Part shown: piece after piece, positions 1 through 64,000 of the stretch
Layout: each line of letters begins with the position of its first letter
Numbering within the stretch: position 1 is the stretch's first letter
Assembly (NCBI RefSeq): GCF_006716745.1
Contig: NZ_VFPP01000001.1
Span: 1,922,001-1,986,000 of the forward strand
DNA length: 64,000 nt
Source: Saccharothrix saharensis
Lineage (GTDB): Bacteria; Actinomycetota; Actinomycetes; Mycobacteriales; Pseudonocardiaceae
Direction: 5' to 3'
Made by a program: the position numbers and the translations under genes
The notes under the pieces: generated by a model
What the model was told of the DNA's origin: nothing
Database searches by the model: none
What the model saw: the letters and a program-made list of their open reading frames with translations, nothing else

Positions 1-3000
1 CAGTGGCCACTTCCACCAGTCGCCGCGTCACCACCTCGCGCACGTGCTCGTTCTCGTCCATTGCCGACCGGGAGAACGCCAGTTCGGTCGCCGGCCACTC
101 CGGCCATCGTCGTGCCAGGACTCGGAGAGCCTCATAGCGCACCTGCCAATCGGCGGATGCCGTCGAATCCAGTACCACCTGCCTGGAGGTCGACACGTCG
201 GGAAAACGCAGGTCGCAGTCGCGTACTCGTGCCATGGCGGTGGACCGCGGATTCGCAGTCGTCGCTGCGGCCGAGAGCACCTCCGGCCGCAGGCGCATCC
301 GGGCGTGGCGGGCGAATTCTCGCACAGACCAGACGACGTCGGTCTCCGCCTCCTCGACGGCTTTGATCGTCGATGCATGCCGCGGCCACCCGACCAGCAA
401 GGCGTCCAACGCGGCTTGCCGGTTCTTCCAACTGAGGTCGTGACACGCGGAGCTGAGGGTTCGCACCGTCTTCGGGTCGTCAGGATGGTATGCGGAAACG
501 ATCCGGATCGCCGATGACCGTACCGCCTGAAAGCCATCACCGAGCATACGCGTCACGGTGTCGAACGATGACGCGGCCACCGGCCGCGATTCGACGAGAA
601 GGTTGAGGGCAGTGTACCGAACAGAGTAGTGGAAGTCTGCCAAGGCGATCCGGATCGCCTCGTCCGATTCAGCCGAACCAGGACACCGCGCCGCACGTAC
701 TTCGAGTCCGACTGCGCGGGCACGGAAGTTCGGGTGGTGCCCGGCGTTCCGCAGGACGGACTTCACCCGATGTTCGTCCGCGATCGAGGTCAAGGCGAAC
801 TGGACCGTCGACCGGACGCTGTCGCTGGTGTCGCGGATGCCGATGCGGAACAGGTCCTCGTCGTCATCGGTGATCGACCGGAGCCGGGCCAGCCGGTCCG
901 CGCCCAACTGACGGGCGACAACGTCGGGATGGCGGAGGTCCGCGGCCCGGCAGGTCTCCTCGAAGGCGTTGCCGTCCGCCGCCCCGCGCTGCAGTTCCCA
1001 CGCTGCCACGGCGACCGCCGGTTCGTGGTCATGGCGGCCGATCGCCAGCAGGTCCCGGACTCGGCTGTCATGCGGTCGGCTGGTGGCGAGGTCGCGCAGG
1101 ACCCGCACACGCCGACTGGGCGCGGGATCCCGCGCGCAGTCCATCAACGAGGTGAACGTCGACTCCTCGTCCGGATAGGCACCTCGCAGTGCGGCGCCGG
1201 CGGCCTGGCGAACATTCTGCTCCGGGTGGCGCAGGGCCGCTTGGAGTCTCGAACGGGTCTCCGGCTCGTCGTGCCACCGCAGGCAGAGCGTGTCGGTAGC
1301 CAGCCTCCGCACCGTCCACTCGGTGTCGGTCATGGCCGCGGTGACCGCGCGGCGGACCGCCGGTGCATCCGGCTCGGTCAGGATCAGCGACTCGAGCGCC
1401 AGCCGGCGAATCTCACCCAACGGATCGGTGAGTCCGCGCCCGCGCGCGTTGCTCGTCTCGTCGTGGTCGGGCCAAGCCGCGAGGAGCACGGCCAGGCCGC
1501 ACCAGCGAACGTCCGGGTCCTCATCCCGGGAGAACCGGACGACCAGGCTCAACGCATCCGGGACCGCATCGCGGCGGGCGCCGACTACTTCGGCGGCCGC
1601 GAGGCGGACGTCCGGATCGGGATCGTCCGCCGCGGCCCGGACCGCGGCTGCGGCGCCTTCGCCGAACTCGGATCGGGCCGCGGCGTACAGATCGGCCCGG
1701 CGGATCGCCGAGGTCCGGCCGGCCGGGGTGGACGCGTCAAGCGCCTCCGGGTCGACAGCACGGGCAAGCGTTCCCGCCCAGCTCCGCAATCGGGTGTCGG
1801 GATCGTAGATGGCGGCGTCGATGACGGCGGTGAGCTCTTCGGTGCCCGACGCCAGGCTCGCCGACATCGTCGTCGCGGCGTAGCGCACCAGGTCGATGGG
1901 GTCACGCCGGCCCCCGTGCAGGGCGCGGACCGTCTCGGGCTCGTCGGGCCAGCGTGAAGCCAGTGATTCCAGGGCCGAGCGGCGCAGCTTCCAGAAGCGG
2001 CTCCGGGCCGCCCGGTGCAGGATCCGCACCGTTTCGGGCCGGTCGCCCCAGAACCGCGCCGCGACTTCGACGGCTGCCCGGCGAACGCTCTCAGCGGCGT
2101 CCTCGCACAGCCGCAGCACGGCCGGCAGGAAGTCGGACAGCCCCGGTGTGACGCCCGACAGGCTTCGCAGGGCCGCCGACCGGACCTCTGGGCTCGGATC
2201 GGTGATCCCGAGGTCGAGGGCCGGCCCGCCGTACTCGGCGAAGTTCGACAGGAGGGTCTCGAGCGCAGCTCGCCGAGCATCGGCGACCGGGTCTTCGGCG
2301 ACCACCGACTCCAGGATTGCGACGTACTCCCCTGGGTGGCCGATCGGGTCGGACCACACGGTCAAGGCGGCGACGCGAACGTCGCCGTCGTAGTCGTTCT
2401 GGGCGTGCTTCAGGACGTCGACCACTTCCGGGTCGTCGTGCCACCGCTGGGCCATGACTCGGACCGCGGCGAGCCGCACGCTCGGGTCGGCGTCCCGGAT
2501 CGCCCGCTTGGCGGTGTCGACGGACGCGACGTCGTCCGGCCACCGGCCAGCCAAGAGCTCGACAGCCGCCTGCCGGACGTCCTGGTCGCTGTCCCGCGCC
2601 GCGGCGCACACGCGGGCGAACACCGCGGGGTCCGTGGCGAAGCGCGCCACTACCGAGCGCAGCGCCGACCGCCGCACCTGCCACGCCGGGTCGCCGCAGG
2701 CGCGCAGCAGCAGCGCCATCGTGTTCCGCGGGTCGGCGGCGCCCACGGCCAAGGCGGTGACGGCCGCGTCGCGGACAGTCCGACTGGCGTCGCCCAGCAG
2801 CGCGCCGGTCACGGTGGGCCACGCCGCCGGCACTTCGTCCGCGTGCTGTGCCAGTGCTTCGATCGCCCGGCTGCGCACATCCGCGTCCGCGTCCTTCGCG
2901 GCGTGCAGCATCAGGTCGTGCGTCCGCCGGTCGTCCGGCCAGTTGGTGACCAGGACGTCGAGGCAGGTGCGGCGGACGAACGCCTCCTCGTCCGACAGGC

Positions 3001-5467
3001 CCTTCGCGACGAGCGCGATGGTCTCCGGTGCTGTCTTCCAGGACTGGGCGATGCCCAGGAACGCGGCTTCACGCTGCTGCGGGATGCCGCTGTGGGCGAT
3101 TTCGTGCAGAAGATCGCGGACGTGGTCGTCGTTCTGGAACAACGCGGCCAGGAACCGCGCGCCGAGCTTCGCGGCCGGGGTGGTGCTAGCGTACCGGCCA
3201 CGCCGCACGAACCAGTCGCGGAACGCGGCGCGCCCCGGCCAGGCCGAAACGGCGTTGAGCGCCGGGAGAACCGTCTTCTCGAGGTGTGACTCGCGGACGT
3301 CGTCGCCGAACGACCGCGTCGGTGACTCGAGCAGCTCCACGATCGCCCGCAGGGTTTCCTCGGCCGCGCTGGCCGCGGCGTTGACGTTGCGGATCTCGGC
3401 GATGCACTGCGCGGCCAGCGCGACCACGGCGAGCGGCCGCCGGTCCAGCGCCGACGAGCGGTGGGTGCCCGTGCTGCGGAGGAGGCGGTCGACGAGCCGG
3501 GTGGCCACCGTCGCGTCGACCATGCCGACGATCAGCCGGAGCACCTCGGCCCACGCCGGGTCCTCGCTGCGCGGCAGGATGACCTGGTCGACCAGGTCGT
3601 CCTCGGACAGGGTCTGGGCCTTCTCGAACCGGTTGACGACGTCACCGGCGCTGAAGAACTCCAGCAGGGCGCGGTGGACGAACCCGTAGACCCCCGAGCC
3701 GTACCGGGCGAAGATGAAGTTGCGCTCCCGCAGCTGCTTGACCATCGCCGTGCTGATCGCGGCCGCCTTCGCCGGTTCGTAGCGGAAGCGCTCGACCAGG
3801 TAGCCCTCGATGTCCTGGAGGAGGTCGCTCTCCAGCAGGCTGTTGCCGGCGAACCCGTGGCTGCCCACCTGCATCCGGATGGCCAGCTTGCGCAGCAGCT
3901 CCTTCTTGTCGTCCTCGCGGATGACGTCCGCGTCGATGTCTTCGTCGACCAGGTGCTTGTTGACGTCCCAGTGCTGGACGAGCACCGAGGCCGCGTGGTC
4001 GTAGACCTTCCAGCGCTCCCGGGGCAGTTCCTGGTGCTTGCCGATGATGGCGAGGATGGTGAGCAGCAGGGGGTTGCCGGCCAGTTCGCGAATGGGCGCG
4101 GAGTCGTTGATCGCCCGGGTGAGCCGCTCCCGGCGCACCTCGATGGCGGCCAACCGGTCATGCAGCGCGAGCTTGTACCACCGACGCAGGAAGACGTCGA
4201 TCTTCTGCGCATCCAGGTCCTGCACGGTGTACTGCACGAAGTCGGCGCCCCGGAAGACCCGCGGCCGGTAACCGACGACCCGCGAGGTCACGATCACCCG
4301 GGCGGCGGGGAACTGCGTCGCAAACCCGGCGATGCGGCGGGAGACCGTCTCGCGCAACCGCGGCTCGAAGATCTCGTCCAAGCCGTCGAAGACGACCAGG
4401 GCGCGCCCGTCTTCACGGAGGTAGGTCTCGACCGTCGACTCCTCGATCCCCAGCCCGTCGGTGCGCTTGCGGTAGTCGAGGTAGCTGCCGAAGGTCTCGT
4501 AGTCGTCGCACTTGAGCGCGTAGTCGCGCAGTTCGATGAGGATCGGCCGCCAGCCCTCGAAGGCGGCGAGAGCAGGCTCGGTGCGCTGTTCGGCCAGCGC
4601 CAGGACCAGGTACCGGGCGAGGGTCGACTTGCCCGCGCCGGGATCCCCGAGCAGCACGCACGTGCGGGCCAGGGGTGAGGTGAGCCCGTCGAACGCGCTA
4701 CGAGCGGGCTGGCGCCGGTACGAGTCGCGGGTCTGCTCCACGAGGTCCCGGTCCAGGCCGCGAGGCAGTTCCGAACTGGCCGGGGCAGCCTCCTCGGCCA
4801 GCTTCCGCAGCAGTTCCTTGGGCAGCTCGGTGTCCGGCATGTCCTCCCGGACATCCGGTTCGACGAAGACGTCCCTCAACGCGATCTGCAGGTGCTCATC
4901 GCGGTCGGGCGGGGTGAGCGCTTCGAGGTCGAGGCGCCGGTACTCCTGGACCAGGCGCGTGCAGTAGGCATCCCACGCGACGTCCGACCCCACCGCGACC
5001 TGGTGCCGCTCCTGCACGTGCCGGCCGACCGCCTCGGCGACCTTGGCCCGGAGGTCGTCCACGGCGACGAAGGTGTCGCACACGTGGGTGTCGAGGACGT
5101 GATCGCGGAAGGCGTCGATCAGCGCGGAGTCCCGGTCCATGGCCGAGCGGGGCCACGGGGCGTCGGGGTCCAGCACGAACATCAGCCGCGGCACCCCCGC
5201 CTCACCGGCGGTGCGGTACTCGAGTTCGGTGATCGAGGCGGTCTCCCGCGCCGGCACGAAGCCGTACCGCCAAGCCAGGACACCCACGTAGATGTCAGCC
5301 GTCCGGACGTCCTCCAGGCAGCGGTCGAGGGGTCGCTCCTCACCCGCGGTGTAGGTCTCCATGGCGATGTCGTCGACACCCAACCGCTGGAGGGCGAGCC
5401 GGATCGCACTGCGGCAGTGCTTGAGATCCTGGTAGGTCGAGGACACGTAGACGCGTAATGCGCTCAT
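1..5467 (-). CDS. DUF4062-NACHT-HEAT NLR-like protein (3' end outside window)
   Basis: The minus frame from the ATG at 5467 stays open through every stretch I checked and runs off the left edge, giving at least 1822 codons. Residues 4-110 match the DUF4062 domain (VYVSSTYQDL near the start, then an ADIYVGVLAWRYG segment). A NACHT NTPase follows: Walker A GDPGAGKST at about 274-282 and Walker B VVFDGLDE at about 357-364, with a TSR sensor-like segment after it. From about residue 760 to the edge the protein is made of HEAT-type units of the form D-x-x-VR-x-AA-x-x-x-x. This is the effector, switch NTPase and repeat-sensor layout of bacterial NLR-like (STAND) proteins, several of which act in anti-phage immunity; the role here is inferred. 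No membrane segment is evident. The start overlaps the stop of a 13-codon ORF (ATGA). Confidence 0.9.
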   Translation of the reverse strand, partial: MSALRVYVSSTYQDLKHCRSAIRLALQRLGVDDIAMETYTAGEERPLDRCLEDVRTADIYVGVLAWRYGFVPARETASITELEYRTAGEAGVPRLMFVLDPDAPWPRSAMDRDSALIDAFRDHVLDTHVCDTFVAVDDLRAKVAEAVGRHVQERHQVAVGSDVAWDAYCTRLVQEYRRLDLEALTPPDRDEHLQIALRDVFVEPDVREDMPDTELPKELLRKLAEEAAPASSELPRGLDRDLVEQTRDSYRRQPARSAFDGLTSPLARTCVLLGDPGAGKSTLARYLVLALAEQRTEPALAAFEGWRPILIELRDYALKCDDYETFGSYLDYRKRTDGLGIEESTVETYLREDGRALVVFDGLDEIFEPRLRETVSRRIAGFATQFPAARVIVTSRVVGYRPRVFRGADFVQYTVQDLDAQKIDVFLRRWYKLALHDRLAAIEVRRERLTRAINDSAPIRELAGNPLLLTILAIIGKHQELPRERWKVYDHAASVLVQHWDVNKHLVDEDIDADVIREDDKKELLRKLAIRMQVGSHGFAGNSLLESDLLQDIEGYLVERFRYEPAKAAAISTAMVKQLRERNFIFARYGSGVYGFVHRALLEFFSAGDVVNRFEKAQTLSEDDLVDQVILPRSEDPAWAEVLRLIVGMVDATVATRLVDRLLRSTGTHRSSALDRRPLAVVALAAQCIAEIRNVNAAASAAEETLRAIVELLESPTRSFGDDVRESHLEKTVLPALNAVSAWPGRAAFRDWFVRRGRYASTTPAAKLGARFLAALFQNDDHVRDLLHEIAHSGIPQQREAAFLGIAQSWKTAPETIALVAKGLSDEEAFVRRTCLDVLVTNWPDDRRTHDLMLHAAKDADADVRSRAIEALAQHADEVPAAWPTVTGALLGDASRTVRDAAVTALAVGAADPRNTMALLLRACGDPAWQVRRSALRSVVARFATDPAVFARVCAAARDSDQDVRQAAVELLAGRWPDDVASVDTAKRAIRDADPSVRLAAVRVMAQRWHDDPEVVDVLKHAQNDYDGDVRVAALTVWSDPIGHPGEYVAILESVVAEDPVADARRAALETLLSNFAEYGGPALDLGITDPSPEVRSAALRSLSGVTPGLSDFLPAVLRLCEDAAESVRRAAVEVAARFWGDRPETVRILHRAARSRFWKLRRSALESLASRWPDEPETVRALHGGRRDPIDLVRYAATTMSASLASGTEELTAVIDAAIYDPDTRLRSWAGTLARAVDPEALDASTPAGRTSAIRRADLYAAARSEFGEGAAAAVRAAADDPDPDVRLAAAEVVGARRDAVPDALSLVVRFSRDEDPDVRWCGLAVLLAAWPDHDETSNARGRGLTDPLGEIRRLALESLILTEPDAPAVRRAVTAAMTDTEWTVRRLATDTLCLRWHDEPETRSRLQAALRHPEQNVRQAAGAALRGAYPDEESTFTSLMDCARDPAPSRRVRVLRDLATSRPHDSRVRDLLAIGRHDHEPAVAVAAWELQRGAADGNAFEETCRAADLRHPDVVARQLGADRLARLRSITDDDEDLFRIGIRDTSDSVRSTVQFALTSIADEHRVKSVLRNAGHHPNFRARAVGLEVRAARCPGSAESDEAIRIALADFHYSVRYTALNLLVESRPVAASSFDTVTRMLGDGFQAVRSSAIRIVSAYHPDDPKTVRTLSSACHDLSWKNRQAALDALLVGWPRHASTIKAVEEAETDVVWSVREFARHARMRLRPEVLSAAATTANPRSTAMARVRDCDLRFPDVSTSRQVVLDSTASADWQVRYEALRVLARRWPEWPATELAFSRSAMDENEHVREVVTRRLVEVAT

Positions 5468-5505
5468 GCGGGCTCGGGGCGGCCGTCAGGCGGGTTTGCG
5501 CTCAT
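5464..5505 (-). other. possible 13-codon leader ORF before the NLR gene
   Basis: An ATG at 5505 follows AAGGAG with only a 2-base spacer, encodes MSANPPDGRPEPA, and stops in an ATGA overlap with the NLR start at 5467. The NLR start itself has no clear Shine-Dalgarno sequence, so it may be translationally coupled to this short frame. The first nine bases of both frames (ATGAGCGCA) are identical, so a small duplication could also explain it. Confidence 0.3.
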
Positions 5506-5630
5506 CGCTCCTTCAAGGCACCGGATGACGCGGTGGGAGGTCCGGATACTCGTCCTGGTCGAAGTCGAGCACGACCACGTTACAAGGTGCGGCTCGGTGC
5601 GGTGTGCTCCCGGCTGGAGGCTCCGGAGGC

Positions 5631-6221
5631 TCACGCTGCTTCGTCACGGCCCGTCCGGGCCGATGTGCAGATGACGAGCGGGTCGATCCGCCGGGTGTGG
5701 ATACGGGTGAACTCCGCCAGCGCCAGTGCGTACGCGGCCTGGTCCGGGGATGCGGCGAGGTGACCGGGCAGTGGTGGGTGGAGGGCGACGATCACGATGC
5801 GGCCTCCCGGTCCGAGCAGCTGGAGGGCGTTGGCCGCGACCGCATCACTCAAGTCGGCGGTCAGCGTCTGGAACAGCAGGCTGGACACAACCACGTCGAA
5901 CGACCCGGCAGGCGCGACGAAGGACTCCGCCCGCTCGACCCGGAACCGGGCCGCGGGGTGCAGTCGGCGGGCCTCGGCGATCATCGGTTCCGACGCGTCG
6001 ATGCCGAGTGCGCGGGCACCCGCGCTCGCGGCGAGGGCGGTGAGGTAGCCGGTTCCGCAGCCGAGGTCGAGCACCCGGTCATCGGGCCGGATGTCGGCGA
6101 TCCTGAGCACTTCGGTGAACAACCGCCGTCGCCTGCCGACGAAGGCCGCCGACGAGAGGATCTCGTAGGCCTTGGGATGGCGGGTGTAGTCCGGTGTAAC
6201 GATCATCGTGCTCGCAACCAT
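5631..6221 (-). CDS. class I SAM-dependent methyltransferase
   Basis: About 196 residues with a UbiE/Methyltransf_11-type fold. The SAM-binding motif I reads VLDLGCGTGYLTALAA and is followed by the acidic motif ALGIDASEPMI, a motif near ERAESF, and a post-I strand FDVVVSSLLFQ. The substrate cannot be predicted from sequence. I chose the ATG at 6221 (MVASTMIV) because the longer frame begins with a TTG at 6242 and has no convincing ribosome site. The gene is convergent with nothing: it sits between the NLR gene and a decayed NACHT gene that reads divergently from about 6259, so the two share a very short promoter region. Confidence 0.85.
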   Translation of the reverse strand: MVASTMIVTPDYTRHPKAYEILSSAAFVGRRRRLFTEVLRIADIRPDDRVLDLGCGTGYLTALAASAGARALGIDASEPMIAEARRLHPAARFRVERAESFVAPAGSFDVVVSSLLFQTLTADLSDAVAANALQLLGPGGRIVIVALHPPLPGHLAASPDQAAYALALAEFTRIHTRRIDPLVICTSARTGRDEAA

Positions 6222-6258
6222 GCCATAGGCGGCACCGATCAAGGAGTGGGACCGCGGC

Positions 6259-7766
6259 GTGAGTGATGTGCTGGTGCGTCGAAGCGCGCTTACCTGGCTC
6301 CTCGGCGCCGTTGGTGTGATCGCGGTGGGCTATGCCGTGGTTCTGCTGGTTGATCACGTTGGTCGAGGCGCTGACGCGCAACCACACCTGCGTGGAACCG
6401 GTTCCGGTGCTGTTGAACCTGGCCGCGTGGCAGACCGACGCGCTCCAGGACTGGATGGTGGCCGAGGCCGCCCGACAGCACCGCCTGCGGGAGCACGTCG
6501 TGCGCGACCTGTTCGACCGTGGTGGCTGTTGCCGGTGCTGGGCGGCTTGGACGAGGTGCCCGAAGAGCACCGGCGCAGGAAGCTCGAAGTGATCTCCTCG
6601 TGGATGGGTGAGGTGCGGGCGTGTGTGGTCACCTGCCGCACGGTCGAGTTCGGCGAGGTCCTCGGCGAACTCGGCGAGCGACTAAGCTTCGCCGCCGTGG
6701 TCGAGATGCGGCCGATCTCCCCGGATGACGCCGCCGAGTACCTCTACTCCAACAGCGCCTCCCGGGACCGCTGGCGGCCGGTGATCGACCTCGTCGAGCG
6801 CGAACCGGACGGTCCGCTGGCGAAATCCCTGACCACACCGCTGATGGCCTACCTGACCCGCACCGCCTACCGGGAACCGTCGACCGATCCGGTGCGGCTG
6901 ACCGCCTTCGAGTCGACCGCCGAGATCGAGGAGCACCTGTTCCGCGCCTAACTCCCCGCGGTGTACGGCCCGCGTCCGTGGGCGGTCTCCCACCAGCGCT
7001 ACACCGTCGGCCAGGCCCGTCGCTGGCTGACCACGATCGCCGAGGAGTCGCAGCACCTCGGGTTCGAACCGGCTCGGACCTTGCGGTCGACCGGAGCCGT
7101 CAGAGCAGCGATCGTCATCGCGTTGACGTCGGCGGCCTGGGCCGCCAAGACCCTCGCCGGTACCACCGTCGCCGGCGCGATCGGCTCCTCGGCGATCACC
7201 GTCGTCGCCTTCGTGGTCTTGGGAGCACTCATGGGCAAGGTCACGTGGAGAGCGGCGATCTGTGTGCACCTGGGTTTCCTGGCGGCCGGAGCGGTCCTGT
7301 TGTCCGTCGAGATCCTGGCGGGGTGGACAGTTATAACGCTGGCAGCCGTCATGGCGACCCGGTTCCCCCGGCTCGTGGTGGTCCTGATCATCGTGGTGCC
7401 GCCCGCGACCTGGTGGGCTGTGATGGCCGCGGCAGGGCTGGACGGGGCGTGGCGGGTTCTCCTCGGTGTCGTCCTGGCGATCGCGGCGCTCTGCCTGGTC
7501 GCGACTTCGGTGCCTGGATCGGACGCGTCATCACCGCAGCACGAGGACGGCTGCCCCTGCGGCTCGGCACCTTCCTCCGCGATGCCCACGCTCGCGGCGT
7601 GCTGCGGAGGTCCGGCGACGGCTGCCGGCTGCGCCACGAGCAGTCGCGCCGCCACCTGGCCGGCGAACGAGGCACATCACGCGACCGGGCGCAGGAGCTC
7701 GATCCCACTCATCGGCGGAGGCGGTGCGTGGCTGGGCCGAGCGGACTCAGTCCTGCACGGCCGTGA
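6259..7766 (+). pseudogene. decayed membrane NACHT protein, relative of the gene at 20434
   Basis: Three reading frames must be joined to recover one NACHT protein. It begins with an ORF carrying a membrane helix (LLGAVGVIAVGYAVVLL). The next recognisable piece (PVPVLLNLAAWQTDALQDW, about 6400) lies in a second frame and is already past the P-loop, so the Walker A region is deleted. The first frame resumes at about 6530 with LLPVLGGLDEVPEE (Walker B) and ends at a TAA at 6949-6951 in HLFRA*LPAVYGP. The same frame then continues from 6961 through ARRWL and several membrane helices to about 7500. A further shift gives RLGTFLRDAHARGVLRRSG. Each piece aligns by eye to the protein at 20434-23814 (for example LTSFLRDAHAKGILRSTG). 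No WD40 part is seen. It is non-functional as written. Confidence 0.85.
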
Positions 7767-7864
7767 TCACGCACGATCACCCGACCGGCGACGAGCCCTG
7801 CCCCGACCGGGCACACGTCCGGGACAACGCGCTCACCGCTTCCGCTGCGTGGCGGCGCGAACGG

Positions 7865-8428
7865 TCAGGGGTGAGTGGTCGACTTCTCGAGGACCTGCAT
7901 GAACGCGCGGGACCACGGGGGGAGGTCCGGCCAGCCGCGGCAGGACACCATGGGGCCGTCCACGACGTCGGGTTCGTCGACGAAGGTGGCGCCGGCCAGT
8001 TCCATGTCCCGTTTGAGGGGCGGGAACGCCGCCGTGGTGCGGCCGCGCAGGAGGCCCAGGGCGGCGGGTACCTGGGGACCGTGGCAGATCGTGCCGACGG
8101 GCAGGCCGCGGTCGAAGAAGTGGGTGACGATGCGAGCCACGTCCGGGTCCGTGCGGATGTACTCCGGCGCACGGCCGCCCGGGATGATCAGGGCGTCGTA
8201 GTCCTCCGGGTCGACCTCGGCGAAGGCCAGGTCGACGGGCAGCACGTGGCCCGGTTTCTCGGTGTAGGCGTCCCAGCCGGGTTCGAAGTCGTGCACCACG
8301 AGCTTGACCGCGCGGGTCGTCGGCGCCGTGACGACCGCCTCGTGGCCGCCTTCCCTCAGGCGGAAGACCGGGTACATCGAATCGAGCTCCTCGGCGGCGT
8401 CGCCGGTGAGGATCAGTGCTCGCGCCAT
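7865..8428 (-). CDS. DJ-1/PfpI family protein
   Basis: 187 residues starting MARALILTGDAAEEL; the ATG at 8428 has GAGAAGGG seven bases upstream, so I prefer it to the upstream in-frame start at 8497. The DJ-1/PfpI (class I glutamine amidotransferase-like) fold is shown by DYDALIIPGGRAPEYI and the nucleophile elbow TICHGPQVPAALGLL, whose Cys is the expected catalytic residue. Members act as proteases, glyoxalases or chaperone-like deglycases; which applies cannot be decided. It is monocistronic between the NACHT pseudogene and a transposase remnant. Confidence 0.88.
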   Translation of the reverse strand: MARALILTGDAAEELDSMYPVFRLREGGHEAVVTAPTTRAVKLVVHDFEPGWDAYTEKPGHVLPVDLAFAEVDPEDYDALIIPGGRAPEYIRTDPDVARIVTHFFDRGLPVGTICHGPQVPAALGLLRGRTTAAFPPLKRDMELAGATFVDEPDVVDGPMVSCRGWPDLPPWSRAFMQVLEKSTTHP

Positions 8429-8672
8429 GGTCGTTCCCTTCTCCACCGGCGCAGCGGGCGTCGCGGCGGGTCGAGGCGGTGCAGCGACTGTCCACACACG
8501 ACGGAGGACGGTCGGTGCGTCCTGCTGTGGGCATCGTGACCAAGTGGCGGCGTGGGCGATCCCCGGCCCAGCGTGGCACGACGACGATCGCGATCACAAG
8601 CAGCGACGACCGATCGGCCGTACGTGCGCGCGATCCTCGGCGAGGCGTTGCCGGCGTGTGGCGCACGGCGCC

Positions 8673-8752
8673 GTGCCCGAAATCGGGCAAGGCGTTTGGA
8701 CCGGTGGTTGGCTGTGGTCATGCCGGAGGCCGTAAGAGACGAGGTGCCGGAC
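8673..8752 (+). repeat. 80-bp duplicated segment, copy A
   Basis: Aligns without gaps to 24127-24206 (copy B) with 7 mismatches in 80 bases by eye. Both contain a small inverted repeat (GCCCG-AAATC-GGGC in this copy) followed by an ATG. In copy B that ATG opens an intact gene upstream of glmS; in copy A the reading frame is lost right after the repeat ends and an IS630 remnant follows about 10 bases later. Copy A is therefore a truncated duplicate of a promoter plus the first 11 codons. Confidence 0.85.
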
Positions 8753-8762
8753 AGGCGCACGA

Positions 8763-9057
8763 CAACCCCACGCCTTCAGCCGACTCACCGGGAAGATCCA
8801 CCACCGGATCCGGTGCCGCAAACGCCGCGCCGAGTTCCTCGACCTGCTCAAGATCCCGCGCGCCCGTGGCTCGACCAGCGGCTCTACCCGGTCGTGGACA
8901 ACTTCTCCCCGACCGGCACCCCGACGTCCGCCAGTGGGTCGCTGACAACGACGCCGAGTCGGTGTTCCTGCCGACCTGCTCCAGCCGGCTGAACTGGATC
9001 GAGACCGACTTCGCCGCCCTGCGCCGCTTACGGGCTGCTGGTGCGGCAGTCAGTGCG
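8763..9057 (+). mobile_element. IS630-type transposase remnant
   Basis: Pieces of the C-terminal DDE domain survive in three frames: TGKIHHRIRCRKRRAEFLDL from about 8783, then WLDQRLYPVVDNFSP from about 8868, then HPDVRQWVADNDAESVFLP and SSRLNWIETDFAALR from about 8919. Joined, these match the typical IS630 arrangement in which VVDN carries a catalytic Asp and NWIE the catalytic Glu. Two frameshifts and the lack of the N-terminal half make it inactive. I saw no terminal inverted repeats. The remnant abuts the stop codon of the GAF gene at 9058. Confidence 0.8.
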
Positions 9058-9882
9058 TCAAGGGGTGCGCACCGGTCCGGCGACGCGGCGCTTCGCGGCT
9101 CGCAGGTAGCGCTCCAGTCCGTTGAGCTTCTGGTCGGCGATGAACGTCGACCGCTCGTTGATGATGACCTGTTCGGCGTGTCGGATGCAGGCCCAGGCCG
9201 AGTCGCCCCACGGGTCGGCGACCTTGACCTCGACGGGGTTGTCGCAGGGGTTCGACAAGCCGAGCTGGCACGTCCGGGGGTGCTCGCCGTCGAGGTGGCC
9301 GGCCGCGAGGTGGCGCAGTTGGCCCGCCAACTTCGCCGACGCGGTGGCGTGCGCTCCGGGAGCCTCGTCCAGACCGCGTTCGGCACGCACCGCCTGGATC
9401 GCGGCCAGGCGCAGCTCCAACTGGTCGGCGACGATCCCGGCCAGCGCGGTGAGCGTCGCGACCTGGGCGTCGGTGACCTCGCGGGGTTCGCGGTCGATCA
9501 CGTTCACCGTGCCCAGCCGGTACCCGTCGCCGGTGATGATCGGCGCGGCGGCGTAGAAGCGCAGGCCCAGCTCGCCGCGCACCAGCGGGTGGTCCAGGGT
9601 GCGGGGGTCGACCGCACCGTCGTTCACCACGTACGCCTCGTCCTGCAACACGGCCGAGGCGCACAGGCCGGGCTCGGTGCCGATCTGGGTCACGCCCGAC
9701 AGGCCGTGGCAGGCCGCGAACCACACGCGGTCGACGTCCACGATCGTCACGGTCGCGATCGGTGTGCCGAAGACCAGCGCGGCCACACGGGCGACGCTGT
9801 CGAAATTACCGTCGGCGGGCGCGTCCAGGATGTGGTAGCGACGGACCGCCGCCAGACGCTCGGGGTCGGTGTGGGTGGGCAC
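9058..9882 (-). CDS. GAF-domain protein
   Basis: 274 residues with a GTG start. Residues 1-25 (ERLAAVRRYHILDAPADGNFDSVARVAA) and the body to about residue 165 form the GAF domain found in cytosolic actinobacterial sensors, with FYAAAPIITGDGYRLGTVNVID as the core strands and DAQVATLTALAGIVADQLELR as the closing helix. The C-terminal third (about 180-274) is not a kinase, phosphodiesterase or ANTAR domain that I recognise; it has one Cys in RTCQLGL and one in WACIRHAEQ. The ligand is unknown. No partner gene is adjacent: downstream is an insertion-sequence remnant and upstream about 165 bases of non-coding DNA. Confidence 0.85.
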   Translation of the reverse strand: MPTHTDPERLAAVRRYHILDAPADGNFDSVARVAALVFGTPIATVTIVDVDRVWFAACHGLSGVTQIGTEPGLCASAVLQDEAYVVNDGAVDPRTLDHPLVRGELGLRFYAAAPIITGDGYRLGTVNVIDREPREVTDAQVATLTALAGIVADQLELRLAAIQAVRAERGLDEAPGAHATASAKLAGQLRHLAAGHLDGEHPRTCQLGLSNPCDNPVEVKVADPWGDSAWACIRHAEQVIINERSTFIADQKLNGLERYLRAAKRRVAGPVRTP

Positions 9883-10047
9883 GCGAGCAACGATAACCGA
9901 AGATCACCGCAGGTCCGGACCGCGAGCGGGCTCGTGGCCGTGCCGCGTGCCACGTTTGACCAGCGACAGCAGTGGGTAGTGCGCGGTGCCGGAACAGCAC
10001 CGTGAAGGCGATCGGCTCGTACCCTCAAGCGGATCCACGGGCTCGGG

Positions 10048-10200
10048 TCAAGCAGCGAGGCCGGCTTCCGGCGCCACCGGCCGGCGACGACCGGGCGGCA
10101 TGCTCCGCGGGTACCACCACGCGGCCCGAACCGCGCGGACGACAGCCGCGGCGAGCGCGAGGCCGGCCCGAGCAGCACGGCCGGCGAGGAAGGAGATCAC
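10048..10200 (-). CDS. 50-residue ORF overlapping the ATP-grasp stop
   Basis: A GTG at 10200 overlaps the TGA of the ATP-grasp gene in a GTGA junction, the same coupling used elsewhere in this gene set. The product begins VISFLAGRAARAGLALAAAV, continues with a basic, Trp-rich part (VRAAWWYP), and ends in a Pro/Arg-rich tail with GLAA. It could be a single membrane-inserted or amphipathic helix, a small accessory protein, or a peptide substrate of the neighbouring ligase. I know no family for it, and it may be a chance frame in GC-rich DNA. Confidence 0.4.
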   Translation of the reverse strand: MISFLAGRAARAGLALAAAVVRAVRAAWWYPRSMPPGRRRPVAPEAGLAA

Positions 10201-11471
10201 TCGCGGTAGGTGAAGGCGGCGGTCGCCCGAGCCCTCGAGTTCGCGCCCAGGTTCACCACCGCGCCGCCACCCCGCGGCACCGCCCGGATCATCGTCCCGG
10301 CGAAGCCTTCCGGCGTCACGAACAGGCCCCAGGCCGGCGTCCAGCCGCCTACCTCGCCCGTCGTCACGTCGACCACCGGCTCGGGTTCCGGCACCACGCG
10401 GCGTTGCACCACGTGACTCCGTCGCACGGCCTCGTCCAACAACGCCTTCCATGCTTCTTCGGGCGTCTCCCAGCCCGCGACCACACCGCGGCCACCGAAG
10501 TCCCGCGCCGGTTTCAGGATGAGCTGTTCGCGTTCCTGGAAGCACTGGTCCACGAGGTCGGGGGTGATCCGCCTGGTCCACGGCAGCACGCGATCGACCA
10601 GTGCCCGTTCCTCGGCGGATGTCCAGCGCGCGTCGGACAGCAGCGCGAGTGCCCCTTTGTTGGAGTACAGCGAGCTGTTCATCGGCGTGAAGAGCACGCA
10701 CGTGCCATCGGTGTGGGCCCTCAGGATGCGGGCGACCGCCGGAGCGTTCGCCGGGACGTGGTCGACGGTGAAGTACCGCAGCACCACGTCGACCCGCCCG
10801 CGGCCGACGAACAGCCGTCCGGAACGGGTGCGCACCTCGCCGAGTCCGGCCAGCACCACGTCCAGACCGAGCCGGGACAACGCCTCCAGCACCGAACCGA
10901 GCAGGTCGCGGTACGCGGGCAGGTCGACGTCGGCGCACACCAGGGCCACCACCGGATCGGGTGCCCCCGACGCCACGCGCAGCGACCTGACGACCGCGGC
11001 GGCCGTGTCGACGTACCCCAGCCGGTGCTCCGCGGCGAACGAGGCGAACGCGGGCACGCCCAGCAGTGCCTGGTGCAGCGAGGCGTTGTCCAGACCGCCG
11101 AGGTCGCTGGCGACGTTGAACTCCAGCATCGTGAACGAGGAGCCGTTGCGGTAGAAGTCCGCGCGGCCGTACTGGACGGGCGGCCCGTCGTGGTAGGACG
11201 CGAGCAGGCCCGAGGTCACCGGGTCGATGCCCAGCGCCGAGCAGTAGCGCGTGACGTCGCCGTCGAACACGCGCGAGGGCAACGATGCCAGCAGGTCCAG
11301 CACGGCGATCGTGTCGCGGGCGCACGACAGCAGGTCGTCCTCCGGCACGAAGAGCGGGCGGGACAGCAGGTTGCCCTGCCGGTAGCGCCGGTAGGCGGGA
11401 GGCACCTCCGCCTCACCGACCGCGTCGACCAGTGCCGGGTCCGAGAGGTACCGCGCGGTCACCGGGTTCAT
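10197..11471 (-). CDS. ATP-grasp ligase-like protein
   Basis: 424 residues from the ATG at 11471, which overlaps the TGA of the exporter gene by four bases. The middle carries MLEFNVASDLGGLDN (about residue 115) and the C-terminal half an ATP-binding segment LILKPARDFGGRGVVAGW followed by a VVQRRVVPEPEPVVDV strand. This is the ATP-grasp signature (Lys and Gly-rich loop, then a Glu-rich metal-binding strand), in an arrangement closest to circularly permuted/glutathionylspermidine-synthase-type ligases, which make amide bonds through acyl phosphates. The substrate is unknown. The divergent gene set starts with a gamma-glutamylcyclotransferase, so an add-then-remove glutamyl protection step, as BtrJ/BtrG do in butirosin synthesis, is a reasonable hypothesis. 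Confidence 0.8.
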   Translation of the reverse strand: MNPVTARYLSDPALVDAVGEAEVPPAYRRYRQGNLLSRPLFVPEDDLLSCARDTIAVLDLLASLPSRVFDGDVTRYCSALGIDPVTSGLLASYHDGPPVQYGRADFYRNGSSFTMLEFNVASDLGGLDNASLHQALLGVPAFASFAAEHRLGYVDTAAAVVRSLRVASGAPDPVVALVCADVDLPAYRDLLGSVLEALSRLGLDVVLAGLGEVRTRSGRLFVGRGRVDVVLRYFTVDHVPANAPAVARILRAHTDGTCVLFTPMNSSLYSNKGALALLSDARWTSAEERALVDRVLPWTRRITPDLVDQCFQEREQLILKPARDFGGRGVVAGWETPEEAWKALLDEAVRRSHVVQRRVVPEPEPVVDVTTGEVGGWTPAWGLFVTPEGFAGTMIRAVPRGGGAVVNLGANSRARATAAFTYRE

Positions 11472-12730
11472 GCCGCCACCGTCTCGGGGAGGTCCCGCAG
11501 CCGCCGCAGCGGGGAGACCAGCAGCACCAGGGCGGCGAGGAGAAAACCGGCGCCGGCCGCCACGAGGGCCCACCGCGTGCCGAGCGCCGTGCCCAGGAAG
11601 CCCCCCGTCACGCCACCCAGCGGCAGCGCGCCCCACATCAGGAAGCGCACGCTCGCGTTCATGCGGCCGAGCAGCCGGTCGGGGCAGATCGCCTGGCGGA
11701 AACTGAGGTTCGACACGTTGAACACCGACAGGATCAGGTGCATGAGGAAGTAGCCGACGGCGAAGAAGGCCAGGCCTCGACCCGGAAACGTCAGCGGCAG
11801 CAACAAGAACGCGGGCACGCACGCGAGTTCCGACACCCAGATGGCGCGTGAGCGGCCGATCTTGTCGGCGACCTTGCCCGCCACCAGTGCGCCGACGAGA
11901 CCGCCGGCCCCCGCCAGCGCGAGCATCGCACCGACCGCGGCCTCCGTGAGCACCAGCTCGCGCACCAGCAGCACGATGACCAGCGGCTGGGTGATGCCGT
12001 AGCTGAAGTTGAAGACCGTGGCCGCCACCGTGGTCGCGCGCAGCAGCTTGTTGCCCAGCACGAACTTCAGGCCTTCGGCGATCTCGCCGCGCAGCGAGCG
12101 CGCCTCGGGACGCGCGGGCCGTTCCTCGACCGCGCGTATGCGGGACAGCAGGAACGCCGACGCGAGGTAGCCGACGGAGGTCAGGAAGATCGCGTTCACC
12201 GCTCCGAGCGCCTGGGACAGCACGCCGCCGAGCGCCGGACCCGCGGCCACCGCCGTCGAGCGGGTGGACTCCAGACGCCCGTTGGCGGTCACCAGTCCCG
12301 CGCGCCCGACCAGCGCGGGCACGTACGACTGGTAGGTCACGTCGAACACGACCTGCGCGAGACCCGCCAGGACCACGACGGCGAGCAGTTGCGGGAGCGT
12401 CAGCACGTCGAGCCACCACAGCAGGGGCACGAGTGCGAGCAGACCCGCGCGCAGCAGGTTGGAGGTGATCAGCACGGGACGCCGGCGCACCCGGTCGGCC
12501 AGCACCCCGGCGGGCAACGCGATGAGCAGGAAGCCGATGGTCTGGGCCGCGGACAGCAAGCCCAGCTGGAGCGGTGTCGCGGCGAGCGCGGTCGCGGCCA
12601 GCAGCCGCACGGACACGTCGCCGATCTGGCCCCCGACCACGCTGGCCGTCTGACCGGCCCACAGCAGCCCGAAACCGCTCCCCCGTGCGCTTTCCACCCA
12701 CGCACATTCACACGGGGCCAATTTACGCAC
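11468..12730 (-). CDS. MFS transporter, probable exporter
   Basis: 420 residues with about 12 hydrophobic helices. The MFS loop 2-3 motif appears as GVLADRVRRRPVLI and a second-half counterpart as KVADKIGRSRAIW. The layout matches the enterobactin-exporter/EntS-like MFS_3 group, commonly linked to natural-product export. The start is uncertain: the GTG at 12730 lacks a good ribosome site and a GTG near 12696 (VESARGSG) is an alternative. It heads the minus arm of the divergent cluster; the ATP-grasp gene follows with a 4-base overlap. The promoter must lie in the 71 bases shared with the cyclotransferase gene. Confidence 0.88.
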   Translation of the reverse strand: MRKLAPCECAWVESARGSGFGLLWAGQTASVVGGQIGDVSVRLLAATALAATPLQLGLLSAAQTIGFLLIALPAGVLADRVRRRPVLITSNLLRAGLLALVPLLWWLDVLTLPQLLAVVVLAGLAQVVFDVTYQSYVPALVGRAGLVTANGRLESTRSTAVAAGPALGGVLSQALGAVNAIFLTSVGYLASAFLLSRIRAVEERPARPEARSLRGEIAEGLKFVLGNKLLRATTVAATVFNFSYGITQPLVIVLLVRELVLTEAAVGAMLALAGAGGLVGALVAGKVADKIGRSRAIWVSELACVPAFLLLPLTFPGRGLAFFAVGYFLMHLILSVFNVSNLSFRQAICPDRLLGRMNASVRFLMWGALPLGGVTGGFLGTALGTRWALVAAGAGFLLAALVLLVSPLRRLRDLPETVAA

Positions 12731-12801
12731 AACGCGGTGTGAGGAACGTCACTTGCGCGATTCCGTGATCTGCTTCCCGCTTCGGAGCGGGTTCCGGAAC
12801 A

Positions 12802-13257
12802 GTGGCAGACGTGATCGACCCCACTGGGCGCGGCCGACTCGCGAGCCGACCGGATGCACTGTTCGCATATGGCAGCCTCACCTTCCCGGAAGTGCTCGAA
12901 GTCCTCCTCGACCGCGTACCGGCGTACACACCGGCCGCAGCACCCGGTTGGCGTATTGCGGCATTGCGGAATCGGCCGTTCCCCGTTCTCGTGCCCGGTG
13001 CGGGAGTAGCCGCCGGCGTGCTCCTCACCGACCTCACGTCAGCCGAATGGCGGATCGTCGACGCGTTCGAGGCACGCTCCTACGAACTGCGCCGACTCGA
13101 TCTCGACATCGGCCGCGGTTGGGCTTACGTCGCGGGCGCACAGGCGGACGCCGACTGGGGAGTGCTCGCCCACGACTGGGTCAGGGATGCCTTCGACTTG
13201 ACCCCCTACCTGCGGCGATGCTCCGAATGGCGGCAGACCGCCCCGGTGTGGCGCTGA
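12802..13257 (+). CDS. gamma-glutamylcyclotransferase-like (AIG2/GGCT) protein
   Basis: 151 residues, GTG start preceded by GGAGCGG. The family substrate-binding motif FAYGSL is at residues 21-26, and the expected catalytic glutamate is E90 in VDAFEARSYELRRL. GGCT-fold enzymes release a gamma-glutamyl group as 5-oxoproline; in butirosin synthesis BtrG does this to unmask an amine after an ATP-grasp ligase added the glutamyl group. The divergent neighbour here is an ATP-grasp ligase-like protein, which supports but does not prove a similar role. It is the first gene of the plus arm, with 141 bases to the methyltransferase. Confidence 0.85.
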   Translation: MADVIDPTGRGRLASRPDALFAYGSLTFPEVLEVLLDRVPAYTPAAAPGWRIAALRNRPFPVLVPGAGVAAGVLLTDLTSAEWRIVDAFEARSYELRRLDLDIGRGWAYVAGAQADADWGVLAHDWVRDAFDLTPYLRRCSEWRQTAPVWR

Positions 13258-13398
13258 TCGGCCGCACTGGTGCGGAAAGCCCGGCGGGTACTGGCGCGCG
13301 CCGGTCCCCACCAGGACAGTGGAACGATCACCGTCTCGCCTGTCCAGTTCCCGGCGCACTGTTGAGACAATCCGCCGCGAGTTCCATAGGGAGATTGA

Positions 13399-14319
13399 AT
13401 GACTGTCAGCGTGCGGTCGACGACGGCGTACGCCGTCATCGACACGACATTGCGCGGCCACGCGGAATACCGGGACTTCCAGAAAGGGTCGATGACCCGA
13501 TCGGATTACTCACGCTGGGTCGAGTCGCGGTTCGACGAGCTGAGCGGACTTGGACTGGATCGCGACAAGCAGAACCTGTCCACGCGTTTTCCGCTGGACG
13601 ACCACGCGTGTGTGACGAACGCGCTCGGCACACTCGCGGAAGATGGCCTCGTACCGGGCGCCGACTACCCGGTCGACGCGTTCCACGAGTTCGCCGGACG
13701 CGTGGCGGAAGAATGGGACCACGGCGGGCGAACGACCTTCATCTTCCCCGAGGAAGCCCGGTTGATGTTCGCGCTCACGCAGCAGGTGCGACCGCGCAAC
13801 GCGGTGTTCCTCGGCTCTTACTACGGGTACTGGGCGGTGTGGGCGCTGCCGGCCGTCGCGGCCGCGGGCGGGCGGGCGACGCTCGTCGACATCGACGAGG
13901 GCGTGATGTCGCTGGCGGAGCGCAACATCGCCGCGCTCGGCTACTCCGACGTGGTCGACTTCGTGGTCGCCGACGCCTCCGAGTACGCGCGCACGCTGAG
14001 CGACGTGGACCTGTGCGTGCTCGACGCCGAGGGGCCCCTCGACGCGCCGGACCCCGATCAGAGGGACAAGGCCATCTACTACCCGCACACGCGGGCGGTC
14101 GGCCACGCACTGCCACCGGGCGGGTTGCTCGTGGCGCACAACGTGCTGCTGGAGAACCTGACCGGGAACGCCTACTTCGCGGGCCGCATCGCCAACAACA
14201 AGGCCCAGTTCGCCAAGTGGTCGGCGCACCTGGAGGAGTTCTACGACGTGCACCGCGTGTTCGCGACGTCCGAAGGCGTCGGCGTGTACCGGAGGAACGG
14301 GTTACCGTGTGCGGGGTGA
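13399..14319 (+). CDS. SAM-dependent methyltransferase, O-methyltransferase-like
   Basis: 306 residues; the ATG follows GGGAGATTGA. The Rossmann core starts at about residue 134 with NAVFLGSYYGYWAVWALP and the acidic end of strand 2, ATLVDIDEGVMSLAERNIAALG, then VDFVVADASEY and LCVLDAEGPLDAPD. This looks like the class I catechol/caffeoyl-CoA O-methyltransferase (Methyltransf_3) branch. The N-terminal 130 residues are less typical and may form a substrate lid. The stop lies 13 bases inside the next gene, so the two are translationally coupled. The acceptor is unknown; an oxygen made by the downstream N-oxygenase is one possibility. Confidence 0.82.
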   Translation: MTVSVRSTTAYAVIDTTLRGHAEYRDFQKGSMTRSDYSRWVESRFDELSGLGLDRDKQNLSTRFPLDDHACVTNALGTLAEDGLVPGADYPVDAFHEFAGRVAEEWDHGGRTTFIFPEEARLMFALTQQVRPRNAVFLGSYYGYWAVWALPAVAAAGGRATLVDIDEGVMSLAERNIAALGYSDVVDFVVADASEYARTLSDVDLCVLDAEGPLDAPDPDQRDKAIYYPHTRAVGHALPPGGLLVAHNVLLENLTGNAYFAGRIANNKAQFAKWSAHLEEFYDVHRVFATSEGVGVYRRNGLPCAG

Positions 14320-15362
14320 CCGGACTGTTCATCGGGTGTCCGGCTCTCACCGCGTGCCCGAAGGCGGCGCTGGCCGCGCTCGCCACAGCCGGTACCGGGC
14401 ACGCGGCCGAACCACCCGCCGTACCCCCGGAGTACCGCACCCCGTTCGCGACCTGGTTCGAGCGGGCGAGCGTGCGGCAGGCGCCCCGGCGCGTGCTGGA
14501 CGAGGGCGAGGAGAAGCACTCGTTCTCACCCGACCTCGTCCCGGTGGCCGGGCACGCACTCGTCCGCGCGCTGCCCGGGGACGTGTTCGAGCAGGTGCTC
14601 ACCCAGCACCTGTACCGGTACCTGGACTTCACGACCAAGCTCGAGCACCTGGTCGTGAACCGCACGGTGCTGGGCATCGCCCACCGGACCCTCGGCGTGG
14701 ACCTGCCCGAGGAGATGGTCTTCGACGCTTACAAGATCTACTGCGACGAGGCGTACCACGCGGTGTTCTCGATGGACCTGCTCCGGCAGGTTCGGGCCCG
14801 CACGGGCATCGCGCCCAGGCTCGCGCCCGAGCCGTACTTCATGACCCGGCTGCGGCGGTTGCAGGAGTCGCTGGCGCCGGAGCTGAGGCCGTTGGCGGAA
14901 CTGCTGTTCGTGGTGTGCTCGGAGACGTTGATCTCGGCGACGCTCGCGGAGGTCCCGGACGACGCTCGTGTGCACGCGGCCGTGCGCGACACGATCCGCG
15001 ACCACGCGCAAGACGAGGGACGCCATCACGCGTACTTCGCGTCGTTCCTGAAGTACCTGTGGCACCAGCTCAGCCCTCCTGTGCGCCGCCACCTCGCGCC
15101 GCTGCTGCCCGATCTGGTGCTCGCGTTCCTCCACCCCGACCTGCCCTCGGTGCGGGAGGAACTGCTCGCCTACGGCCTGTCCGCGGACGACTCCGAGCAG
15201 GTGCTCGCCGAGGTGTACGACGAGCGGAAGGTGCGTGAGCACGCCCGGGGCACCGCGCGGCTCACCTTGCGCTACCTCACGTCCGTCGGCGTGCTCGACG
15301 ACCCTGCGGCGCGTGACCGCTTCGAAGAACTCGGACTGCTCGAAGGAGCCCCACCGGAATGA
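14307..15362 (+). CDS. AurF-family diiron N-oxygenase
   Basis: 351 residues from a GTG at 14307, with GGAGG at 14291-14295. The diiron ligand pattern known from AurF and CmlI is complete: E113 (TKLEHLV), E148 and H151 (CDEAYHAVF), E206 (CSETLIS), and H233, E237, H240 (DHAQDEGRHHAYF), four Glu and three His in the right order and spacing. AurF and CmlI oxidise arylamines to nitro or hydroxylamino groups in aureothin and chloramphenicol synthesis; other members act on other amines. No polyketide or shikimate-type gene is nearby, so the substrate is open. It overlaps the methyltransferase before it and the acetyltransferase after it (ATGA). Confidence 0.88.
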   Translation: MCGVTGLFIGCPALTACPKAALAALATAGTGHAAEPPAVPPEYRTPFATWFERASVRQAPRRVLDEGEEKHSFSPDLVPVAGHALVRALPGDVFEQVLTQHLYRYLDFTTKLEHLVVNRTVLGIAHRTLGVDLPEEMVFDAYKIYCDEAYHAVFSMDLLRQVRARTGIAPRLAPEPYFMTRLRRLQESLAPELRPLAELLFVVCSETLISATLAEVPDDARVHAAVRDTIRDHAQDEGRHHAYFASFLKYLWHQLSPPVRRHLAPLLPDLVLAFLHPDLPSVREELLAYGLSADDSEQVLAEVYDERKVREHARGTARLTLRYLTSVGVLDDPAARDRFEELGLLEGAPPE

Positions 15363-15910
15363 CCACCTCCACACCCCTCACCACCGTCCGGGCGGCCACC
15401 ACCGCCGACCTGGAGGACCTGAGGGCGATCTACAACCACGCGGTGCGGCACACCGATGCCACCCTCGACACCGAGGAGAAGACAGCCGAGCAGATGGCCG
15501 CGTGGCTGGCCGGGCACGGTGGCCGCAACGCCGCCGTGGTCGCCGAGCGGGACGGCCACGTCCTCGGTTACGGCACCCTGAGCCCGTTCGCGGCGCGAGG
15601 TGGATACTTCCCCAGCACGGAGATCTCGGTCTACGTGGCGCCCGACGCCCAGGGCATGGGCGTCGGTGGGACGTTGACCGGGTGGCTGGTGGACTTCGCG
15701 CGCGAGGAGGGCTACAGCACCATCATCAGCTTCAACACGGACACGAACATCGCGTCGATCCGGATGATCGAGCGGCACGGGTTCGTGCGCACCGGCTTGA
15801 TCCGGCACATCGGGGTGAAGCTGGGCAGGCTGGTGAACCTCGCGGTCTTCCAGCTGGTCTTCCCCGAGAACCTGCCCCGCTACCAGGACGAACAGGACAC
15901 CACGCCATGA
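15359..15910 (+). CDS. GNAT N-acetyltransferase, PAT/phosphinothricin-type
   Basis: 183 residues. The fold is GNAT: VRAATTADLEDLRAIYNHAV at the N terminus, the acetyl-CoA loop DAQGMGVGGTL near residue 102, and FNTDTNIASIRMIERHGF as motif B. The order and the late FQLVFPENLP tail match the phosphinothricin/MddA-type acetyltransferases that act on small amino acids. In a cluster it could tailor the product or act in self-protection. It overlaps its neighbours by four bases on both sides (ATGA at 15359 and 15907), so the operon is tightly coupled. Confidence 0.87.
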   Translation: MTTSTPLTTVRAATTADLEDLRAIYNHAVRHTDATLDTEEKTAEQMAAWLAGHGGRNAAVVAERDGHVLGYGTLSPFAARGGYFPSTEISVYVAPDAQGMGVGGTLTGWLVDFAREEGYSTIISFNTDTNIASIRMIERHGFVRTGLIRHIGVKLGRLVNLAVFQLVFPENLPRYQDEQDTTP

Positions 15911-16899
15911 CGGGCTTCGCCTTCGACCAGCACGTCCTGCAGCAGCCGGACGTGGTCGCGGCGCTGCTGGACGCCGAACTGCCCGCCCTGGACCCCGACC
16001 GCCCCGTCGTGTTCACGGGGATCGGCACGTCGCTGCACGCCTGCCGAATGGCCGCGGCGTGGACCCGGATCGTCACGGACGGCCGCGTCCGCCCGGCCGC
16101 CATCGACGCGCACGACCTCGCGCTGAGCGAATCCGTGCAGCCGGACGACCAGGTCGTCGTGGTCAGCCACAGGGGCACCAAGCGCTACCCGAACCGGGTG
16201 CTGGCCGCGGCCCGGGAGGCGGGGGCGTCGACGATCGCGATCACCGGCGAGGGGGCCCACACCCCCGTCGCCGACGTGGTCGTGCGCACCTGCCCCCAGG
16301 AGCGGGCGAGCACGCACACGGTGTCGTACACGGCGGCGCTCGTCGTGCTGGGACGCCTCGTGGCGCGGGCGTTCGACGCCACCGGACTGGCCGAGGCGCT
16401 CGCCGAGGCGCCTGGGGCGATGAGGGACACGCTCGCGCTGCCGCTTCCCACCGAAGCCGTGGACGCGGTCGTGTCCGCGTCCCCGATCATCGTCACCGGC
16501 ACCGGACTCGACGCGATCACGGCGGACGAGGTGGCGCTGAAGCTCAAGGAAGGCACCTACCGCTGGGCGGAGGGCCTGCACACGGAGTTCGCGCTGCACG
16601 GCACCCCCGCGGTGTTCTCCTCCTCGACGGCCGCGTTCCTCCTCCGCGCCGCGGATGACGGTGACCGGACCGCCGACCTGCAGGGCCTGCTCGATGAACT
16701 GGACGCCACGACGCTGGTCGTCGCCGAGGACGGCGACGTGCGGTTCGCGGCAACCCACCCCTTGGCCCGTCCACTGGTGACCGTGCTGCCGTTCCAGCGG
16801 CTGGTGTCGGCGGCAGCCGTGCGCCTCGACGCGAACCCCGACCTCACGCACCTGGAAGCCGAACCGTGGGCAAGCGCGATCCGCGCCGTGCAGTTGTGA
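15907..16899 (+). CDS. SIS-domain sugar isomerase-like protein
   Basis: 330 residues with two SIS domains like the C-terminal half of GlmS but no glutaminase domain. Domain one: VVFTGIGTSLHACRMAAAW and VVVSHRGTKRYPNRVLAA, where the usual S-x-S-G-x-T phosphate loop is changed to SHRGTKR. Domain two: IIVTGTGLDAITADEVALK and LKEGTYRWAEGLHTEFALHG, which matches the GlmS KLKE-AxA-ExHGP region. It may isomerise or bind a phosphosugar or amino sugar, or have lost catalysis. It closes the plus arm; a complete GlmS is encoded 7.6 kb downstream. Confidence 0.82.
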   Translation: MTGFAFDQHVLQQPDVVAALLDAELPALDPDRPVVFTGIGTSLHACRMAAAWTRIVTDGRVRPAAIDAHDLALSESVQPDDQVVVVSHRGTKRYPNRVLAAAREAGASTIAITGEGAHTPVADVVVRTCPQERASTHTVSYTAALVVLGRLVARAFDATGLAEALAEAPGAMRDTLALPLPTEAVDAVVSASPIIVTGTGLDAITADEVALKLKEGTYRWAEGLHTEFALHGTPAVFSSSTAAFLLRAADDGDRTADLQGLLDELDATTLVVAEDGDVRFAATHPLARPLVTVLPFQRLVSAAAVRLDANPDLTHLEAEPWASAIRAVQL

Positions 16900-16914
16900 A
16901 CCGGCAGTGTGCCC

Positions 16915-17160
16915 GAGCTTGATCGTGTCGCGAATTCCCGAACCCCAGGCGAAACCACCCTCGACGTCGCTCTCCCGGGCGCGGGCGGTCAACGGGATCA
17001 CCGGTGTGGCGGCGGTCGCCTCGGCCGCCCGCAACTCCCGGCAGACGTCCAGCCCGGTCATCCGGGGCATCATCACGTCCGGGACAAGGATGTCCGGCAT
17101 CCGTCGCGGGCCGAGGCCAGAGCTGTGGCTCCGTCCTCGGCGACGAGCACGGTGGTATCG
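16915..17160 (-). pseudogene. response-regulator receiver-domain remnant
   Basis: On the minus strand TTVLVAEDGATALASARDG is read in one frame and PDILVPDVMMPRMTGLDVC with RELRAAEATAATPVI in the next, ending near RESDVEGGFAWG. Together these are a REC domain: the start strand, the D-V-M-M-P phosphorylation loop and the TAR segment. The part between the first strand and the EDG helix is missing, as if the two VxAED copies normal in this family recombined. There is no output domain and no start codon in register. Confidence 0.75.
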
Positions 17161-17346
17161 GAACTCCCGAATGGAGGTCGATGGAACGACCTCAGGACTT
17201 GCTCTCAGCGGTGCCGCCGCCGGCCCTCGGGCCCGGAAGGCCGGTACTGCACCGGCGAACCGGAGTTCCGGGTCCTCCGCGACCCCGGATCGCGAGTGCG
17301 ACTGCGTCCCGACCCCCACGCCCCGGCCCGGCAGGGGCGCACCGGG

Positions 17347-17628
17347 TCACGGGTGCGGCGGGTCCGGAACGACCGCGTGCTCGGGCAGCACGCCGGGCAG
17401 GCCGTTCCCGTGACCGGTCGCCCCGGCTTCTCCGAGGCCACCGGCCCAAGCGAACACGCCGGTCAGCACCCCGGCGACCGCCACCGCCCCACCCGCCACC
17501 GCCAGGCCGGGACGCCCCGCAACCAGGCCTGTCGACCCGAGCACCACGAGCACACCGCCTGCCCGCACGCCCCACCGCTGCCGCACGACCGGTTCCCCGT
17601 CCGCCGGTCGCCGCACCTCCCACGGCAC
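17347..17628 (-). CDS. small membrane protein, unknown
   Basis: 93 residues from a GTG at 17628 preceded by GGGGG. After a short basic head (VRRPADGEPVVRQRWGVRAG) comes a hydrophobic block with two likely helices, VLVVLGSTGLVAG and LAVAGGAVAVAGVLTGVFAW, and a Gly/Pro-rich tail. I recognise no family. The frame looks protein-like because of the clean hydrophobic pattern and charge placement, but it is short and in GC-rich DNA, so a chance frame is possible. The following minus-strand sequence is the response-regulator remnant. Confidence 0.45.
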   Translation of the reverse strand: MPWEVRRPADGEPVVRQRWGVRAGGVLVVLGSTGLVAGRPGLAVAGGAVAVAGVLTGVFAWAGGLGEAGATGHGNGLPGVLPEHAVVPDPPHP

Positions 17629-17937
17629 GGCACCCCCGTACTCGGAAGAGGCCTCACCCGGCGCGGTGCGCCGGATACACGGCGTGACTCGTGCTCACCG
17701 GCACGGGACGCCGGCGTGGTGGACCGAGGAGCGGATCGGTCACGGCGAGCCGACTTGTACTCGAGGTCGCCGCAGGCGGTCCAATAGCCCCGCTTACTCA
17801 CTCATCCGTCCGACCTGGCGATTCGCCGTGGAACACCTTCCGTCCGGGCGGCTCTCGGTCCGTTGCGACGCAGCGCGGGTCCTCCTGGGCTGTTTCGCGT
17901 CTCCGCGGCAGGGCATCCCGGACGCATCGGTCGGGTG
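17629..17937. other. 309 bases without a recognised gene
   Basis: Lies between the divergent small membrane protein and the kinase and presumably holds both promoters. I see no conserved frame, no strong inverted repeat and no known operator. Confidence 0.5.
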
Positions 17938-19158
17938 ATGGAAGGTGTCGCGGTGTCACTGACGGTGAACGGCAGCCTGCTGGCGGGCCGCTACCGGTTG
18001 CTGGAGTCGGTGGGTCTCGGTGGGATGGCCGAGGTCTACCGCGCGGAGGACGTGGTGCTGGGCCGTGAGGTGGCGGTCAAGGTGTTCCGGCCCGGTTGGG
18101 ACGCCACGGCCCGCCCTCGGTTCGAGGCGGAGGTCCGCACGCTGGCCGGGTTGTCGCACCCCGGTCTCGTCCCGGTCCACGACGCCGGTACCGGGTGTGA
18201 CACGCCGTTCCTGGTGATGCGGCTGGTGGAGGGGCGCACGCTGCGGGACGAGATCGCCGACGGGCCGTTGCCCGCGCCGCGGGTGCGGCGGTTGGGCGCG
18301 GAGCTGGCGGAGGCCTTGGCCTACGTGCACGACCGGGGGGTGGTGCACCGCGACGTCAAGCCGTCCAACATCCTGCTGGACGACCGGGACAAGCCCTACC
18401 TGGCCGACTTCGGCTTGGCCCACCTGCCCGGCGCGACCCGACTGACGCGCACCGACCAGATGGTGGGCACCGCGGCCTACCTCGCCCCCGAACAGGTCCG
18501 CGGCGCCGACGTCGACCACCCCGCCGACATCTACGCCCTCGGTCTGGTCCTGCTGGAATGCCTCACCGGCCACCGCGAGTACCCCGGAGGCGAGGTCGAG
18601 GCGGCCGTCGCCCGCCTGCACCGCTCCCCCGCCATCCCCGGGCACCTGCCGGCCGACCTGGCGAGCCTGGTGTCCTCGATGACCGCCACCGCCCCCGACC
18701 AACGGCCGACCGCCGTCGACTGCGCCCGCGCTCTGCGGCTCGACCCGGTCGAGGAGACCGTCCGGGTTCCGGCTCACGTCGCGAAGACCGCTGCGGTGGC
18801 CGTGCCGAGCTCGGCGCGAGTCCCGCGCAAGGCGCTCCTGGCCTCGGCCGCGGCGTTGCTGGGCGCGATCAGCGTCGCGTGGGCGATGGCCCCTGGCGCT
18901 CAACCGGTGAACTCGGCACCGACGTCCAGCAGTGCCGCGACCACCACGCCCCCCAGCGCCACGACCCCGGTCTCCCTCTCACCAGCGCAGAGCACGACAC
19001 CAGCCGAGCAGCCCGCTGCCCAGGTCGACGACACCACCCGCGCTCCGGCCGTCCCGGAGGTCGCACGGCAACCGGCCGCCGACCGGGTTCCGGCTGTGCA
19101 ACCGGGTGCGAAGAAGCAGAAGGACAAGCCACAGCCGCCCGGCAAGGGCAAGAAGTAG
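17938..19158 (+). CDS. membrane Ser/Thr protein kinase (PknB-like)
   Basis: 406 residues from the ATG at 17938 (an upstream frame to 17863 adds nothing kinase-like). The kinase domain is complete: glycine loop VGLGGMAEVY at 25-34, Lys48 in VAVKVF, catalytic loop HRDVKPSN with D139, DFG with D157, and APE in YLAPEQ. A single membrane helix (LLASAAALLGAISVAWAMA) lies at about 300-320. The outer part is Ser/Thr/Pro-rich and ends in a basic KKQKDKPQPPGKGKK tail, with no PASTA or sugar-binding repeats, so the external signal is unclear. The next gene encodes a secreted protein and then a NACHT protein follows, both on the same strand. Confidence 0.92.
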   Translation: MEGVAVSLTVNGSLLAGRYRLLESVGLGGMAEVYRAEDVVLGREVAVKVFRPGWDATARPRFEAEVRTLAGLSHPGLVPVHDAGTGCDTPFLVMRLVEGRTLRDEIADGPLPAPRVRRLGAELAEALAYVHDRGVVHRDVKPSNILLDDRDKPYLADFGLAHLPGATRLTRTDQMVGTAAYLAPEQVRGADVDHPADIYALGLVLLECLTGHREYPGGEVEAAVARLHRSPAIPGHLPADLASLVSSMTATAPDQRPTAVDCARALRLDPVEETVRVPAHVAKTAAVAVPSSARVPRKALLASAAALLGAISVAWAMAPGAQPVNSAPTSSSAATTTPPSATTPVSLSPAQSTTPAEQPAAQVDDTTRAPAVPEVARQPAADRVPAVQPGAKKQKDKPQPPGKGKK

Positions 19159-19527
19159 CCGGCGACGCGCGGGCGAGCAGAACAGCGGCGACGCTGCACG
19201 GCGATCGGACGTCCGAAGAACTCCTTCGTGTCCGATCTGGGACAACAGCTCCACATCACCGCACGGCCCGGTGAAGATGCATTGCAGCGCACGCGCACCC
19301 GGTCGGCACCTCTGCCAGTCGTGCCACGTCCAGCAAGCCACCCGTTCGAGCGAGTCCGTCATGTCGTGAAGTGCGCCGGGCCGATCCAACCGGCTGACTG
19401 TCGTTTCAAGGACGTTCCGCCGCGGCCCTCCGGTACCCACCGGGCCGGCCGGTCCGGGGCCTTCGTGACGTCGTCGGATCACGCTCTGGTCCCACCGACG
19501 CCTATCCACGGGTTGAGGGGAGAACAC
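19159..19527. other. 369 bases without a recognised gene
   Basis: Between the kinase and the secreted-protein gene. Frames on both strands are open by composition only; I see no family motif. The promoter of the secreted-protein gene should lie here. Confidence 0.45.
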
Positions 19528-20066
19528 GTGCGCGCCAGCGGATTGCGCCGGTTCCTGGTCGGTGCAGGGCTGATCGTCCTTGCGAGCGGCCTAGCACCGG
19601 CCGCCACCGCGCAGGCCGCAGTGGCCATCGCGCACATCACCGGTGTCGTCAAGCTTCGAATCACCGACCAGGAGGACTTCCGGCCCGACAAGGTGTGCCA
19701 CGCCACCGACACAGTGACCTCTCCTGGACCAGCAACAACGGCACAAAGAAGCGAGCCGCAGTCGCCTACTGCGGCGGCGAGGTGCGGGTCGAAGTCGACC
19801 ACTTCTACACGGTCTACAACGCCGGAGTAGTGCACGTACACGCCTTCGGACGCCTCTACGAGGGCGATGGGCACGACACGACGGACCTCGACGGCAAGGA
19901 CGAACGGAAGTTCTCGATTCCGAATGGTCCTGGCGTCGACGTCAGCTCCCTCGCCTTGCACAACACCTACCCCAACCGCACAGGCCGACCGCCGGTCGAC
20001 GACTCCATCGTGGCGCTGATCGAACTCGGCGGCCTGGTCAACGAGTACGAGCCCACTGCCGCCTAA
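19528..20066 (+). pseudogene. secreted protein with a single-base frameshift
   Basis: A GTG at 19528 after GAGGGGAGAACAC starts a good signal peptide (VRASGLRRFLVGAGLIVLAS, cleavage near TAQA-AVA). The mature part reads ITGVVKLRITDQEDFRPDKV, CHATDTV, then the frame is lost. The frame one base over continues smoothly as DLSWTSNNGTKKRAAVAYCG and on to NEYEPTAA at 20066. Adding one G near 19713 (ACAGTG-GACCTC) would restore one protein of about 180 residues with two cysteines that could pair. I do not know the family. It is either a recent one-base deletion or a sequencing error. Confidence 0.65.
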
Positions 20067-20433
20067 CCGCAGTTCGGACCATGTGGCCGACTTCTGACAC
20101 CCCGCACGGTCCTGAATGCCTTGGCGACCACCCGCTCAGGGCCCGGGAACAGTACCCGTTGGCTTCAACGTACGCCCGCACTCGGTCAGCCGGGATGCGC
20201 GCCGACGCCAAGTAGTCGGGCACCTGCGCACGACGCGAGGCCACATCCCAGCCTTCGGGCTGCACGCGGTCCGCAGATTCACACCGTCGGGCGGAGCTGG
20301 GCGGATTCCGTGCGTGGCGCTGTGCAGGACCGCCCTTGTGCGGTGTGAACGTGGGCGGTCTACGTGACGATAGGTGTTTGGGCTGGTCACATCGAGGATG
20401 TGGGACGCGAACACGTGTCGGACATGGCGGCAG
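20067..20433. other. 367 bases upstream of the NACHT gene
   Basis: No complete gene. A minus frame contains DYLASARIPADRVRAYVEAN, which looks helix-forming but has no start or conserved context that I know, so it may be a remnant. The promoter of the NACHT gene is expected here. Confidence 0.4.
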
Positions 20434-23400
20434 ATGTCTGAGAGGGTGCACAACCGCATCGAGGGGCCGGTGACCGGCACGGCAGTGATGGCGGGTGTGA
20501 TCGAGGGGGACGTCGTCGTCACGACGCGGACGGCGCGCGCGGAGGCGCCGTGGCAGGTGATCGTCGCGCTCGTGTCCCTGAGCCTGGTGTCGGTTTCTTT
20601 GGCGGTGTGGGCCGTGCTGTCCCTCGAAGCCGCCGGCCGACTGGTTGCAGTGGTGCTCGTGCTGCTGTCGGTCTCGCTGGTGTGGTGGTCGTTCCGCGCG
20701 GGTCGCACCGCCACGCCGCTGGAGGAGCGCGTGACCGCGTTGCGGGCCGAGGTGGTCGGGCAGTGGCGGGCGGAGGCGGCGGCACGCGGGTTGCAGCGGC
20801 CGAGACCCCTGCGGTTGCGGTGGCGGCCGACCAGCCGCCGGGCCCGCGTCGGTTCCGCGCCGGCCCCGCCGGTCGGCAGCCTGGCCATGGATCCCGAGGA
20901 TCTGCGGCCGGTGGCGCACGACCTGGCGACCGCGTTCCTGGACGGTCCCCACCACCAGTTGGTCGTGCTGGGGGAGCCGGGCTCGGGCAAGACGACGCTG
21001 GCCCTGCTGTTCACCCTGGCCGCCGCCTCCCACGACCTGGTCCCGGTGCTGCTGCCGGTGTCCGGGTGGCACCCGCACGACCCGGCCACCGGCACAGGCG
21101 AGCGCGTCGAGCGTTGGATCGCCCGCCGCGTGGGCGCGGACTACGGGCCGGTGGCCGAGGGCGTGCCGGTGGCGCGGCTGCTGCCGGTGCTGGACGGGCT
21201 CGACGAGATGCCGCCGGAGTCCCTCGGCGCGGCGCTGAAGGAGCTGGAACGCGCGGCGGAAGCAGGTCTGCGGATGGTGCTCACCTGCCGCGGTGCCGAG
21301 TTCGAGGCCGCGGTCGTCGAGGTCGGCGCCCTGACGCGCGCCGCGGTGGTCGACATCGAGCCCGTGCGTCCTGAGGACGTGCGGACCTATCTCACCCAGG
21401 CCGAGGTGGAAGGTCTTGGACCGGACCGCTGGCGCGGCGTGACCGAGGCCCTGACCGGTGATCCGGGCGGCCCGGTGGCCGGGGCGTTGTCCACGCCGTT
21501 GATGATCAGCCTGGCCCGACGAGTCTATCAGCGACCGGGTGACGACCCCGGCAAACTGACCCGACTCAGGACCAGGCGCCAGGTCGAGCATCACCTGCTC
21601 GACCAGTTCCTGGTCACCGTCTACCCCCGCGATAGCGACCGTGCTCGGGCTCGACGCTGGTTGAGCTTCCTCGCCCACCACCTGCGCGACCGGATCGGGG
21701 GCACCGAACTGGAGTGGTGGCGGCTCGCCAGAGCGGTCCCGGGAACCGTGATGACCGCCATGGTCACCGGTGCGGTCACCCTATTGGGCGTACTGGTGGG
21801 CGCTGTCTTGACGATGCCGAATGCCGAATCCATGGAATCGGTCTACGGTGCGGCGTGGGGTGGTGTTGTCGGCCTGGCGGTCGGGTTTCTAGCCGGCCTG
21901 AACACAGCCCGCGCCGCCCACGCCCCAGACCTCCCGTCCCGGCACCGCCCCGGCGTGGTCGCGGCGCGTGGAGTGGGCCGCGACATCGTGACCATCACCG
22001 CGATGCTGTGCGGGACGGCCGCGGTCCTCCTCCTGGGCGCGTTCGTGTTCGCGCGGCCCGTGGCGTTCGAGATCAGCGCCGGCATCCGCGATTTCGTCTT
22101 CGACATCCCGGCATGGCGGTCGGAGAAGAATGTGCTCACCGTGCTCCTACTCGCGCTGATCGTGATCGGCATCGCCGTTCTGACCAACGGCGTGGGTGCG
22201 GGCCGCGCCGGTATGCCGCACCGCGGCGCACCCACCGCGCGTCGGCTGCTGCAGTCGCTGCTGACGGGGTCGATGGCGGGCTTGCTGGTCGGCACACCAT
22301 GGCTGATCTTCGGCGGGATCGTCCAGGAGATGGATGCCGGCGCGCGGTTCTGGCTGTCGACTGCGATGCTCGTCGGCGTGCCGCTGGCAATCGGGCGGTG
22401 GCTCGCGGCCCCGGCCCCTTGGCGCATCGCCCCCTCGCCGCTGTCCGTGCTGCGCGCCGACCGCACGGCGACGTTGCTGACCGGAGCGGTCGGAGGCGTG
22501 TGCAGCGGCCTGGTGATTACCGCCGTTGTGACGCTCATAGCCGAAAGCCCCGAGGGGATGCTCCTCTGGGCCGTGCTGGTGGGCTCGTTGACCGCTGTAA
22601 TCGCGGTCTTCGGGACCGGAACGGCCTGGTCTGTCTACGTCCCGGCCCGAATGTGGCTGGCACTACGCGGTCACTTGCCGTGGCGCCTGACTTCCTTCCT
22701 GCGCGACGCTCACGCCAAGGGAATCCTGCGCAGCACGGGACCCGCCTACCAACTGCGCCACAACCTGCTCCGCGACTACCTGGCCGACCACTGGCAGGAC
22801 ACCCGAATCGCCGGCCCGGCGCCACTGCGGATCCCCCGCGCGCACCCCGCGCTCGCGCTCATCGCGGCAGCCGCCCTGCTGACGGCCGCCACGACCTTGG
22901 TAGAGGCGCAGACCCCTCTGCACCGGGTCTACTACCTGGACAACTACGACTCGTATTGGCACGCTCCTACGCTCCTCTTCAGCGCCGACGGCCAACGAAT
23001 GTCCGCCTCCGCGGAGAGCGGAGGGTGGGGGGCGTGGGAAGTCGAGTCCGGCAGCTCGGTAACCGGAGTCCCGGTTACCGACTACAGCACTCGACGGATG
23101 GGGATCGATGAAAAGGGCGAGTGGTGCACCCTGTACAGGGAAGGTGTGGTGAAACGGGTGCGGTGCCTCGAACCCGCACTCGGTCCCTCTGAGAGCCGAC
23201 GCCTCGAAGCCCTCATCGAAGACTTCTCAGATGAGGACTTCGTCGTCATCAGCCCCGACGGCGCCAAGTTGGCCGTGGCTGGATTGCACGGCAGCCTTTC
23301 TCTGGTGGAGCTTGACTTCACGGCGCCCACCATGACCACGGTCGCGAGAACCGTCGGCCCGTCGCTACAGTACGCTATGACGTTCAGCGCCAACAGTCGT

Positions 23401-23814
23401 GTGTTGGCCGTGGCAAACGTCGATTCCATCAGCGTGATCGGTATTGACGTGCCGCGAGCCTGGTCGCAGTCGAACCCCGGGATTGTCGTCGACATGGCGG
23501 TCAGTAATGACGGCGAACACGTCTCCACGACCGACGAAGACGGCCGAATCCACCTGTGGACCAGGGACGGCAAGCATTCCGTCACCACCTCGCGCTACGC
23601 CTCGACGGCGTTCAGTCCCGACAGCCGGATCCTCGCCGTCGCAGGAGAAGACGGCGAGATCACCTTATGGGACACCGCAAACCGCGAACGCACAGGCGTC
23701 CTGGACACACACCGCACACCGATCGACGACCTGGCCTTCAGCCCGGACGGCCGAATGCTGGCCACGGCGCATGGCGGGCGCCGCGTGTATCTGTGGCACA
23801 TGTCGATGCCTTGA
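20434..23814 (+). CDS. membrane-embedded NACHT-WD40 protein
   Basis: 1126 residues from the ATG at 20434; a longer frame to 20374 adds no conserved sequence. Residues 6-29 (HNRIEGPVTGTAVMAGVIEG then DVVV) form a Gly-spaced hydrophobic motif like those placed at the N termini of actinobacterial NLR proteins. Two membrane helices (VIVALVSLSLVSVSLAVWAV and LVAVVLVLLSVSLVWW) precede the NACHT domain, which has Walker A GEPGSGKT (K186) and Walker B VLDGLDE (D254-E258). About eight more helices follow from residue 430 to 760. After FLRDAHAKGILR and a last helix come about six WD40 units (FSPDGRMLATAHG is the last), enough for one propeller. The decayed gene at 6259 is a relative lacking the propeller. 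A conflict/immune switch role is inferred. Confidence 0.88.
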   Translation: MSERVHNRIEGPVTGTAVMAGVIEGDVVVTTRTARAEAPWQVIVALVSLSLVSVSLAVWAVLSLEAAGRLVAVVLVLLSVSLVWWSFRAGRTATPLEERVTALRAEVVGQWRAEAAARGLQRPRPLRLRWRPTSRRARVGSAPAPPVGSLAMDPEDLRPVAHDLATAFLDGPHHQLVVLGEPGSGKTTLALLFTLAAASHDLVPVLLPVSGWHPHDPATGTGERVERWIARRVGADYGPVAEGVPVARLLPVLDGLDEMPPESLGAALKELERAAEAGLRMVLTCRGAEFEAAVVEVGALTRAAVVDIEPVRPEDVRTYLTQAEVEGLGPDRWRGVTEALTGDPGGPVAGALSTPLMISLARRVYQRPGDDPGKLTRLRTRRQVEHHLLDQFLVTVYPRDSDRARARRWLSFLAHHLRDRIGGTELEWWRLARAVPGTVMTAMVTGAVTLLGVLVGAVLTMPNAESMESVYGAAWGGVVGLAVGFLAGLNTARAAHAPDLPSRHRPGVVAARGVGRDIVTITAMLCGTAAVLLLGAFVFARPVAFEISAGIRDFVFDIPAWRSEKNVLTVLLLALIVIGIAVLTNGVGAGRAGMPHRGAPTARRLLQSLLTGSMAGLLVGTPWLIFGGIVQEMDAGARFWLSTAMLVGVPLAIGRWLAAPAPWRIAPSPLSVLRADRTATLLTGAVGGVCSGLVITAVVTLIAESPEGMLLWAVLVGSLTAVIAVFGTGTAWSVYVPARMWLALRGHLPWRLTSFLRDAHAKGILRSTGPAYQLRHNLLRDYLADHWQDTRIAGPAPLRIPRAHPALALIAAAALLTAATTLVEAQTPLHRVYYLDNYDSYWHAPTLLFSADGQRMSASAESGGWGAWEVESGSSVTGVPVTDYSTRRMGIDEKGEWCTLYREGVVKRVRCLEPALGPSESRRLEALIEDFSDEDFVVISPDGAKLAVAGLHGSLSLVELDFTAPTMTTVARTVGPSLQYAMTFSANSRVLAVANVDSISVIGIDVPRAWSQSNPGIVVDMAVSNDGEHVSTTDEDGRIHLWTRDGKHSVTTSRYASTAFSPDSRILAVAGEDGEITLWDTANRERTGVLDTHRTPIDDLAFSPDGRMLATAHGGRRVYLWHMSMP

Positions 23815-24007
23815 GTCGCGAACGGCCCGGGACTTCGCGCCGGCGGCCCAGTTCAGCTTCTCTTCAGTGATTTGTTCAGAACAGCTTCGCAGGCAGATGA
23901 TTGAGCAGACCAAGCTTTGAACCGCTCTGTGGGTGTCAGAACGCTGCACCGGCATGCCGAGCTGCGACGATCACGCACACTGGACCACCAGGGCACGATC
24001 GTGAGAT
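23815..24007. other. leader of a lost transposon gene
   Basis: The 193 bases after the NACHT stop hold no gene. Their 3' end leads directly into the start of the integrase remnant and is probably what remains of the element's left side. Confidence 0.4.
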
Positions 24008-24110
24008 GTGGCGTCACGACTGCTGTACCTGATCTTCGCCCGACTCGGCAATGGCTGGCCCTGCTCTGCCGGTCCTCCGCGGCCAAGGACATCGAACTGC
24101 TGCTCCTCCG
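24008..24110 (+). mobile_element. 5' fragment of an integrase-type transposase
   Basis: A GTG at 24008 starts VASRLLYLIFARL; after a frameshift near 24045 the next frame reads LALLCRSSAAKDIELLLLR. This is the usual N terminus of the integrase-core (rve) transposases common in actinobacteria (typically ending AKDIELLVLRHEV). The homology stops at about 24110, a few bases before the 80-bp repeat, so the rest of the element is gone. Confidence 0.65.
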
Positions 24111-24126
24111 GCGCCCTGGTCGGAGC

Positions 24127-24206
24127 GTGCCCGGAATCGGGCACGGCGTTTGGACCGGTGGTTGGCTGTGGCCATGCTGGAGCCCGTGGGAGACGAGGTG
24201 CCGGAC
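24127..24206 (+). repeat. 80-bp duplicated segment, copy B
   Basis: Partner of 8673-8752 (about 91 percent identity by eye, no gaps). It starts with a short inverted repeat GCCCG-GAATC-GGGC, then the ATG at 24174 and the first 11 codons of the following gene. Being in front of an intact gene, this is probably the parental copy. Confidence 0.85.
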
Positions 24207-24455
24207 GAGTTGCTCCGGCACGTGGTCCGGACGACGGGCCTGCCCCCCGCGCTCGCGCGGCGCGTCGTGTCGGACGTGATGGGTTACTTCGTCGAGACGG
24301 CGGAGGAGTACGTGGTGCGGCGGCACGCCGAGCTGCGGCGGGACGGGTGGGGGAACGCGAGGATCTGGGCCCTGTTGCGGGAGGAGTTGGACGTGCGGCC
24401 GGTGGCCGCGCCGCCGCTGTCCGAACGCCAGTTGCGCCGGATCGTCTACGGCTGA
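24174..24455 (+). CDS. conserved small protein upstream of glmS
   Basis: 93 residues, MLEPVGDEVPDELLRHVVRT at the start and LSERQLRRIVYG at the end; a GTG two codons upstream is an alternative start. It is mostly helical and charged, with GLPPALARRVVSDVMGYF, VRRHAELRRDGWGNARIWAL and a conserved-looking C-terminal tail. I recall similar short proteins in other bacteria but cannot name a function. Fourteen bases separate it from glmS, whose ribosome site (AAGGAGG) starts right after its stop, so the two are one transcription unit. The 5' end is the duplicated 80-bp segment. Confidence 0.7.
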   Translation: MLEPVGDEVPDELLRHVVRTTGLPPALARRVVSDVMGYFVETAEEYVVRRHAELRRDGWGNARIWALLREELDVRPVAAPPLSERQLRRIVYG

Positions 24456-24469
24456 AGGAGGCACCGCGC

Positions 24470-26293
24470 ATGTGCGGGATCGTCGGGTACGTCGGACCGA
24501 GGGACGCGGTCCCGGTGCTGCTGGAGGGCCTGCACCGGCTGGAGTACCGGGGGTACGACTCGGCGGGGGTCGCGGTCGCGGACGGTGGCGGGCTCAGGGT
24601 GGTGAAGACCGCCGGGCGGGTCGGTGACCTGCGCAGGGCCGTGCCGGACGACGTCGAGGGCCGCACGGGCATCGCGCACACCCGGTGGGCCACGCACGGT
24701 GAGCCGACCGACCGCAACGCGCACCCGCACGTGGACGCGGCGGCACGGGTCGCGATCGTCCACAACGGCGTGTTCGAGAACTCCGACCGGCTGCGTGCCC
24801 GGTTGCGGGCCGACGGGGTCGCGCTCGCCTCGGACACCGACAGCGAAGTCCTCGCCCACCTCGTCGCCCGCAGTGCCGCGGCCACCCTCGAAGACGCCGT
24901 GCGCGAGGCGTTGGCGCAGGTGGAGGGCACGTACGGGGTGATCGTGATGGACGCCGACCGACCCGGTGAGCTGGTCGCCGCCCGACGGGGCAGCCCGGTC
25001 GTGCTGGGCGTCGGCGAGCAGGAGATGCTGGTCGCCTCCGACGTCACGGCGCTGGTCCGCTTCACCCAGCAGGTGATCTACCTGGACGACGACGAGATCG
25101 CCACGGTGACCGCCGACGGCTACCGCACGTCCACCATGGACGCCCGCGCCACCAGCACCACCCGCTCCCCCACGGCGATCGACGTGGCGAGCGCCGAGTA
25201 CGAGCTGGGTGAGCACCCGGACTTCATGTACAAGGAGATGCGCGAGCAGCCCGACGCGGTGGACCGCTGCCTGCGCGGGCGGCTGGACCACCGGTTCTCC
25301 TCGGCCCGGCTGGACGGCGTCGGCCTGTCCCCGCAGGACTACCAGCGCATCCGCCGGGTCAAGCTGCTCGGCTGCGGTTCGGCGTACTACGCGGGCCAGC
25401 TCGGCGCGCAGCTGATCGAGGAGCTGGCCCGGATCCCGGCCGACGCGGAGCCCGCGTCCGAGTTCCGCTACCGCAACCCCGTGGTCGACCCGGACACGCT
25501 CTACGTCGCGATCAGCCAGTCGGGTGAAACGCTGGACACGCTCGCGGCCGTGCAGGAGCTCAAGCGCAAGGGCGGGCACGTCATCGGCGTGGTCAACGCG
25601 GTCGGCAGCACGATCGCCCGCGAGTGCGGCCACGGCATCTTCCTGCACGCCGGCCCGGAGGTGTCGGTGGCGGCGACGAAGTCGTTCACCACCATGGCGG
25701 TGGCGCTGGCGATGCTGGCCCTGGACCTGGGCCGGGTGCGCGACCTGTCCATCACCGAGGGGCGACGCCTGGTCACCGGCCTGTCGGAACTGCCGCACCA
25801 CATCGCGCGGATCCTCGCGGCGGAGGACGACATCGCGGCGGTCGCCCGCAAGTACGCCGGGGCGGAGCACATGTTCTTCGTCGGCCGGGTGCGCGGGTGG
25901 CCCGCCGCGCGCGAAGGCGCGCAGAAGCTGAAGGAGATCTCCTACGTGCACGCGGAGGCCTACCAGGCGTCCGAGCTGAAGCACGGGCCGTTGGCGCTGA
26001 TCAACCCGGAGATGCCGACGGTGGTGCTGGTGCCGGACGACGAGCTGCTGGCGAAGAACACCGCCACGATCGAGGAGATCAAGGCGCGCGGCGGGCCGGT
26101 CATCGCGGTGACCGACGCCGAGCTGCCGCCGGGCCTGGCCACGGACGTCATCCGGGTGCCGAAGGCGCACGACGCGTTGGCCCCGATCACGCTCTCGGTG
26201 CCGTTGCAGCTGTTCGCCTACCACCTCGCGCACGCGCTGGGCCGTGACGTGGACCGGCCGCGGAACCTGGCCAAGAGCGTGACCGTGGAATGA
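24470..26293 (+). CDS. glmS: glutamine--fructose-6-phosphate aminotransferase
   Basis: 607 residues, normal for GlmS. The N-terminal glutaminase has the nucleophile Cys directly after Met (MCGIVGYVG), RGYDSAG, HTRWATHG and HNGVFEN. The C-terminal isomerase half has two SIS domains with GCGSAYYAG, ISQSGETLDTL, GPEVSVAATKSFTT and the AEAYQASELKHGPLALI region, ending in the usual LAKSVTVE. It makes glucosamine-6-phosphate from fructose-6-phosphate and glutamine for cell wall and amino-sugar synthesis. It could be the housekeeping enzyme or a second copy serving a pathway; with a separate SIS protein encoded at 15907 both are possible. It follows a short coupled gene and precedes the iron-regulated reductase. 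Confidence 0.97.
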   Translation: MCGIVGYVGPRDAVPVLLEGLHRLEYRGYDSAGVAVADGGGLRVVKTAGRVGDLRRAVPDDVEGRTGIAHTRWATHGEPTDRNAHPHVDAAARVAIVHNGVFENSDRLRARLRADGVALASDTDSEVLAHLVARSAAATLEDAVREALAQVEGTYGVIVMDADRPGELVAARRGSPVVLGVGEQEMLVASDVTALVRFTQQVIYLDDDEIATVTADGYRTSTMDARATSTTRSPTAIDVASAEYELGEHPDFMYKEMREQPDAVDRCLRGRLDHRFSSARLDGVGLSPQDYQRIRRVKLLGCGSAYYAGQLGAQLIEELARIPADAEPASEFRYRNPVVDPDTLYVAISQSGETLDTLAAVQELKRKGGHVIGVVNAVGSTIARECGHGIFLHAGPEVSVAATKSFTTMAVALAMLALDLGRVRDLSITEGRRLVTGLSELPHHIARILAAEDDIAAVARKYAGAEHMFFVGRVRGWPAAREGAQKLKEISYVHAEAYQASELKHGPLALINPEMPTVVLVPDDELLAKNTATIEEIKARGGPVIAVTDAELPPGLATDVIRVPKAHDALAPITLSVPLQLFAYHLAHALGRDVDRPRNLAKSVTVE

Positions 26294-26321
26294 GCGGTCG
26301 TCCCCGCCCTTCCGAGGCGAT

Positions 26322-26340
26322 CTGAGGTTAGCCTTACCTG
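26322..26340 (+). promoter_or_regulatory. iron box (IdeR/DmdR-type operator)
   Basis: CTGAGGTTAGCCTTACCTG is close to the 19-bp actinobacterial iron box TTAGGTTAGGCTAACCTAA. It ends one base before the start codon of the siderophore-interacting protein gene, so repressor binding would cover the transcription start. Confidence 0.85.
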
Positions 26341-26341
26341 C

Positions 26342-27175
26342 ATGCCCCGGTACTCGACGTTGGACCAGTTGCAGCTCAAGGTGCTCACGAAGGCCGCGGG
26401 CCTGATCACGGCCACGCCCAACCAGCGCGACGTGTTCGACCAGTTCGCCATGACGGTCACGGCGGTCGCCGACCTCGCGCCGCACCTGCGCCGGGTGACG
26501 TTCCGCGCGCCCGAGTTCGCCGAGTTCCGGGTCACCGGGCCGGACGAGTGCTTCGGCTTGCTGATGGCGCCGCCCGGCCGCCCGTTGACCATGCCCAGCG
26601 CGGACCGCGTCAACGTCCGCACCGCGATCCGCGCCCTGCCCGCCGAGGACCAGCCGGACCTGCGCTGGTACACCGTCCGGGCCCACCGCCCCGAGCCCGG
26701 CGAGATCGACGTGGACTTCGTCCTGCACGGTGACGCGGGTCCGGGCACGCGGTGGGCGACCCGGGCCGCGGTGGGCCAGTCCGTCGGCTTCCGCGCGGGC
26801 AACTCGGGTTACCGCCCGCCGTCGACCGGCACGGTCCTGCTGGTCGCCGACGAGACCGCGCTGCCCGCGCTGTGCGCGATCCTGGAGACGGGTGTCCCCG
26901 AGGGCACCCGGATCTTCGCCGAGGTGCCCGGCGAGGACTTCCGGGTGGCCGTCGACGCGCCGGTCACGTGGCTGCACCGGGGTGACGACGCGCCGGGCTC
27001 GCACGTGCTCCGCGCGGTGACCGACCTGCCCTCCCCGGCACCGGACTACGCCTGGGTCTGCGGCGAGTCGACCCTGGCCACCTCGGTGCGCAGGCACCTG
27101 GTCAAGGAGCGGGGGGTGGACCGGCGGTCGGTGATGTTCAGCGGGTACTGGAAGGTCGGCGCGGCCCGGACGTGA
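26342..27175 (+). CDS. siderophore-interacting FAD/NAD(P)H ferric reductase
   Basis: 277 residues of the SIP/ViuB family. The FAD-binding part has RVTFRAPEF and the family RWYTVRAHRPEPGEIDVDFVLHG segment; the NAD(P)H side has LLVADETALPALCAIL, the acidic stretch, and the closing CGESTLATSVRRHLVKERGV with VMFSGYWKVG. These enzymes reduce ferric siderophores in the cytoplasm to free iron. The iron box touches the ATG and there is no room for a ribosome site, so the transcript is probably leaderless. No siderophore synthesis or uptake gene is next to it. Confidence 0.95.
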   Translation: MPRYSTLDQLQLKVLTKAAGLITATPNQRDVFDQFAMTVTAVADLAPHLRRVTFRAPEFAEFRVTGPDECFGLLMAPPGRPLTMPSADRVNVRTAIRALPAEDQPDLRWYTVRAHRPEPGEIDVDFVLHGDAGPGTRWATRAAVGQSVGFRAGNSGYRPPSTGTVLLVADETALPALCAILETGVPEGTRIFAEVPGEDFRVAVDAPVTWLHRGDDAPGSHVLRAVTDLPSPAPDYAWVCGESTLATSVRRHLVKERGVDRRSVMFSGYWKVGAART

Positions 27176-27182
27176 CCGGCGT

Positions 27183-27842
27183 TCACCCCGCGGTGCGCCG
27201 GTCGCGGCGGGTCAGCACGAGACCGGCCACCGCGGGCACGCCGACCGCGGCACCGGCCAGGAGCCACTGGGCCACCGTCATCGTCCCCAGCGAAGCACCG
27301 GTCGTCGTGTAGACCACCGTCGCCGGGACCACGCCCACGGCGGTGCCGACGACGAACGCGCCGACCCGCAGACCGCTGAGCCCGGCGGCGTAGTTGACCA
27401 GCCCGAACGGCACCACGGGCAGGAACCGCAGCGCGATCACGGCCCACACGCCCCGGCGTTCGAGCAACCGGTCGACCCGTGCGAACCGGCCCCGCTCGAA
27501 CCGGGGCCGAACCGCGTCACGCCCCAACCCGCGGGCCACCGCGAAGCTGGCCAGAGCCCCGACGGTCACACCGGCCACGACCGCGCAGGCGCCGACCACC
27601 GGCCCGAACACCACCCCGCCCGCGATGCTCAACAACGGCTTGGGCACCAGCACCACCGACCCGGCCGCGCACACCGCCACGAACACGAGCGGCGCCGCCG
27701 CGCCGGCGTGCCCGACCCAGCCCTGGACCTCGGCGACGTCCGGCGTGACGCCGGTCAGCACGCCCACGACGAGCACCAACAGCACGAGCACCAACAAGCC
27801 GAGGCGGACCACGCCCACCCGAACGCGGTCCGGCACACCCAC
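27183..27842 (-). CDS. TVP38/TMEM64 (DedA-like) membrane protein
   Basis: 219 residues, GTG start, with about five to six hydrophobic helices. The SNARE-associated/VTT domain is shown by LLSIAGGVVFGPVVGACAVV, the basic loop VARGLGRDAV, and RFLPVVPFGLVNYAAGLSGL. Family members are lipid scramblase-like membrane proteins; the bacterial role is unsettled. It converges on the SIP gene with eight bases between stops. Two CsoR-like palindromes lie 74 and 211 bases upstream, so metal- or persulfide-responsive control is possible. Confidence 0.88.
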   Translation of the reverse strand: MGVPDRVRVGVVRLGLLVLVLLVLVVGVLTGVTPDVAEVQGWVGHAGAAAPLVFVAVCAAGSVVLVPKPLLSIAGGVVFGPVVGACAVVAGVTVGALASFAVARGLGRDAVRPRFERGRFARVDRLLERRGVWAVIALRFLPVVPFGLVNYAAGLSGLRVGAFVVGTAVGVVPATVVYTTTGASLGTMTVAQWLLAGAAVGVPAVAGLVLTRRDRRTAG

Positions 27843-27915
27843 CCCTCACCGCTGGAAGTCGACTACCGACCATCGTACGGCCGTCCCGCACCCCGATCGG
27901 ACACGAGCCCGGCAC

Positions 27916-27932
27916 ATACCCACCGGGGGTAC
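27916..27932. promoter_or_regulatory. CsoR-like palindrome 1
   Basis: ATACCCACCGGGGGTAC resembles the TACCC...GGGTA operator of CsoR/CstR-family repressors. It is 74 bases upstream of the TVP38-like gene. No CsoR-family gene is in the window. Confidence 0.5.
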
Positions 27933-28052
27933 GCATCGGGCAGGAGAGCCGGCGCGTCGGCTCGCGACAGCCATCCGCTCGTCCTCCGCCACACGACGCG
28001 CCGCGGCGAGCACCAACGCCTCGGGCCGGGATTCACGTGACCGAAAGTCGAC

Positions 28053-28069
28053 ACACCCCTTGGGGGTAT
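28053..28069. promoter_or_regulatory. CsoR-like palindrome 2
   Basis: ACACCCCTTGGGGGTAT has the same C-run/G-run symmetry as the site at 45891-45905. It lies between the terminator-like hairpin and palindrome 1. Confidence 0.45.
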
Positions 28070-28101
28070 GCGCCCACGAGGGTGGCGGCGTCCGGAAGGG
28101 A

Positions 28102-28131
28102 ACGGGGGACCACACCCGGGTGGTCCCCCGT
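28102..28131. terminator. hairpin terminator after the YCII gene
   Basis: An 11-base stem ACGGGGGACCA pairs with TGGTCCCCCGT across a GC-rich loop, starting 11 bases past the YCII stop. No T-run follows, as is usual in this GC range. Confidence 0.65.
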
Positions 28132-28141
28132 CCGTCCGGTG

Positions 28142-28561
28142 TCAGAGCTGGCCGGTGGCCTCCCGCCACGCCCGCTCCTTCTTGATCCACTCGTTGTCCT
28201 GCGGGAACTCGTCGATGCTCGGCACCCGCCGGACCTCGGTCTTGAAGCCCGGACCGGTGATCGGCTGGCGCTTGGCCCACTCGACGGCCTCCTCCTTCGA
28301 CGCCACGTTGAGGATGTAGAAGCCGTTGAACAGCTCCTTCGTCTCGCCGTACGGCCCGTCGGTCACCACCGGCGGCTCGGACGAGTAGTCGACCACCACG
28401 CCCTCGGAGGCGTCGGCGAGCCCTTCGGCCGCGACGAGCACGCCCGCCCGGATCAGCTCGTCGTTGAACCTGCCCATCGTGTCCAGCATCTCGTTGAAGT
28501 CGATCTCGCCCATGTTGGCGAAGGCCTCGTCCGTGGCGCGCATGATCAGCATGTACTTCAT
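28142..28561 (-). CDS. YCII-related protein
   Basis: 139 residues starting MKYMLIMRATDEAF. I chose the ATG at 28561 because CAGGGAG lies nine bases before it; the ATG three codons upstream is inside that spacing. The dimeric alpha-beta barrel YCII fold of the DGPF group is shown by MKYMLIM, the VVDYSSEPPVVTDGPYGETKE loop and FYILNVASKEEAVEWAKRQP. In related genomes DGPF proteins are often next to ECF sigma factors, but none is present here. The catalytic role is unknown. A hairpin terminator follows. Confidence 0.9.
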   Translation of the reverse strand: MKYMLIMRATDEAFANMGEIDFNEMLDTMGRFNDELIRAGVLVAAEGLADASEGVVVDYSSEPPVVTDGPYGETKELFNGFYILNVASKEEAVEWAKRQPITGPGFKTEVRRVPSIDEFPQDNEWIKKERAWREATGQL

Positions 28562-28684
28562 GGTCGACATCTCCCTGGCCGCTGTCCGGGTCCCCCTCGG
28601 ACCCTGTTCACCCCTAGGTCGAACGGGACGGGCCGTGGATCGACACCTCGCGCCAAGATTTTTCCCGTGAGTTGTCTTCGCAGC

Positions 28685-29689
28685 TCAACAGCCTTCGACC
28701 AGGCCGAGGAGCGCTGCGGCGACGAGCGCGACGGCCCGGTCGCCGTCACCGGCCAGGTCGCGCAGGACGCCGTGCGCGGCCGTCCCCGGCAGCTCGGCGA
28801 GCGCCTGGATCAGGCGGATCCGGACCCCCGGATCGGCGGTGTGCGCGGCCAGCTCGTCCACCAGCGCGCCCACCACCCGGTCCGCGCACTCGGGGTCCCG
28901 TGACAGCGACCCCAGCACCTCGGCCGCCTCGACGTCGTTCAGGCCCTCGACCACCATGCCGACCAGGACCGGCACGGCCGCGGTCATCCCACGCGCGCCC
29001 AGGGCCAGCGCGGCGTGTCCGCGCACCGTCGCCGCGGCGTCCCCCAGCGCCTCCACGAGCACCGCCGTCGCCTCGTCACCCGGCAGCTCGGCGACGGCCA
29101 GGACCGCGCGCCGCCGCACGTCCACGTCCCCCGAGCGCACGCCGGCCGCCACGTGCGCCACACCGTCGTCCCCCGTCCGCGCGAGGGCCCACCGCAGCGC
29201 GCCGGCGACGTTCGGATCGGTCTCGGCGAGGACGGCCTCGGCCAGCAGCTCGGCGGGCACGGGCACGTCGTCGGCCGGCGACAGCACGGCCTGCTGCCGG
29301 CGTGCCGCGCTGGGCGAGTCCAGCCCGTGCAGCAGCCGCACGATCCGCAGGACGTCCGGCCAGCCGGAGGGCGACGAGGCGTCGACGGCGCGCAGCCGTT
29401 CGAGCAGCTCCCGCTCCCGCCGCAGGCGGTCCTCGGTCCGGCGGATGAGGTCGGCGACCAGGGTGGACGGCGCGAACGCCGGGTCTTCCAGCGCGCGCCC
29501 GATCTCCCGCAACGACAACCCGAGGGACCGCAGGCTCTCCACGTGGAAGATCCGGCGGATGTCCTCGGCGGAGTACTCGCGGTAGCCGCCCACCGTGCGC
29601 CCCGTCGGGCGCACCAGCCCCAGCGAGTCGTAGTGCCGGAGCATCCGCGTGCTGACCCCCGACCGCCGGGACACCTCGCCGATCAGCAC
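28685..29689 (-). CDS. MerR-family regulator fused to HEAT repeats
   Basis: 334 residues. Residues 1-70 are a MerR winged helix (LIGEVSRRSGVSTRMLRHYD, GGYREYSAEDI, LRSLGLSLREIGRAL), followed by the dimerisation coil to about 115. Instead of a small ligand or metal domain, the remaining 210 residues are HEAT/armadillo-like repeats (DVDVRRRAVLAVAELPGDEA, ATVRGHAALALGARG). No metal-binding Cys pair is present, so the signal is more likely protein or peptide binding. The GTG start overlaps the upstream HEAT gene by seven bases, so both come from the MerR-type promoter at 30378-30408, implying autoregulation. Confidence 0.9.
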   Translation of the reverse strand: MLIGEVSRRSGVSTRMLRHYDSLGLVRPTGRTVGGYREYSAEDIRRIFHVESLRSLGLSLREIGRALEDPAFAPSTLVADLIRRTEDRLRRERELLERLRAVDASSPSGWPDVLRIVRLLHGLDSPSAARRQQAVLSPADDVPVPAELLAEAVLAETDPNVAGALRWALARTGDDGVAHVAAGVRSGDVDVRRRAVLAVAELPGDEATAVLVEALGDAAATVRGHAALALGARGMTAAVPVLVGMVVEGLNDVEAAEVLGSLSRDPECADRVVGALVDELAAHTADPGVRIRLIQALAELPGTAAHGVLRDLAGDGDRAVALVAAALLGLVEGC

Positions 29690-30366
29690 GCCGGTCCGTC
29701 CGCCGGGGCCGGGCCGAGCGCGACGACCCGGATCGCCTCGTCCACGTCCGGGTCGAACGCGGCATCCGGGTCGAGCACGAGCCGTTCCGTGGCACGCGCG
29801 TGCGCGCGCACCACCGGGTCCGCGCTCGCCAGTGCCGCCCGCAGGACCGGTTCGACCACGTCGTCCAGCGCGACGAGCGCCCGGCTGAGGCTCAGCCGCA
29901 CGGCCCGGTCACCGCGCCCGAGCTCCTCGGCCAGGTCGGCGGCCAGCCGCGCCCGTTCCCCGTCCGGCACGAGGACGACGGCCGCGCGCCACGCGCTGCG
30001 CGCCACCTCGTCGTCGGCGTCGTGCAGCACCGCCGGCGTGATCGCGGGCCACGCGCTCGCGTCCGCGATCTTGGACAGCGTGTGCAACGCCTGGCTGCGG
30101 GCCTGGGAGCGCCCGGAATCGAGCTCCGCGAGCAGCCTCGGCACCGTGACCTCCGCCGGGAACCGGGTCAACGCCCAGGTGAGCATGTCGCGCACGAAGA
30201 AGTCCGGCTCGACCGCGCACCTCGCCACGAGCGCCTCGACGTGACCGGGGTCGCGCCGGGTGCCGATCGCGAGCGCCGCCTGGAGCCGCGTCGAGGACTC
30301 CCCCGCGCGCACGGCGTCGAGCAGGACGTCCCGGGTGTCGTCAAGGGTCGTGTTGATGGGGACCAC
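29683..30366 (-). CDS. HEAT-repeat protein, operon partner of the MerR regulator
   Basis: 227 residues from a GTG at 30366, made almost wholly of HEAT units (STRLQAALAIGTRRDPGHVE, FFVRDMLTWALTRFPAEV, SQARSQALHTLSKIADASA, EVARSAWRAAVVLVPDGERA). No catalytic motif. It is probably a scaffold or binding partner for the HEAT part of the regulator encoded next. The predicted transcription start is only about five bases before the GTG, so translation would be nearly leaderless, although GAGGAGG overlaps the start region. Confidence 0.88.
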   Translation of the reverse strand: MVPINTTLDDTRDVLLDAVRAGESSTRLQAALAIGTRRDPGHVEALVARCAVEPDFFVRDMLTWALTRFPAEVTVPRLLAELDSGRSQARSQALHTLSKIADASAWPAITPAVLHDADDEVARSAWRAAVVLVPDGERARLAADLAEELGRGDRAVRLSLSRALVALDDVVEPVLRAALASADPVVRAHARATERLVLDPDAAFDPDVDEAIRVVALGPAPADGPAC

Positions 30367-30377
30367 CTCCTCGACCC

Positions 30378-30408
30378 AGTGAAGACGTTGTCACAGTGTC
30401 AACGTCAA
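30378..30408 (-). promoter_or_regulatory. MerR-type promoter with 19-bp spacer
   Basis: On the minus strand -35 TTGACG and a -10-like TTCACT are separated by exactly 19 bases, the stretched spacing typical of MerR-activated promoters. A 7-base inverted repeat, GACGTTG and CAACGTC, brackets the spacer. It sits 12 bases before the HEAT gene whose operon ends with the MerR-HEAT regulator. Confidence 0.8.
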
Positions 30409-30414
30409 GCCCGG

Positions 30415-31872
30415 TCAGTGCACACCGCTCATCAACCGCCGGATCGGCCGTGACGCGAGGGCGAGCAGGACGCCGAAGAGGACGGCCGCGCCGCCGACCG
30501 CGGTGAAGTAGGTCGTTTCGTGGTCGGCGCTGTAGTACTTGGCCAGCGAGCCCGCGGTGGCGGTGCCGAGCGCGATCGACAGGAAGTTGAGCGCCACCAT
30601 CTGGGTGTGGAACGCCTCGGGTGCGAGCTTCGTCGACAGCGACAGCCCGACCGGCGACAGCAGCAGCTCGGCGACGCTGAACACGAGCAGGATCACGACC
30701 AGCACGAGCAGCGGCGTGCTGTTCGCCGCACCGCCGGCCGTGGGCAGGAACAGCAGGAACGCCAACCCCATCAGCACGGTGCCGAGGGCGAACTTCACCG
30801 GCGAGGACGGCTGCCGCGGCCCGAGCCTGGTCCACACCGCCGCGAACACCCCGGCCAGCAGGATCACGAACACCGGGTTGATCGAGTTCGCCCAGGACAC
30901 CGGCATCTCCCAGCCGAAGAACGTGCGGTCGACCCGTTGGTCGACGTAGATCGCCACCACGGTGAACTGCTGCTGGAACAACGCGAAGAACACGAAGCTC
31001 GCCAGGAACATCGGGATGAACGCGACCACGCGGCGGCGTTCGACCCGGCTGATGCGGCGGCTGGACAGGATCACCGCGAAGTAGCCGACCGACGCCACGA
31101 CGATGACCACGATCACCACGTCGGCGAGGTTGGCGGGCCGGACCACCCCGGTCAGCACCAGCACCACGACCGCCACGACGACGGCCGCCGCGACGCCCAC
31201 GACGGACAGGCGGCGGGCGGGCGGCAGCGGGTTGGGCACGACGTTCACCTCGGGGCCGAACTTGCGCCGGCCGAACCAGTACTGGGTCAGGCCCGCGGCC
31301 ATGCCGACGGCGGCCAGGCCGAAGCCGTAGTGGAACCCCAGCTCCTCCTGGGCCAACCCGGTCAGCAGCGGGCCCACGAACGCGCCGAGGTTGACGCCCA
31401 GGTAGAACAGCGAGAACCCGGCGTCCCGACGCTCGTCGCCCTCCGCGTACAGCGAGCCGACCAGGGCCGTGGCGTTGGCCTTGAGCCCGCCGCTGCCCAG
31501 CGCGACCGCCGCCAGCCCGACGCCCACCCCGGCGAACCCCGGCAGCAACGCCAGCGCCACGTGCCCGAACATGATCAGCACCGCGCTGGCGAACAGCACG
31601 CGCTCCGACCCGACCAGCCGGTCCGCCACCCACGCGCCGACGATGGTGGACAGGTACACCAGCCCGCCGTAGGCGCCGACGATGCTGGTCGCGGTGCCCT
31701 CGGACAGCCCGAGACCGCCGTCCGCCGCCCGGTAGTACAGGTAGATCGTGAGGATGCCTTGCATCCCGTAGAACGAGAAGCGCTCCCACATCTCGACGCC
31801 GAACAGGTGCGCCAGCGCGCGTGGGTGACCGAAGAAGCCCCTGCTCTGGTCCTGCTCCGCCGTCGTGCTCAT
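30415..31872 (-). CDS. POT/PTR-family peptide:proton symporter
   Basis: 485 residues from the ATG at 31872, with about 14 hydrophobic helices. The POT signature E-x-x-ERF-x-x-YG is present as VEMWERFSFYGMQGILTIYL, followed by VYLSTIVGAWVADRLVGSERVL and the second PTR motif FSLFYLGVNLGAFVGPLLTG. These proteins import di- and tripeptides with protons. The C-terminal half keeps AELLLSPVGLSLSTKLAPEAF. It is followed 15 bases upstream by a lipoprotein gene on the same strand and could be co-transcribed with it. Confidence 0.95.
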   Translation of the reverse strand: MSTTAEQDQSRGFFGHPRALAHLFGVEMWERFSFYGMQGILTIYLYYRAADGGLGLSEGTATSIVGAYGGLVYLSTIVGAWVADRLVGSERVLFASAVLIMFGHVALALLPGFAGVGVGLAAVALGSGGLKANATALVGSLYAEGDERRDAGFSLFYLGVNLGAFVGPLLTGLAQEELGFHYGFGLAAVGMAAGLTQYWFGRRKFGPEVNVVPNPLPPARRLSVVGVAAAVVVAVVVLVLTGVVRPANLADVVIVVIVVASVGYFAVILSSRRISRVERRRVVAFIPMFLASFVFFALFQQQFTVVAIYVDQRVDRTFFGWEMPVSWANSINPVFVILLAGVFAAVWTRLGPRQPSSPVKFALGTVLMGLAFLLFLPTAGGAANSTPLLVLVVILLVFSVAELLLSPVGLSLSTKLAPEAFHTQMVALNFLSIALGTATAGSLAKYYSADHETTYFTAVGGAAVLFGVLLALASRPIRRLMSGVH

Positions 31873-31886
31873 CGTGCGACCTCGCC

Positions 31887-32285
31887 TCATCGGGTGGTGG
31901 CGGGCTCGGCCCGCGCTGCGCTGACCGAGAACGGCGTGCCCTCCTGGCACGTCGTGGCCTGACCCGGGCGGGTCGCCCCCTCCACGACGACCTCGGCGCC
32001 CTCGCGGAGCACGGTCGGGTCGCCGCCCAGGAGCAGGAACCGGCCCCGGTCGGTCGCCAGGACCAGGCACCCCGCCTCCACGCCGGCCTGCACCGTGCCG
32101 CGCAGCACCGTCACCGGACGTGACGGTGCCGGGGTCGTGGGCGCGGTGGACGGGGGTGCGGTGGACGGGGCGCACGACGGCACCCCGCCCGCGCACCCGG
32201 TCGGGCCGGGCTCCCGCGCGGGCTGCCCGCACGCCGTCACGAGCAGGACCACGCCGAGGAGGGCGGCCGTCCGCGAACCGTCCAT
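31887..32285 (-). CDS. small secreted lipoprotein
   Basis: 132 residues with a lipobox at VVLLVTAC-G (Cys19), so it should be lipid-anchored outside the membrane. A Thr/Pro/Ser linker (STAPPSTAPTTPAPS) is followed by a beta-rich domain of about 75 residues (TVLRGTVQAGVEAGCLVLATDRGRF) with two Cys, which may be OB-fold-like. I cannot name a family. It lies directly upstream of the peptide transporter gene. Confidence 0.82.
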   Translation of the reverse strand: MDGSRTAALLGVVLLVTACGQPAREPGPTGCAGGVPSCAPSTAPPSTAPTTPAPSRPVTVLRGTVQAGVEAGCLVLATDRGRFLLLGGDPTVLREGAEVVVEGATRPGQATTCQEGTPFSVSAARAEPATTR

Positions 32286-32377
32286 GCCGTGCGGCTACCC
32301 CGCAGCCGCACGGTTGGAACGGCAGTGTCACCCGATCGGCGTCTCCCGTCCGGACCCGCGGTCGGACGACCCCGCCC

Positions 32378-33754
32378 TCAGACGGGGGTGCGGGGTGCCT
32401 CGTCCGGGTCGCCGTGCCGGTCGCGTGCCGCGCGCACGCGCAGGCGGTCCAGGAACCCTATGGCCGGGGTCGCCGTGATGCCGTGCAGGATGATCGACCC
32501 GATCACGACCAGCGCGACCACCCGCCAGATCCGGTCCTGGTCGGCGAAGTGCCCGGCCTGCACCGCGTAGGCGACGTAGAACAGCGACCCGACGCCCCGC
32601 ACGCCGAAGAACGAGATGACGGCCCGTTCCCGGGGCCCGGTCCGCCCCCGCGCCAGGGCGATCAGACCGGCCACCGGCCGCACGACGAGCAGCACGACCA
32701 GCGCCACCAGCACGTCGCGCCAGCCGGTGCCCGCCAGCAGCCCGGTGACCGCCGCGCCGCCGAGCAGGAAGATGATCAACACGGTGAGCATGCGCTCGAC
32801 CTGCTCCACGTACTGGTGCAGCACGCGGTGGTAGCCGTGGGACCGCTCCCCCGCCCGGATCGTGCACGCACAGACGAAGACGGCGACGAAACCGTAGCCC
32901 TCGGCCAGCTCGGTGAGGCCGTAGGCCAGGAACGTGGCGGCGAGCGCCACGAAGCCCTCCGCGTGCTCGGCCAGCCGCAGCTTCTCCGACGGCGCGGCGA
33001 AGAACAGCTTGCGCAGCGCCCACCCGGTGAGCAGCCCGACGAGCACGCCGCACGCCAACCGCCACGCCACGTCCACGGCGAGCCACTGCGGCAGCCAGGC
33101 GGACGGCGCCGCGCCGACGACGCTGACCGCCACGGCGGCGTAGGTGAACGGGAAGGCCAAGCCGTCGTTGAGCCCCGCCTCCGAGGTGAGCGCGAACCTC
33201 GCCTCGTCCTCGCCGTGGTCGTCCGGGTGCTCCGCGGGTTCGGCCACCTGCACCTCGCCCGCCAGCACCGGGTCGGTGGGCGCGAGCACCGCCGCGAGCA
33301 GCAACGACGAGGCCAGGCCGAAGCCGAGGGCGCCCCAGCCGAGCAGCCCGACCGCGAGCATGGACAGCGGCATCGTGATGCCCAGCAGCCGCCAGGTCGT
33401 GGCCCAGCGGCGCAGGCCGAACGGCCGGTTGAGCGCGAGCCCCGCGCCCATCAGCGAGATGATCACGCACAGCTCGGTCAGGTGGACGGTCACCGAGCCG
33501 TGCCGGGTGGGATCGGGGTCGGGCAGCGGCTCGACCACCGCGAACGCCACGGCGCCGACCGCCAGGAAGACCATCGGCATCGAGATCGGGGCACGGCCCA
33601 GCACCCGGGGCAGCAACGCCGCCAGGAGGGTCGCCACACCGGCGCCGGCGTACACGGCAGCCGGACCCACCAGGCCGCTCCTCTCCGTCGCACCGCGCTC
33701 GAACACCGATTCGACCGCGTACGCCTCGAGGTACCCACTCCGGGCGTCGTCCAT
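32378..33754 (-). CDS. CPA1-type Na+(K+)/H+ antiporter
   Basis: 458 residues from the ATG at 33754 (MDDARSGYLEAYAVES); the open frame extends further but without family sequence. Twelve or so helices; the ion-binding region is AAVLAPTDPVLAGEV, and SEAGLNDGLAFPF matches the SE-x-LND motif of the NhaP/NHE (CPA1) family. A late FFGVRGVGSLFYVAYAV helix is also typical. It exchanges cytoplasmic Na+ or K+ for protons. Inverted and direct repeats carrying GTGTCAG lie just upstream. Confidence 0.93.
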   Translation of the reverse strand: MDDARSGYLEAYAVESVFERGATERSGLVGPAAVYAGAGVATLLAALLPRVLGRAPISMPMVFLAVGAVAFAVVEPLPDPDPTRHGSVTVHLTELCVIISLMGAGLALNRPFGLRRWATTWRLLGITMPLSMLAVGLLGWGALGFGLASSLLLAAVLAPTDPVLAGEVQVAEPAEHPDDHGEDEARFALTSEAGLNDGLAFPFTYAAVAVSVVGAAPSAWLPQWLAVDVAWRLACGVLVGLLTGWALRKLFFAAPSEKLRLAEHAEGFVALAATFLAYGLTELAEGYGFVAVFVCACTIRAGERSHGYHRVLHQYVEQVERMLTVLIIFLLGGAAVTGLLAGTGWRDVLVALVVLLVVRPVAGLIALARGRTGPRERAVISFFGVRGVGSLFYVAYAVQAGHFADQDRIWRVVALVVIGSIILHGITATPAIGFLDRLRVRAARDRHGDPDEAPRTPV

Positions 33755-33785
33755 GCGGGACGGAGCCGATCCGCAGGTCACGACC

Positions 33786-33836
33786 GTGTCAGCCCGGGAC
33801 ACGAGGGGCTGAGGATCGCTCGATCGTGTCAGCCCC
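33786..33836. promoter_or_regulatory. repeats upstream of the antiporter gene
   Basis: CCGTGTCAGCCC and TCGTGTCAGCCCC are direct copies 40 bases apart, and GGGGCTGA (33805-33812) is inverted to TCAGCCCC (33829-33836). The heptamer GTGTCAG also recurs upstream of the DUF4097 gene. Possible operator for the divergent antiporter and small ORF. Confidence 0.4.
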
Positions 33837-33891
33837 GGTGCGGAGATGATGACGGCGGTCCCCGCCCCGCCAGCCGGAAGATGGTGCCGCC

Positions 33892-34194
33892 TTGACACCG
33901 CTGACCCAGATCGTGAACACCGCCCTGACCGACGCGGTCAACCGGTACGGGACCGCCGTGTCCCCCGTGCTCGACGGCCGGGGGCTGCACTGGGAGATCG
34001 ACTTACGAGGTGTCCTGCGCGGGGTGGTGCCCGCGTCCTGCCCGACGCCCGAGGTGCTGGAACGCCTGGTGCACTGGGCCGCCGTCCTCGACCTCGCCCT
34101 CGCCGCCTCCGACCGCGACGCGCGGGGCGTCTACACCTACCGCGGCACGGCCGGGAACCGCCCCGTCGAGGTCCGGGGCACCGTGAACCCCTGA
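33892..34194 (+). CDS. hypothetical 100-residue protein
   Basis: TTG start with GGAAG upstream. The sequence reads LTQIVNTALTDAVNRYGTAV, then HWEIDLRGVLRGVVP, a helix EVLERLVHWAAVLDLAL and YTYRGTAGNRPVEVRGTVNP at the end. The mixed alpha-beta pattern looks like a small folded protein, but I recognise no family. It ends 22 bases before the convergent secreted endonuclease gene. Confidence 0.6.
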   Translation: MTPLTQIVNTALTDAVNRYGTAVSPVLDGRGLHWEIDLRGVLRGVVPASCPTPEVLERLVHWAAVLDLALAASDRDARGVYTYRGTAGNRPVEVRGTVNP

Positions 34195-34216
34195 CCCCGT
34201 CCGGGGGTCGATCCGC

Positions 34217-34993
34217 TCAGCGGCGCAGGCCGGCGCGCACCACGAGCGCGTCGTGATCGGTGTAGGTGGTCGGTTCCAGTTCCAGGGTCGGCCCGGCCAG
34301 GGTGCCGTAGGCGTGCTGGATGCCGGGAGCCTGGACGGCGGCCGCGTCGGTCAGCGTCCAGTGGGTCGGCGGGGCGCACGAGGCGCGGCGGTTGACGTCG
34401 CCCGCGAAGAGGGTCGGACGGGTGCGCGCGGCCAGCACGGCGGTCAGTTCCGCGCACTGCGCCGCGTTGGCCGTGCCGGGCGCCTCGCCGCCGGTGGACA
34501 GGTGGGTCGTGCACACGTCGACGCGGCGGGCGGTCGTCACGCAGAGCCAACGCCGTTGCTCGACACCGGTGAACACGGAGAACGGCGCGTCCTCGGAGGC
34601 GCGGATCGCTTCCTCGGTCAGCACGGCGTTGCCGAACACGCCCCGTCCTTCCGGTGCCTTGCACGCCAGCGGCGCACCCCGGTAGACGACCGCGGCGAAG
34701 CGGTGGTGGTAACCGGTGCGGGCGGCGATCTCGGCGACGTCACCGCTGCACGCCTCGTTCAGCGTGACCGCGTTGACGTCGTTGGCCTCGATCCGGGCCA
34801 CCACCTCGTCCACGATCCTCGGGTACTCGGTCTTGGCGTAGCAGCCGGCGTAACCGCTGGCGCAGACGTTCATGTGCAGCAACGAATAGGGCGGGCGCGC
34901 CGCCGCGGGCCCGGCCGCGGCGGTTCCCGGGGACAGCAGGCCGGCGACGAGCAGGCAACCGAAGAGCGCGGCGAGCGGAAGACGTCGGATCAC
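34217..34993 (-). CDS. secreted endonuclease/exonuclease/phosphatase-family protein
   Basis: 258 residues from a GTG at 34993; the signal peptide is VIRRLPLAALFGCLLVAGLL with cleavage near AAAG. EEP motifs are LLHMNVCAS at the start, ALTLNEAC-type VTLNEACSG, CTTHLSTGGEAPGTANAAQ, LFAGDVNRR and the closing TYTDHDALVVRAGL with the catalytic DH pair. Members cleave phosphodiesters in DNA, sphingomyelin or inositol phosphates; six or more Cys suggest disulfides in the mature protein. The exact substrate is unknown. Confidence 0.9.
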   Translation of the reverse strand: MIRRLPLAALFGCLLVAGLLSPGTAAAGPAAARPPYSLLHMNVCASGYAGCYAKTEYPRIVDEVVARIEANDVNAVTLNEACSGDVAEIAARTGYHHRFAAVVYRGAPLACKAPEGRGVFGNAVLTEEAIRASEDAPFSVFTGVEQRRWLCVTTARRVDVCTTHLSTGGEAPGTANAAQCAELTAVLAARTRPTLFAGDVNRRASCAPPTHWTLTDAAAVQAPGIQHAYGTLAGPTLELEPTTYTDHDALVVRAGLRR

Positions 34994-35204
34994 GGCCTGA
35001 TTGTGCTGATCGGAGCAACGGATCCGCAGACCTCGCGACGAGTGTTCACCGCCTGGACGCCTGCGCGAACCGCCACCGCGGACGACCGTTCTCCCGCCGG
35101 TCGCGCACCGAAGGTGTGAAACCCGGCGGAGTTGGGCAACCCGGTGCCGGTAACGATCACGCCGCGTCGCAGGAGTCGGCGTGGCACGAGGACAAGGAAG
35201 CACC

Positions 35205-35477
35205 GTGGGCATCCTGGGTTGGATCGTTCTGGGTCTCATCGCCGGCGCCATCGCCAAGGCCGTCATGCCCGGCAAGGACCCGGGCGGCATCGTCATCACC
35301 ATGCTGCTGGGCATCGTCGGCGCCATCATCGGCGGCTTCATCGGTCGGGCGATCTTCGGCTCCGACATCGGCAGCTTCTTCGACCTGAGCACGTGGCTGC
35401 TGGCCATCCTCGGCTCGGTCGTGGTCCTGGCCGTCTACCACCTGGTCACGAGCCGGGGCCACCGAGCCCACGGCTGA
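35205..35477 (+). CDS. GlsB/YeaQ/YmgE stress-type membrane protein
   Basis: 90 residues from the GTG at 35205, which follows AAGGAAGCACC; an upstream GTG at 35181 lacks a site. Three helices with the transglycosylase-associated family pattern: GILGWIVLGLIAGAIAKAVM, PGKDPGGIVITMLLGIVGAIIGGFIGRAIF and WLLAILGSVVVLAVYHLV. Related proteins are induced by envelope or acid stress; the biochemical function is unknown. A strong hairpin follows. Confidence 0.92.
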   Translation: MGILGWIVLGLIAGAIAKAVMPGKDPGGIVITMLLGIVGAIIGGFIGRAIFGSDIGSFFDLSTWLLAILGSVVVLAVYHLVTSRGHRAHG

Positions 35478-35494
35478 CGCCACACCGGAACGCT

Positions 35495-35523
35495 CGGGCC
35501 CGCCGGTCGAACACCGGCGGGCC
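35495..35523. terminator. bidirectional hairpin terminator
   Basis: GGGCCCGCCGGT pairs with ACCGGCGGGCCC over a five-base loop, between the convergent GlsB-type and response-regulator genes. Confidence 0.8.
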
Positions 35524-35551
35524 CGACGCTTGTTCCCGTGCGCCGGAGCGG

Positions 35552-36202
35552 TCAGCCGACCAGGCCGTGCCGGTAGGCGTAGACGACGGCCTGGACGCGG
35601 TCGCGGAGGCCCAACTTGGTCAGGATGCGTGAGACGAAGGTCTTCACGGTCTCCGGGCTGAGCACCAGCTCCGCGGCGATCTCGCTGTTGGACAGGCCGT
35701 CCGCGATGAGGTGCAGGACCTCCAGCTCCCGGGGTGTCAACCGGGTGCCGGGCGCGCTCGGCGCGACCGGTCGGATGCGGGTGGCGAACCTGCCGACCAG
35801 TTCCCGCGTCACCTCCGGGTCGAGCAGCGCCGCGCCCGACGCCACCGTGCGGATGCCGTGCAGCAGCCGGTCCGGTGGCGCGTCCTTGAGCAGGAACCCG
35901 CTCGCCCCGGCCCGCAGCGCCTCGTAGACGTACTGGTCGAGGTTGAACGTCGTCACCACCAACACCTTCACCGGCCGCGGCACGTCCGCGCCCGCGAGCA
36001 GGCGGGTGGCCGCGATGCCGTCGAGCACCGGCATGCGGACGTCCATCACCACGACGTCCGGGTCCAGCCGGCGCGCGAGGTCGACCGCGGTCCGCCCGTC
36101 ACCGCACTCGCCCGCCACTTCGAGGTCGGGCTGGGCGTCGATGATCGTCACCAGGCCGGTGCGGACGAGCACCTGGTCGTCGCAGACCAGCACGCGGATC
36201 AC
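35552..36202 (-). CDS. NarL/LuxR-type response regulator
   Basis: 216 residues, GTG start in a GTGA overlap with the kinase stop. REC domain: VLVCDDQ, phospho-acceptor in VVVMDVRMPVLDG (D about 54), VVTTFNLDQYVYEAL and LLKDAPP. Output: LuxR HTH, LTPRELEVLHLIADGLSNSEIAAEL and VKTFVSRILTKLGLRDRVQAV. It is the partner of the histidine kinase encoded just upstream and probably controls the divergent DUF4097 promoter, where spaced direct repeats occur. Confidence 0.95.
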   Translation of the reverse strand: MIRVLVCDDQVLVRTGLVTIIDAQPDLEVAGECGDGRTAVDLARRLDPDVVVMDVRMPVLDGIAATRLLAGADVPRPVKVLVVTTFNLDQYVYEALRAGASGFLLKDAPPDRLLHGIRTVASGAALLDPEVTRELVGRFATRIRPVAPSAPGTRLTPRELEVLHLIADGLSNSEIAAELVLSPETVKTFVSRILTKLGLRDRVQAVVYAYRHGLVG

Positions 36203-37353
36203 CGCGAGTTCTCCGGGACGCGGGCGTGCACGTGGAAACCGCTCGGGTCGTGGCCCGCGCTGAACTCGCCGCCCAGCAGGTCGATCCGCTCGCGCAGACC
36301 GGCCAGACCGCGTCCGCCGCCGCCGAGGGGGACGGCCGGGGCGGCGACGGCGTCCGTGCTGACCTCCACGGTGACCTCGCGCTCGCCGTGCCGCACGCGC
36401 ACCGACGTGCGACTGCCGCGAGCGTGCTTGAGGGCGTTGGTCAGCGACTCCTGCACCACCCGGTACACCACCGGACCCGCGCTGCCACCGGCCCTGGCCG
36501 TGCCGTCCTCGGTGAACTCGACCGGTTGGCCCGCGCGACGGGTCTGCTCCACCAACGTGCGCAACCCGCCGACGGGCGGTGCGGTGTGGTCGGGGTTGAG
36601 CACGTCGAGCAGGTGCCGCAGGTCGGTGAGCGCCTGCCGTCCGGTCCCGGCGACGGCGGTGAGCGACTCGTCCAGCCGCTCCGGTTCCGCGGTCAGGTAA
36701 CGGGCCGACTCGGCCTGCACGACCATCGCCGTCACGTGGTGCGTCACGACGTCGTGCAGTTCGCGGGCGATGCGGGCGCGCTCGGCGGCGCGGGTGTCCT
36801 CGGCGACCCGGCGACGCCGCTCGGCCTCCGCGATCCTCGTGGCGCGCAACCACGACCCGGCGCTCGCCACCAGCACCAGCGCGAGGTAGAACGTCACCAC
36901 CTCGGCCACCGGCTCGCCCCCGCCCAGCAACGGGAACAGCAGCGCGAGGACCACGTACGCCGCGGAGAACACCAGCGCGGCGACCCACCGCCCGCGCTCC
37001 AGCCGTGCCGCGGCGACGAGCAGCGCGATCACCAGCGCCGTGCCCGCGAACGTGTGGTAGCCGCGCAACTGGTCGACCGCGAAACCCAGCGACACCACGG
37101 CGAGGCACGCGACCGGCCACCGTCGGCACAGGACGAACGGGAGGCATTGCAGCGCCACGGCGACGACGGTGAGCTGGTCGTACGGGCGGGCGGGCATGCC
37201 GCCGAACTGGGTGCCCTGACCATGGAGCGCGGGCACGAGCGACCCGACGAAGAGGCCCAACCCGATCAACGGGTACCAGAGCGCGTACCGGCGCCAGAGC
37301 TCCGGGACCCGCCGAAGACCGATCACCGCGCCGATCCTACTGGCCGTGCGCAC
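36199..37353 (-). CDS. membrane histidine kinase (HisKA_3 type)
   Basis: 384 residues with four to five membrane helices in the first 165 (YPLIGLGLFVGSLVPAL, LVIALLVAAARL, VFSAAYVVLALLFPLL, VTFYLALVLVASAG). The DHp helix is RIARELHDVVTHHVTAMVVQ with the phospho-His in ELHD, and the ATPase domain has ESLTNALKHA and GRGLAGLRERI. No long extracellular sensor is present, so it fits the intramembrane-sensing kinases typical of envelope stress. It pairs with the overlapping response regulator. The GTG at 37353 is the likely start; GTG 37326 is possible. Confidence 0.93.
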   Translation of the reverse strand: MRTASRIGAVIGLRRVPELWRRYALWYPLIGLGLFVGSLVPALHGQGTQFGGMPARPYDQLTVVAVALQCLPFVLCRRWPVACLAVVSLGFAVDQLRGYHTFAGTALVIALLVAAARLERGRWVAALVFSAAYVVLALLFPLLGGGEPVAEVVTFYLALVLVASAGSWLRATRIAEAERRRRVAEDTRAAERARIARELHDVVTHHVTAMVVQAESARYLTAEPERLDESLTAVAGTGRQALTDLRHLLDVLNPDHTAPPVGGLRTLVEQTRRAGQPVEFTEDGTARAGGSAGPVVYRVVQESLTNALKHARGSRTSVRVRHGEREVTVEVSTDAVAAPAVPLGGGGRGLAGLRERIDLLGGEFSAGHDPSGFHVHARVPENSR

Positions 37354-37394
37354 CGGGTCTCGCCGTCACACGAGCGGGAGGTGACGGGTCCGGC

Positions 37395-37463
37395 GTGTCA
37401 GGGGCCGTGTCAGCGCGGTGGCGGTCCGGTGTCAGGACGGCGGGCGACGGTGGTTCCTGTCAG
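37395..37463 (+). promoter_or_regulatory. GTGTCAG direct repeats before DUF4097 gene
   Basis: GTGTCAG starts at 37395, 37407 and 37429, with a CTGTCAG near 37457; the first three are 12 and 22 bases apart, so near one face of the helix. They lie between the two-component operon and the divergent DUF4097 gene, suggesting a response-regulator binding array. Confidence 0.5.
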
Positions 37464-37494
37464 CAGGACGAGCAACGGAACACAGGAGAACACG

Positions 37495-38172
37495 ATGCAG
37501 ACCTTCGCCACCCCCGCCCCGATCTCGGCCGTCGTCCACATCCCCGCCGGGCTCGTGCGGCTCGTCGCCGGCGACCGGTTCGACACCACGGTGGAGGTTC
37601 GCCCCGTGGACGCCTCGAAGGGCCGTGACGTCAAGGCCGCCGAGCAGACCGCGGTCGAGTACCGCGACGGCGTCCTGCGGGTCGAGGGCCCGACGAAGAA
37701 CCAGGTCCTCGGCCCCTCCGGGTCGGTCGAGGTGATCGTCCACCTGCCCGCCGGCTCCCGCGTCGAGGGCCGGGCGGGCGCGGCCGGGGTGCACACCGCC
37801 GGACGGCTCGGCGACGTCACCTTCGAGGGCGCGCACGGCGCGATCGCCCTCGACGACGTCGACAGCCTCCGCCTCACCGCGCACGCCGGTGACGTCCTGG
37901 TCAACCGCCTCGGCGGGCCCGCGGAGATCGACAACCGGAAGGGGGACATCCGCATCGCCGAGGCAGTGGGCGGCGCGGTCGTGCTGCGCACCGAGGCCGG
38001 TTCGATCTCCATCGCCGCCGCTCACGGGACGCCGGCCACCCTGGACGCCGGCACGTCCCGCGGTCGCGTCCACAACACCCTGGTGAACGCGGGCGACACG
38101 GCCACCCGGCTCGACATCCGGGCGACCACCTCGTACGGCGACATCACCGCCCACAGCCTCGCGGGCAACTGA
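37495..38172 (+). CDS. DUF4097-family beta-strand repeat protein
   Basis: 225 residues, ATG preceded by CAGGAG. No signal peptide or membrane helix is seen. The body consists of short beta rungs typical of DUF4097 (HIPAGLVRLVAGDRFDTTVE, GSVEVIVHLPAGSRVEGRAG, FEGAHGAIALDDVDSLRLTA, AHAGDVLVNRLGGPAEIDNR, KGDIRIAEAVGGAVVLRTEA, TSYGDITAHSLAG). Family members occur with envelope-stress regulators. Its place opposite a NarL-type two-component system fits that pattern. Confidence 0.9.
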   Translation: MQTFATPAPISAVVHIPAGLVRLVAGDRFDTTVEVRPVDASKGRDVKAAEQTAVEYRDGVLRVEGPTKNQVLGPSGSVEVIVHLPAGSRVEGRAGAAGVHTAGRLGDVTFEGAHGAIALDDVDSLRLTAHAGDVLVNRLGGPAEIDNRKGDIRIAEAVGGAVVLRTEAGSISIAAAHGTPATLDAGTSRGRVHNTLVNAGDTATRLDIRATTSYGDITAHSLAGN

Positions 38173-38184
38173 CCGGCCCGGTGG

Positions 38185-40556
38185 TCAGTCGACGCCGATA
38201 CCGACGATGCAGGTGTCGTCGTCGGTGTCGGCCCGGCTGTGCTCGAGCAGGTGGTCGAGTCGTCCTTCGAGTGAGGTGACCGGGCGTTCGGACGTGGTGA
38301 GCAGCCAGTCGATGCAGTCGTCGAGGTTGCTGTCCCGGCGTTCGACCAGGCCGTCGGTGTAGAGCAGGAGGGTGTCGTCGGGTCGCAGTTGCACCTGGCC
38401 CTCCTCGTACTGCGTCTCCGCCAGCGCGCCGAGCAGCACTCCCCGCAGCATGGGCAGGGTGGAGGCCCGCCCGTCGCGGATCAGCACCGGGGGCAGGTGC
38501 CCGGCACGGGCCCAGCGCAGCACCTTGGTCTCCGGGTCATACAGGCCGAGGACCGCGGTGGCCAGGATGTGGTCGGTCAGGTGGTGGGCCACGATGTTCA
38601 GCCAGCCCAGCAGCTGCGCCGGTCCGGCCCCGGTCGCGGCCAGGCCGCGCAGCGCGTTGCGCAGCACCACCATGCCGGTCGCGCCCTTGATGCCGTGGCC
38701 GGTGATGTCGCCCACCGACACCAGGACCTGCTTGGACGGCAGCACGACGGCGTCGTACCAGTCGCCGCCGACCAGGTGCTCCTGCTCGGCGGGCCGGTAG
38801 CGCACGGCGATGCGCAGGCCGAACGCGTCGATCGACGGCTGGGCGGGCGGCATGATCGCCTGCTGGAGCTGCAGCGCCAGCCGGTTCTGCTCGGCGGCCT
38901 GCTGCTCGGTGTGGGCGAGCTGGTCGCGGGTCGCCGACAGCGCCACCTCGGTCCAGTGCTGGGACGAGACGTCCTGGTACGCGCCGCGGATCGCGGCCAG
39001 CCGGCCGGCGGCGTCCAGCATCGGCTCCGCGATCACCCGGATGTGCCGGGTTACCCCGTCGCCGCGCAGCAACCGGAACGCCACGGACGCGGGTCGGCGG
39101 TGGTTCAGCACCGTGCGCAGGAAGCGCCCGATGGCGGCGGCGTCATCCTCGTGGGCGTGCGCGGCCAGTTGTGCCAGCGGGACCGGGTCGGCGGTCGGCG
39201 GCAGCCCGTGCAACGCGAAGAGCTGGCTGTTCCAGGTGATCTCACCGGTGGCCGCGTTCTCCTCGAACCCGCCGATGCGCCCCAGCCGCTGGGCGTGCTG
39301 CAGCAGGCTGGCCAACCGGGCAGCCTCGTCCCGGACGCGCCACAGGAGCAGCACCGAGTCCCCGTAGCGGCTGATGGCGACGTCGGCCACCACGGTCAGC
39401 GGTACCTGGTCGACCAGCGCCGGCAGCGTCATCTGCTTGGCGCGGAACGGCTCGCCGGTCGCGTAGACGTGCTCGACCTTGTCGAACAGCTGGCCGGGCC
39501 CCGCCGTCATCGGGTACACCTCCAGCAGCAGGCCGCCGCTGACCGAGCTGCGCGGCCGGCCCGCGAGGTCGACGAAGTGCCCGTTGACGTGGTGGACGCG
39601 GAAGTCGGTGAGCCGGCCTTCGCCGTCGCGGTGGGGTCGCAGCACCAGCGCCGGGTCGAACAGCCCGTCGGCCAGGTCCACCAGCTCCACCAGGTCGGCC
39701 GTGGGCACGGCGGGGTGCTCGACGACCCGCTGCACCGCCGGGACGCCCGTCTCCAGCGTGTGCGCGCACAACTCGGCCAGCGCCTCGATCTGCCGCAGGA
39801 TCCGCGCCGGCTGCGGTGCCAACCGCGACGGCCAGCACACCTCCAGCACGCCCAGGATGCGCCCACCGGCTCCCGCGGGCGTGACGATCCGGCTGCCGTC
39901 GCGCACCGTGGCGTCCCCGATGGTGGACGGGCCGGTCGGACCGAGGTCGACCATCACCGTGCCGCGCCGGTCCAGCGCGCGCCGGGCGGCCGTCGCCACA
40001 CCGGGTGGGACGTAGTGCCAGCGCCGCGCTTCCTCGGCCGTGAACCCGACTGCTCCCACCAGGGACAGCGACGAGTCGGTGGCCGCGGACCAGATGGCGA
40101 CCGCGGTGGCGCCCAACGGCGCCAGGGCGTGCTCCAGGAGCGACTCGGCGACCCGCTGGGTGTCGTCGGCCGCGGAGACCCCGCTCTCGGCCGTGCGCAG
40201 GCGCACCGCCGTCGACGGGGCGGGTGGGTGGTCCGCCTGGTCGGCGGCGTGGACGAGCTGGCCCGCCACCTCGGTCAGGTGGTCCTCGGCCGCCTGGTTG
40301 ACGATGTCGGCGGCCAGTTCCAGGTGGCTCACGCCCGCCTGGTCGGCCATCACGGCCAACTGCCGGGCGGCCTGCATCGGGCCGCACCCCAGTCGTTCGA
40401 CCAGGATGCCCTTCGCCAGTTCCACCAGCGCCCGGCCGTCGGCGGCGACGTGGGCGGCGTCCACCTCCTGGCGCAGCCGGTCGACGGTCGCCGCCAACCG
40501 GCCGAGGGTGGACTCGTCCCCCGCGGGCGTCCGGTCGGTCTCCGGCACCGGGCCCG

Positions 40557-40560
<4 letters not shown>
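38185..40560 (-). CDS. ANTAR-GAF-PAS-PP2C (SpoIIE-type) phosphatase
   Basis: 791 residues, GTG start overlapping the hybrid-kinase stop (GTGA). Domains in order: ANTAR-like helices at about 25-95 (ALVELAKGILVERLGCGPMQ), a GAF domain at about 130-275, a less certain PAS-like part around 290-420, a PAS domain with PAC segment at about 430-545 (GGFEENAATGEITWNSQLFA), a short coil, and a SpoIIE/PP2C domain at about 580-790 with VGGDWYDAVVL, VSVGDITGHGIKGATGM, YTDGLVERRDSNLDD and the final DDDTCIVGIG metal site. Such proteins dephosphorylate anti-sigma-factor antagonists. The gene coupling suggests it works downstream of the multi-HAMP kinase. Confidence 0.93.
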
Positions 40561-45113
<4,553 letters not shown>

Positions 45114-45376
45114 GTCCGCCCCGCCCCTGTTCCGTGCCCGACGACCTGGCAGAAGACCAGCTGACGCGTCTGGCGCGTAACGGCAGCCGGCAGCCTCGTG
45201 ACACGGTACACAGCACCGGTCGGACCCGGATGACCAGCGCCGCCACGACCGGGACACCGCCCGGGGCGCTGTGTGACGCAGTCGACGTTTAAGGGAACGG
45301 CCGGAGGGGAACCGGGCCACTCACCCTGTTAATCCACTGTGGACAGCACTGGTCCCGTCGTTCGGCGATCCGCGGC

Positions 45377-45868
45377 TCAGTGGTGGTAGGCGTGCACCAC
45401 GGCGTGCCCGCGACCGCGGCCGATGAGCCACCTGTTCACCGGCACGGTGACCACGAACGCGACCGCGAAGGCGAACGCCAGCGCGCCCCAGAACAGCCCG
45501 CTCGACAGCCCTGCCTCCATGGCGCCCGGCACGACCAGCATCACGCCGTTGTCCACGACCTCCATGACGATGATCGACACGGTGTCCGCCGCCAGCGCCA
45601 CCTTCACCGCCTGCCGGAAGCCGACACCCGCCTTGAGGACACCGCGCATCGTCAACGCGTAGCCGAAGACGAACGCCAGCGCCACGGCCAGCGCGATCGT
45701 CGCCACGGTCCCCCAGCCGAGTGCCGTGCCGATCACCATGCCCAGCACCTCGCCGATGGCGCAGCCGGTCAGGCAGTGCAGGGTCGCGGACGCCGCCATG
45801 CCCCAGCTCACGCTCGTCCGACCCGCGTGGTGGTCGTGCCCCCCATGGCCGCGGTGCTCGTGCTTCAT
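45377..45868 (-). CDS. DUF4396 membrane protein, His-rich N terminus
   Basis: 163 residues with four hydrophobic helices. The head MKHEHRGHGGHDHHAG is rich in His and could bind metal. Then SWGMAASATLHCLTGCAIGE, with a Cys pair inside the first helix (LHCLTGCAIGE), which is typical of DUF4396, followed by GTVATIALAVALAFVFGYAL, MEVVDNGVMLVVPGAMEAGL and ALAFAFAVAFVVTVPVNRWL. The function is not established; DUF4396 genes often sit with copper genes. A near-perfect CsoR-like palindrome 23 bases upstream of the start supports copper-type control. Confidence 0.9.
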   Translation of the reverse strand: MKHEHRGHGGHDHHAGRTSVSWGMAASATLHCLTGCAIGEVLGMVIGTALGWGTVATIALAVALAFVFGYALTMRGVLKAGVGFRQAVKVALAADTVSIIVMEVVDNGVMLVVPGAMEAGLSSGLFWGALAFAFAVAFVVTVPVNRWLIGRGRGHAVVHAYHH

Positions 45869-45890
45869 GGTCGACTCCCGTCGTGCTACA

Positions 45891-45905
45891 TACCCCCAGG
45901 GGGTA
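45891..45905. promoter_or_regulatory. CsoR-like operator of the DUF4396 gene
   Basis: TACCCCCAGGGGGTA is a palindrome except for its central base and matches CsoR operators described in actinobacteria (TACCC-N-GGGTA type). It is 23 bases upstream of the DUF4396 start, overlapping the expected promoter. Confidence 0.75.
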
Positions 45906-45974
45906 ATTAACCAGAGGTTAGCACGGTCGCGCGGGATGTCCAGCCGGGCGGCGCGGCTCGGGCGTCCGCCCGCG

Positions 45975-47261
45975 TCACGGCATGCGGGCCGCGATGGCGG
46001 CGGCGAGGGGTTCGAGGCGGGCGCGCATGTCGGCGGGCGTCCAGTCGGCGTTGCCGTTGGTGAGGCCGCAGTCGATGCGGACCTGGTGGGAGCCGCGCGT
46101 GAACTCCAGGGTGAACGCGGAGGCCGCGACCCCGAACACGGCGCCGTCGCCGATGCCGGGGAGGTCGACCGCGCCGTCGATGTTTCGGCGGTCCACGCCC
46201 ATCGCCGCCCGCGCCGCCGCGGCGTCGGGGTGCCGGGTCACGGTGACCTTCGGCGACATCGCCCCGTCCATGTACGTGGTGCCCTCGGGCGCGGGCCGCT
46301 CGCGGTCGGTCGGGGCGGTGGTCCGCCGGCACGTGCTGGTGATCGGACCCGACGACGCCGTGCGGTAGGAGCGGTCGACGTTGGTCGGGTCGACGGCGTA
46401 GTGCACGGCGTCCTGGAAGTCCGCTCCGGTGAACACGGTGCAGGCGTCGGTCACGACCTGTCGGCCACCGTCGCGCAGGACGCCGAGCTCCGCGGGCGCG
46501 CTCGGCCCGTCGGCCACCCCCTTGACCACGGCGTCGACCAGGGCGGTCAGCGTGGACTCCGGGATCGGCGGCTTCCTGGTGGTCCAGACGAGGTTCAGCC
46601 GGAAGCGCAGGTTGCGGACCGAGCCGAACACCTCGACCGCGCCGTCCTCGTCCCGCACGGCGACGCCCTCGACGCCGGGCAGTGACCGGCCCTGCTCGGT
46701 GGACCCCCGCTCGACCACCCCCTCCTTCGCGTACTGCTCCAGGTCCAACGACACGGAGCGGAACGCCGCCCGCTCGTGGTCGACGGGCCTGATGTCGCAG
46801 CGGGACCTCGCCGAGAAGGGCCACTTCGGCGGCGACGCCGGGTCGGCGGTCGGCAGGGGGTCCGAGTAGGACTCGCTCACCTGGAGGCCGTCGTCACCGA
46901 TCGGTCCGATCCGGGTGGCGACGCTGGACGGGTCGAGGAGGCCGCACGCGTTCACGTACCGGTACTCGCCGAGGCAGTACTCGCCCGAGCACGACACGTC
47001 GCCGGACGCGTCACCACCTCCGCCCGCCGCCCGGTCGTCATCGCCCTTCAGGGTCGCCCAGGCCGTGACGCCGGCGGCCGCCAGCACCACGACCAGCGCC
47101 GGCACCACCCACACCGCCCTGTTCTTGCGCCGCGGCGGCGGTGGCGGTGGGGAGGGCCACGCCGGTCCGGTCGGGTAGGCGGGCCAGGGCTGCGGCCCGC
47201 CGGCCGGTCCGGGCAGGCCCGGACCACGCGGGTACGGCGGTGGCGATGGCATGCGCGACAC
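45975..47261 (-). CDS. membrane-anchored protein with Pro-rich head, unknown
   Basis: 428 residues; the GTG at 47261 has GAGGAGG seven bases upstream. Residues 1-45 are Pro/Gly-rich and cytoplasmic, then a single helix (RAVWVVPALVVVLAAAGVTAW) and an outer part of about 350 residues. The outer part has two related halves that each begin near a C-x-x-(L/F)-type segment (YVNACGLLDPSSVATRIG, VTDACTVFTGADFQDAVHYA) with conserved Cys, similar to DUF3558-like outer domains that bind ligands in actinobacteria. The function is unknown. Confidence 0.85.
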   Translation of the reverse strand: MSRMPSPPPYPRGPGLPGPAGGPQPWPAYPTGPAWPSPPPPPPRRKNRAVWVVPALVVVLAAAGVTAWATLKGDDDRAAGGGGDASGDVSCSGEYCLGEYRYVNACGLLDPSSVATRIGPIGDDGLQVSESYSDPLPTADPASPPKWPFSARSRCDIRPVDHERAAFRSVSLDLEQYAKEGVVERGSTEQGRSLPGVEGVAVRDEDGAVEVFGSVRNLRFRLNLVWTTRKPPIPESTLTALVDAVVKGVADGPSAPAELGVLRDGGRQVVTDACTVFTGADFQDAVHYAVDPTNVDRSYRTASSGPITSTCRRTTAPTDRERPAPEGTTYMDGAMSPKVTVTRHPDAAAARAAMGVDRRNIDGAVDLPGIGDGAVFGVAASAFTLEFTRGSHQVRIDCGLTNGNADWTPADMRARLEPLAAAIAARMP

Positions 47262-47351
47262 TGGATCGCCTCCTCGGTCAGACGGCCGCTCACGGCTTTC
47301 GGCGGCTTCGACGACGAGGGCACCTCCCGCGTTCCATCGGGCACGAATGCG

Positions 47352-48008
47352 TCAGCCGGACGTGTGCGCGGCTTGCCACGGTCCCGTCGGCACGAGGTCG
47401 CCGAAGTCGAGGACGCGGTGCGCCACCACGTCGAGGAGCGGGCGGTCGTGGGAGATGGCCAGCACACCGATGCCCCGGGCGTCCGCGGCGGCGAGCAGCA
47501 GCCGCCAGACCTCGGCCTGGCTGATCGGGTCGAGGCTGGCGGTGATCTCGTCGGCCACCAGGAAGCGCGGGTCCGCCAGGAGTGCCCGCCCGAGGTTGAC
47601 GCGCTGCGCCTCGCCGCCGCTGATCTCGTGGGGGAAGCGGTCCAGGAGCTCGGGAGGGGCCAGTGCCGGGTCCATCCCGTCGAGGACGTCGTCCGCGACG
47701 CCCGTCTCGGCCAGGCTGCTCCGGATCTTCCAGAGCGGGTCGAACGCCAGGAGGGCGTGCTGCGCGACCAGTTGCACGGGATTGGGTGTGCCCCGGCCGG
47801 GACGCGGCGGCCGCCCGTCGGCGGACACCTCGCCGCGTCGCGGGGTCAGCGAACCGGACAGCAGCCGGCCGAGGGTGCTCTTGCCCGCGCCGCTGGGACC
47901 GTGCAGGCCGACGACCTCGCCCGGCTCGACCGAGAGCGACACCCCCGCCACCACCCAGGGCGACTTCCGCGAGTAGCGGAACCACACGTCGTCGGCACGC
48001 AGGGTCAT
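47352..48008 (-). CDS. ABC importer ATPase 2 (OppF/NikE-like)
   Basis: 218 residues from the ATG at 48008, which has AGGAGG upstream and overlaps the previous stop (ATGA). Walker A is LHGPSGAGKSTLGRLL, signature HEISGGEAQRVNLGRALL, Walker B FLVADEIT, H-loop AISHDRPLL. It is shorter than typical OppF and lacks the C-terminal oligopeptide domain. Together with the next gene it would power the permease pair encoded upstream. Confidence 0.94.
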   Translation of the reverse strand: MTLRADDVWFRYSRKSPWVVAGVSLSVEPGEVVGLHGPSGAGKSTLGRLLSGSLTPRRGEVSADGRPPRPGRGTPNPVQLVAQHALLAFDPLWKIRSSLAETGVADDVLDGMDPALAPPELLDRFPHEISGGEAQRVNLGRALLADPRFLVADEITASLDPISQAEVWRLLLAAADARGIGVLAISHDRPLLDVVAHRVLDFGDLVPTGPWQAAHTSG

Positions 48009-48814
48009 GCGTCCTCCTGGCTGCGGAACCCGTTGGCGGGCAGGGCGTGCCACAGGGCCCGGGTGTACGGGTGGGTCAGGTCGTCGGCGTGGAAGTCGGC
48101 GGGGCGCGCCTCGTCGACGGTGCGGCCGTGGCGGCAGATCACGACCCGGTCGGCGACCTCCAGGGCGGCGGCCAGGTCGTGGGTGATGAGGACGACGGCG
48201 CGGTGCTGGTCGGCGATGCGCCGCAGGTCCGCGAGAGCGGCGCGGACCGCCTCGGCGGGTAGGCCGGGTGTCGGTTCGTCGGCGACGACCAGCGCGGGGT
48301 CGCCCATCAGCGCCATGGCCGTCAGCACGCGCCTGACCTGGCCGCCGGACAACTGGTGCGGGTACCGCCGGTGGATCTCCGGTCCCAGCCCGCGGTCGTC
48401 GAGCGCCGTGCGGGCGACGACGTCCGGCGACGGTCGCCCGGCCAGCTCCGCGGACCGGCGGACCTGGCGGAGCACGGGGGTGACCGGGTCGAGGAACGTC
48501 ACCGACTGCGGCAGCAGGGCGAGGTCGCGCCCCGCCCGGTCGCGGCGTGCCGCCGGGTCGAGCACGACGCCGTCGAACCGCACCGTGCCGCTCTCGGTCG
48601 CGTTGGGCGGCAGCATGCCGAGCACGGCGTGGGCGAGCAGGCTCTTGCCCGCACCGCTGGCGCCGACCAGGGCGACGAGCTCGCCCCGGTCGGCCGTGAG
48701 GTCCATGCCCGTCAGCGCGGTGACGGTGCGGCGGCGCAGGCCCCGGTCGTACTGGGTGAACGAGACGGTCAGGGCGCGGATGTCCAGCAGCGGGCTCTCC
48801 GGTGCGGTGGTCAC
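48005..48814 (-). CDS. ABC importer ATPase 1 (OppD/NikD-like)
   Basis: 269 residues, GTG start overlapping the permease stop (GTGA). Walker A LVGASGAGKSLLAHAV, Q-loop LLPQSVTFLDP, signature HQLSGGQVRRVLTAMAL, Walker B LVVADEPTPGLP, H-loop LITHDLAAAL. The closing HPYTRALWHALPANGF resembles the nickel/metallophore-type (NikD, CntD) branch. All five genes of the importer are coupled by 4- to 7-base overlaps. Confidence 0.95.
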   Translation of the reverse strand: MTTAPESPLLDIRALTVSFTQYDRGLRRRTVTALTGMDLTADRGELVALVGASGAGKSLLAHAVLGMLPPNATESGTVRFDGVVLDPAARRDRAGRDLALLPQSVTFLDPVTPVLRQVRRSAELAGRPSPDVVARTALDDRGLGPEIHRRYPHQLSGGQVRRVLTAMALMGDPALVVADEPTPGLPAEAVRAALADLRRIADQHRAVVLITHDLAAALEVADRVVICRHGRTVDEARPADFHADDLTHPYTRALWHALPANGFRSQEDA

Positions 48815-49659
48815 AGGTGGTGGCTCCTGGGGTTGAGCAGCGACCGCAGGTTCTCGCCGATGCCGTCCACGACCTTGACCAGGAGCAGCAGGCACAGGCC
48901 GGGCAGCACGGCCAACCACCACGCGCCCGCCGACAGGAATCGCATGGACTCGGCCAGCAGGATGCCGGTCGACGGCTCGGCCGGGTCCACGCCCAGGCCG
49001 AGGAACGACAGCGCGGCCTCGTGCAGGATGGCGTGCGGGAACAGCAGGACCAGGCCGACCAGGAAGTGCCCGGCCAGGTGCCCGGCGACGTGCTTGCGGG
49101 CGACCCACCACCGGCCGCGCCCCAACTGGACCGCCACGGTGACGTAGTCGGAGTTGACCACCTGCTTGGCCTGTCCGCGCAGCACCCGGGTCAGGTGCGG
49201 CCAGTGCGTGACCGCCACCGCGATGATCACCGCGTCCGTGCCGCCGCCCAGCGCGAACGCCAGCAGGAGCAGCAGCACCAGGTGCGGCAACGCCATGAAC
49301 AGGTCCACCAGCCAGCCCACGACCGCGTCGACCTTCGGCCCGCCGACCGTGGCGGCGCAGGCCAGCACGAGCGCGACCACGGCGGAGATCGCGGCGGCGG
49401 TCGTGCCGACGACCAGGCTCATGCGCAGGCCGGACAGCACGCGGGCCAGCACGTCGCGGCCCAGCCAGTCGGTGCCGAACCAGTGCCCGGCCGACGGCGC
49501 GCTGTTGCGCTCCCCCAACGAGGTCGTCCGCGCGGCCTCCTCGGCCACCGAACCGGCCACGAGCACGCCGAGCACCACCAGTGCGGACACGCCCAACAGG
49601 AGCAGGGTGCGGGTGCGGCGGTCGATCCGTCCCACCGCGGTCGGCACGGCCGTCGTCAT
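48811..49659 (-). CDS. ABC importer permease 2 (DppC/NikC-like)
   Basis: 282 residues with six helices. The N-terminal HWFGTDWLGRDVLARVLSGL is the typical DppC/OppC entry motif and the EAA loop lies around EAALSFLGLGVDP. It forms the membrane channel with the other permease. The start overlaps the end of the first permease gene by four bases. Confidence 0.95.
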   Translation of the reverse strand: MTTAVPTAVGRIDRRTRTLLLLGVSALVVLGVLVAGSVAEEAARTTSLGERNSAPSAGHWFGTDWLGRDVLARVLSGLRMSLVVGTTAAAISAVVALVLACAATVGGPKVDAVVGWLVDLFMALPHLVLLLLLAFALGGGTDAVIIAVAVTHWPHLTRVLRGQAKQVVNSDYVTVAVQLGRGRWWVARKHVAGHLAGHFLVGLVLLFPHAILHEAALSFLGLGVDPAEPSTGILLAESMRFLSAGAWWLAVLPGLCLLLLVKVVDGIGENLRSLLNPRSHHL

Positions 49660-50660
49660 CGTCGCCCCCGCACGTCGGTCAGCCTCGACCGCGGGTCGAG
49701 GACGGCGTGCACGCGGTCACCGACGAGGTTGCCGGTGAACACCAGCACCGTGGTGAACAGCGCGATGCCCAGCAGCAGCGGCACGTCCTGCCCCAAGGCC
49801 GCGGTCGTGGTCGCCGCGCCCAGGCCGGGGTAGGAGAACACCTGCTCGGCCAGCACCGAGCCGCCGAACAGCTCGCCGAGCGAGCCGAACTGGAGCAGCA
49901 GGGCGGGCGCGGCGGCGTTGCGCACCACCCGGTGCAGCACGAGGCCGAAGCCCCGTTCGCCCTGCGCCCGCGCGAACGCCACGTGGTCCGAGGCCAGCGC
50001 GTCCACCACCGCCTGGCGGGTGTGCAGCACGACCGGCGCGATCCCCACGACGCTCAACGTGATCGCGGGCAGCGCGAGGTGCGCCAGCCGGTCACCCAGT
50101 CCCACCTCGTCCGCCGGCACGCCGATCGGCACCGCGCAGCACACCGGTGCCCAGTTCAACGACACGGCGAACACGTAGAGCAGCAGCAGGCCGACCCAGA
50201 ACGTCGGCGCGGACGCCAGCGCGTACGAGAACCAGGTGATCGCCCGGTCGGCGAACCGGCCCCGACGCACACCGGCGACGAGGCCCAGCGCGAAGCCGAG
50301 CAGGCCGGACAGCAGCCACGCCAGCGCCATCAGCGCGAGGCTCGCCAGGAACTTGTCGCCGATCACCTCCAGCACCGGCCGGTTGAACGTCAGCGAGAAG
50401 CCGAAGTCCCCGCCCAGCAGGTTGCCGAACCAGCGCAGGAACCGCTCGTGCGCCGGGTCGTCCAGCCCCCAGCGGGCGGAGATCAGCGCCCGCTGCTCCG
50501 GGCCGAGCGAGGCGACGTCCGCGCCGACGTAGGCCGCCACCGGGTCGACCGGCGAGTTCACCATCAGGGTGAACGACGCGACCGCGACGGCCGTCAGCAG
50601 CAGCACCAGGCGGGAGGCGCGGGCAGCCACCAGACGTGCCCGCGGTGCGGTGGTCAGCAC
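49656..50660 (-). CDS. ABC importer permease 1 (DppB/NikB-like)
   Basis: 334 residues from a GTG at 50660 inside the end of the binding-protein gene. Six helices; the DppB-type motif block is GDFGFSLTFNRPVLEVIGDK and the later QFGSLGELFGGSVLAEQVFSY corresponds to the EAA/cytoplasmic loop region, ending in DRVHAVLDPRSR. A paired Cys-Cys in APVCCAVPIG is unusual. Partner of the DppC-like permease. Confidence 0.94.
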   Translation of the reverse strand: MLTTAPRARLVAARASRLVLLLTAVAVASFTLMVNSPVDPVAAYVGADVASLGPEQRALISARWGLDDPAHERFLRWFGNLLGGDFGFSLTFNRPVLEVIGDKFLASLALMALAWLLSGLLGFALGLVAGVRRGRFADRAITWFSYALASAPTFWVGLLLLYVFAVSLNWAPVCCAVPIGVPADEVGLGDRLAHLALPAITLSVVGIAPVVLHTRQAVVDALASDHVAFARAQGERGFGLVLHRVVRNAAAPALLLQFGSLGELFGGSVLAEQVFSYPGLGAATTTAALGQDVPLLLGIALFTTVLVFTGNLVGDRVHAVLDPRSRLTDVRGRR

Positions 50661-52240
50661 GTCCAGCGCCACCCGGCGATGCCCTGCGTGATCGGCCAGC
50701 CGTGCCCGTGCGGCTCGACCTGCGGCTCGCCGAGGTCCAGGCACGCGTCGGCGTAGTAGGTGTGGTCGAGGTTGACCAGCCACGCCCACGCCGCGTCGGC
50801 GCCCGGCCCGAACAGCCGCTGCGCCGCCTTCCAGTGCGCGGTGGCCTGTTGCGGGTCCGTCGCCGCCATTCCCGCGTCCAGCTCCGCGTCCACCGCGGGG
50901 TTGCGGTACATCCCGGCGTTCCACAGCTCCACGCCCGCCTGCGCCGACGAGTAGAGGTTGACCATCTCCGTCGCGTCGTGGCTGCCCCAGCCGAACAGCA
51001 CCGGGTCGGCGTGCATGCGGGTGCGGATGACGTCCCAGCTCTCGCCCTGCGGGGTCACCGCGATCCCCACCGGCTTCAGCATGTCCGCCACGGCCAGGGC
51101 CAGGCCCTGCCGCAGCGAGTCGCCGGCGGGGTAGAGCAGCGGGAACTCCGCCCTGGTGCCGCCGCGCTCGCGGACGCCGTCACCGTCGGCGTCGATCCAC
51201 CCGGCCGCTTCCAGGGTCCGCTTCGCGCCTTCGGGGTCGTTGTCGCCGACCGCCGCGGCCGGTTCGTGCCAGGGCAGCTCGTCGACCGGACCGGTGGCCG
51301 GGCGCCCGTAGCCGTTGAGCACGCCGTCGACCAGCGCCCGGCGGTCCAGCGCGACGTTGACCGCCCGCCGCACCGCCTGGTCCGACGTCACGTCGTCACC
51401 GATCGGCCGCCCCTCGGCGGTCGTGCTCCCCTCGTCGGGCCGGAACGGGAACGCGATGCCCCGGTTGTCCACGGACTTCACCCTGGTCAGGGTCATGCCG
51501 GGGATCTCGCCGGTGGCCAGCGAGGGCGGCAGCGCGGCCACGTCGACCTGGCCCGAGCGTGCCGCGGCGAGGCTCGCGTCCTCACCCGTGAAGACGAACA
51601 CCACCCGCTCGAACGCGGGCTTCGCGCCGTAGTAGGCGTCGTTGCGCCGCACGATCAGCTGCTGGCCCTCGTCCCACTGCTCCAGGACGAACGGCCCGGA
51701 GCCCACCGGCTCCCGCGCGTAGTCCGGCCCGTGCGCGTGCTCGGGCACGATCCCCAGCGACACCAACCGGTTCACGAATGTGCTCTGCGGCTTCGTCAGG
51801 CGCAGTTCCACGGTGTCCTCGTCCACCGCGACCGCCTCCCGCAGCACGGTCACGTCGGTCGCCCCGCCGCTCTTGGCGGCCGCCGTGAACGTGTACGCCA
51901 CGTCCCGCGCGGACACCGGCTCGCCGTCGCTGAACTTCGCGTCGGTCCTGATGTCGACCGTCCACACCAGACCGTCCGGGCTCACCTCGTGGCGCGTGGC
52001 CAAGTCGTTCACCAGGTCGAGGTCCGCGTCCCGGGCCAGCAGCGTCGACTGGAACAACGGTGAGCCGTACCGACCCCAGCCCAGCGTCGGGTCGTAGCCC
52101 TCCTCGGACTCGCCACCGATCGCCAACCGCAACTCGGTGGGCGTGCCGCCGGCCCCTCGACGCCCTTCGCCCGAACACGCCGCCAGGACGACCCCGACCA
52201 CCACCACAGCCGCCGCGCGCAACCAAGCAGAACCGGGCAC
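50654..52240 (-). CDS. ABC importer solute-binding lipoprotein (family 5)
   Basis: 528 residues from a GTG at 52240 with GGAGGGGGAGGG upstream; a longer frame to 52285 lacks a site. The lipobox is VVLAAC-S (Cys22). The SBP_bac_5 fold is indicated by LFQSTLLARDADLDLVNDLA, FSDGEPVSARDVAYTF and VGSGPFVLEQWDEGQQLIV. These proteins bind peptides, nickel chelates or opine metallophores; the NikD-like ATPase tail favours a metal-chelate or opine ligand, but this is only a hint. It is the first gene of the five-gene importer operon. Confidence 0.94.
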   Translation of the reverse strand: MPGSAWLRAAAVVVVGVVLAACSGEGRRGAGGTPTELRLAIGGESEEGYDPTLGWGRYGSPLFQSTLLARDADLDLVNDLATRHEVSPDGLVWTVDIRTDAKFSDGEPVSARDVAYTFTAAAKSGGATDVTVLREAVAVDEDTVELRLTKPQSTFVNRLVSLGIVPEHAHGPDYAREPVGSGPFVLEQWDEGQQLIVRRNDAYYGAKPAFERVVFVFTGEDASLAAARSGQVDVAALPPSLATGEIPGMTLTRVKSVDNRGIAFPFRPDEGSTTAEGRPIGDDVTSDQAVRRAVNVALDRRALVDGVLNGYGRPATGPVDELPWHEPAAAVGDNDPEGAKRTLEAAGWIDADGDGVRERGGTRAEFPLLYPAGDSLRQGLALAVADMLKPVGIAVTPQGESWDVIRTRMHADPVLFGWGSHDATEMVNLYSSAQAGVELWNAGMYRNPAVDAELDAGMAATDPQQATAHWKAAQRLFGPGADAAWAWLVNLDHTYYADACLDLGEPQVEPHGHGWPITQGIAGWRWTC

Positions 52241-52258
52241 AGCCCTCCCCCTCCACCG

Positions 52259-52282
52259 TTGTTGCCAAAGATAGGTAACAAC
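52259..52282. promoter_or_regulatory. inverted repeat before the importer operon
   Basis: TGTTGCC, a 7-base AAAGATA centre and GGTAACA (one mismatch) lie 19 bases upstream of the binding-protein start. On the minus strand TATCTT inside it could serve as a -10 element, so a bound repressor would block the promoter. Confidence 0.5.
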
Positions 52283-52551
52283 CACCAGCAGGCATTAGTG
52301 CACACGATGACGGGGGTCACAACCGAATGTGATCTCCACATCACCCACCAGCACGGCGACGGGAGGAGCCTCGCGCCGCGGTGGCCGACCCCACTCGGCA
52401 CGGCCCGGCGAGCCGACGACCGCATGTCGTGGGGCGAACCCGAGAGGCTTCGACCATTTCGATCACATCCGAGGAGAGGTCGATCGATTACCTCGCCACA
52501 CCCCCCGCCGACCGCGAAGATCGCGCATCGACCTGCGGAGACAGGGCACAG

Positions 52552-52569
52552 AAAACGAATATTCGTTTT
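52552..52569. promoter_or_regulatory. perfect 18-bp palindrome before the amidohydrolase
   Basis: AAAACGAATATTCGTTTT is exactly self-complementary and AT-rich in a very GC-rich region, 83 bases upstream of the amidohydrolase ATG. It has the look of a TetR- or MarR-type operator; no such regulator gene is adjacent. Confidence 0.65.
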
Positions 52570-52651
52570 GTTGATTACGGCCATCACCCATGGTCGAATT
52601 TCCTCGGAACGAATCCCCGACGGTTTCATCGGGAATGAAAAGAGGGCCGGA

Positions 52652-53980
52652 ATGTCGAACTTCGTCATCCGCGGCGGACGCGTCATCACCATGGACGCCG
52701 GCGTGGGCGTGCTCCCGGAAGCCGATGTCCTGGTGGTGGACGGCCGGGTCCGCGACGTGGCCGAGCGGGTCGAGGCCGGACCCGACGTCGAGGTCGTGGA
52801 CGCCTCCCGGTGCGTCGTCCTGCCCGGGTTCGTCGACAGCCACCGGCACCTGTGGCAGACCGCGATGCGGGGGCAACTGGCCGACTGCACCCTCGGCGAC
52901 TACTTCCGGCGGATCCTGGTGGGCATGGCTTCGTCGGTCACGGCCGAGGAGGTCCACGCGGCCACGTTGCTCGGCTGCTACCAGCTCCTCGACGCCGGCA
53001 TCACCGGCGTGGTCGACTGGGCCAACATCATCAACACCCCGGAGCACGCCGACGCGGGCATCACCGCGCTGCTGGAGAGCGGCATCCGCGGCGTCTACGC
53101 GTACGGCTGGCCCGCGGGCGTGGAACACCTCTTCCACAGCACCACCCCGCACCCCGAGGACGCGCGGCGGGTGGCTGCCCGGTACTTCGGCGGCACCGAC
53201 GGGCTCGTCACGCTCGGGCTCGGGCTGAGGGGGCCGGTGTCGAACCCGCCTGAGGTGCTGATCTCGGACTGGCGCCTGGGCCGCGACATCGGCGCGCGCC
53301 TCAACGTGCACACCGGGATGCGCGTCCCCGGCATTCCGTCGCAGGACATCACGATCCTGGACCGGACGGGCCTGATGGGGCCCGACACCACCTACGTGCA
53401 CTGCACGAACAGCACCGACGCGGAGTTCGGGCGGATCGCGGACACCGGCGGGCACGTCTCGGTCGCGGCCCACTCGGAGATGGTGATGGGGCACGGCCAC
53501 CCGCCGACGGCCCGGCTCCTCGCCGCCGGGCTCGCGCCCTCCCTCAGCGCGGACATCGTCGCCAGTTCACCGGGCGACATGTTCTCCCAGATGCGGGTCA
53601 CCCTGGCCCAAGCCAGGATCAGCGCCTACCCCGACGACCCCGCGGCCCCGTTCGACCCGACCGTCACCGCCTACGACGTCCTGCGCTGCGCCACCACCAA
53701 CGGCGCGGAAGCCCTCGGTCGCGCGGACCGGGTAGGGGTACTGCGACCCGGGATGGACGCCGACATCGTGCTGATCCGAACCGACCGCGTGAACGCCATG
53801 CCCGACCACGACCCCGTCGCCACGGTCGTCACCCAGGTGGACACGTCCAACGTCGACTCGGTGTGGGTGCGGGGCCGTCCGGTCAAGCGGGCGGGGGTGC
53901 TGCTCGACGTCGACCCGGCCAAGCTGGAACGCCTCGCGGACCGGCTCCGGGACAGCATGCGGGCCAAGATGGTGCCGTGA
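52652..53980 (+). CDS. metal-dependent amidohydrolase/deaminase (ATZ/TRZ type)
   Basis: 442 residues; the ATG follows AGAGGG. The N-terminal composite beta-domain (FVIRGGRVITMDA, ADVLVVDGRVRDVAERV) leads to the metal site VDSHRHLWQ with H64 and H66, later NVHTGMRVPG, SVAAHSEMVMGHGHPPT and SLSADIVASSPGDMF, and the C-terminal LRPGMDADIVLIRTDRVNAM that closes the barrel. This places it in the cytosine/guanine/SAH-deaminase and chlorohydrolase branch; the substrate, probably an N-heterocycle, is not determined. It is divergent from the ABC importer, which may bring in its substrate. Confidence 0.92.
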   Translation: MSNFVIRGGRVITMDAGVGVLPEADVLVVDGRVRDVAERVEAGPDVEVVDASRCVVLPGFVDSHRHLWQTAMRGQLADCTLGDYFRRILVGMASSVTAEEVHAATLLGCYQLLDAGITGVVDWANIINTPEHADAGITALLESGIRGVYAYGWPAGVEHLFHSTTPHPEDARRVAARYFGGTDGLVTLGLGLRGPVSNPPEVLISDWRLGRDIGARLNVHTGMRVPGIPSQDITILDRTGLMGPDTTYVHCTNSTDAEFGRIADTGGHVSVAAHSEMVMGHGHPPTARLLAAGLAPSLSADIVASSPGDMFSQMRVTLAQARISAYPDDPAAPFDPTVTAYDVLRCATTNGAEALGRADRVGVLRPGMDADIVLIRTDRVNAMPDHDPVATVVTQVDTSNVDSVWVRGRPVKRAGVLLDVDPAKLERLADRLRDSMRAKMVP

Positions 53981-54125
53981 CGCGCCTCGCGCGCGATCCG
54001 CGACACCCGCGACCTGGCCGCGTGGTGCGCGTCGGGCGAGCACACCGAGCCCTCCGCCACGGCGGTGGTCGCTGACCTCGCCGTAAGCTTCGCGTCGGCC
54101 CGGCCCCGGCGAAAGGACGACCCCG

Positions 54126-55412
54126 GTGTCCCCTGAACCCGACCGCCCCACCGCACCGCGGCTCGCCCGGCGGTTGGGCACCGGCGGCGCGGTGGTGATC
54201 GGGCTCGGCTCGATGATCGGCGCGGGGGTCTTCGCCGCTTTCGGCCCCGCCGCGCGGGCCGCCGGGGCGGGGTTGTTGCTCGGGTTGGCGATCGCGGCCG
54301 TGGTGGCCTACTGCAACGCGACGTCCTCCGCGCGGCTGGCCGCCCGGTACCCGGCGTCGGGCGGGACCTACGTGTACGGGCGGGAGAGGTTGGGGCCGTT
54401 CTGGGGTTACCTGGCCGGGTGGGGGTTCGTCGTCGGCAAGACGGCCTCCTGCGCGGCGATGGCCCTCACGGTCGCCGCCTACGCCCTGCCGGAGGCCGAC
54501 CGGCCGGCCCGGACCGCGCTCGCGGTCGTGGCGGTGCTCGCGTTGACCGCCTTGAACTACCGGGGTGTGCAGAAGTCGGCGTGGGTCACCCGGGTCATCG
54601 TCGTGGTCGTGCTGTTCGTGCTGGGAGCAGCAGTGGTTGCGGCTTTCACCGGCGGAACGGCCGCCGGCGGGAACTTCCGGCCCTTCCCCGGCGCGGGCGT
54701 CGGCGACATCCTCCAGTCGGCCGGGCTGCTGTTCTTCGCCTTCGCCGGGTACGCCCGCATCGCCACGCTCGGCGAGGAGGTCCGCGACCCGCGGCGCACG
54801 ATCCCTCGGGCCGTTCCGATCGCGCTCGGCATCGCCCTGGTCGTCTACGCGCTGGTCGCCGTCGCCGTGCTCGCCGCGCTGGGGCCCGATCGGCTGGCCG
54901 CGGCGAGCGACCCGCTGGCGGCCGCGGTCGCCGCGGGCTCCTGGTCGTGGCTGACGCCGGTCGTCCGGGTCGGCGCGGCCGTCGCGGCGCTGGGCTCGCT
55001 GCTCGCGCTGGTGCTCGGCGTCTCCCGCACCGCGCTGGCCATGGCCCGCGACGGCCACCTGCCCCGGACGCTGGCCGCGGTCCACCCCCGCCACCGGGTG
55101 CCCCACCACGCCGAGGTCGCCGTGGGCCTCGCCGTGGCCGTGCTGGTGGGCGTGGTCGACCTGCGTGGCGCGATCGGCTTCTCCTCGTTCGCGGTGCTCG
55201 TCTACTACGCCGTCGCCAACGCCTCCGCCTGGACCCTGCGCCCGGACGAGGGCCGCCCGCCGCGCGCGGTGCCGGTCGTCGGCCTGGTCGGCTGCGTGGT
55301 GCTGGCCGCCACCCTGCCCACCGCCTCCGTGGTGACGGGCGTGGTGGTGGTCGGGCTCGGAGCGGTGATCTGGTTCGTCCGCCGCCTCACCGGGCGGACC
55401 CGCCACCCGTGA
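54126..55412 (+). CDS. APC-family amino acid permease
   Basis: 428 residues, GTG start after AAAGGACGACC. Twelve helices. The first helix has the APC substrate motif GLGSMIGAGVFAAFGPAA; others include YPASGGTYVYGRERLGPFWG and FFAFAGYARIATLGEEVRDP. It probably imports or exchanges amino acids or amines. The gene stands alone, with 145 bases to the amidohydrolase and a strong terminator directly after its stop. Confidence 0.94.
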   Translation: MSPEPDRPTAPRLARRLGTGGAVVIGLGSMIGAGVFAAFGPAARAAGAGLLLGLAIAAVVAYCNATSSARLAARYPASGGTYVYGRERLGPFWGYLAGWGFVVGKTASCAAMALTVAAYALPEADRPARTALAVVAVLALTALNYRGVQKSAWVTRVIVVVVLFVLGAAVVAAFTGGTAAGGNFRPFPGAGVGDILQSAGLLFFAFAGYARIATLGEEVRDPRRTIPRAVPIALGIALVVYALVAVAVLAALGPDRLAAASDPLAAAVAAGSWSWLTPVVRVGAAVAALGSLLALVLGVSRTALAMARDGHLPRTLAAVHPRHRVPHHAEVAVGLAVAVLVGVVDLRGAIGFSSFAVLVYYAVANASAWTLRPDEGRPPRAVPVVGLVGCVVLAATLPTASVVTGVVVVGLGAVIWFVRRLTGRTRHP

Positions 55413-55442
55413 CCGGCCCGGCTCGTGCTCGCCGGGCCGGTC
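55411..55442. terminator. bidirectional hairpin terminator
   Basis: GACCGGCCCGG pairs perfectly with CCGGGCCGGTC over a 10-base loop between the convergent permease and SGNH-esterase genes. Confidence 0.8.
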
Positions 55443-55457
55443 GACGGGGAACGGGTG

Positions 55458-56321
55458 CTAGCGCAGGGACGAGGCGAGGCCGATGCCCTGCTCGCGCAGC
55501 GCCCGCGCGACCACCTCGGCGATGCGTGCCGCGCCGGCGGCCTCGAAGTGGGTGTGGTCGTTGCAGAAGAACGCGCCGACCGCGCCCTGCGCGTAGTCGC
55601 CGTTGTTCGGGCACAGGCGCAGCGAGTTGTAGAGGGCGACGCTGCGCTGGTGCAGGTCGATGACCGGCACCTGGTCGGCCTGCGCCTGGGCGATCGTCTC
55701 GGACACGAACCCGCGGTTGCCCACGGCGGTGGACCCGGAGCAGCGGATCGCGGCGACCGGCGTCACGAACACCGGCTTCACACCGCGGGCCTTGGCCTCG
55801 CGCGCCATCGTGGACAGCAGTTGGCGGTAACGGGTGGTGCCCACGTGCCGGGGGCAGTTGCGGTCGCCGTCGTTGATGCCGAACTGGATGATCAGCCAGT
55901 CCCCCGCCGCCATGCCGTTGGCGGACAGCATGGTGGCCCAGCGGGAGGCGTAGGTCCGCGGGCTGACCACGCACTCGCCGGTGGAGTCCATGGTGCTCTT
56001 GACGTTCGACTCGTACAGCCAGGTCTGGATGCTGCGCCCGCCCACCGCGTTGTTCACCACGGTGACGTCGTCGTTGAACAGCCGGTCGAACTGGCTGCCC
56101 CAGCCCGCCGGGCAGCTGACGCCCGAGTTCGGGTTGGCCACGGTGGAGTCACCGGCCAGCCACACCTTGAACGGCGCGGCGGCGGCCCCCGGACCTGTCC
56201 GGTCGGTGGCGGCGCAGGGTGCGGGCGCGGACGCGGCTTGCGCCGGCGTGGTCACGACCGCCGCGGCGGCGCACACCGCCACCGCGACCGCCAGGTTCCT
56301 GGTGAGCGAAGAAATCCTCAT
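55458..56321 (-). CDS. secreted SGNH esterase (rhamnogalacturonan acetylesterase-like)
   Basis: 287 residues; signal peptide MRISSLTRNLAVAVAVCAAA with cleavage near TPAQA-AS. SGNH blocks: block I WLAGDSTVAN, block II in NNAVGGRSIQTWLYE, block III FGINDGDRN and block V NDHTHFEAAGAARIA with the catalytic Asp and His. The order and GDST spelling match the CE12 rhamnogalacturonan acetylesterases that deacetylate pectin. Two more SGNH genes follow upstream on the same strand. Confidence 0.92.
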   Translation of the reverse strand: MRISSLTRNLAVAVAVCAAAAVVTTPAQAASAPAPCAATDRTGPGAAAAPFKVWLAGDSTVANPNSGVSCPAGWGSQFDRLFNDDVTVVNNAVGGRSIQTWLYESNVKSTMDSTGECVVSPRTYASRWATMLSANGMAAGDWLIIQFGINDGDRNCPRHVGTTRYRQLLSTMAREAKARGVKPVFVTPVAAIRCSGSTAVGNRGFVSETIAQAQADQVPVIDLHQRSVALYNSLRLCPNNGDYAQGAVGAFFCNDHTHFEAAGAARIAEVVARALREQGIGLASSLR

Positions 56322-56347
56322 CGATCCTCCATGTCGTACCGGCTGGT

Positions 56348-57394
56348 TCAGCGGACCTGGGTCGACCTGATGACGCCGAGCCGCACTGCCTCGTCGAGCA
56401 CCAGGGCCGACATCGCGGCCGCGCCGTACTCGGAGAAGTGGGTGTTGTCCCCCTTCTCCCGCGTCAGGAACAACTTCTCCGACCCGGTCACCCCGAGCTG
56501 CTGGACGAGGTTCGCGGACGACGTGGTCAGGTCGACCAGCGGCGTGCCCTGCGCGCGGGCGACGGCCTTCACCTCGTCGGGCAGGTTCACGCCCAGCTCG
56601 TTGACGTGCCGGGCGGTGCCGGTGAGCCGACCGGCCGAGTCGAACAATCGGCGGACCGGCGGCGTCACGAGCACGGGCGCGCCGCCCGCCGCGCGCACCT
56701 CGCGGACCATGCGGGTGAGGTTGTCGCGGAACGCGGTGGCGGTGGTGCGCTTGTCGTTGTGGCCGACCTGGATCACGACGGTGTCACCCGCGCGGGTCTG
56801 CGACCGCACGGCCGGGAACAGCGCCGCGTTGGCCAGCACCGAGCCGGAGCTCTCGCCGGAGTCGGCGTAGTTGGCCACCGACAGCCCTTCGCGCAGGCGC
56901 GCGGGCAGCACCTGACCCCAGCCGGTGTAGGGGGCGGTGGGCTGGTCGCACACGGTCGAGTCACCGACCAGGAACAACGCCGGCGGCCGGACCGGCCGGA
57001 CGGTGATCGCCTCGACCGCCGGGGAACGCCCGTCGAACACCAGGGTCAAGCCGGGTGTACCGGTGCCGCCCTGGCCCGTCGGTTGCCCTTCGGGCTGCCG
57101 CACGTTGACCGTGACGACCCGGTCGAGCAGTTGGCCCGCGCCGGTGTCGACCGCGGTGAGCACGCGGCGGCGGGCCTCGGCCGTGATGCCGGTGGTGGCG
57201 GTGCGCGACGGGCTGCCCAGCCGCACGGTCACGTCGTACTTGCCGGGTGCCACGTCGTAGCGGCAGGTGATCGGCCCGGTGCCGGTGCAGCCGGCCGGTG
57301 CGGCGTGCGACGGAGCGGTGCCGAGGGTGGTGAGCGCGCCGGCCGTGAGCGCCACGGCCGTCATCGAGCGCAGGACGGCGGTCCGAGAGGGCAT
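56348..57394 (-). CDS. secreted SGNH esterase with N-terminal beta domain
   Basis: 348 residues; signal peptide MPSRTAVLRSMTAVALTAGA, cleavage near SHA-AP. Residues 35-150 form a beta-sandwich like those ahead of CE12 esterases (KYDVTVRLGSPSRTATTGIT, LTLVFDGRSPAVEAITVRPV). The SGNH domain follows: FLVGDSTVCDQ, ADSGESSGS, QVGHNDKRT and GDNTHFSEYGAAAM. It is a second CE12-type carbohydrate deacetylase. Only 26 bases separate it from the previous esterase, so they are likely co-transcribed. Confidence 0.92.
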   Translation of the reverse strand: MPSRTAVLRSMTAVALTAGALTTLGTAPSHAAPAGCTGTGPITCRYDVAPGKYDVTVRLGSPSRTATTGITAEARRRVLTAVDTGAGQLLDRVVTVNVRQPEGQPTGQGGTGTPGLTLVFDGRSPAVEAITVRPVRPPALFLVGDSTVCDQPTAPYTGWGQVLPARLREGLSVANYADSGESSGSVLANAALFPAVRSQTRAGDTVVIQVGHNDKRTTATAFRDNLTRMVREVRAAGGAPVLVTPPVRRLFDSAGRLTGTARHVNELGVNLPDEVKAVARAQGTPLVDLTTSSANLVQQLGVTGSEKLFLTREKGDNTHFSEYGAAAMSALVLDEAVRLGVIRSTQVR

Positions 57395-57501
57395 GGGTGT
57401 ACTTCTTGCTGCGGTTCACCCGCGTGGTGGGGAGGGGTGCGCGCAGGCCGCTCCCGCCCGGGTCAGGAGGCGAGCCCGGACGTGGAGCGGGGTGCGACGG
57501 C

Positions 57502-58980
57502 TCAGCCGGTGGTGAGCGCCGCCGAGAGGATCGGCGCGAGCCGATCGGCGATCTTGCGGTGCCCCTGGTCGTTCGGGTGCACGTTGTCGGTGGTGTCGGT
57601 GGACTCGACGATCCAGCCCGTGGTGTCGACGAACCGCACCTTAGGGTCGTTGACCGCCTGCACGGCCGCCTGCGTCTCCGGGATGTAGCGCTTGCGGAAG
57701 GTCTGCATCGCCAGGATCGTGGCGTTCGGGTACTTCTGCCGCGCCCGCTGCAGGAGGGTGACGTAGGCGGCCTGGAACTGCGGCCCGGTGACGCTGTGGC
57801 CGACGTCGTTGGTGCCGAGGTTGATCACCACGGCGTCGGCGCGGTAGCGGGAGAAGTCCCAGTTCGCCGCGTCGGCCTGCAGGCCGGTGCGCAGGAACCG
57901 GTCGCTCATGCCGATGCAGCCGTCCGCCGCCGACACCAGGCACGCGCCGCCGACCGCGATCTGCGTGTGGCCCGCGCCCAGGCGCTCGCCGACCAGCCAG
58001 CCGTAGGCGGTCAGCGCCTGCTTGGACGACTGCTGGCCCACCGTGATCGAGTCGCCGACGAACTCGATGATCTTCGACGGCACGCTCGGCGCGAACGTGG
58101 TCGCACCCGCGTCCAGCTCGACACCGCGGAACACCGCGTCACCCCGGTAGGACCCGGCGATCGGCCGGTAGGACACCCGCAGGGTGTGGTTGCCGCTCGC
58201 CAGCGGCGTGGGCGTCAGGTTCACCGTGCCGCTGCGGTTGACGTAGGAGACGTCGGGCCCGCCGTCGATGCTGACGTAGAAGTCGATCGCGTTGCGCTGC
58301 CTCAGCTTCACCGTGCGGCCGGTGAACCCGACGAGCACGTAGGCGCCCGCCCACTCCGAGACGTGCGCGGTCGGGTCGGCGGTGTTCCAGCGGCCGAAGT
58401 ACTTCACGTTCGGGTCGGTCGGCGAGCCGTTGCCGCCGGGGGTGCCGCCACCGAGCCGGACCAGCAGCCACTGCTGGTTCGTGCCGCCGTTGACGTCGTA
58501 CTGGGACACCCGCGCGCCGTCGGCGGTCGAGCGCTCCCACACGTCCAGCGCCTTGCCGCTGATGCGGTTGACGATCCGCACGTGCCCGGCGTCCGTGTCG
58601 ACCAGGCTGAACTGCTGATTGGCGGCGTTGGTGTCGGTCCACTGCACCACGTTCGCGCCGTTGGCCGTGGACGAGCCGGAGATGTCCACGACCTTGCCGC
58701 TGTAGCGGGACTTCAGCCGGTAGTACCCACCGCCGGAGTCGACGAACCGGAACTGCTGCGCGGCCGAGTCCGTCCTGGTCGCCTGCACGACGGCGGCGCC
58801 GTCGGCCGTGGACTGGACCTGCATGGCCTTGCCGCTGTGCCGGGCCACGACCGCGTAGTGCGCCGTGGTGTCGACGGTGGCCGCCTGGGCCCGCGGTGCG
58901 ACCGGTGCGAGCGCGACGACCGCGCCCACGACCACCACGAGCGCCGATCGCATGACCGCACCGCATGACGACAGTGTCAT
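57502..58980 (-). CDS. secreted esterase: ricin-type CBM13, beta domain, SGNH
   Basis: 492 residues from the ATG at 58980. After a signal peptide (MRSALVVVVGAVVALAPVAP) residues 35-160 are a ricin-B/CBM13 lectin with three Q-x-W-like repeats (AAQQFRFVD, ANQQFSLVD, TNQQWLLVR). A Gly-rich linker leads to a CE2-type N-terminal beta domain (VKYFGRWNTADPTAHVSEWA) and an SGNH domain with IEFVGDSITVGQQS, VINLGTNDVGHS and DNVHPNDQGHRKIA. CE2 enzymes deacetylate xylan or mannan. It completes a run of three secreted esterases of different families. Confidence 0.92.
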   Translation of the reverse strand: MTLSSCGAVMRSALVVVVGAVVALAPVAPRAQAATVDTTAHYAVVARHSGKAMQVQSTADGAAVVQATRTDSAAQQFRFVDSGGGYYRLKSRYSGKVVDISGSSTANGANVVQWTDTNAANQQFSLVDTDAGHVRIVNRISGKALDVWERSTADGARVSQYDVNGGTNQQWLLVRLGGGTPGGNGSPTDPNVKYFGRWNTADPTAHVSEWAGAYVLVGFTGRTVKLRQRNAIDFYVSIDGGPDVSYVNRSGTVNLTPTPLASGNHTLRVSYRPIAGSYRGDAVFRGVELDAGATTFAPSVPSKIIEFVGDSITVGQQSSKQALTAYGWLVGERLGAGHTQIAVGGACLVSAADGCIGMSDRFLRTGLQADAANWDFSRYRADAVVINLGTNDVGHSVTGPQFQAAYVTLLQRARQKYPNATILAMQTFRKRYIPETQAAVQAVNDPKVRFVDTTGWIVESTDTTDNVHPNDQGHRKIADRLAPILSAALTTG

Positions 58981-59194
58981 GTTCGTGCCTTTCGCCTGAG
59001 TCGGCTCGGCGGCCGGGCCGCCGGACGAGAGGACGTCTTCGGCGAAAGGCTTGCGTCGGCTCCCCGTCGTGGTCAACGGCCGCATCTCGTATGGGCCGGT
59101 GCGTCGAACACGTTCGATGATGGTGACGTATCACCCTTTCCGGACGATCCGCCGAGTGCACAGTGGACGGTGACGCCGACGGGGTCGCGGCGGA

Positions 59195-59344
59195 TCAGCC
59201 GCCGCCACCGCCGCCCGAGGTCTCCGGCCCGGGCTCGTCGTCGGAGCGACGGGGTGGCGAGTAGTGCTCCTGGACGACCAGGACGACGAGCGTCAGCAGG
59301 ACCAGGGCGGTGGCGATGACGGTCACCAGTAATCCGGTATCCAT
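59195..59344 (-). CDS. 49-residue single-pass membrane protein
   Basis: From the ATG at 59344: MDTGLLVTVIATALVLLTLV forms one helix, followed by VLVVQEHYSPPRRSDDEPGP and a Gly-rich tail (GGGGGG). No family known to me. Short but protein-like, with one clean helix and a charged tail. Confidence 0.5.
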   Translation of the reverse strand: MDTGLLVTVIATALVLLTLVVLVVQEHYSPPRRSDDEPGPETSGGGGGG

Positions 59345-59617
59345 CCCGCGATTGTGGCGCGCCCGCGCCGGGCGGGACAACCGGCTCGATCTGTCACCGA
59401 CAACCCAGGAAACCCACAACGGTGAGAGCGGGCGGGTGAACGACGGCTCCCGATAGTGCGGTAGAAGCCCGCAGGCCTTTCCGACGGCCGGTCGCGCGGG
59501 CGATGCTGTGGGTGCCCGATCGAACCCCGACCACCCGTCCGCCACTGACCGACGCCGCGATTCCCTCCGCTCGAGAGCCGTCCCGTCGATCGGACGTCGA
59601 TTCCGGGCCGGAGGAAG

Positions 59618-59666
59618 GGAACTCCTGGTGGAGCGCGACCCCGACCACCGCTCCACCAGGAGTTCC
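59618..59666. repeat. 17-bp perfect inverted repeat
   Basis: GGAACTCCTGGTGGAGC (59618-59634) and its exact complement GCTCCACCAGGAGTTCC (59650-59666) enclose 15 bases. It is not next to a gene end, so it may be an RNA hairpin or an operator rather than a terminator. Confidence 0.7.
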
Positions 59667-59941
59667 GCGTCACCGCGTGCACCACTCGTCCGAGCGCGAC
59701 CTCCCGCAGGGTGTCGACGTCACCGCGCCACCACCCGTCCACCGCTCGCCACGGCGAACGTGCGCCCGGCGGCACCCCGCCGGATTGCGACCACCCCCGG
59801 AGCATGCCGAACCCCCACCGCATCGCTCGGGGCTTCGGCCGGGGATCACTCGTTCGGATCGGGGATCGCGGCTCCTGCTCACGCGCCTCCGGCGGCCTTG
59901 TCCCGGTCGACACCGGCACGCTGCGGACCCACGGCGTGCGT

Positions 59942-59971
59942 GGGGCCGCGGGACGGTTGTCCCGCGGCCCC
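59942..59971. terminator. terminator of the GH2 gene
   Basis: GGGGCCGCGGGAC and GTCCCGCGGCCCC form a perfect 13-base stem with a GGTT loop, 12 bases past the GH2 stop. Confidence 0.85.
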
Positions 59972-59982
59972 GTGTGCCGGGT

Positions 59983-62900
59983 CTAGCGGGCGGTGTACTG
60001 CTGGGCCACCTCCGCGTCGGACAGGGCTCGGTCGACGGCGTGGACCTCGTCGACCGAGCCGTGCCAGTAGTCGCCGCGCGCACCGGCGTACTTGGCGCGA
60101 CCGATGGCCAGCGGGCCGGTGCTCACCTCGTCCGGGCCGATCGGGATCGCGGCCACCCGCACGCCGTCGACGTACAGGCGCGTCTCGCCCGCCGCCTCGT
60201 CGCGCACGCCGACCAGGTGGTACCAGCGGCCCGGTTCGGGGGTGGCGGCCAGTGTCGCCCGGCGGCCGCCCGGCACGCTGAACGCCCACCCGCCCTGCCC
60301 GTACTGCAGGTAGAACGGGTTCTCCACGCGCCGGCCGTCCTGGCTGACGGCGGTGGCGTAGTTGCCGGGCAGCGAGTCCAGGGTCACCCACGCCGACACC
60401 GAGTACGAGCCGGTGGTGTCGAGCACCGGTCCGGCGGTCTCGGCGTAGTCGCCGTCGCCGTCGAACGCCAACGCCTGCCCGCGCACACCGGTCGTCCACG
60501 CCGCGTCACCCCTGAGCGCCACCGGGTTCGCCGCGCCGCCGCTGTCGTCGCCGTTGCCGTCCAGCGACCACGACCCCCGGCCGTCGTACGTGCGCTCGGC
60601 CGCCGCCGCGCCGGCCGCGATGACCCTGCGGTTGACGTCCCGCACCGGGCCGGGGTTGACCTTGATCTCGCGCCGGTCGTAGGTCCACAGGCCGTTCAAC
60701 TCGGTCTCCACGTCGGTGATCTGCGTGTAGACCGAGCCGGACAGCTCCGCGCCGGCCGCGTCGAGGTAGAAGGTCTCCGTGTTCGACACGTACTTCGCGG
60801 TCAGCGCCGCCTTGTCGGCGACGCCGCTGTAGATGACCGCCGGCGCGCCGGGCCACTGGTGGCCGGGCGTGCGCAGGGTGAACCCGCCGTGCTCACCGTC
60901 CATCGCGACGCGGGTGGCGTCCGGCCACGCCGGGTCGGTGTTGTTGTAGTCGTGGTGGTCGATCACGTCGCCCTTGCCCGAGTCGCCCTTCGACGCGCAG
61001 CAGTTGACGCCGCTGTGCGCGTTGACGACCCGGGACGGGTCCGCGGCCCGGACCGACTCGGTGATCCGGCCGGTCTCCTCCCGGTTCCACTCGCCCCAGC
61101 CCTCGTTGAACACGATCCAGCCGATGACGGCGGCCGAGTCGTGCAACTGCTCCATGACGCGCCTGCCCTCGGTCAGGAACGCCTGCTGCCCGGTCTCGTT
61201 CGTGACGTTGACGTTCACGAAGTCCTGCCACACCAGCATGCCCAGCTTGTCGGCGTGGTAGTACCAGCGGGCGGGTTCGACCTTGATGTGCTTGCGCAGC
61301 GCGTTGAACCCGAGGTCCTTCTGCGCCTTGATGTCCCACGCCAGCGCCTCGTCGCTGGGCGCGGTGTTCAGGCCGTCGGGCCAGAAGCCCTGGTCCAGCA
61401 TGGCCAGCGAGAACACCGGCTCGCCGTTGAGGACGAGCTTCGGGAAGCCCGCGACGGTGCGCACGCCGATCGAGCGCATGCCGAAGTAGCTCTCCACCTC
61501 GTCCCGGCTGCGCCCGTCCACAAGGGACACGTCCAGGTCGTACAGGTACGGGTCGTCCGGGCTCCACAGGTGCGGGTTCGGCACCGGCAGGGTCAGGTCG
61601 GCGTTGGGCCTGCCGGTGACCCTCCCGACCTCGCGGCCCCGGTGGTCCCGGGCGGTGGCGGTGACCTCGGCGTCCGGGGACGCCGTCGAGGACGACACGC
61701 GGACGGCGAGCGTGCCGCCGGTGACGTCCGGCGTGGTCTTCACGTCGTCGATTGCCCTGTCGGGCACCGGTTCGAGCCACACGGTCTGCCAGATGCCCGA
61801 GGACGACGTGTACACGATGCCGCCGGGGTTGCGGGACTGCTTGCCGATCGGCTGGTTGTCGCCGGTGGTGTCGGTGACCGCCACGATCAGCTCGTGCCGG
61901 CCACCGCCGCGCAGCGCGTCGGTGATGTCCGCGGTGAACGCGGTGTAGCCACCGGTGTGCTCGGCGACGAGCGTGCCGTCCACCCACACCCGGGCGTGGT
62001 GGTCGACCGCGCCGAAGTTGAGCCTGAGCCGCTGGCCCCGGCCGACGCGCCAGTCGCGCGGCACCTCGAAGTGGCGGCGGTAGAACATGTGGTCCTCGTG
62101 GCGTTCCAGGCCGGAGAGCTGGGACTCCACCGGGAACGGCACGGTGATCCGCTCGGGCAGGGCGCGGCCGAACGCGGGCTGCTGCCCCTCGGTGGCGGCG
62201 GAGAACTCCCACCGGCCGTTGAGGTTCAGCCACCGGTCGCGCTGCTGCTGCGGGCGCGGGTACTCGGGCAGCGGGTTGTTCCGGTCCAGTTCCTCGCCCC
62301 ACTCCGTCCTGAGCCGCCGGGTGGAGGTGTTGGCCGCGGTGCGGATGACCTGCGGCACGGTCTCCGCGCCGACGACCAGGCCGCCGTTGCCGTCGTAGGT
62401 GACGCGGACGCGTTGCGGCCGCTGGACGGTCGCGCCGAGCTCCACGATCACCCTGGTGCGGTCGCGGCGGTCGACGGCGACCGACTCGATCGGGAAGGGC
62501 ACGGTGTCGACCTCGACCTCGAGGTGCGACTCCAGGTCACCGAGGGCGGTCACCGGCTGGTCGAAGGCGGCTTCCAGGGCGCGGCCGTCCGGTGACACGG
62601 TCAGGCCGACCGGGTAGACCGGGAAGTCGGCGGGCGGCAGGAACGCGGTCTCCGGCACGGGCTGCTTGGCCAGCGCCGGGGTGGACCAGCGCAGGCGCAG
62701 GTTCGCACCGCCCACGTCCTGGAACAGCTCCATCCGGAAGTCGTGCCGCTCGCCCGCGACCAGGTGGACCGGGGCGCTGTGCTGCTCGACGTCCCAGTCG
62801 CCGACCCAGTGGTCGATGACCGGCGCGCCGTCGAGGAACAGGCGGAAGCCGTTGTCGCCGATGGCGTGGAACGTGTAGTCGCCGGTGGCGGGTGCGGTGA

Positions 62901-63165
62901 GGCTGCCGGTCCAGCGGGCCGTGGTGTGCTCGGTGCGGCCGGTGAGCCGCCCGAACGTGCCGGTCAGGTCGGCGAAGTCGACGTTCGGGTCGAGGGTGGT
63001 GCCGCCGAGTTGGGCGAAGTCGCGGGCGCCGGGTGAGGACATCCGGAAGTACTCGCCCTTGAGGCCGTGCGCGGGTGGCGCGGCGGCGGTGGCGGGCAGG
63101 GCGAGGACGGGGGTGAGCAGGAGTGCCAGGAGCAGGGCGGGGAGCCGTCTGGCGGCAGGGGTCAT
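59983..63165 (-). CDS. secreted PA14-GH2-LamG glycoside hydrolase
   Basis: 1060 residues from the ATG at 63165 (GAGGAG upstream). Signal peptide LPALLLALLLTPVLALPATA. A PA14 domain (about 35-160: LKGEYFRMS, FHAIGDNGFRLFLDGAPVID, HDFRMELFQ) and a beta domain precede the GH2 sugar-binding and Ig-like domains (WLNLNGRWEFSAAT, FYRRHFEVPRDW, VWVDGTLVAEHTGGYTAFTA). The TIM barrel carries the acid/base E688 in FNEGWGEW and the likely nucleophile E758 in DGEHGGF. A LamG/concanavalin domain ends the protein (VSAWVTLDSLPGNYA, VGVRDEAAGETRLYVDG). Beta-galactosidase, glucuronidase or mannosidase activity cannot be told apart here. A CebR-like operator lies 92 bases upstream. Confidence 0.94.
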   Translation of the reverse strand: MTPAARRLPALLLALLLTPVLALPATAAAPPAHGLKGEYFRMSSPGARDFAQLGGTTLDPNVDFADLTGTFGRLTGRTEHTTARWTGSLTAPATGDYTFHAIGDNGFRLFLDGAPVIDHWVGDWDVEQHSAPVHLVAGERHDFRMELFQDVGGANLRLRWSTPALAKQPVPETAFLPPADFPVYPVGLTVSPDGRALEAAFDQPVTALGDLESHLEVEVDTVPFPIESVAVDRRDRTRVIVELGATVQRPQRVRVTYDGNGGLVVGAETVPQVIRTAANTSTRRLRTEWGEELDRNNPLPEYPRPQQQRDRWLNLNGRWEFSAATEGQQPAFGRALPERITVPFPVESQLSGLERHEDHMFYRRHFEVPRDWRVGRGQRLRLNFGAVDHHARVWVDGTLVAEHTGGYTAFTADITDALRGGGRHELIVAVTDTTGDNQPIGKQSRNPGGIVYTSSSGIWQTVWLEPVPDRAIDDVKTTPDVTGGTLAVRVSSSTASPDAEVTATARDHRGREVGRVTGRPNADLTLPVPNPHLWSPDDPYLYDLDVSLVDGRSRDEVESYFGMRSIGVRTVAGFPKLVLNGEPVFSLAMLDQGFWPDGLNTAPSDEALAWDIKAQKDLGFNALRKHIKVEPARWYYHADKLGMLVWQDFVNVNVTNETGQQAFLTEGRRVMEQLHDSAAVIGWIVFNEGWGEWNREETGRITESVRAADPSRVVNAHSGVNCCASKGDSGKGDVIDHHDYNNTDPAWPDATRVAMDGEHGGFTLRTPGHQWPGAPAVIYSGVADKAALTAKYVSNTETFYLDAAGAELSGSVYTQITDVETELNGLWTYDRREIKVNPGPVRDVNRRVIAAGAAAAERTYDGRGSWSLDGNGDDSGGAANPVALRGDAAWTTGVRGQALAFDGDGDYAETAGPVLDTTGSYSVSAWVTLDSLPGNYATAVSQDGRRVENPFYLQYGQGGWAFSVPGGRRATLAATPEPGRWYHLVGVRDEAAGETRLYVDGVRVAAIPIGPDEVSTGPLAIGRAKYAGARGDYWHGSVDEVHAVDRALSDAEVAQQYTAR

Positions 63166-63529
63166 GGAACTCTCCTCGGGCTCGACTCTGAGGCCCATCA
63201 CAACGTCGTTCATCTATCCACAGAGTTCCGCAGAACACAACAACAAGCTGCACCTTTGGGAGCGCTCTCATGTGCCGACCGATCAACCTCGCACAAAGGT
63301 TCGGACCACCACGGCGACCGGCGGTGGCGGTGCGGGCCCGGTGGCCCGCTGCTCAAGATCACCCGAACGAATGACACAAGGAAATGGGAACGACCACGTT
63401 CATCATTCGCGTGCGCTTTTCCGCCGGACATATCGCCCGATTCGGTGAGTCGATGACACCGGTGACGAGGAGTACGGTACCTCCCGATCTCGGTGGCCAC
63501 CCCGACCGGAAAGCGAGCGGAATTCCGAA
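63166..63529. other. 364-base divergent promoter region
   Basis: Between the GH2 and PIG-L genes. Apart from the CebR-like operator I see no gene or further strong repeat. Confidence 0.55.
63257..63270. promoter_or_regulatory. CebR-like LacI-family operator
   Basis: TGGGAGCGCTCTCA differs at one base from the CebR/LacI-type consensus TGGGAGCGCTCCCA of actinobacteria that controls polysaccharide-degradation genes. It lies upstream of the GH2 gene. No LacI-family gene is in the window. Confidence 0.75.
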
Positions 63530-64000
63530 TGTCAGAACGTTCTCACGCGAGAGCGGCCGCGCTGCCCGAGCCGCACCTGTTCGGACCGCTGAACGTCGTC
63601 GGGGTGTCGCCGCACGCGGACGACGCCGAGTACGGCGCCGGCTGCCTGCTCGCGGCCTACGCCGCCGCCGGGCACCGGGTGACCATCGCCCTGATGACCG
63701 GAGTGGACGAGGTCCGGACCGCCGAGGCCAAGGCGGCGGCGGTGGCGCTGGGCGCCGACCTCGTCGCCGACCCGTCCGGCCACGACGGCAGCCTGGACGT
63801 CACGCGGGCCCGCGTGCGCTGGCTGGAGGAGCACGTCGACGCGGCGGACGTCGTCCTCGCACCGCACCCGGACGACACCCACCAGGACCACCGCGCCACG
63901 AGCGCCATCGTCCGCGCCGCGCTGCGCCGGTCCGGGGTGAGCCTGTGCTGGTACCGCACGCCGAGCAGCGGCCAGTCGTTCACGCCGACGGCCTTCCACC
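63530..64000 (+). CDS. PIG-L/LmbE-family deacetylase (3' end outside window)
   Basis: 157 codons are visible from the ATG at 63530. Zinc-site motifs of the PIG-L family are present: VVGVSPHADDAEYGAGCLLA, where HADD replaces the usual HPDD, and APHPDDTHQDHRATSAIV. VTIALMTGVDEVRTAEAKAAA is the standard second strand. Members deacetylate GlcNAc-like groups in mycothiol synthesis or natural-product paths. The remainder and neighbours lie beyond the edge, so the pathway is open. Confidence 0.9.

Follow-up and report, generated by a model that had tools for sequence, protein, structure and literature searches.

A cluster of seven genes (positions 10197-16899; 6.7 kb) without PKS or NRPS genes was found in a 64,000-nucleotide stretch of the genome of Saccharothrix saharensis, hereafter called the window, and is conserved as a unit in a few distantly related actinobacteria. 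It appears to encode a new pathway for making a hydroxylamine-type building block from glutamine, with an unusual release step. In the preferred reading, to which a probability of roughly 0.45 is given, glutamic acid would act as the carrier of hydroxylamine, a gamma-glutamylcyclotransferase (GGCT) would release it, and assembly and export would follow. The reactions, their order, and the product, all of which we infer, would be as follows. The diiron oxygenase would convert L-glutamine to gamma-glutamyl hydroxamate by oxidation at the side-chain amide. The SAM enzyme, which resembles catechol O-methyltransferase (COMT), would alkylate, most simply methylate, the oxygen of the hydroxamate, a group that chelates metal as catechol does. 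GGCT would then remove the gamma-glutamyl carrier as 5-oxoproline to leave free hydroxylamine or an O-alkyl hydroxylamine, thereby replacing the AsnB-type hydroxyamidotransferase used in trichostatin biosynthesis. Finally, the ATP-grasp-like ligase and the GlmS-like SIS protein would build the freed amine into an amide and/or an adduct with a sugar or ketone. The PAT/ArsN1-like acetyltransferase may protect the producer or tailor the product, which the MFS pump would export.

A preliminary description of this DNA had counted eight genes in two divergent, overlapping arms. Seven of them were borne out (Table 1), while the eighth, a 50-codon ORF, has no family match in Pfam and no counterpart in the Saccharothrix algeriensis copy of the cluster. 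Because this ORF is not conserved and the S. algeriensis DNA match terminates at window position 10175 on the ATP-grasp side, it probably lies outside the unit; as a RiPP precursor it was ruled out, since it is not conserved. Overlaps were confirmed between the two genes of the minus arm (4 nt) and, in the plus arm, between the SAM gene and the AurF-like gene (13 nt), the AurF-like and GNAT genes (4 nt), and the GNAT and SIS genes (4 nt), but a gap of 141 bp between the GGCT and SAM genes means that the plus arm does not overlap throughout. The region between the arms, mostly kept in S. algeriensis, is from its position a probable shared promoter region. The matches to AurF, GGACT, SIS, Acetyltransf_1, MFS_1, and Methyltransf_24 all exceeded the curated Pfam cut-offs; those of the ATP-grasp-like protein fell below. 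In a profile search, none of the cluster genes matched a carrier protein or an NRPS, no sugar gene was recognized among the flanking genes scanned, and tRNA and Rfam scans found nothing.

Table 1 Features of the cluster and its surroundings (window positions)
Feature	Position	Strand	Family evidence or remark
50-codon ORF of the preliminary description	10048..10200	-	No family match
ATP-grasp-like ligase (putative), 424 aa	10197..11471	-	Weak Pfam matches; remotely related to the circularly permuted ATP-grasp / glutathionylspermidine-synthase families
MFS exporter, 420 aa	11468..12730	-	Pfam MFS_1 1.4e-40
Short divergent intergenic region	12731..12801	.	Between the two arms
Gamma-glutamylcyclotransferase (GGCT; GGACT/AIG2-like), 151 aa	12802..13257	+	Pfam GGACT 2.4e-13
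SAM-dependent alkyltransferase, COMT-like fold (predicted), 306 aa	13399..14319	+	Pfam Methyltransf_24 3.9e-9
AurF-like ferritin-like diiron oxygenase, 351 aa, GTG start	14307..15362	+	Pfam AurF 6.2e-28
GNAT N-acetyltransferase of PAT/ArsN1 kind, 183 aa	15359..15910	+	Pfam Acetyltransf_1 2e-15
Double-SIS protein resembling the GlmS isomerase half, 330 aa	15907..16899	+	Pfam SIS 1.6e-11

In S. algeriensis, the block is present with 90-93 % DNA identity. This similarity stops at both cluster edges, and the flanks are not common to the two Saccharothrix genomes. Two genomes of another family, G448 and G600, have the set at 43-70 % protein identity. Two of these three other genomes deviate: the AurF-like gene of S. 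algeriensis is a deletion remnant, the other six genes being retained, and G448 has a different MFS gene (the orthologue is 93 % identical in S. algeriensis and 66 % in G600). Recurrence of the set in these three genomes shows that its arrangement is not due to chance. Synteny in relatives, whose absence had been named beforehand as refuting, was found, and the earlier view of a dedicated, biosynthetic-looking unit that lacks carrier proteins and includes an exporter is supported. Between the window and S. algeriensis copies, dN/dS was 0.23-0.50 for six cluster genes, and dS in the cluster (0.12-0.29) was at least that of rpoB (0.12 over the 1797-nt stretch compared), although the flanks differ, so that recent horizontal transfer between the two genomes is neither favoured nor rejected. 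Among 34 pattern matches in viral contigs, no relative was present.

By sequence, the diiron oxygenase is placed with SaAmOx/TsnB7, a glutamine amide oxygenase (42 % identity to SaAmOx), and apart from AurF and CmlI. In the tree, a 14-row group with both the cluster oxygenase and SaAmOx was split from AurF/CmlI at 100/100. The group is broad: no characterized member is nearer to the cluster oxygenase than SaAmOx, which sits with L025 and L027 on its own long, well-supported branch; the AurF and CmlI branches are long, and the tree leaves several inner forks open. Residues E113, E148, H151, E206, H233, E237, and H240 are invariant and aligned with AurF and CmlI; they correspond to the six metal ligands and seventh histidine in a published feature list of FDO N-oxygenases. 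The enzyme also has an N-terminal extension, MCGxxG(L/M)FxGC...CP. SaAmOx with its accessory subunit was described to make glutamyl hydroxamate in E. coli (PMC13418202), and TsnB7 and DnfAB are reported for the same reaction. The gamma-glutamyl hydroxamate made by SaAmOx/TsnB7 is handed on by an AsnB-type transferase. With tblastn, neither this hydroxyamidotransferase (TsnB9; query SaHAT) nor the accessory subunit TsnB6 was matched in the 64-kb window, L061, L102, or L103, and TsnB6 was not matched in L022, L023, L107, L110, or L112 either. The substrate could be an amide other than that of glutamine; for actinonin and matlystatin, the authors are described as preferring oxidation of a different amide (PMC5719088).

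The grouping with an amide oxygenase speaks against plain amine N-oxidation, as proposed earlier. It also makes it very unlikely that the oxygenase converts a small amine to a nitro, nitroso, or nitronate compound, in the manner of the enteromycin class or a Dob-type hydrazone, with the SAM enzyme as O-methylating partner. The adjoining diiron oxygenase and O-methyltransferase-like genes do recall an enteromycin-type pair, glycine nitronate O-methylation being described for that class and varied N-oxidations for the oxygenase superfamily. However, the enzyme lies away from AurF/CmlI, and the cluster genes include neither a carrier protein nor an NRPS; the akazaoxime pathway, by contrast, is described as running on NRPS-bound glycine.

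The GGCT motifs YGSL and FE...Y are invariant in all four cluster copies, and Glu90 in the latter is presumably the catalytic residue. A GGCT gene was present in 4/4 cluster loci, in none of 18 other amide-oxygenase loci (10 of which have AsnB), and in none of the 22 further ATP-grasp-family loci that were fetched. In butirosin biosynthesis, BtrJ and BtrG follow a protecting-group logic. By analogy, the ATP-grasp-like ligase might add a gamma-glutamyl mask to an amine, on which the oxygenase and the SAM enzyme act before GGCT unmasks it. The co-occurrence of ligase and GGCT in all four copies and the intact GGCT motifs would suit such a scheme, but the 22 family loci without GGCT indicate that the ligase is not a general partner of GGCT, which weakens the earlier proposal of a masking ATP-grasp enzyme, and the placement of the oxygenase with a glutamine amide oxygenase also speaks against it. 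The scheme is considered unlikely. Since the relative of the oxygenase acts on the glutamine amide, the gamma-glutamyl group is more likely a carrier for N-O bond formation, as in the preferred reading. Literature listings gave no report of a gamma-glutamylcyclotransferase together with a hydroxamate in a biosynthetic gene cluster.

The AlphaFold model of the SAM enzyme (pLDDT 84.5, best of five) predicts a COMT-like fold that carries an additional helical portion at the N-terminus, and its top Foldseek matches were family-3/COMT-type O-methyltransferases. Its orthologues are 85, 62, and 52 % identical. The metal site is uncertain: in the alignment with the COMT-type family, N248 occupies the position of the metal Asn and H247 that of the second metal Asp, while the first metal Asp is D209 by eye and is placed elsewhere in the printed HMMER alignments. 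O-methylation, as suggested before, is possible, but so is another SAM-alkyl transfer; literature listings gave no close match on O-methyl hydroxamate. Homology of the N-terminus to TsnB6, suspected by eye, was rejected (hhalign probability 0.1 %), as was identity with TsnB8 (alignment limited to a 46-residue stretch, E 0.002).

Another alkyl transfer would lead to canaline: the SAM enzyme would move a 3-amino-3-carboxypropyl group to the hydroxamate oxygen with release of methylthioadenosine, and GGCT would convert the gamma-glutamyl-canaline to L-canaline. In G448, a methylthioadenosine-salvage operon lies directly beyond the cluster GGCT gene. Of 41 genomes sampled from the genus of G448, 3 have MtnB, including both cluster-bearing ones (Fisher 0.0037), but this test was chosen post hoc after the adjacency was seen, and a single genome makes up its independent portion (MtnB in 2 of the remaining 40, about 0.05). 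The third MtnB genome has its salvage operon near a DUF3419 protein, which we take to be a BtaA-like aminocarboxypropyl transferase. Acetyltransferases of the PAT/ArsN1 kind accept amino-acid analogues close to canaline in size, which also counts for this route. Against it, the salvage operon of G600 is on another contig and adjoins an NRPS gene, and methionine salvage in the window's own genus is uninformative because the salvage enzyme ARD was found in 25 of 25 genomes searched. Moreover, the fold is COMT-like, and signatures of AZE synthase, described as FY17-18, PFNxxGN, and RxxYYxxC (PMC11794875), are missing. An AZE synthase (AzeJ/VioH) was accordingly rejected: PFNxxGN and RxxYYxxC are absent and the sole FY is at 281. 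Literature listings on canaline in Streptomyces gene clusters gave carbamoyl chemistry only. The canaline route seems quite improbable, and it is still more doubtful that L-canaline, or an aminooxy antimetabolite derived from it, is the product of the cluster, with the GNAT protecting the producer and the ATP-grasp-like and SIS proteins elaborating the compound.

The roles of the ATP-grasp-like, SIS, and GNAT proteins are guesses from family. The ATP-grasp-like call is weak: in the window protein all matches are below the cut-off (CP_ATPgrasp_2, 19.2 bits against 32), and among the four orthologues CP_ATPgrasp_1 was matched in 4/4 and CP_ATPgrasp_2 in 3/4 (E up to 0.1; best 8.3e-5). The orthologues are 88, 50, and 51 % identical; the AlphaFold model (pLDDT 42.5) was unusable, and searches of solved structures gave nothing useful. 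The GNAT probably belongs to the PAT/ArsN1 superfamily and can be placed no more finely, its NCBIfam matches to ArsN1a (1.2e-30; 106.4 bits against a cut-off of 170), ArsN1b (9e-25), and PAT (3.6e-20; 72.4 against 300) each being under the cut-off. When aligned with GlmS/NagB-II, the SIS protein has the catalytic K, E, and H of GlmS isomerase at identical spacing and lacks a glutaminase domain; its motifs are preserved in all four cluster copies. Together with GGCT it might act as a split GlmS, the glutamine-derived hydroxylamine serving mainly sugar chemistry: the SIS protein would add hydroxylamine freed by GGCT to a keto sugar. However, its phosphate loop reads SHRGTK where GlmS has SQSGET (pattern SxSGxT), so that sugar phosphate may not bind, and the flanks scanned offered no recognizable sugar gene; such a role is rather unlikely.

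Antibiotics and enzyme inhibitors seldom contain N-O bonds, which are valuable in such compounds. D-cycloserine biosynthesis resembles the proposed logic in that a masked hydroxylamine is O-alkylated and then unmasked, with an ATP-grasp step, and butirosin is unmasked by the GGCT BtrG, as in the proposed release; these systems are likened by description, and their mask, enzymes, and gene order differ from those of the cluster. The trichostatin/benzohydroxamate module TsnB6-7-9 (SaAmOx-AS, SaAmOx, SaHAT; PMC13418202) shares the broad oxygenase group and, as predicted here, a gamma-glutamyl-bound hydroxylamine as carrier. In place of its AsnB-type TsnB9 and TsnB6 subunit, the present cluster has GGCT, SIS, ATP-grasp-like, COMT-like, and PAT-like GNAT proteins, and no PKS. 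The Dnf pathway of Alcaligenes (DnfABC) likewise obtains free hydroxylamine from glutamine hydroxamate, with release proposed and reported for DnfC, a glutamine amidotransferase described as carrying a type 1 GATase domain (PMC11160463), where GGCT is predicted here. In fosfazinomycin and kinamycin biosynthesis, as described, a glutamic acid side chain also bears a reactive N-X nucleophile and an acetylation step occurs, but the carrier holds hydrazine instead of the hydroxylamine predicted here, loading is by a glutamine-synthetase homologue, and release is by FzmA, an asparagine-synthetase homologue (PMC6133997). For actinonin and matlystatin, an AurF-like enzyme is likewise proposed as amide oxidizer, alongside AsnB-like and other assembly enzymes, none of which occur in the cluster (PMC5719088). 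In agreement with the preliminary description, no characterized cluster with this gene set was found in the literature searched, MIBiG being outside its scope.

In the literature searched, two pathways by way of glutamine hydroxamate were found, and they pass on hydroxylamine via the AsnB-type TsnB9 or the type 1 amidotransferase DnfC. The cluster predicts a third release route, by GGCT, possibly with alkylation while the hydroxylamine is still masked, a logic that, if true, could be used for biological synthesis of alkoxyamines. A search keyed to PKS/NRPS or carrier proteins would be expected to miss the cluster. The small size of the unit makes expression of the whole cluster and determination of its product feasible.

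The idea that selection relaxed once S. algeriensis had lost the oxygenase was rejected: at sites conserved in the outgroups, summed over six genes, 16 changes were seen in S. algeriensis only and 21 in the window only. As this species keeps the six genes beside the AurF-like remnant, the rest may work without the oxygenase, the copy may be decaying, or L024, another such oxygenase in the same genome, may substitute for it.

The genome is a single contig of 8.92 Mb, of which the window covers bases 1922001-1986000. The cluster lies in two divergent arms with seven well-supported genes. The flanking genes with family matches (a GAF protein, a DJ-1/PfpI protein, a methyltransferase, a serine/threonine kinase and a NACHT/WD40 protein) have no evident link to it; the last of these, which is large, is encoded downstream, at 20446-23814.

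Genes of the cluster and their positions in the window
Product	Position	Strand	Arrangement
ATP-grasp-like ligase	10197-11471	-	second gene of minus arm
MFS exporter	11468-12730	-	first gene of minus arm; 4-nt overlap with ATP-grasp-like ligase gene
Gamma-glutamylcyclotransferase (GGCT)	12802-13257	+	first gene of plus arm; 141-bp gap before SAM enzyme gene
SAM-dependent enzyme	13399-14319	+	13-nt overlap with oxygenase gene
AurF-like diiron oxygenase	14307-15362	+	4-nt overlap with GNAT gene
PAT/ArsN1-like acetyltransferase (GNAT)	15359-15910	+	4-nt overlap with double-SIS gene
Double-SIS protein	15907-16899	+	last gene of plus arm

A scan of the ATP-grasp protein against named genome contigs, which detects close relatives only, returned Saccharothrix algeriensis DSM 44581 as the sole relative. 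Its DNA matches the window at 10175-14456 (89.6 %) and 15299-16905 (92.8 %). As the rest of the 21-kb S. algeriensis locus (L061) has no DNA match to the window, the common block runs from the end of the ATP-grasp gene to just past the SIS stop codon. The preliminary description had claimed a unit of eight genes, of which these seven were borne out; the eighth, a 50-codon ORF at 10048-10200, was dropped, since a search gave no family match and, with the shared DNA beginning at 10175, all but its first bases fall outside the block. The 842-bp hole in the match falls within the oxygenase gene, which in S. algeriensis is a deletion remnant with pieces of both ends only (L061 6973-7153). The six other genes are open, with dN/dS values of 0.23-0.50 against the window. 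Elsewhere in that genome, another oxygenase gene of the same group reads as 314 aa (L024).

The SAM enzyme was searched in 397 genomes of the order, a draw that does not list S. algeriensis. Matches with E up to 0.001 were obtained in 199 genomes; besides the window's own, the only strong ones were in G600 (63 %) and G448 (53 %), the next being at 2.5e-10. Both genomes belong to one genus of another family, represented by 160 genomes in the search (2/160). Among 394 genomes drawn from the class, only that of the window matched with E up to 1e-30. In G600 the full set of seven is present with its divergent arrangement unchanged, at 45-68 % (tblastn). In G448, the SAM enzyme, oxygenase, GNAT, SIS and ATP-grasp genes stand in a single row with the GGCT gene some 5 kb off; a different MFS, a second ATP-grasp of the L-amino-acid-ligase type, a FemAB-like protein and a regulator-like protein are encoded in between. 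Synteny in relatives had been set beforehand as a point on which the proposed unit would stand or fall, and the gene set recurs in S. algeriensis (oxygenase gene a remnant), G600 and G448 (different MFS gene). The seven genes form a unit. Adjoining the G600 cluster is another small set of genes, at L102 15658-19767, for a haem-oxygenase-like iron protein, a weakly U32-like protein and an ATP-grasp protein.

The oxygenase is assigned to AurF by Pfam, but among the characterised relatives found SaAmOx, rather than AurF, is the closest. Annotated plasmids, when searched, gave a match to WP_313772112 of Streptomyces angustmyceticus, described as SaAmOx, an orthologue of TsnB7 from trichostatin biosynthesis; in E. 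coli, SaAmOx and its accessory subunit produced glutamyl hydroxamate, and hydroxylamine is moved to benzoic acid by the AsnB-type SaHAT (PMC13418202). The window oxygenase is 42 % identical to SaAmOx across 306 residues. In a 16-row tree, 14 rows, including both proteins, were split from AurF and CmlI (support 100/100), the latter two being represented by aligned stretches only, on long branches. The three cluster-borne oxygenases grouped together (90/92). SaAmOx formed a branch of its own with L025 and L027 (100/100, length 1.7), and several inner forks were open. The tree thus supports a shared group, rather than a close pairing, of the two proteins.

The seven AurF-type residues that serve as ligands or in the active site are all invariant. 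No TsnB6 accessory subunit was found for the window oxygenase, and other AsnB-linked members were likewise without a match. One subgroup, the window oxygenase and its orthologues, has a conserved N-terminus (window 14307-14360), MCGxxG(L/M)F(V/I/L)GC-x5-CP, the three cysteines of which are invariant in the six aligned carriers (window, G600, G448, G008, Streptomyces sp. NBC_00853 and G021); SaAmOx lacks it. Class II amidotransferases start with MCGIxG. Although it resembles the start of these glutamine amidotransferases, the motif is not long enough to form their domain; it might substitute for TsnB6. A second gene of the oxygenase group in the window's genome (L028, G000:C1:8188160-8189077) is 41 % identical and has a different gene context.

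Eighteen further oxygenase-group loci were compared: seven places from the genome search, four of the eight plasmid matches and seven non-own matches of another search, leaving out the four weakest genome-search places and the S. algeriensis remnant. An AsnB gene is present in ten (L022, L023, L025, L027, L107, L110, L111, L112, L146 and L147; that of L111 was taken from annotation). Six-frame profile searches found the GGCT, SIS, SAM-enzyme and ATP-grasp families of the cluster in 0/18, and GGCT in none of 22 ATP-grasp-family loci (20 from a separate search and two of five plasmid matches). GGCT is present in all four cluster loci, S. algeriensis without its oxygenase among them; within the loci compared, the pairing of oxygenase and GGCT is thus specific to this cluster.

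In L022 (G008; genes named by eye) and the Streptomyces plasmid loci L107, L110 and L112, the oxygenase gene lies beside genes for AsnB, a PqqD-like protein, a nucleotidyltransferase and an ABC or MFS transporter, a set that probably represents another hydroxamate-type cluster. The ATP-grasp-family loci (L062-L081, L108 and L109) offer varied contexts, L062 having two tandem copies. Eight of the ten with printed genes looked biosynthetic by eye (L076 and L077 did not). The L-amino-acid-ligase-type ATP-grasp of G448 was matched in 14/22 of these loci; the window, L061 and L102 gave no match to it.

The SAM enzyme has a catechol-O-methyltransferase (COMT)-like fold by Foldseek (pLDDT of the best model 84.5, of the other four 68-81). 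Aligned to the metal site of the family, the Asn corresponds to N248 and the second Asp to H247; the first Asp was matched by eye to D209 in the strand motif VDLCVLDAE, while HMMER's printed alignments place it about nine residues later. COMT binds its substrate via a metal. As a hydroxamate is a chelator comparable to that substrate, its O-alkylation would be chemically natural. When the SIS protein is aligned to the isomerase domain of GlmS, K, E and H keep their spacing, but SHRGTK stands where GlmS has its SQSGET phosphate loop.

Glutamic acid as a carrier of hydroxylamine is the simplest reading. The oxygenase would convert glutamine, its putative substrate, to gamma-glutamyl hydroxamate, which the SAM enzyme would O-alkylate; GGCT would release 5-oxoproline and (alkoxy)hydroxylamine, to be incorporated by the ATP-grasp and SIS proteins, after which GNAT and MFS would serve for acetylation and export. 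TsnB7 and DnfAB are reported to make glutamine hydroxamate, with hydroxylamine transferred or released by TsnB9 and DnfC (PMC11160463; PMC5719088); in the routes to fosfazinomycin and kinamycin, the reported cargo of glutamic acid is hydrazine (PMC6133997). Glutamine hydroxamate, as predicted for the cluster, would be shared with the trichostatin and Dnf precedents, whereas transfer or release, there by TsnB9 or DnfC, would here fall to GGCT. Against this stand the missing TsnB6 counterpart, the persistence of the S. algeriensis copy without an oxygenase and an ATP-grasp assignment that leans on weak Pfam matches. The pathway first outlined holds in general, save that the gamma-glutamyl group, taken for a mask, is better read as a carrier for N-O bond formation. 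No description of the gene set was found in the literature among the matches listed; the cluster would add a further form to the glutamine-hydroxamate pathways already known.

If a link to methionine salvage holds, the SAM enzyme would release methylthioadenosine and could transfer an aminocarboxypropyl group onto the oxygen of the hydroxamate, from which GGCT would give L-canaline. A methionine-salvage operon directly follows the GGCT gene of G448, and MtnB occurs in 3/41 genomes drawn from that genus, both cluster-bearing ones included (Fisher 0.0037). However, the test was chosen after the adjacency had been noticed, so that G600 is the sole independent case (about 0.05); its operon is on a separate contig, near an NRPS gene. 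Within the window's genus, the salvage enzyme ARD occurs in each of the 25 genomes searched and is therefore uninformative on the link. In the third MtnB genome (G969, L135 6211-16468), the salvage operon has a gene for a DUF3419 protein nearby, as well as one for an L-amino-acid-ligase-type ATP-grasp; inspection by eye also pointed to an MFS transporter and a small carrier-like protein.
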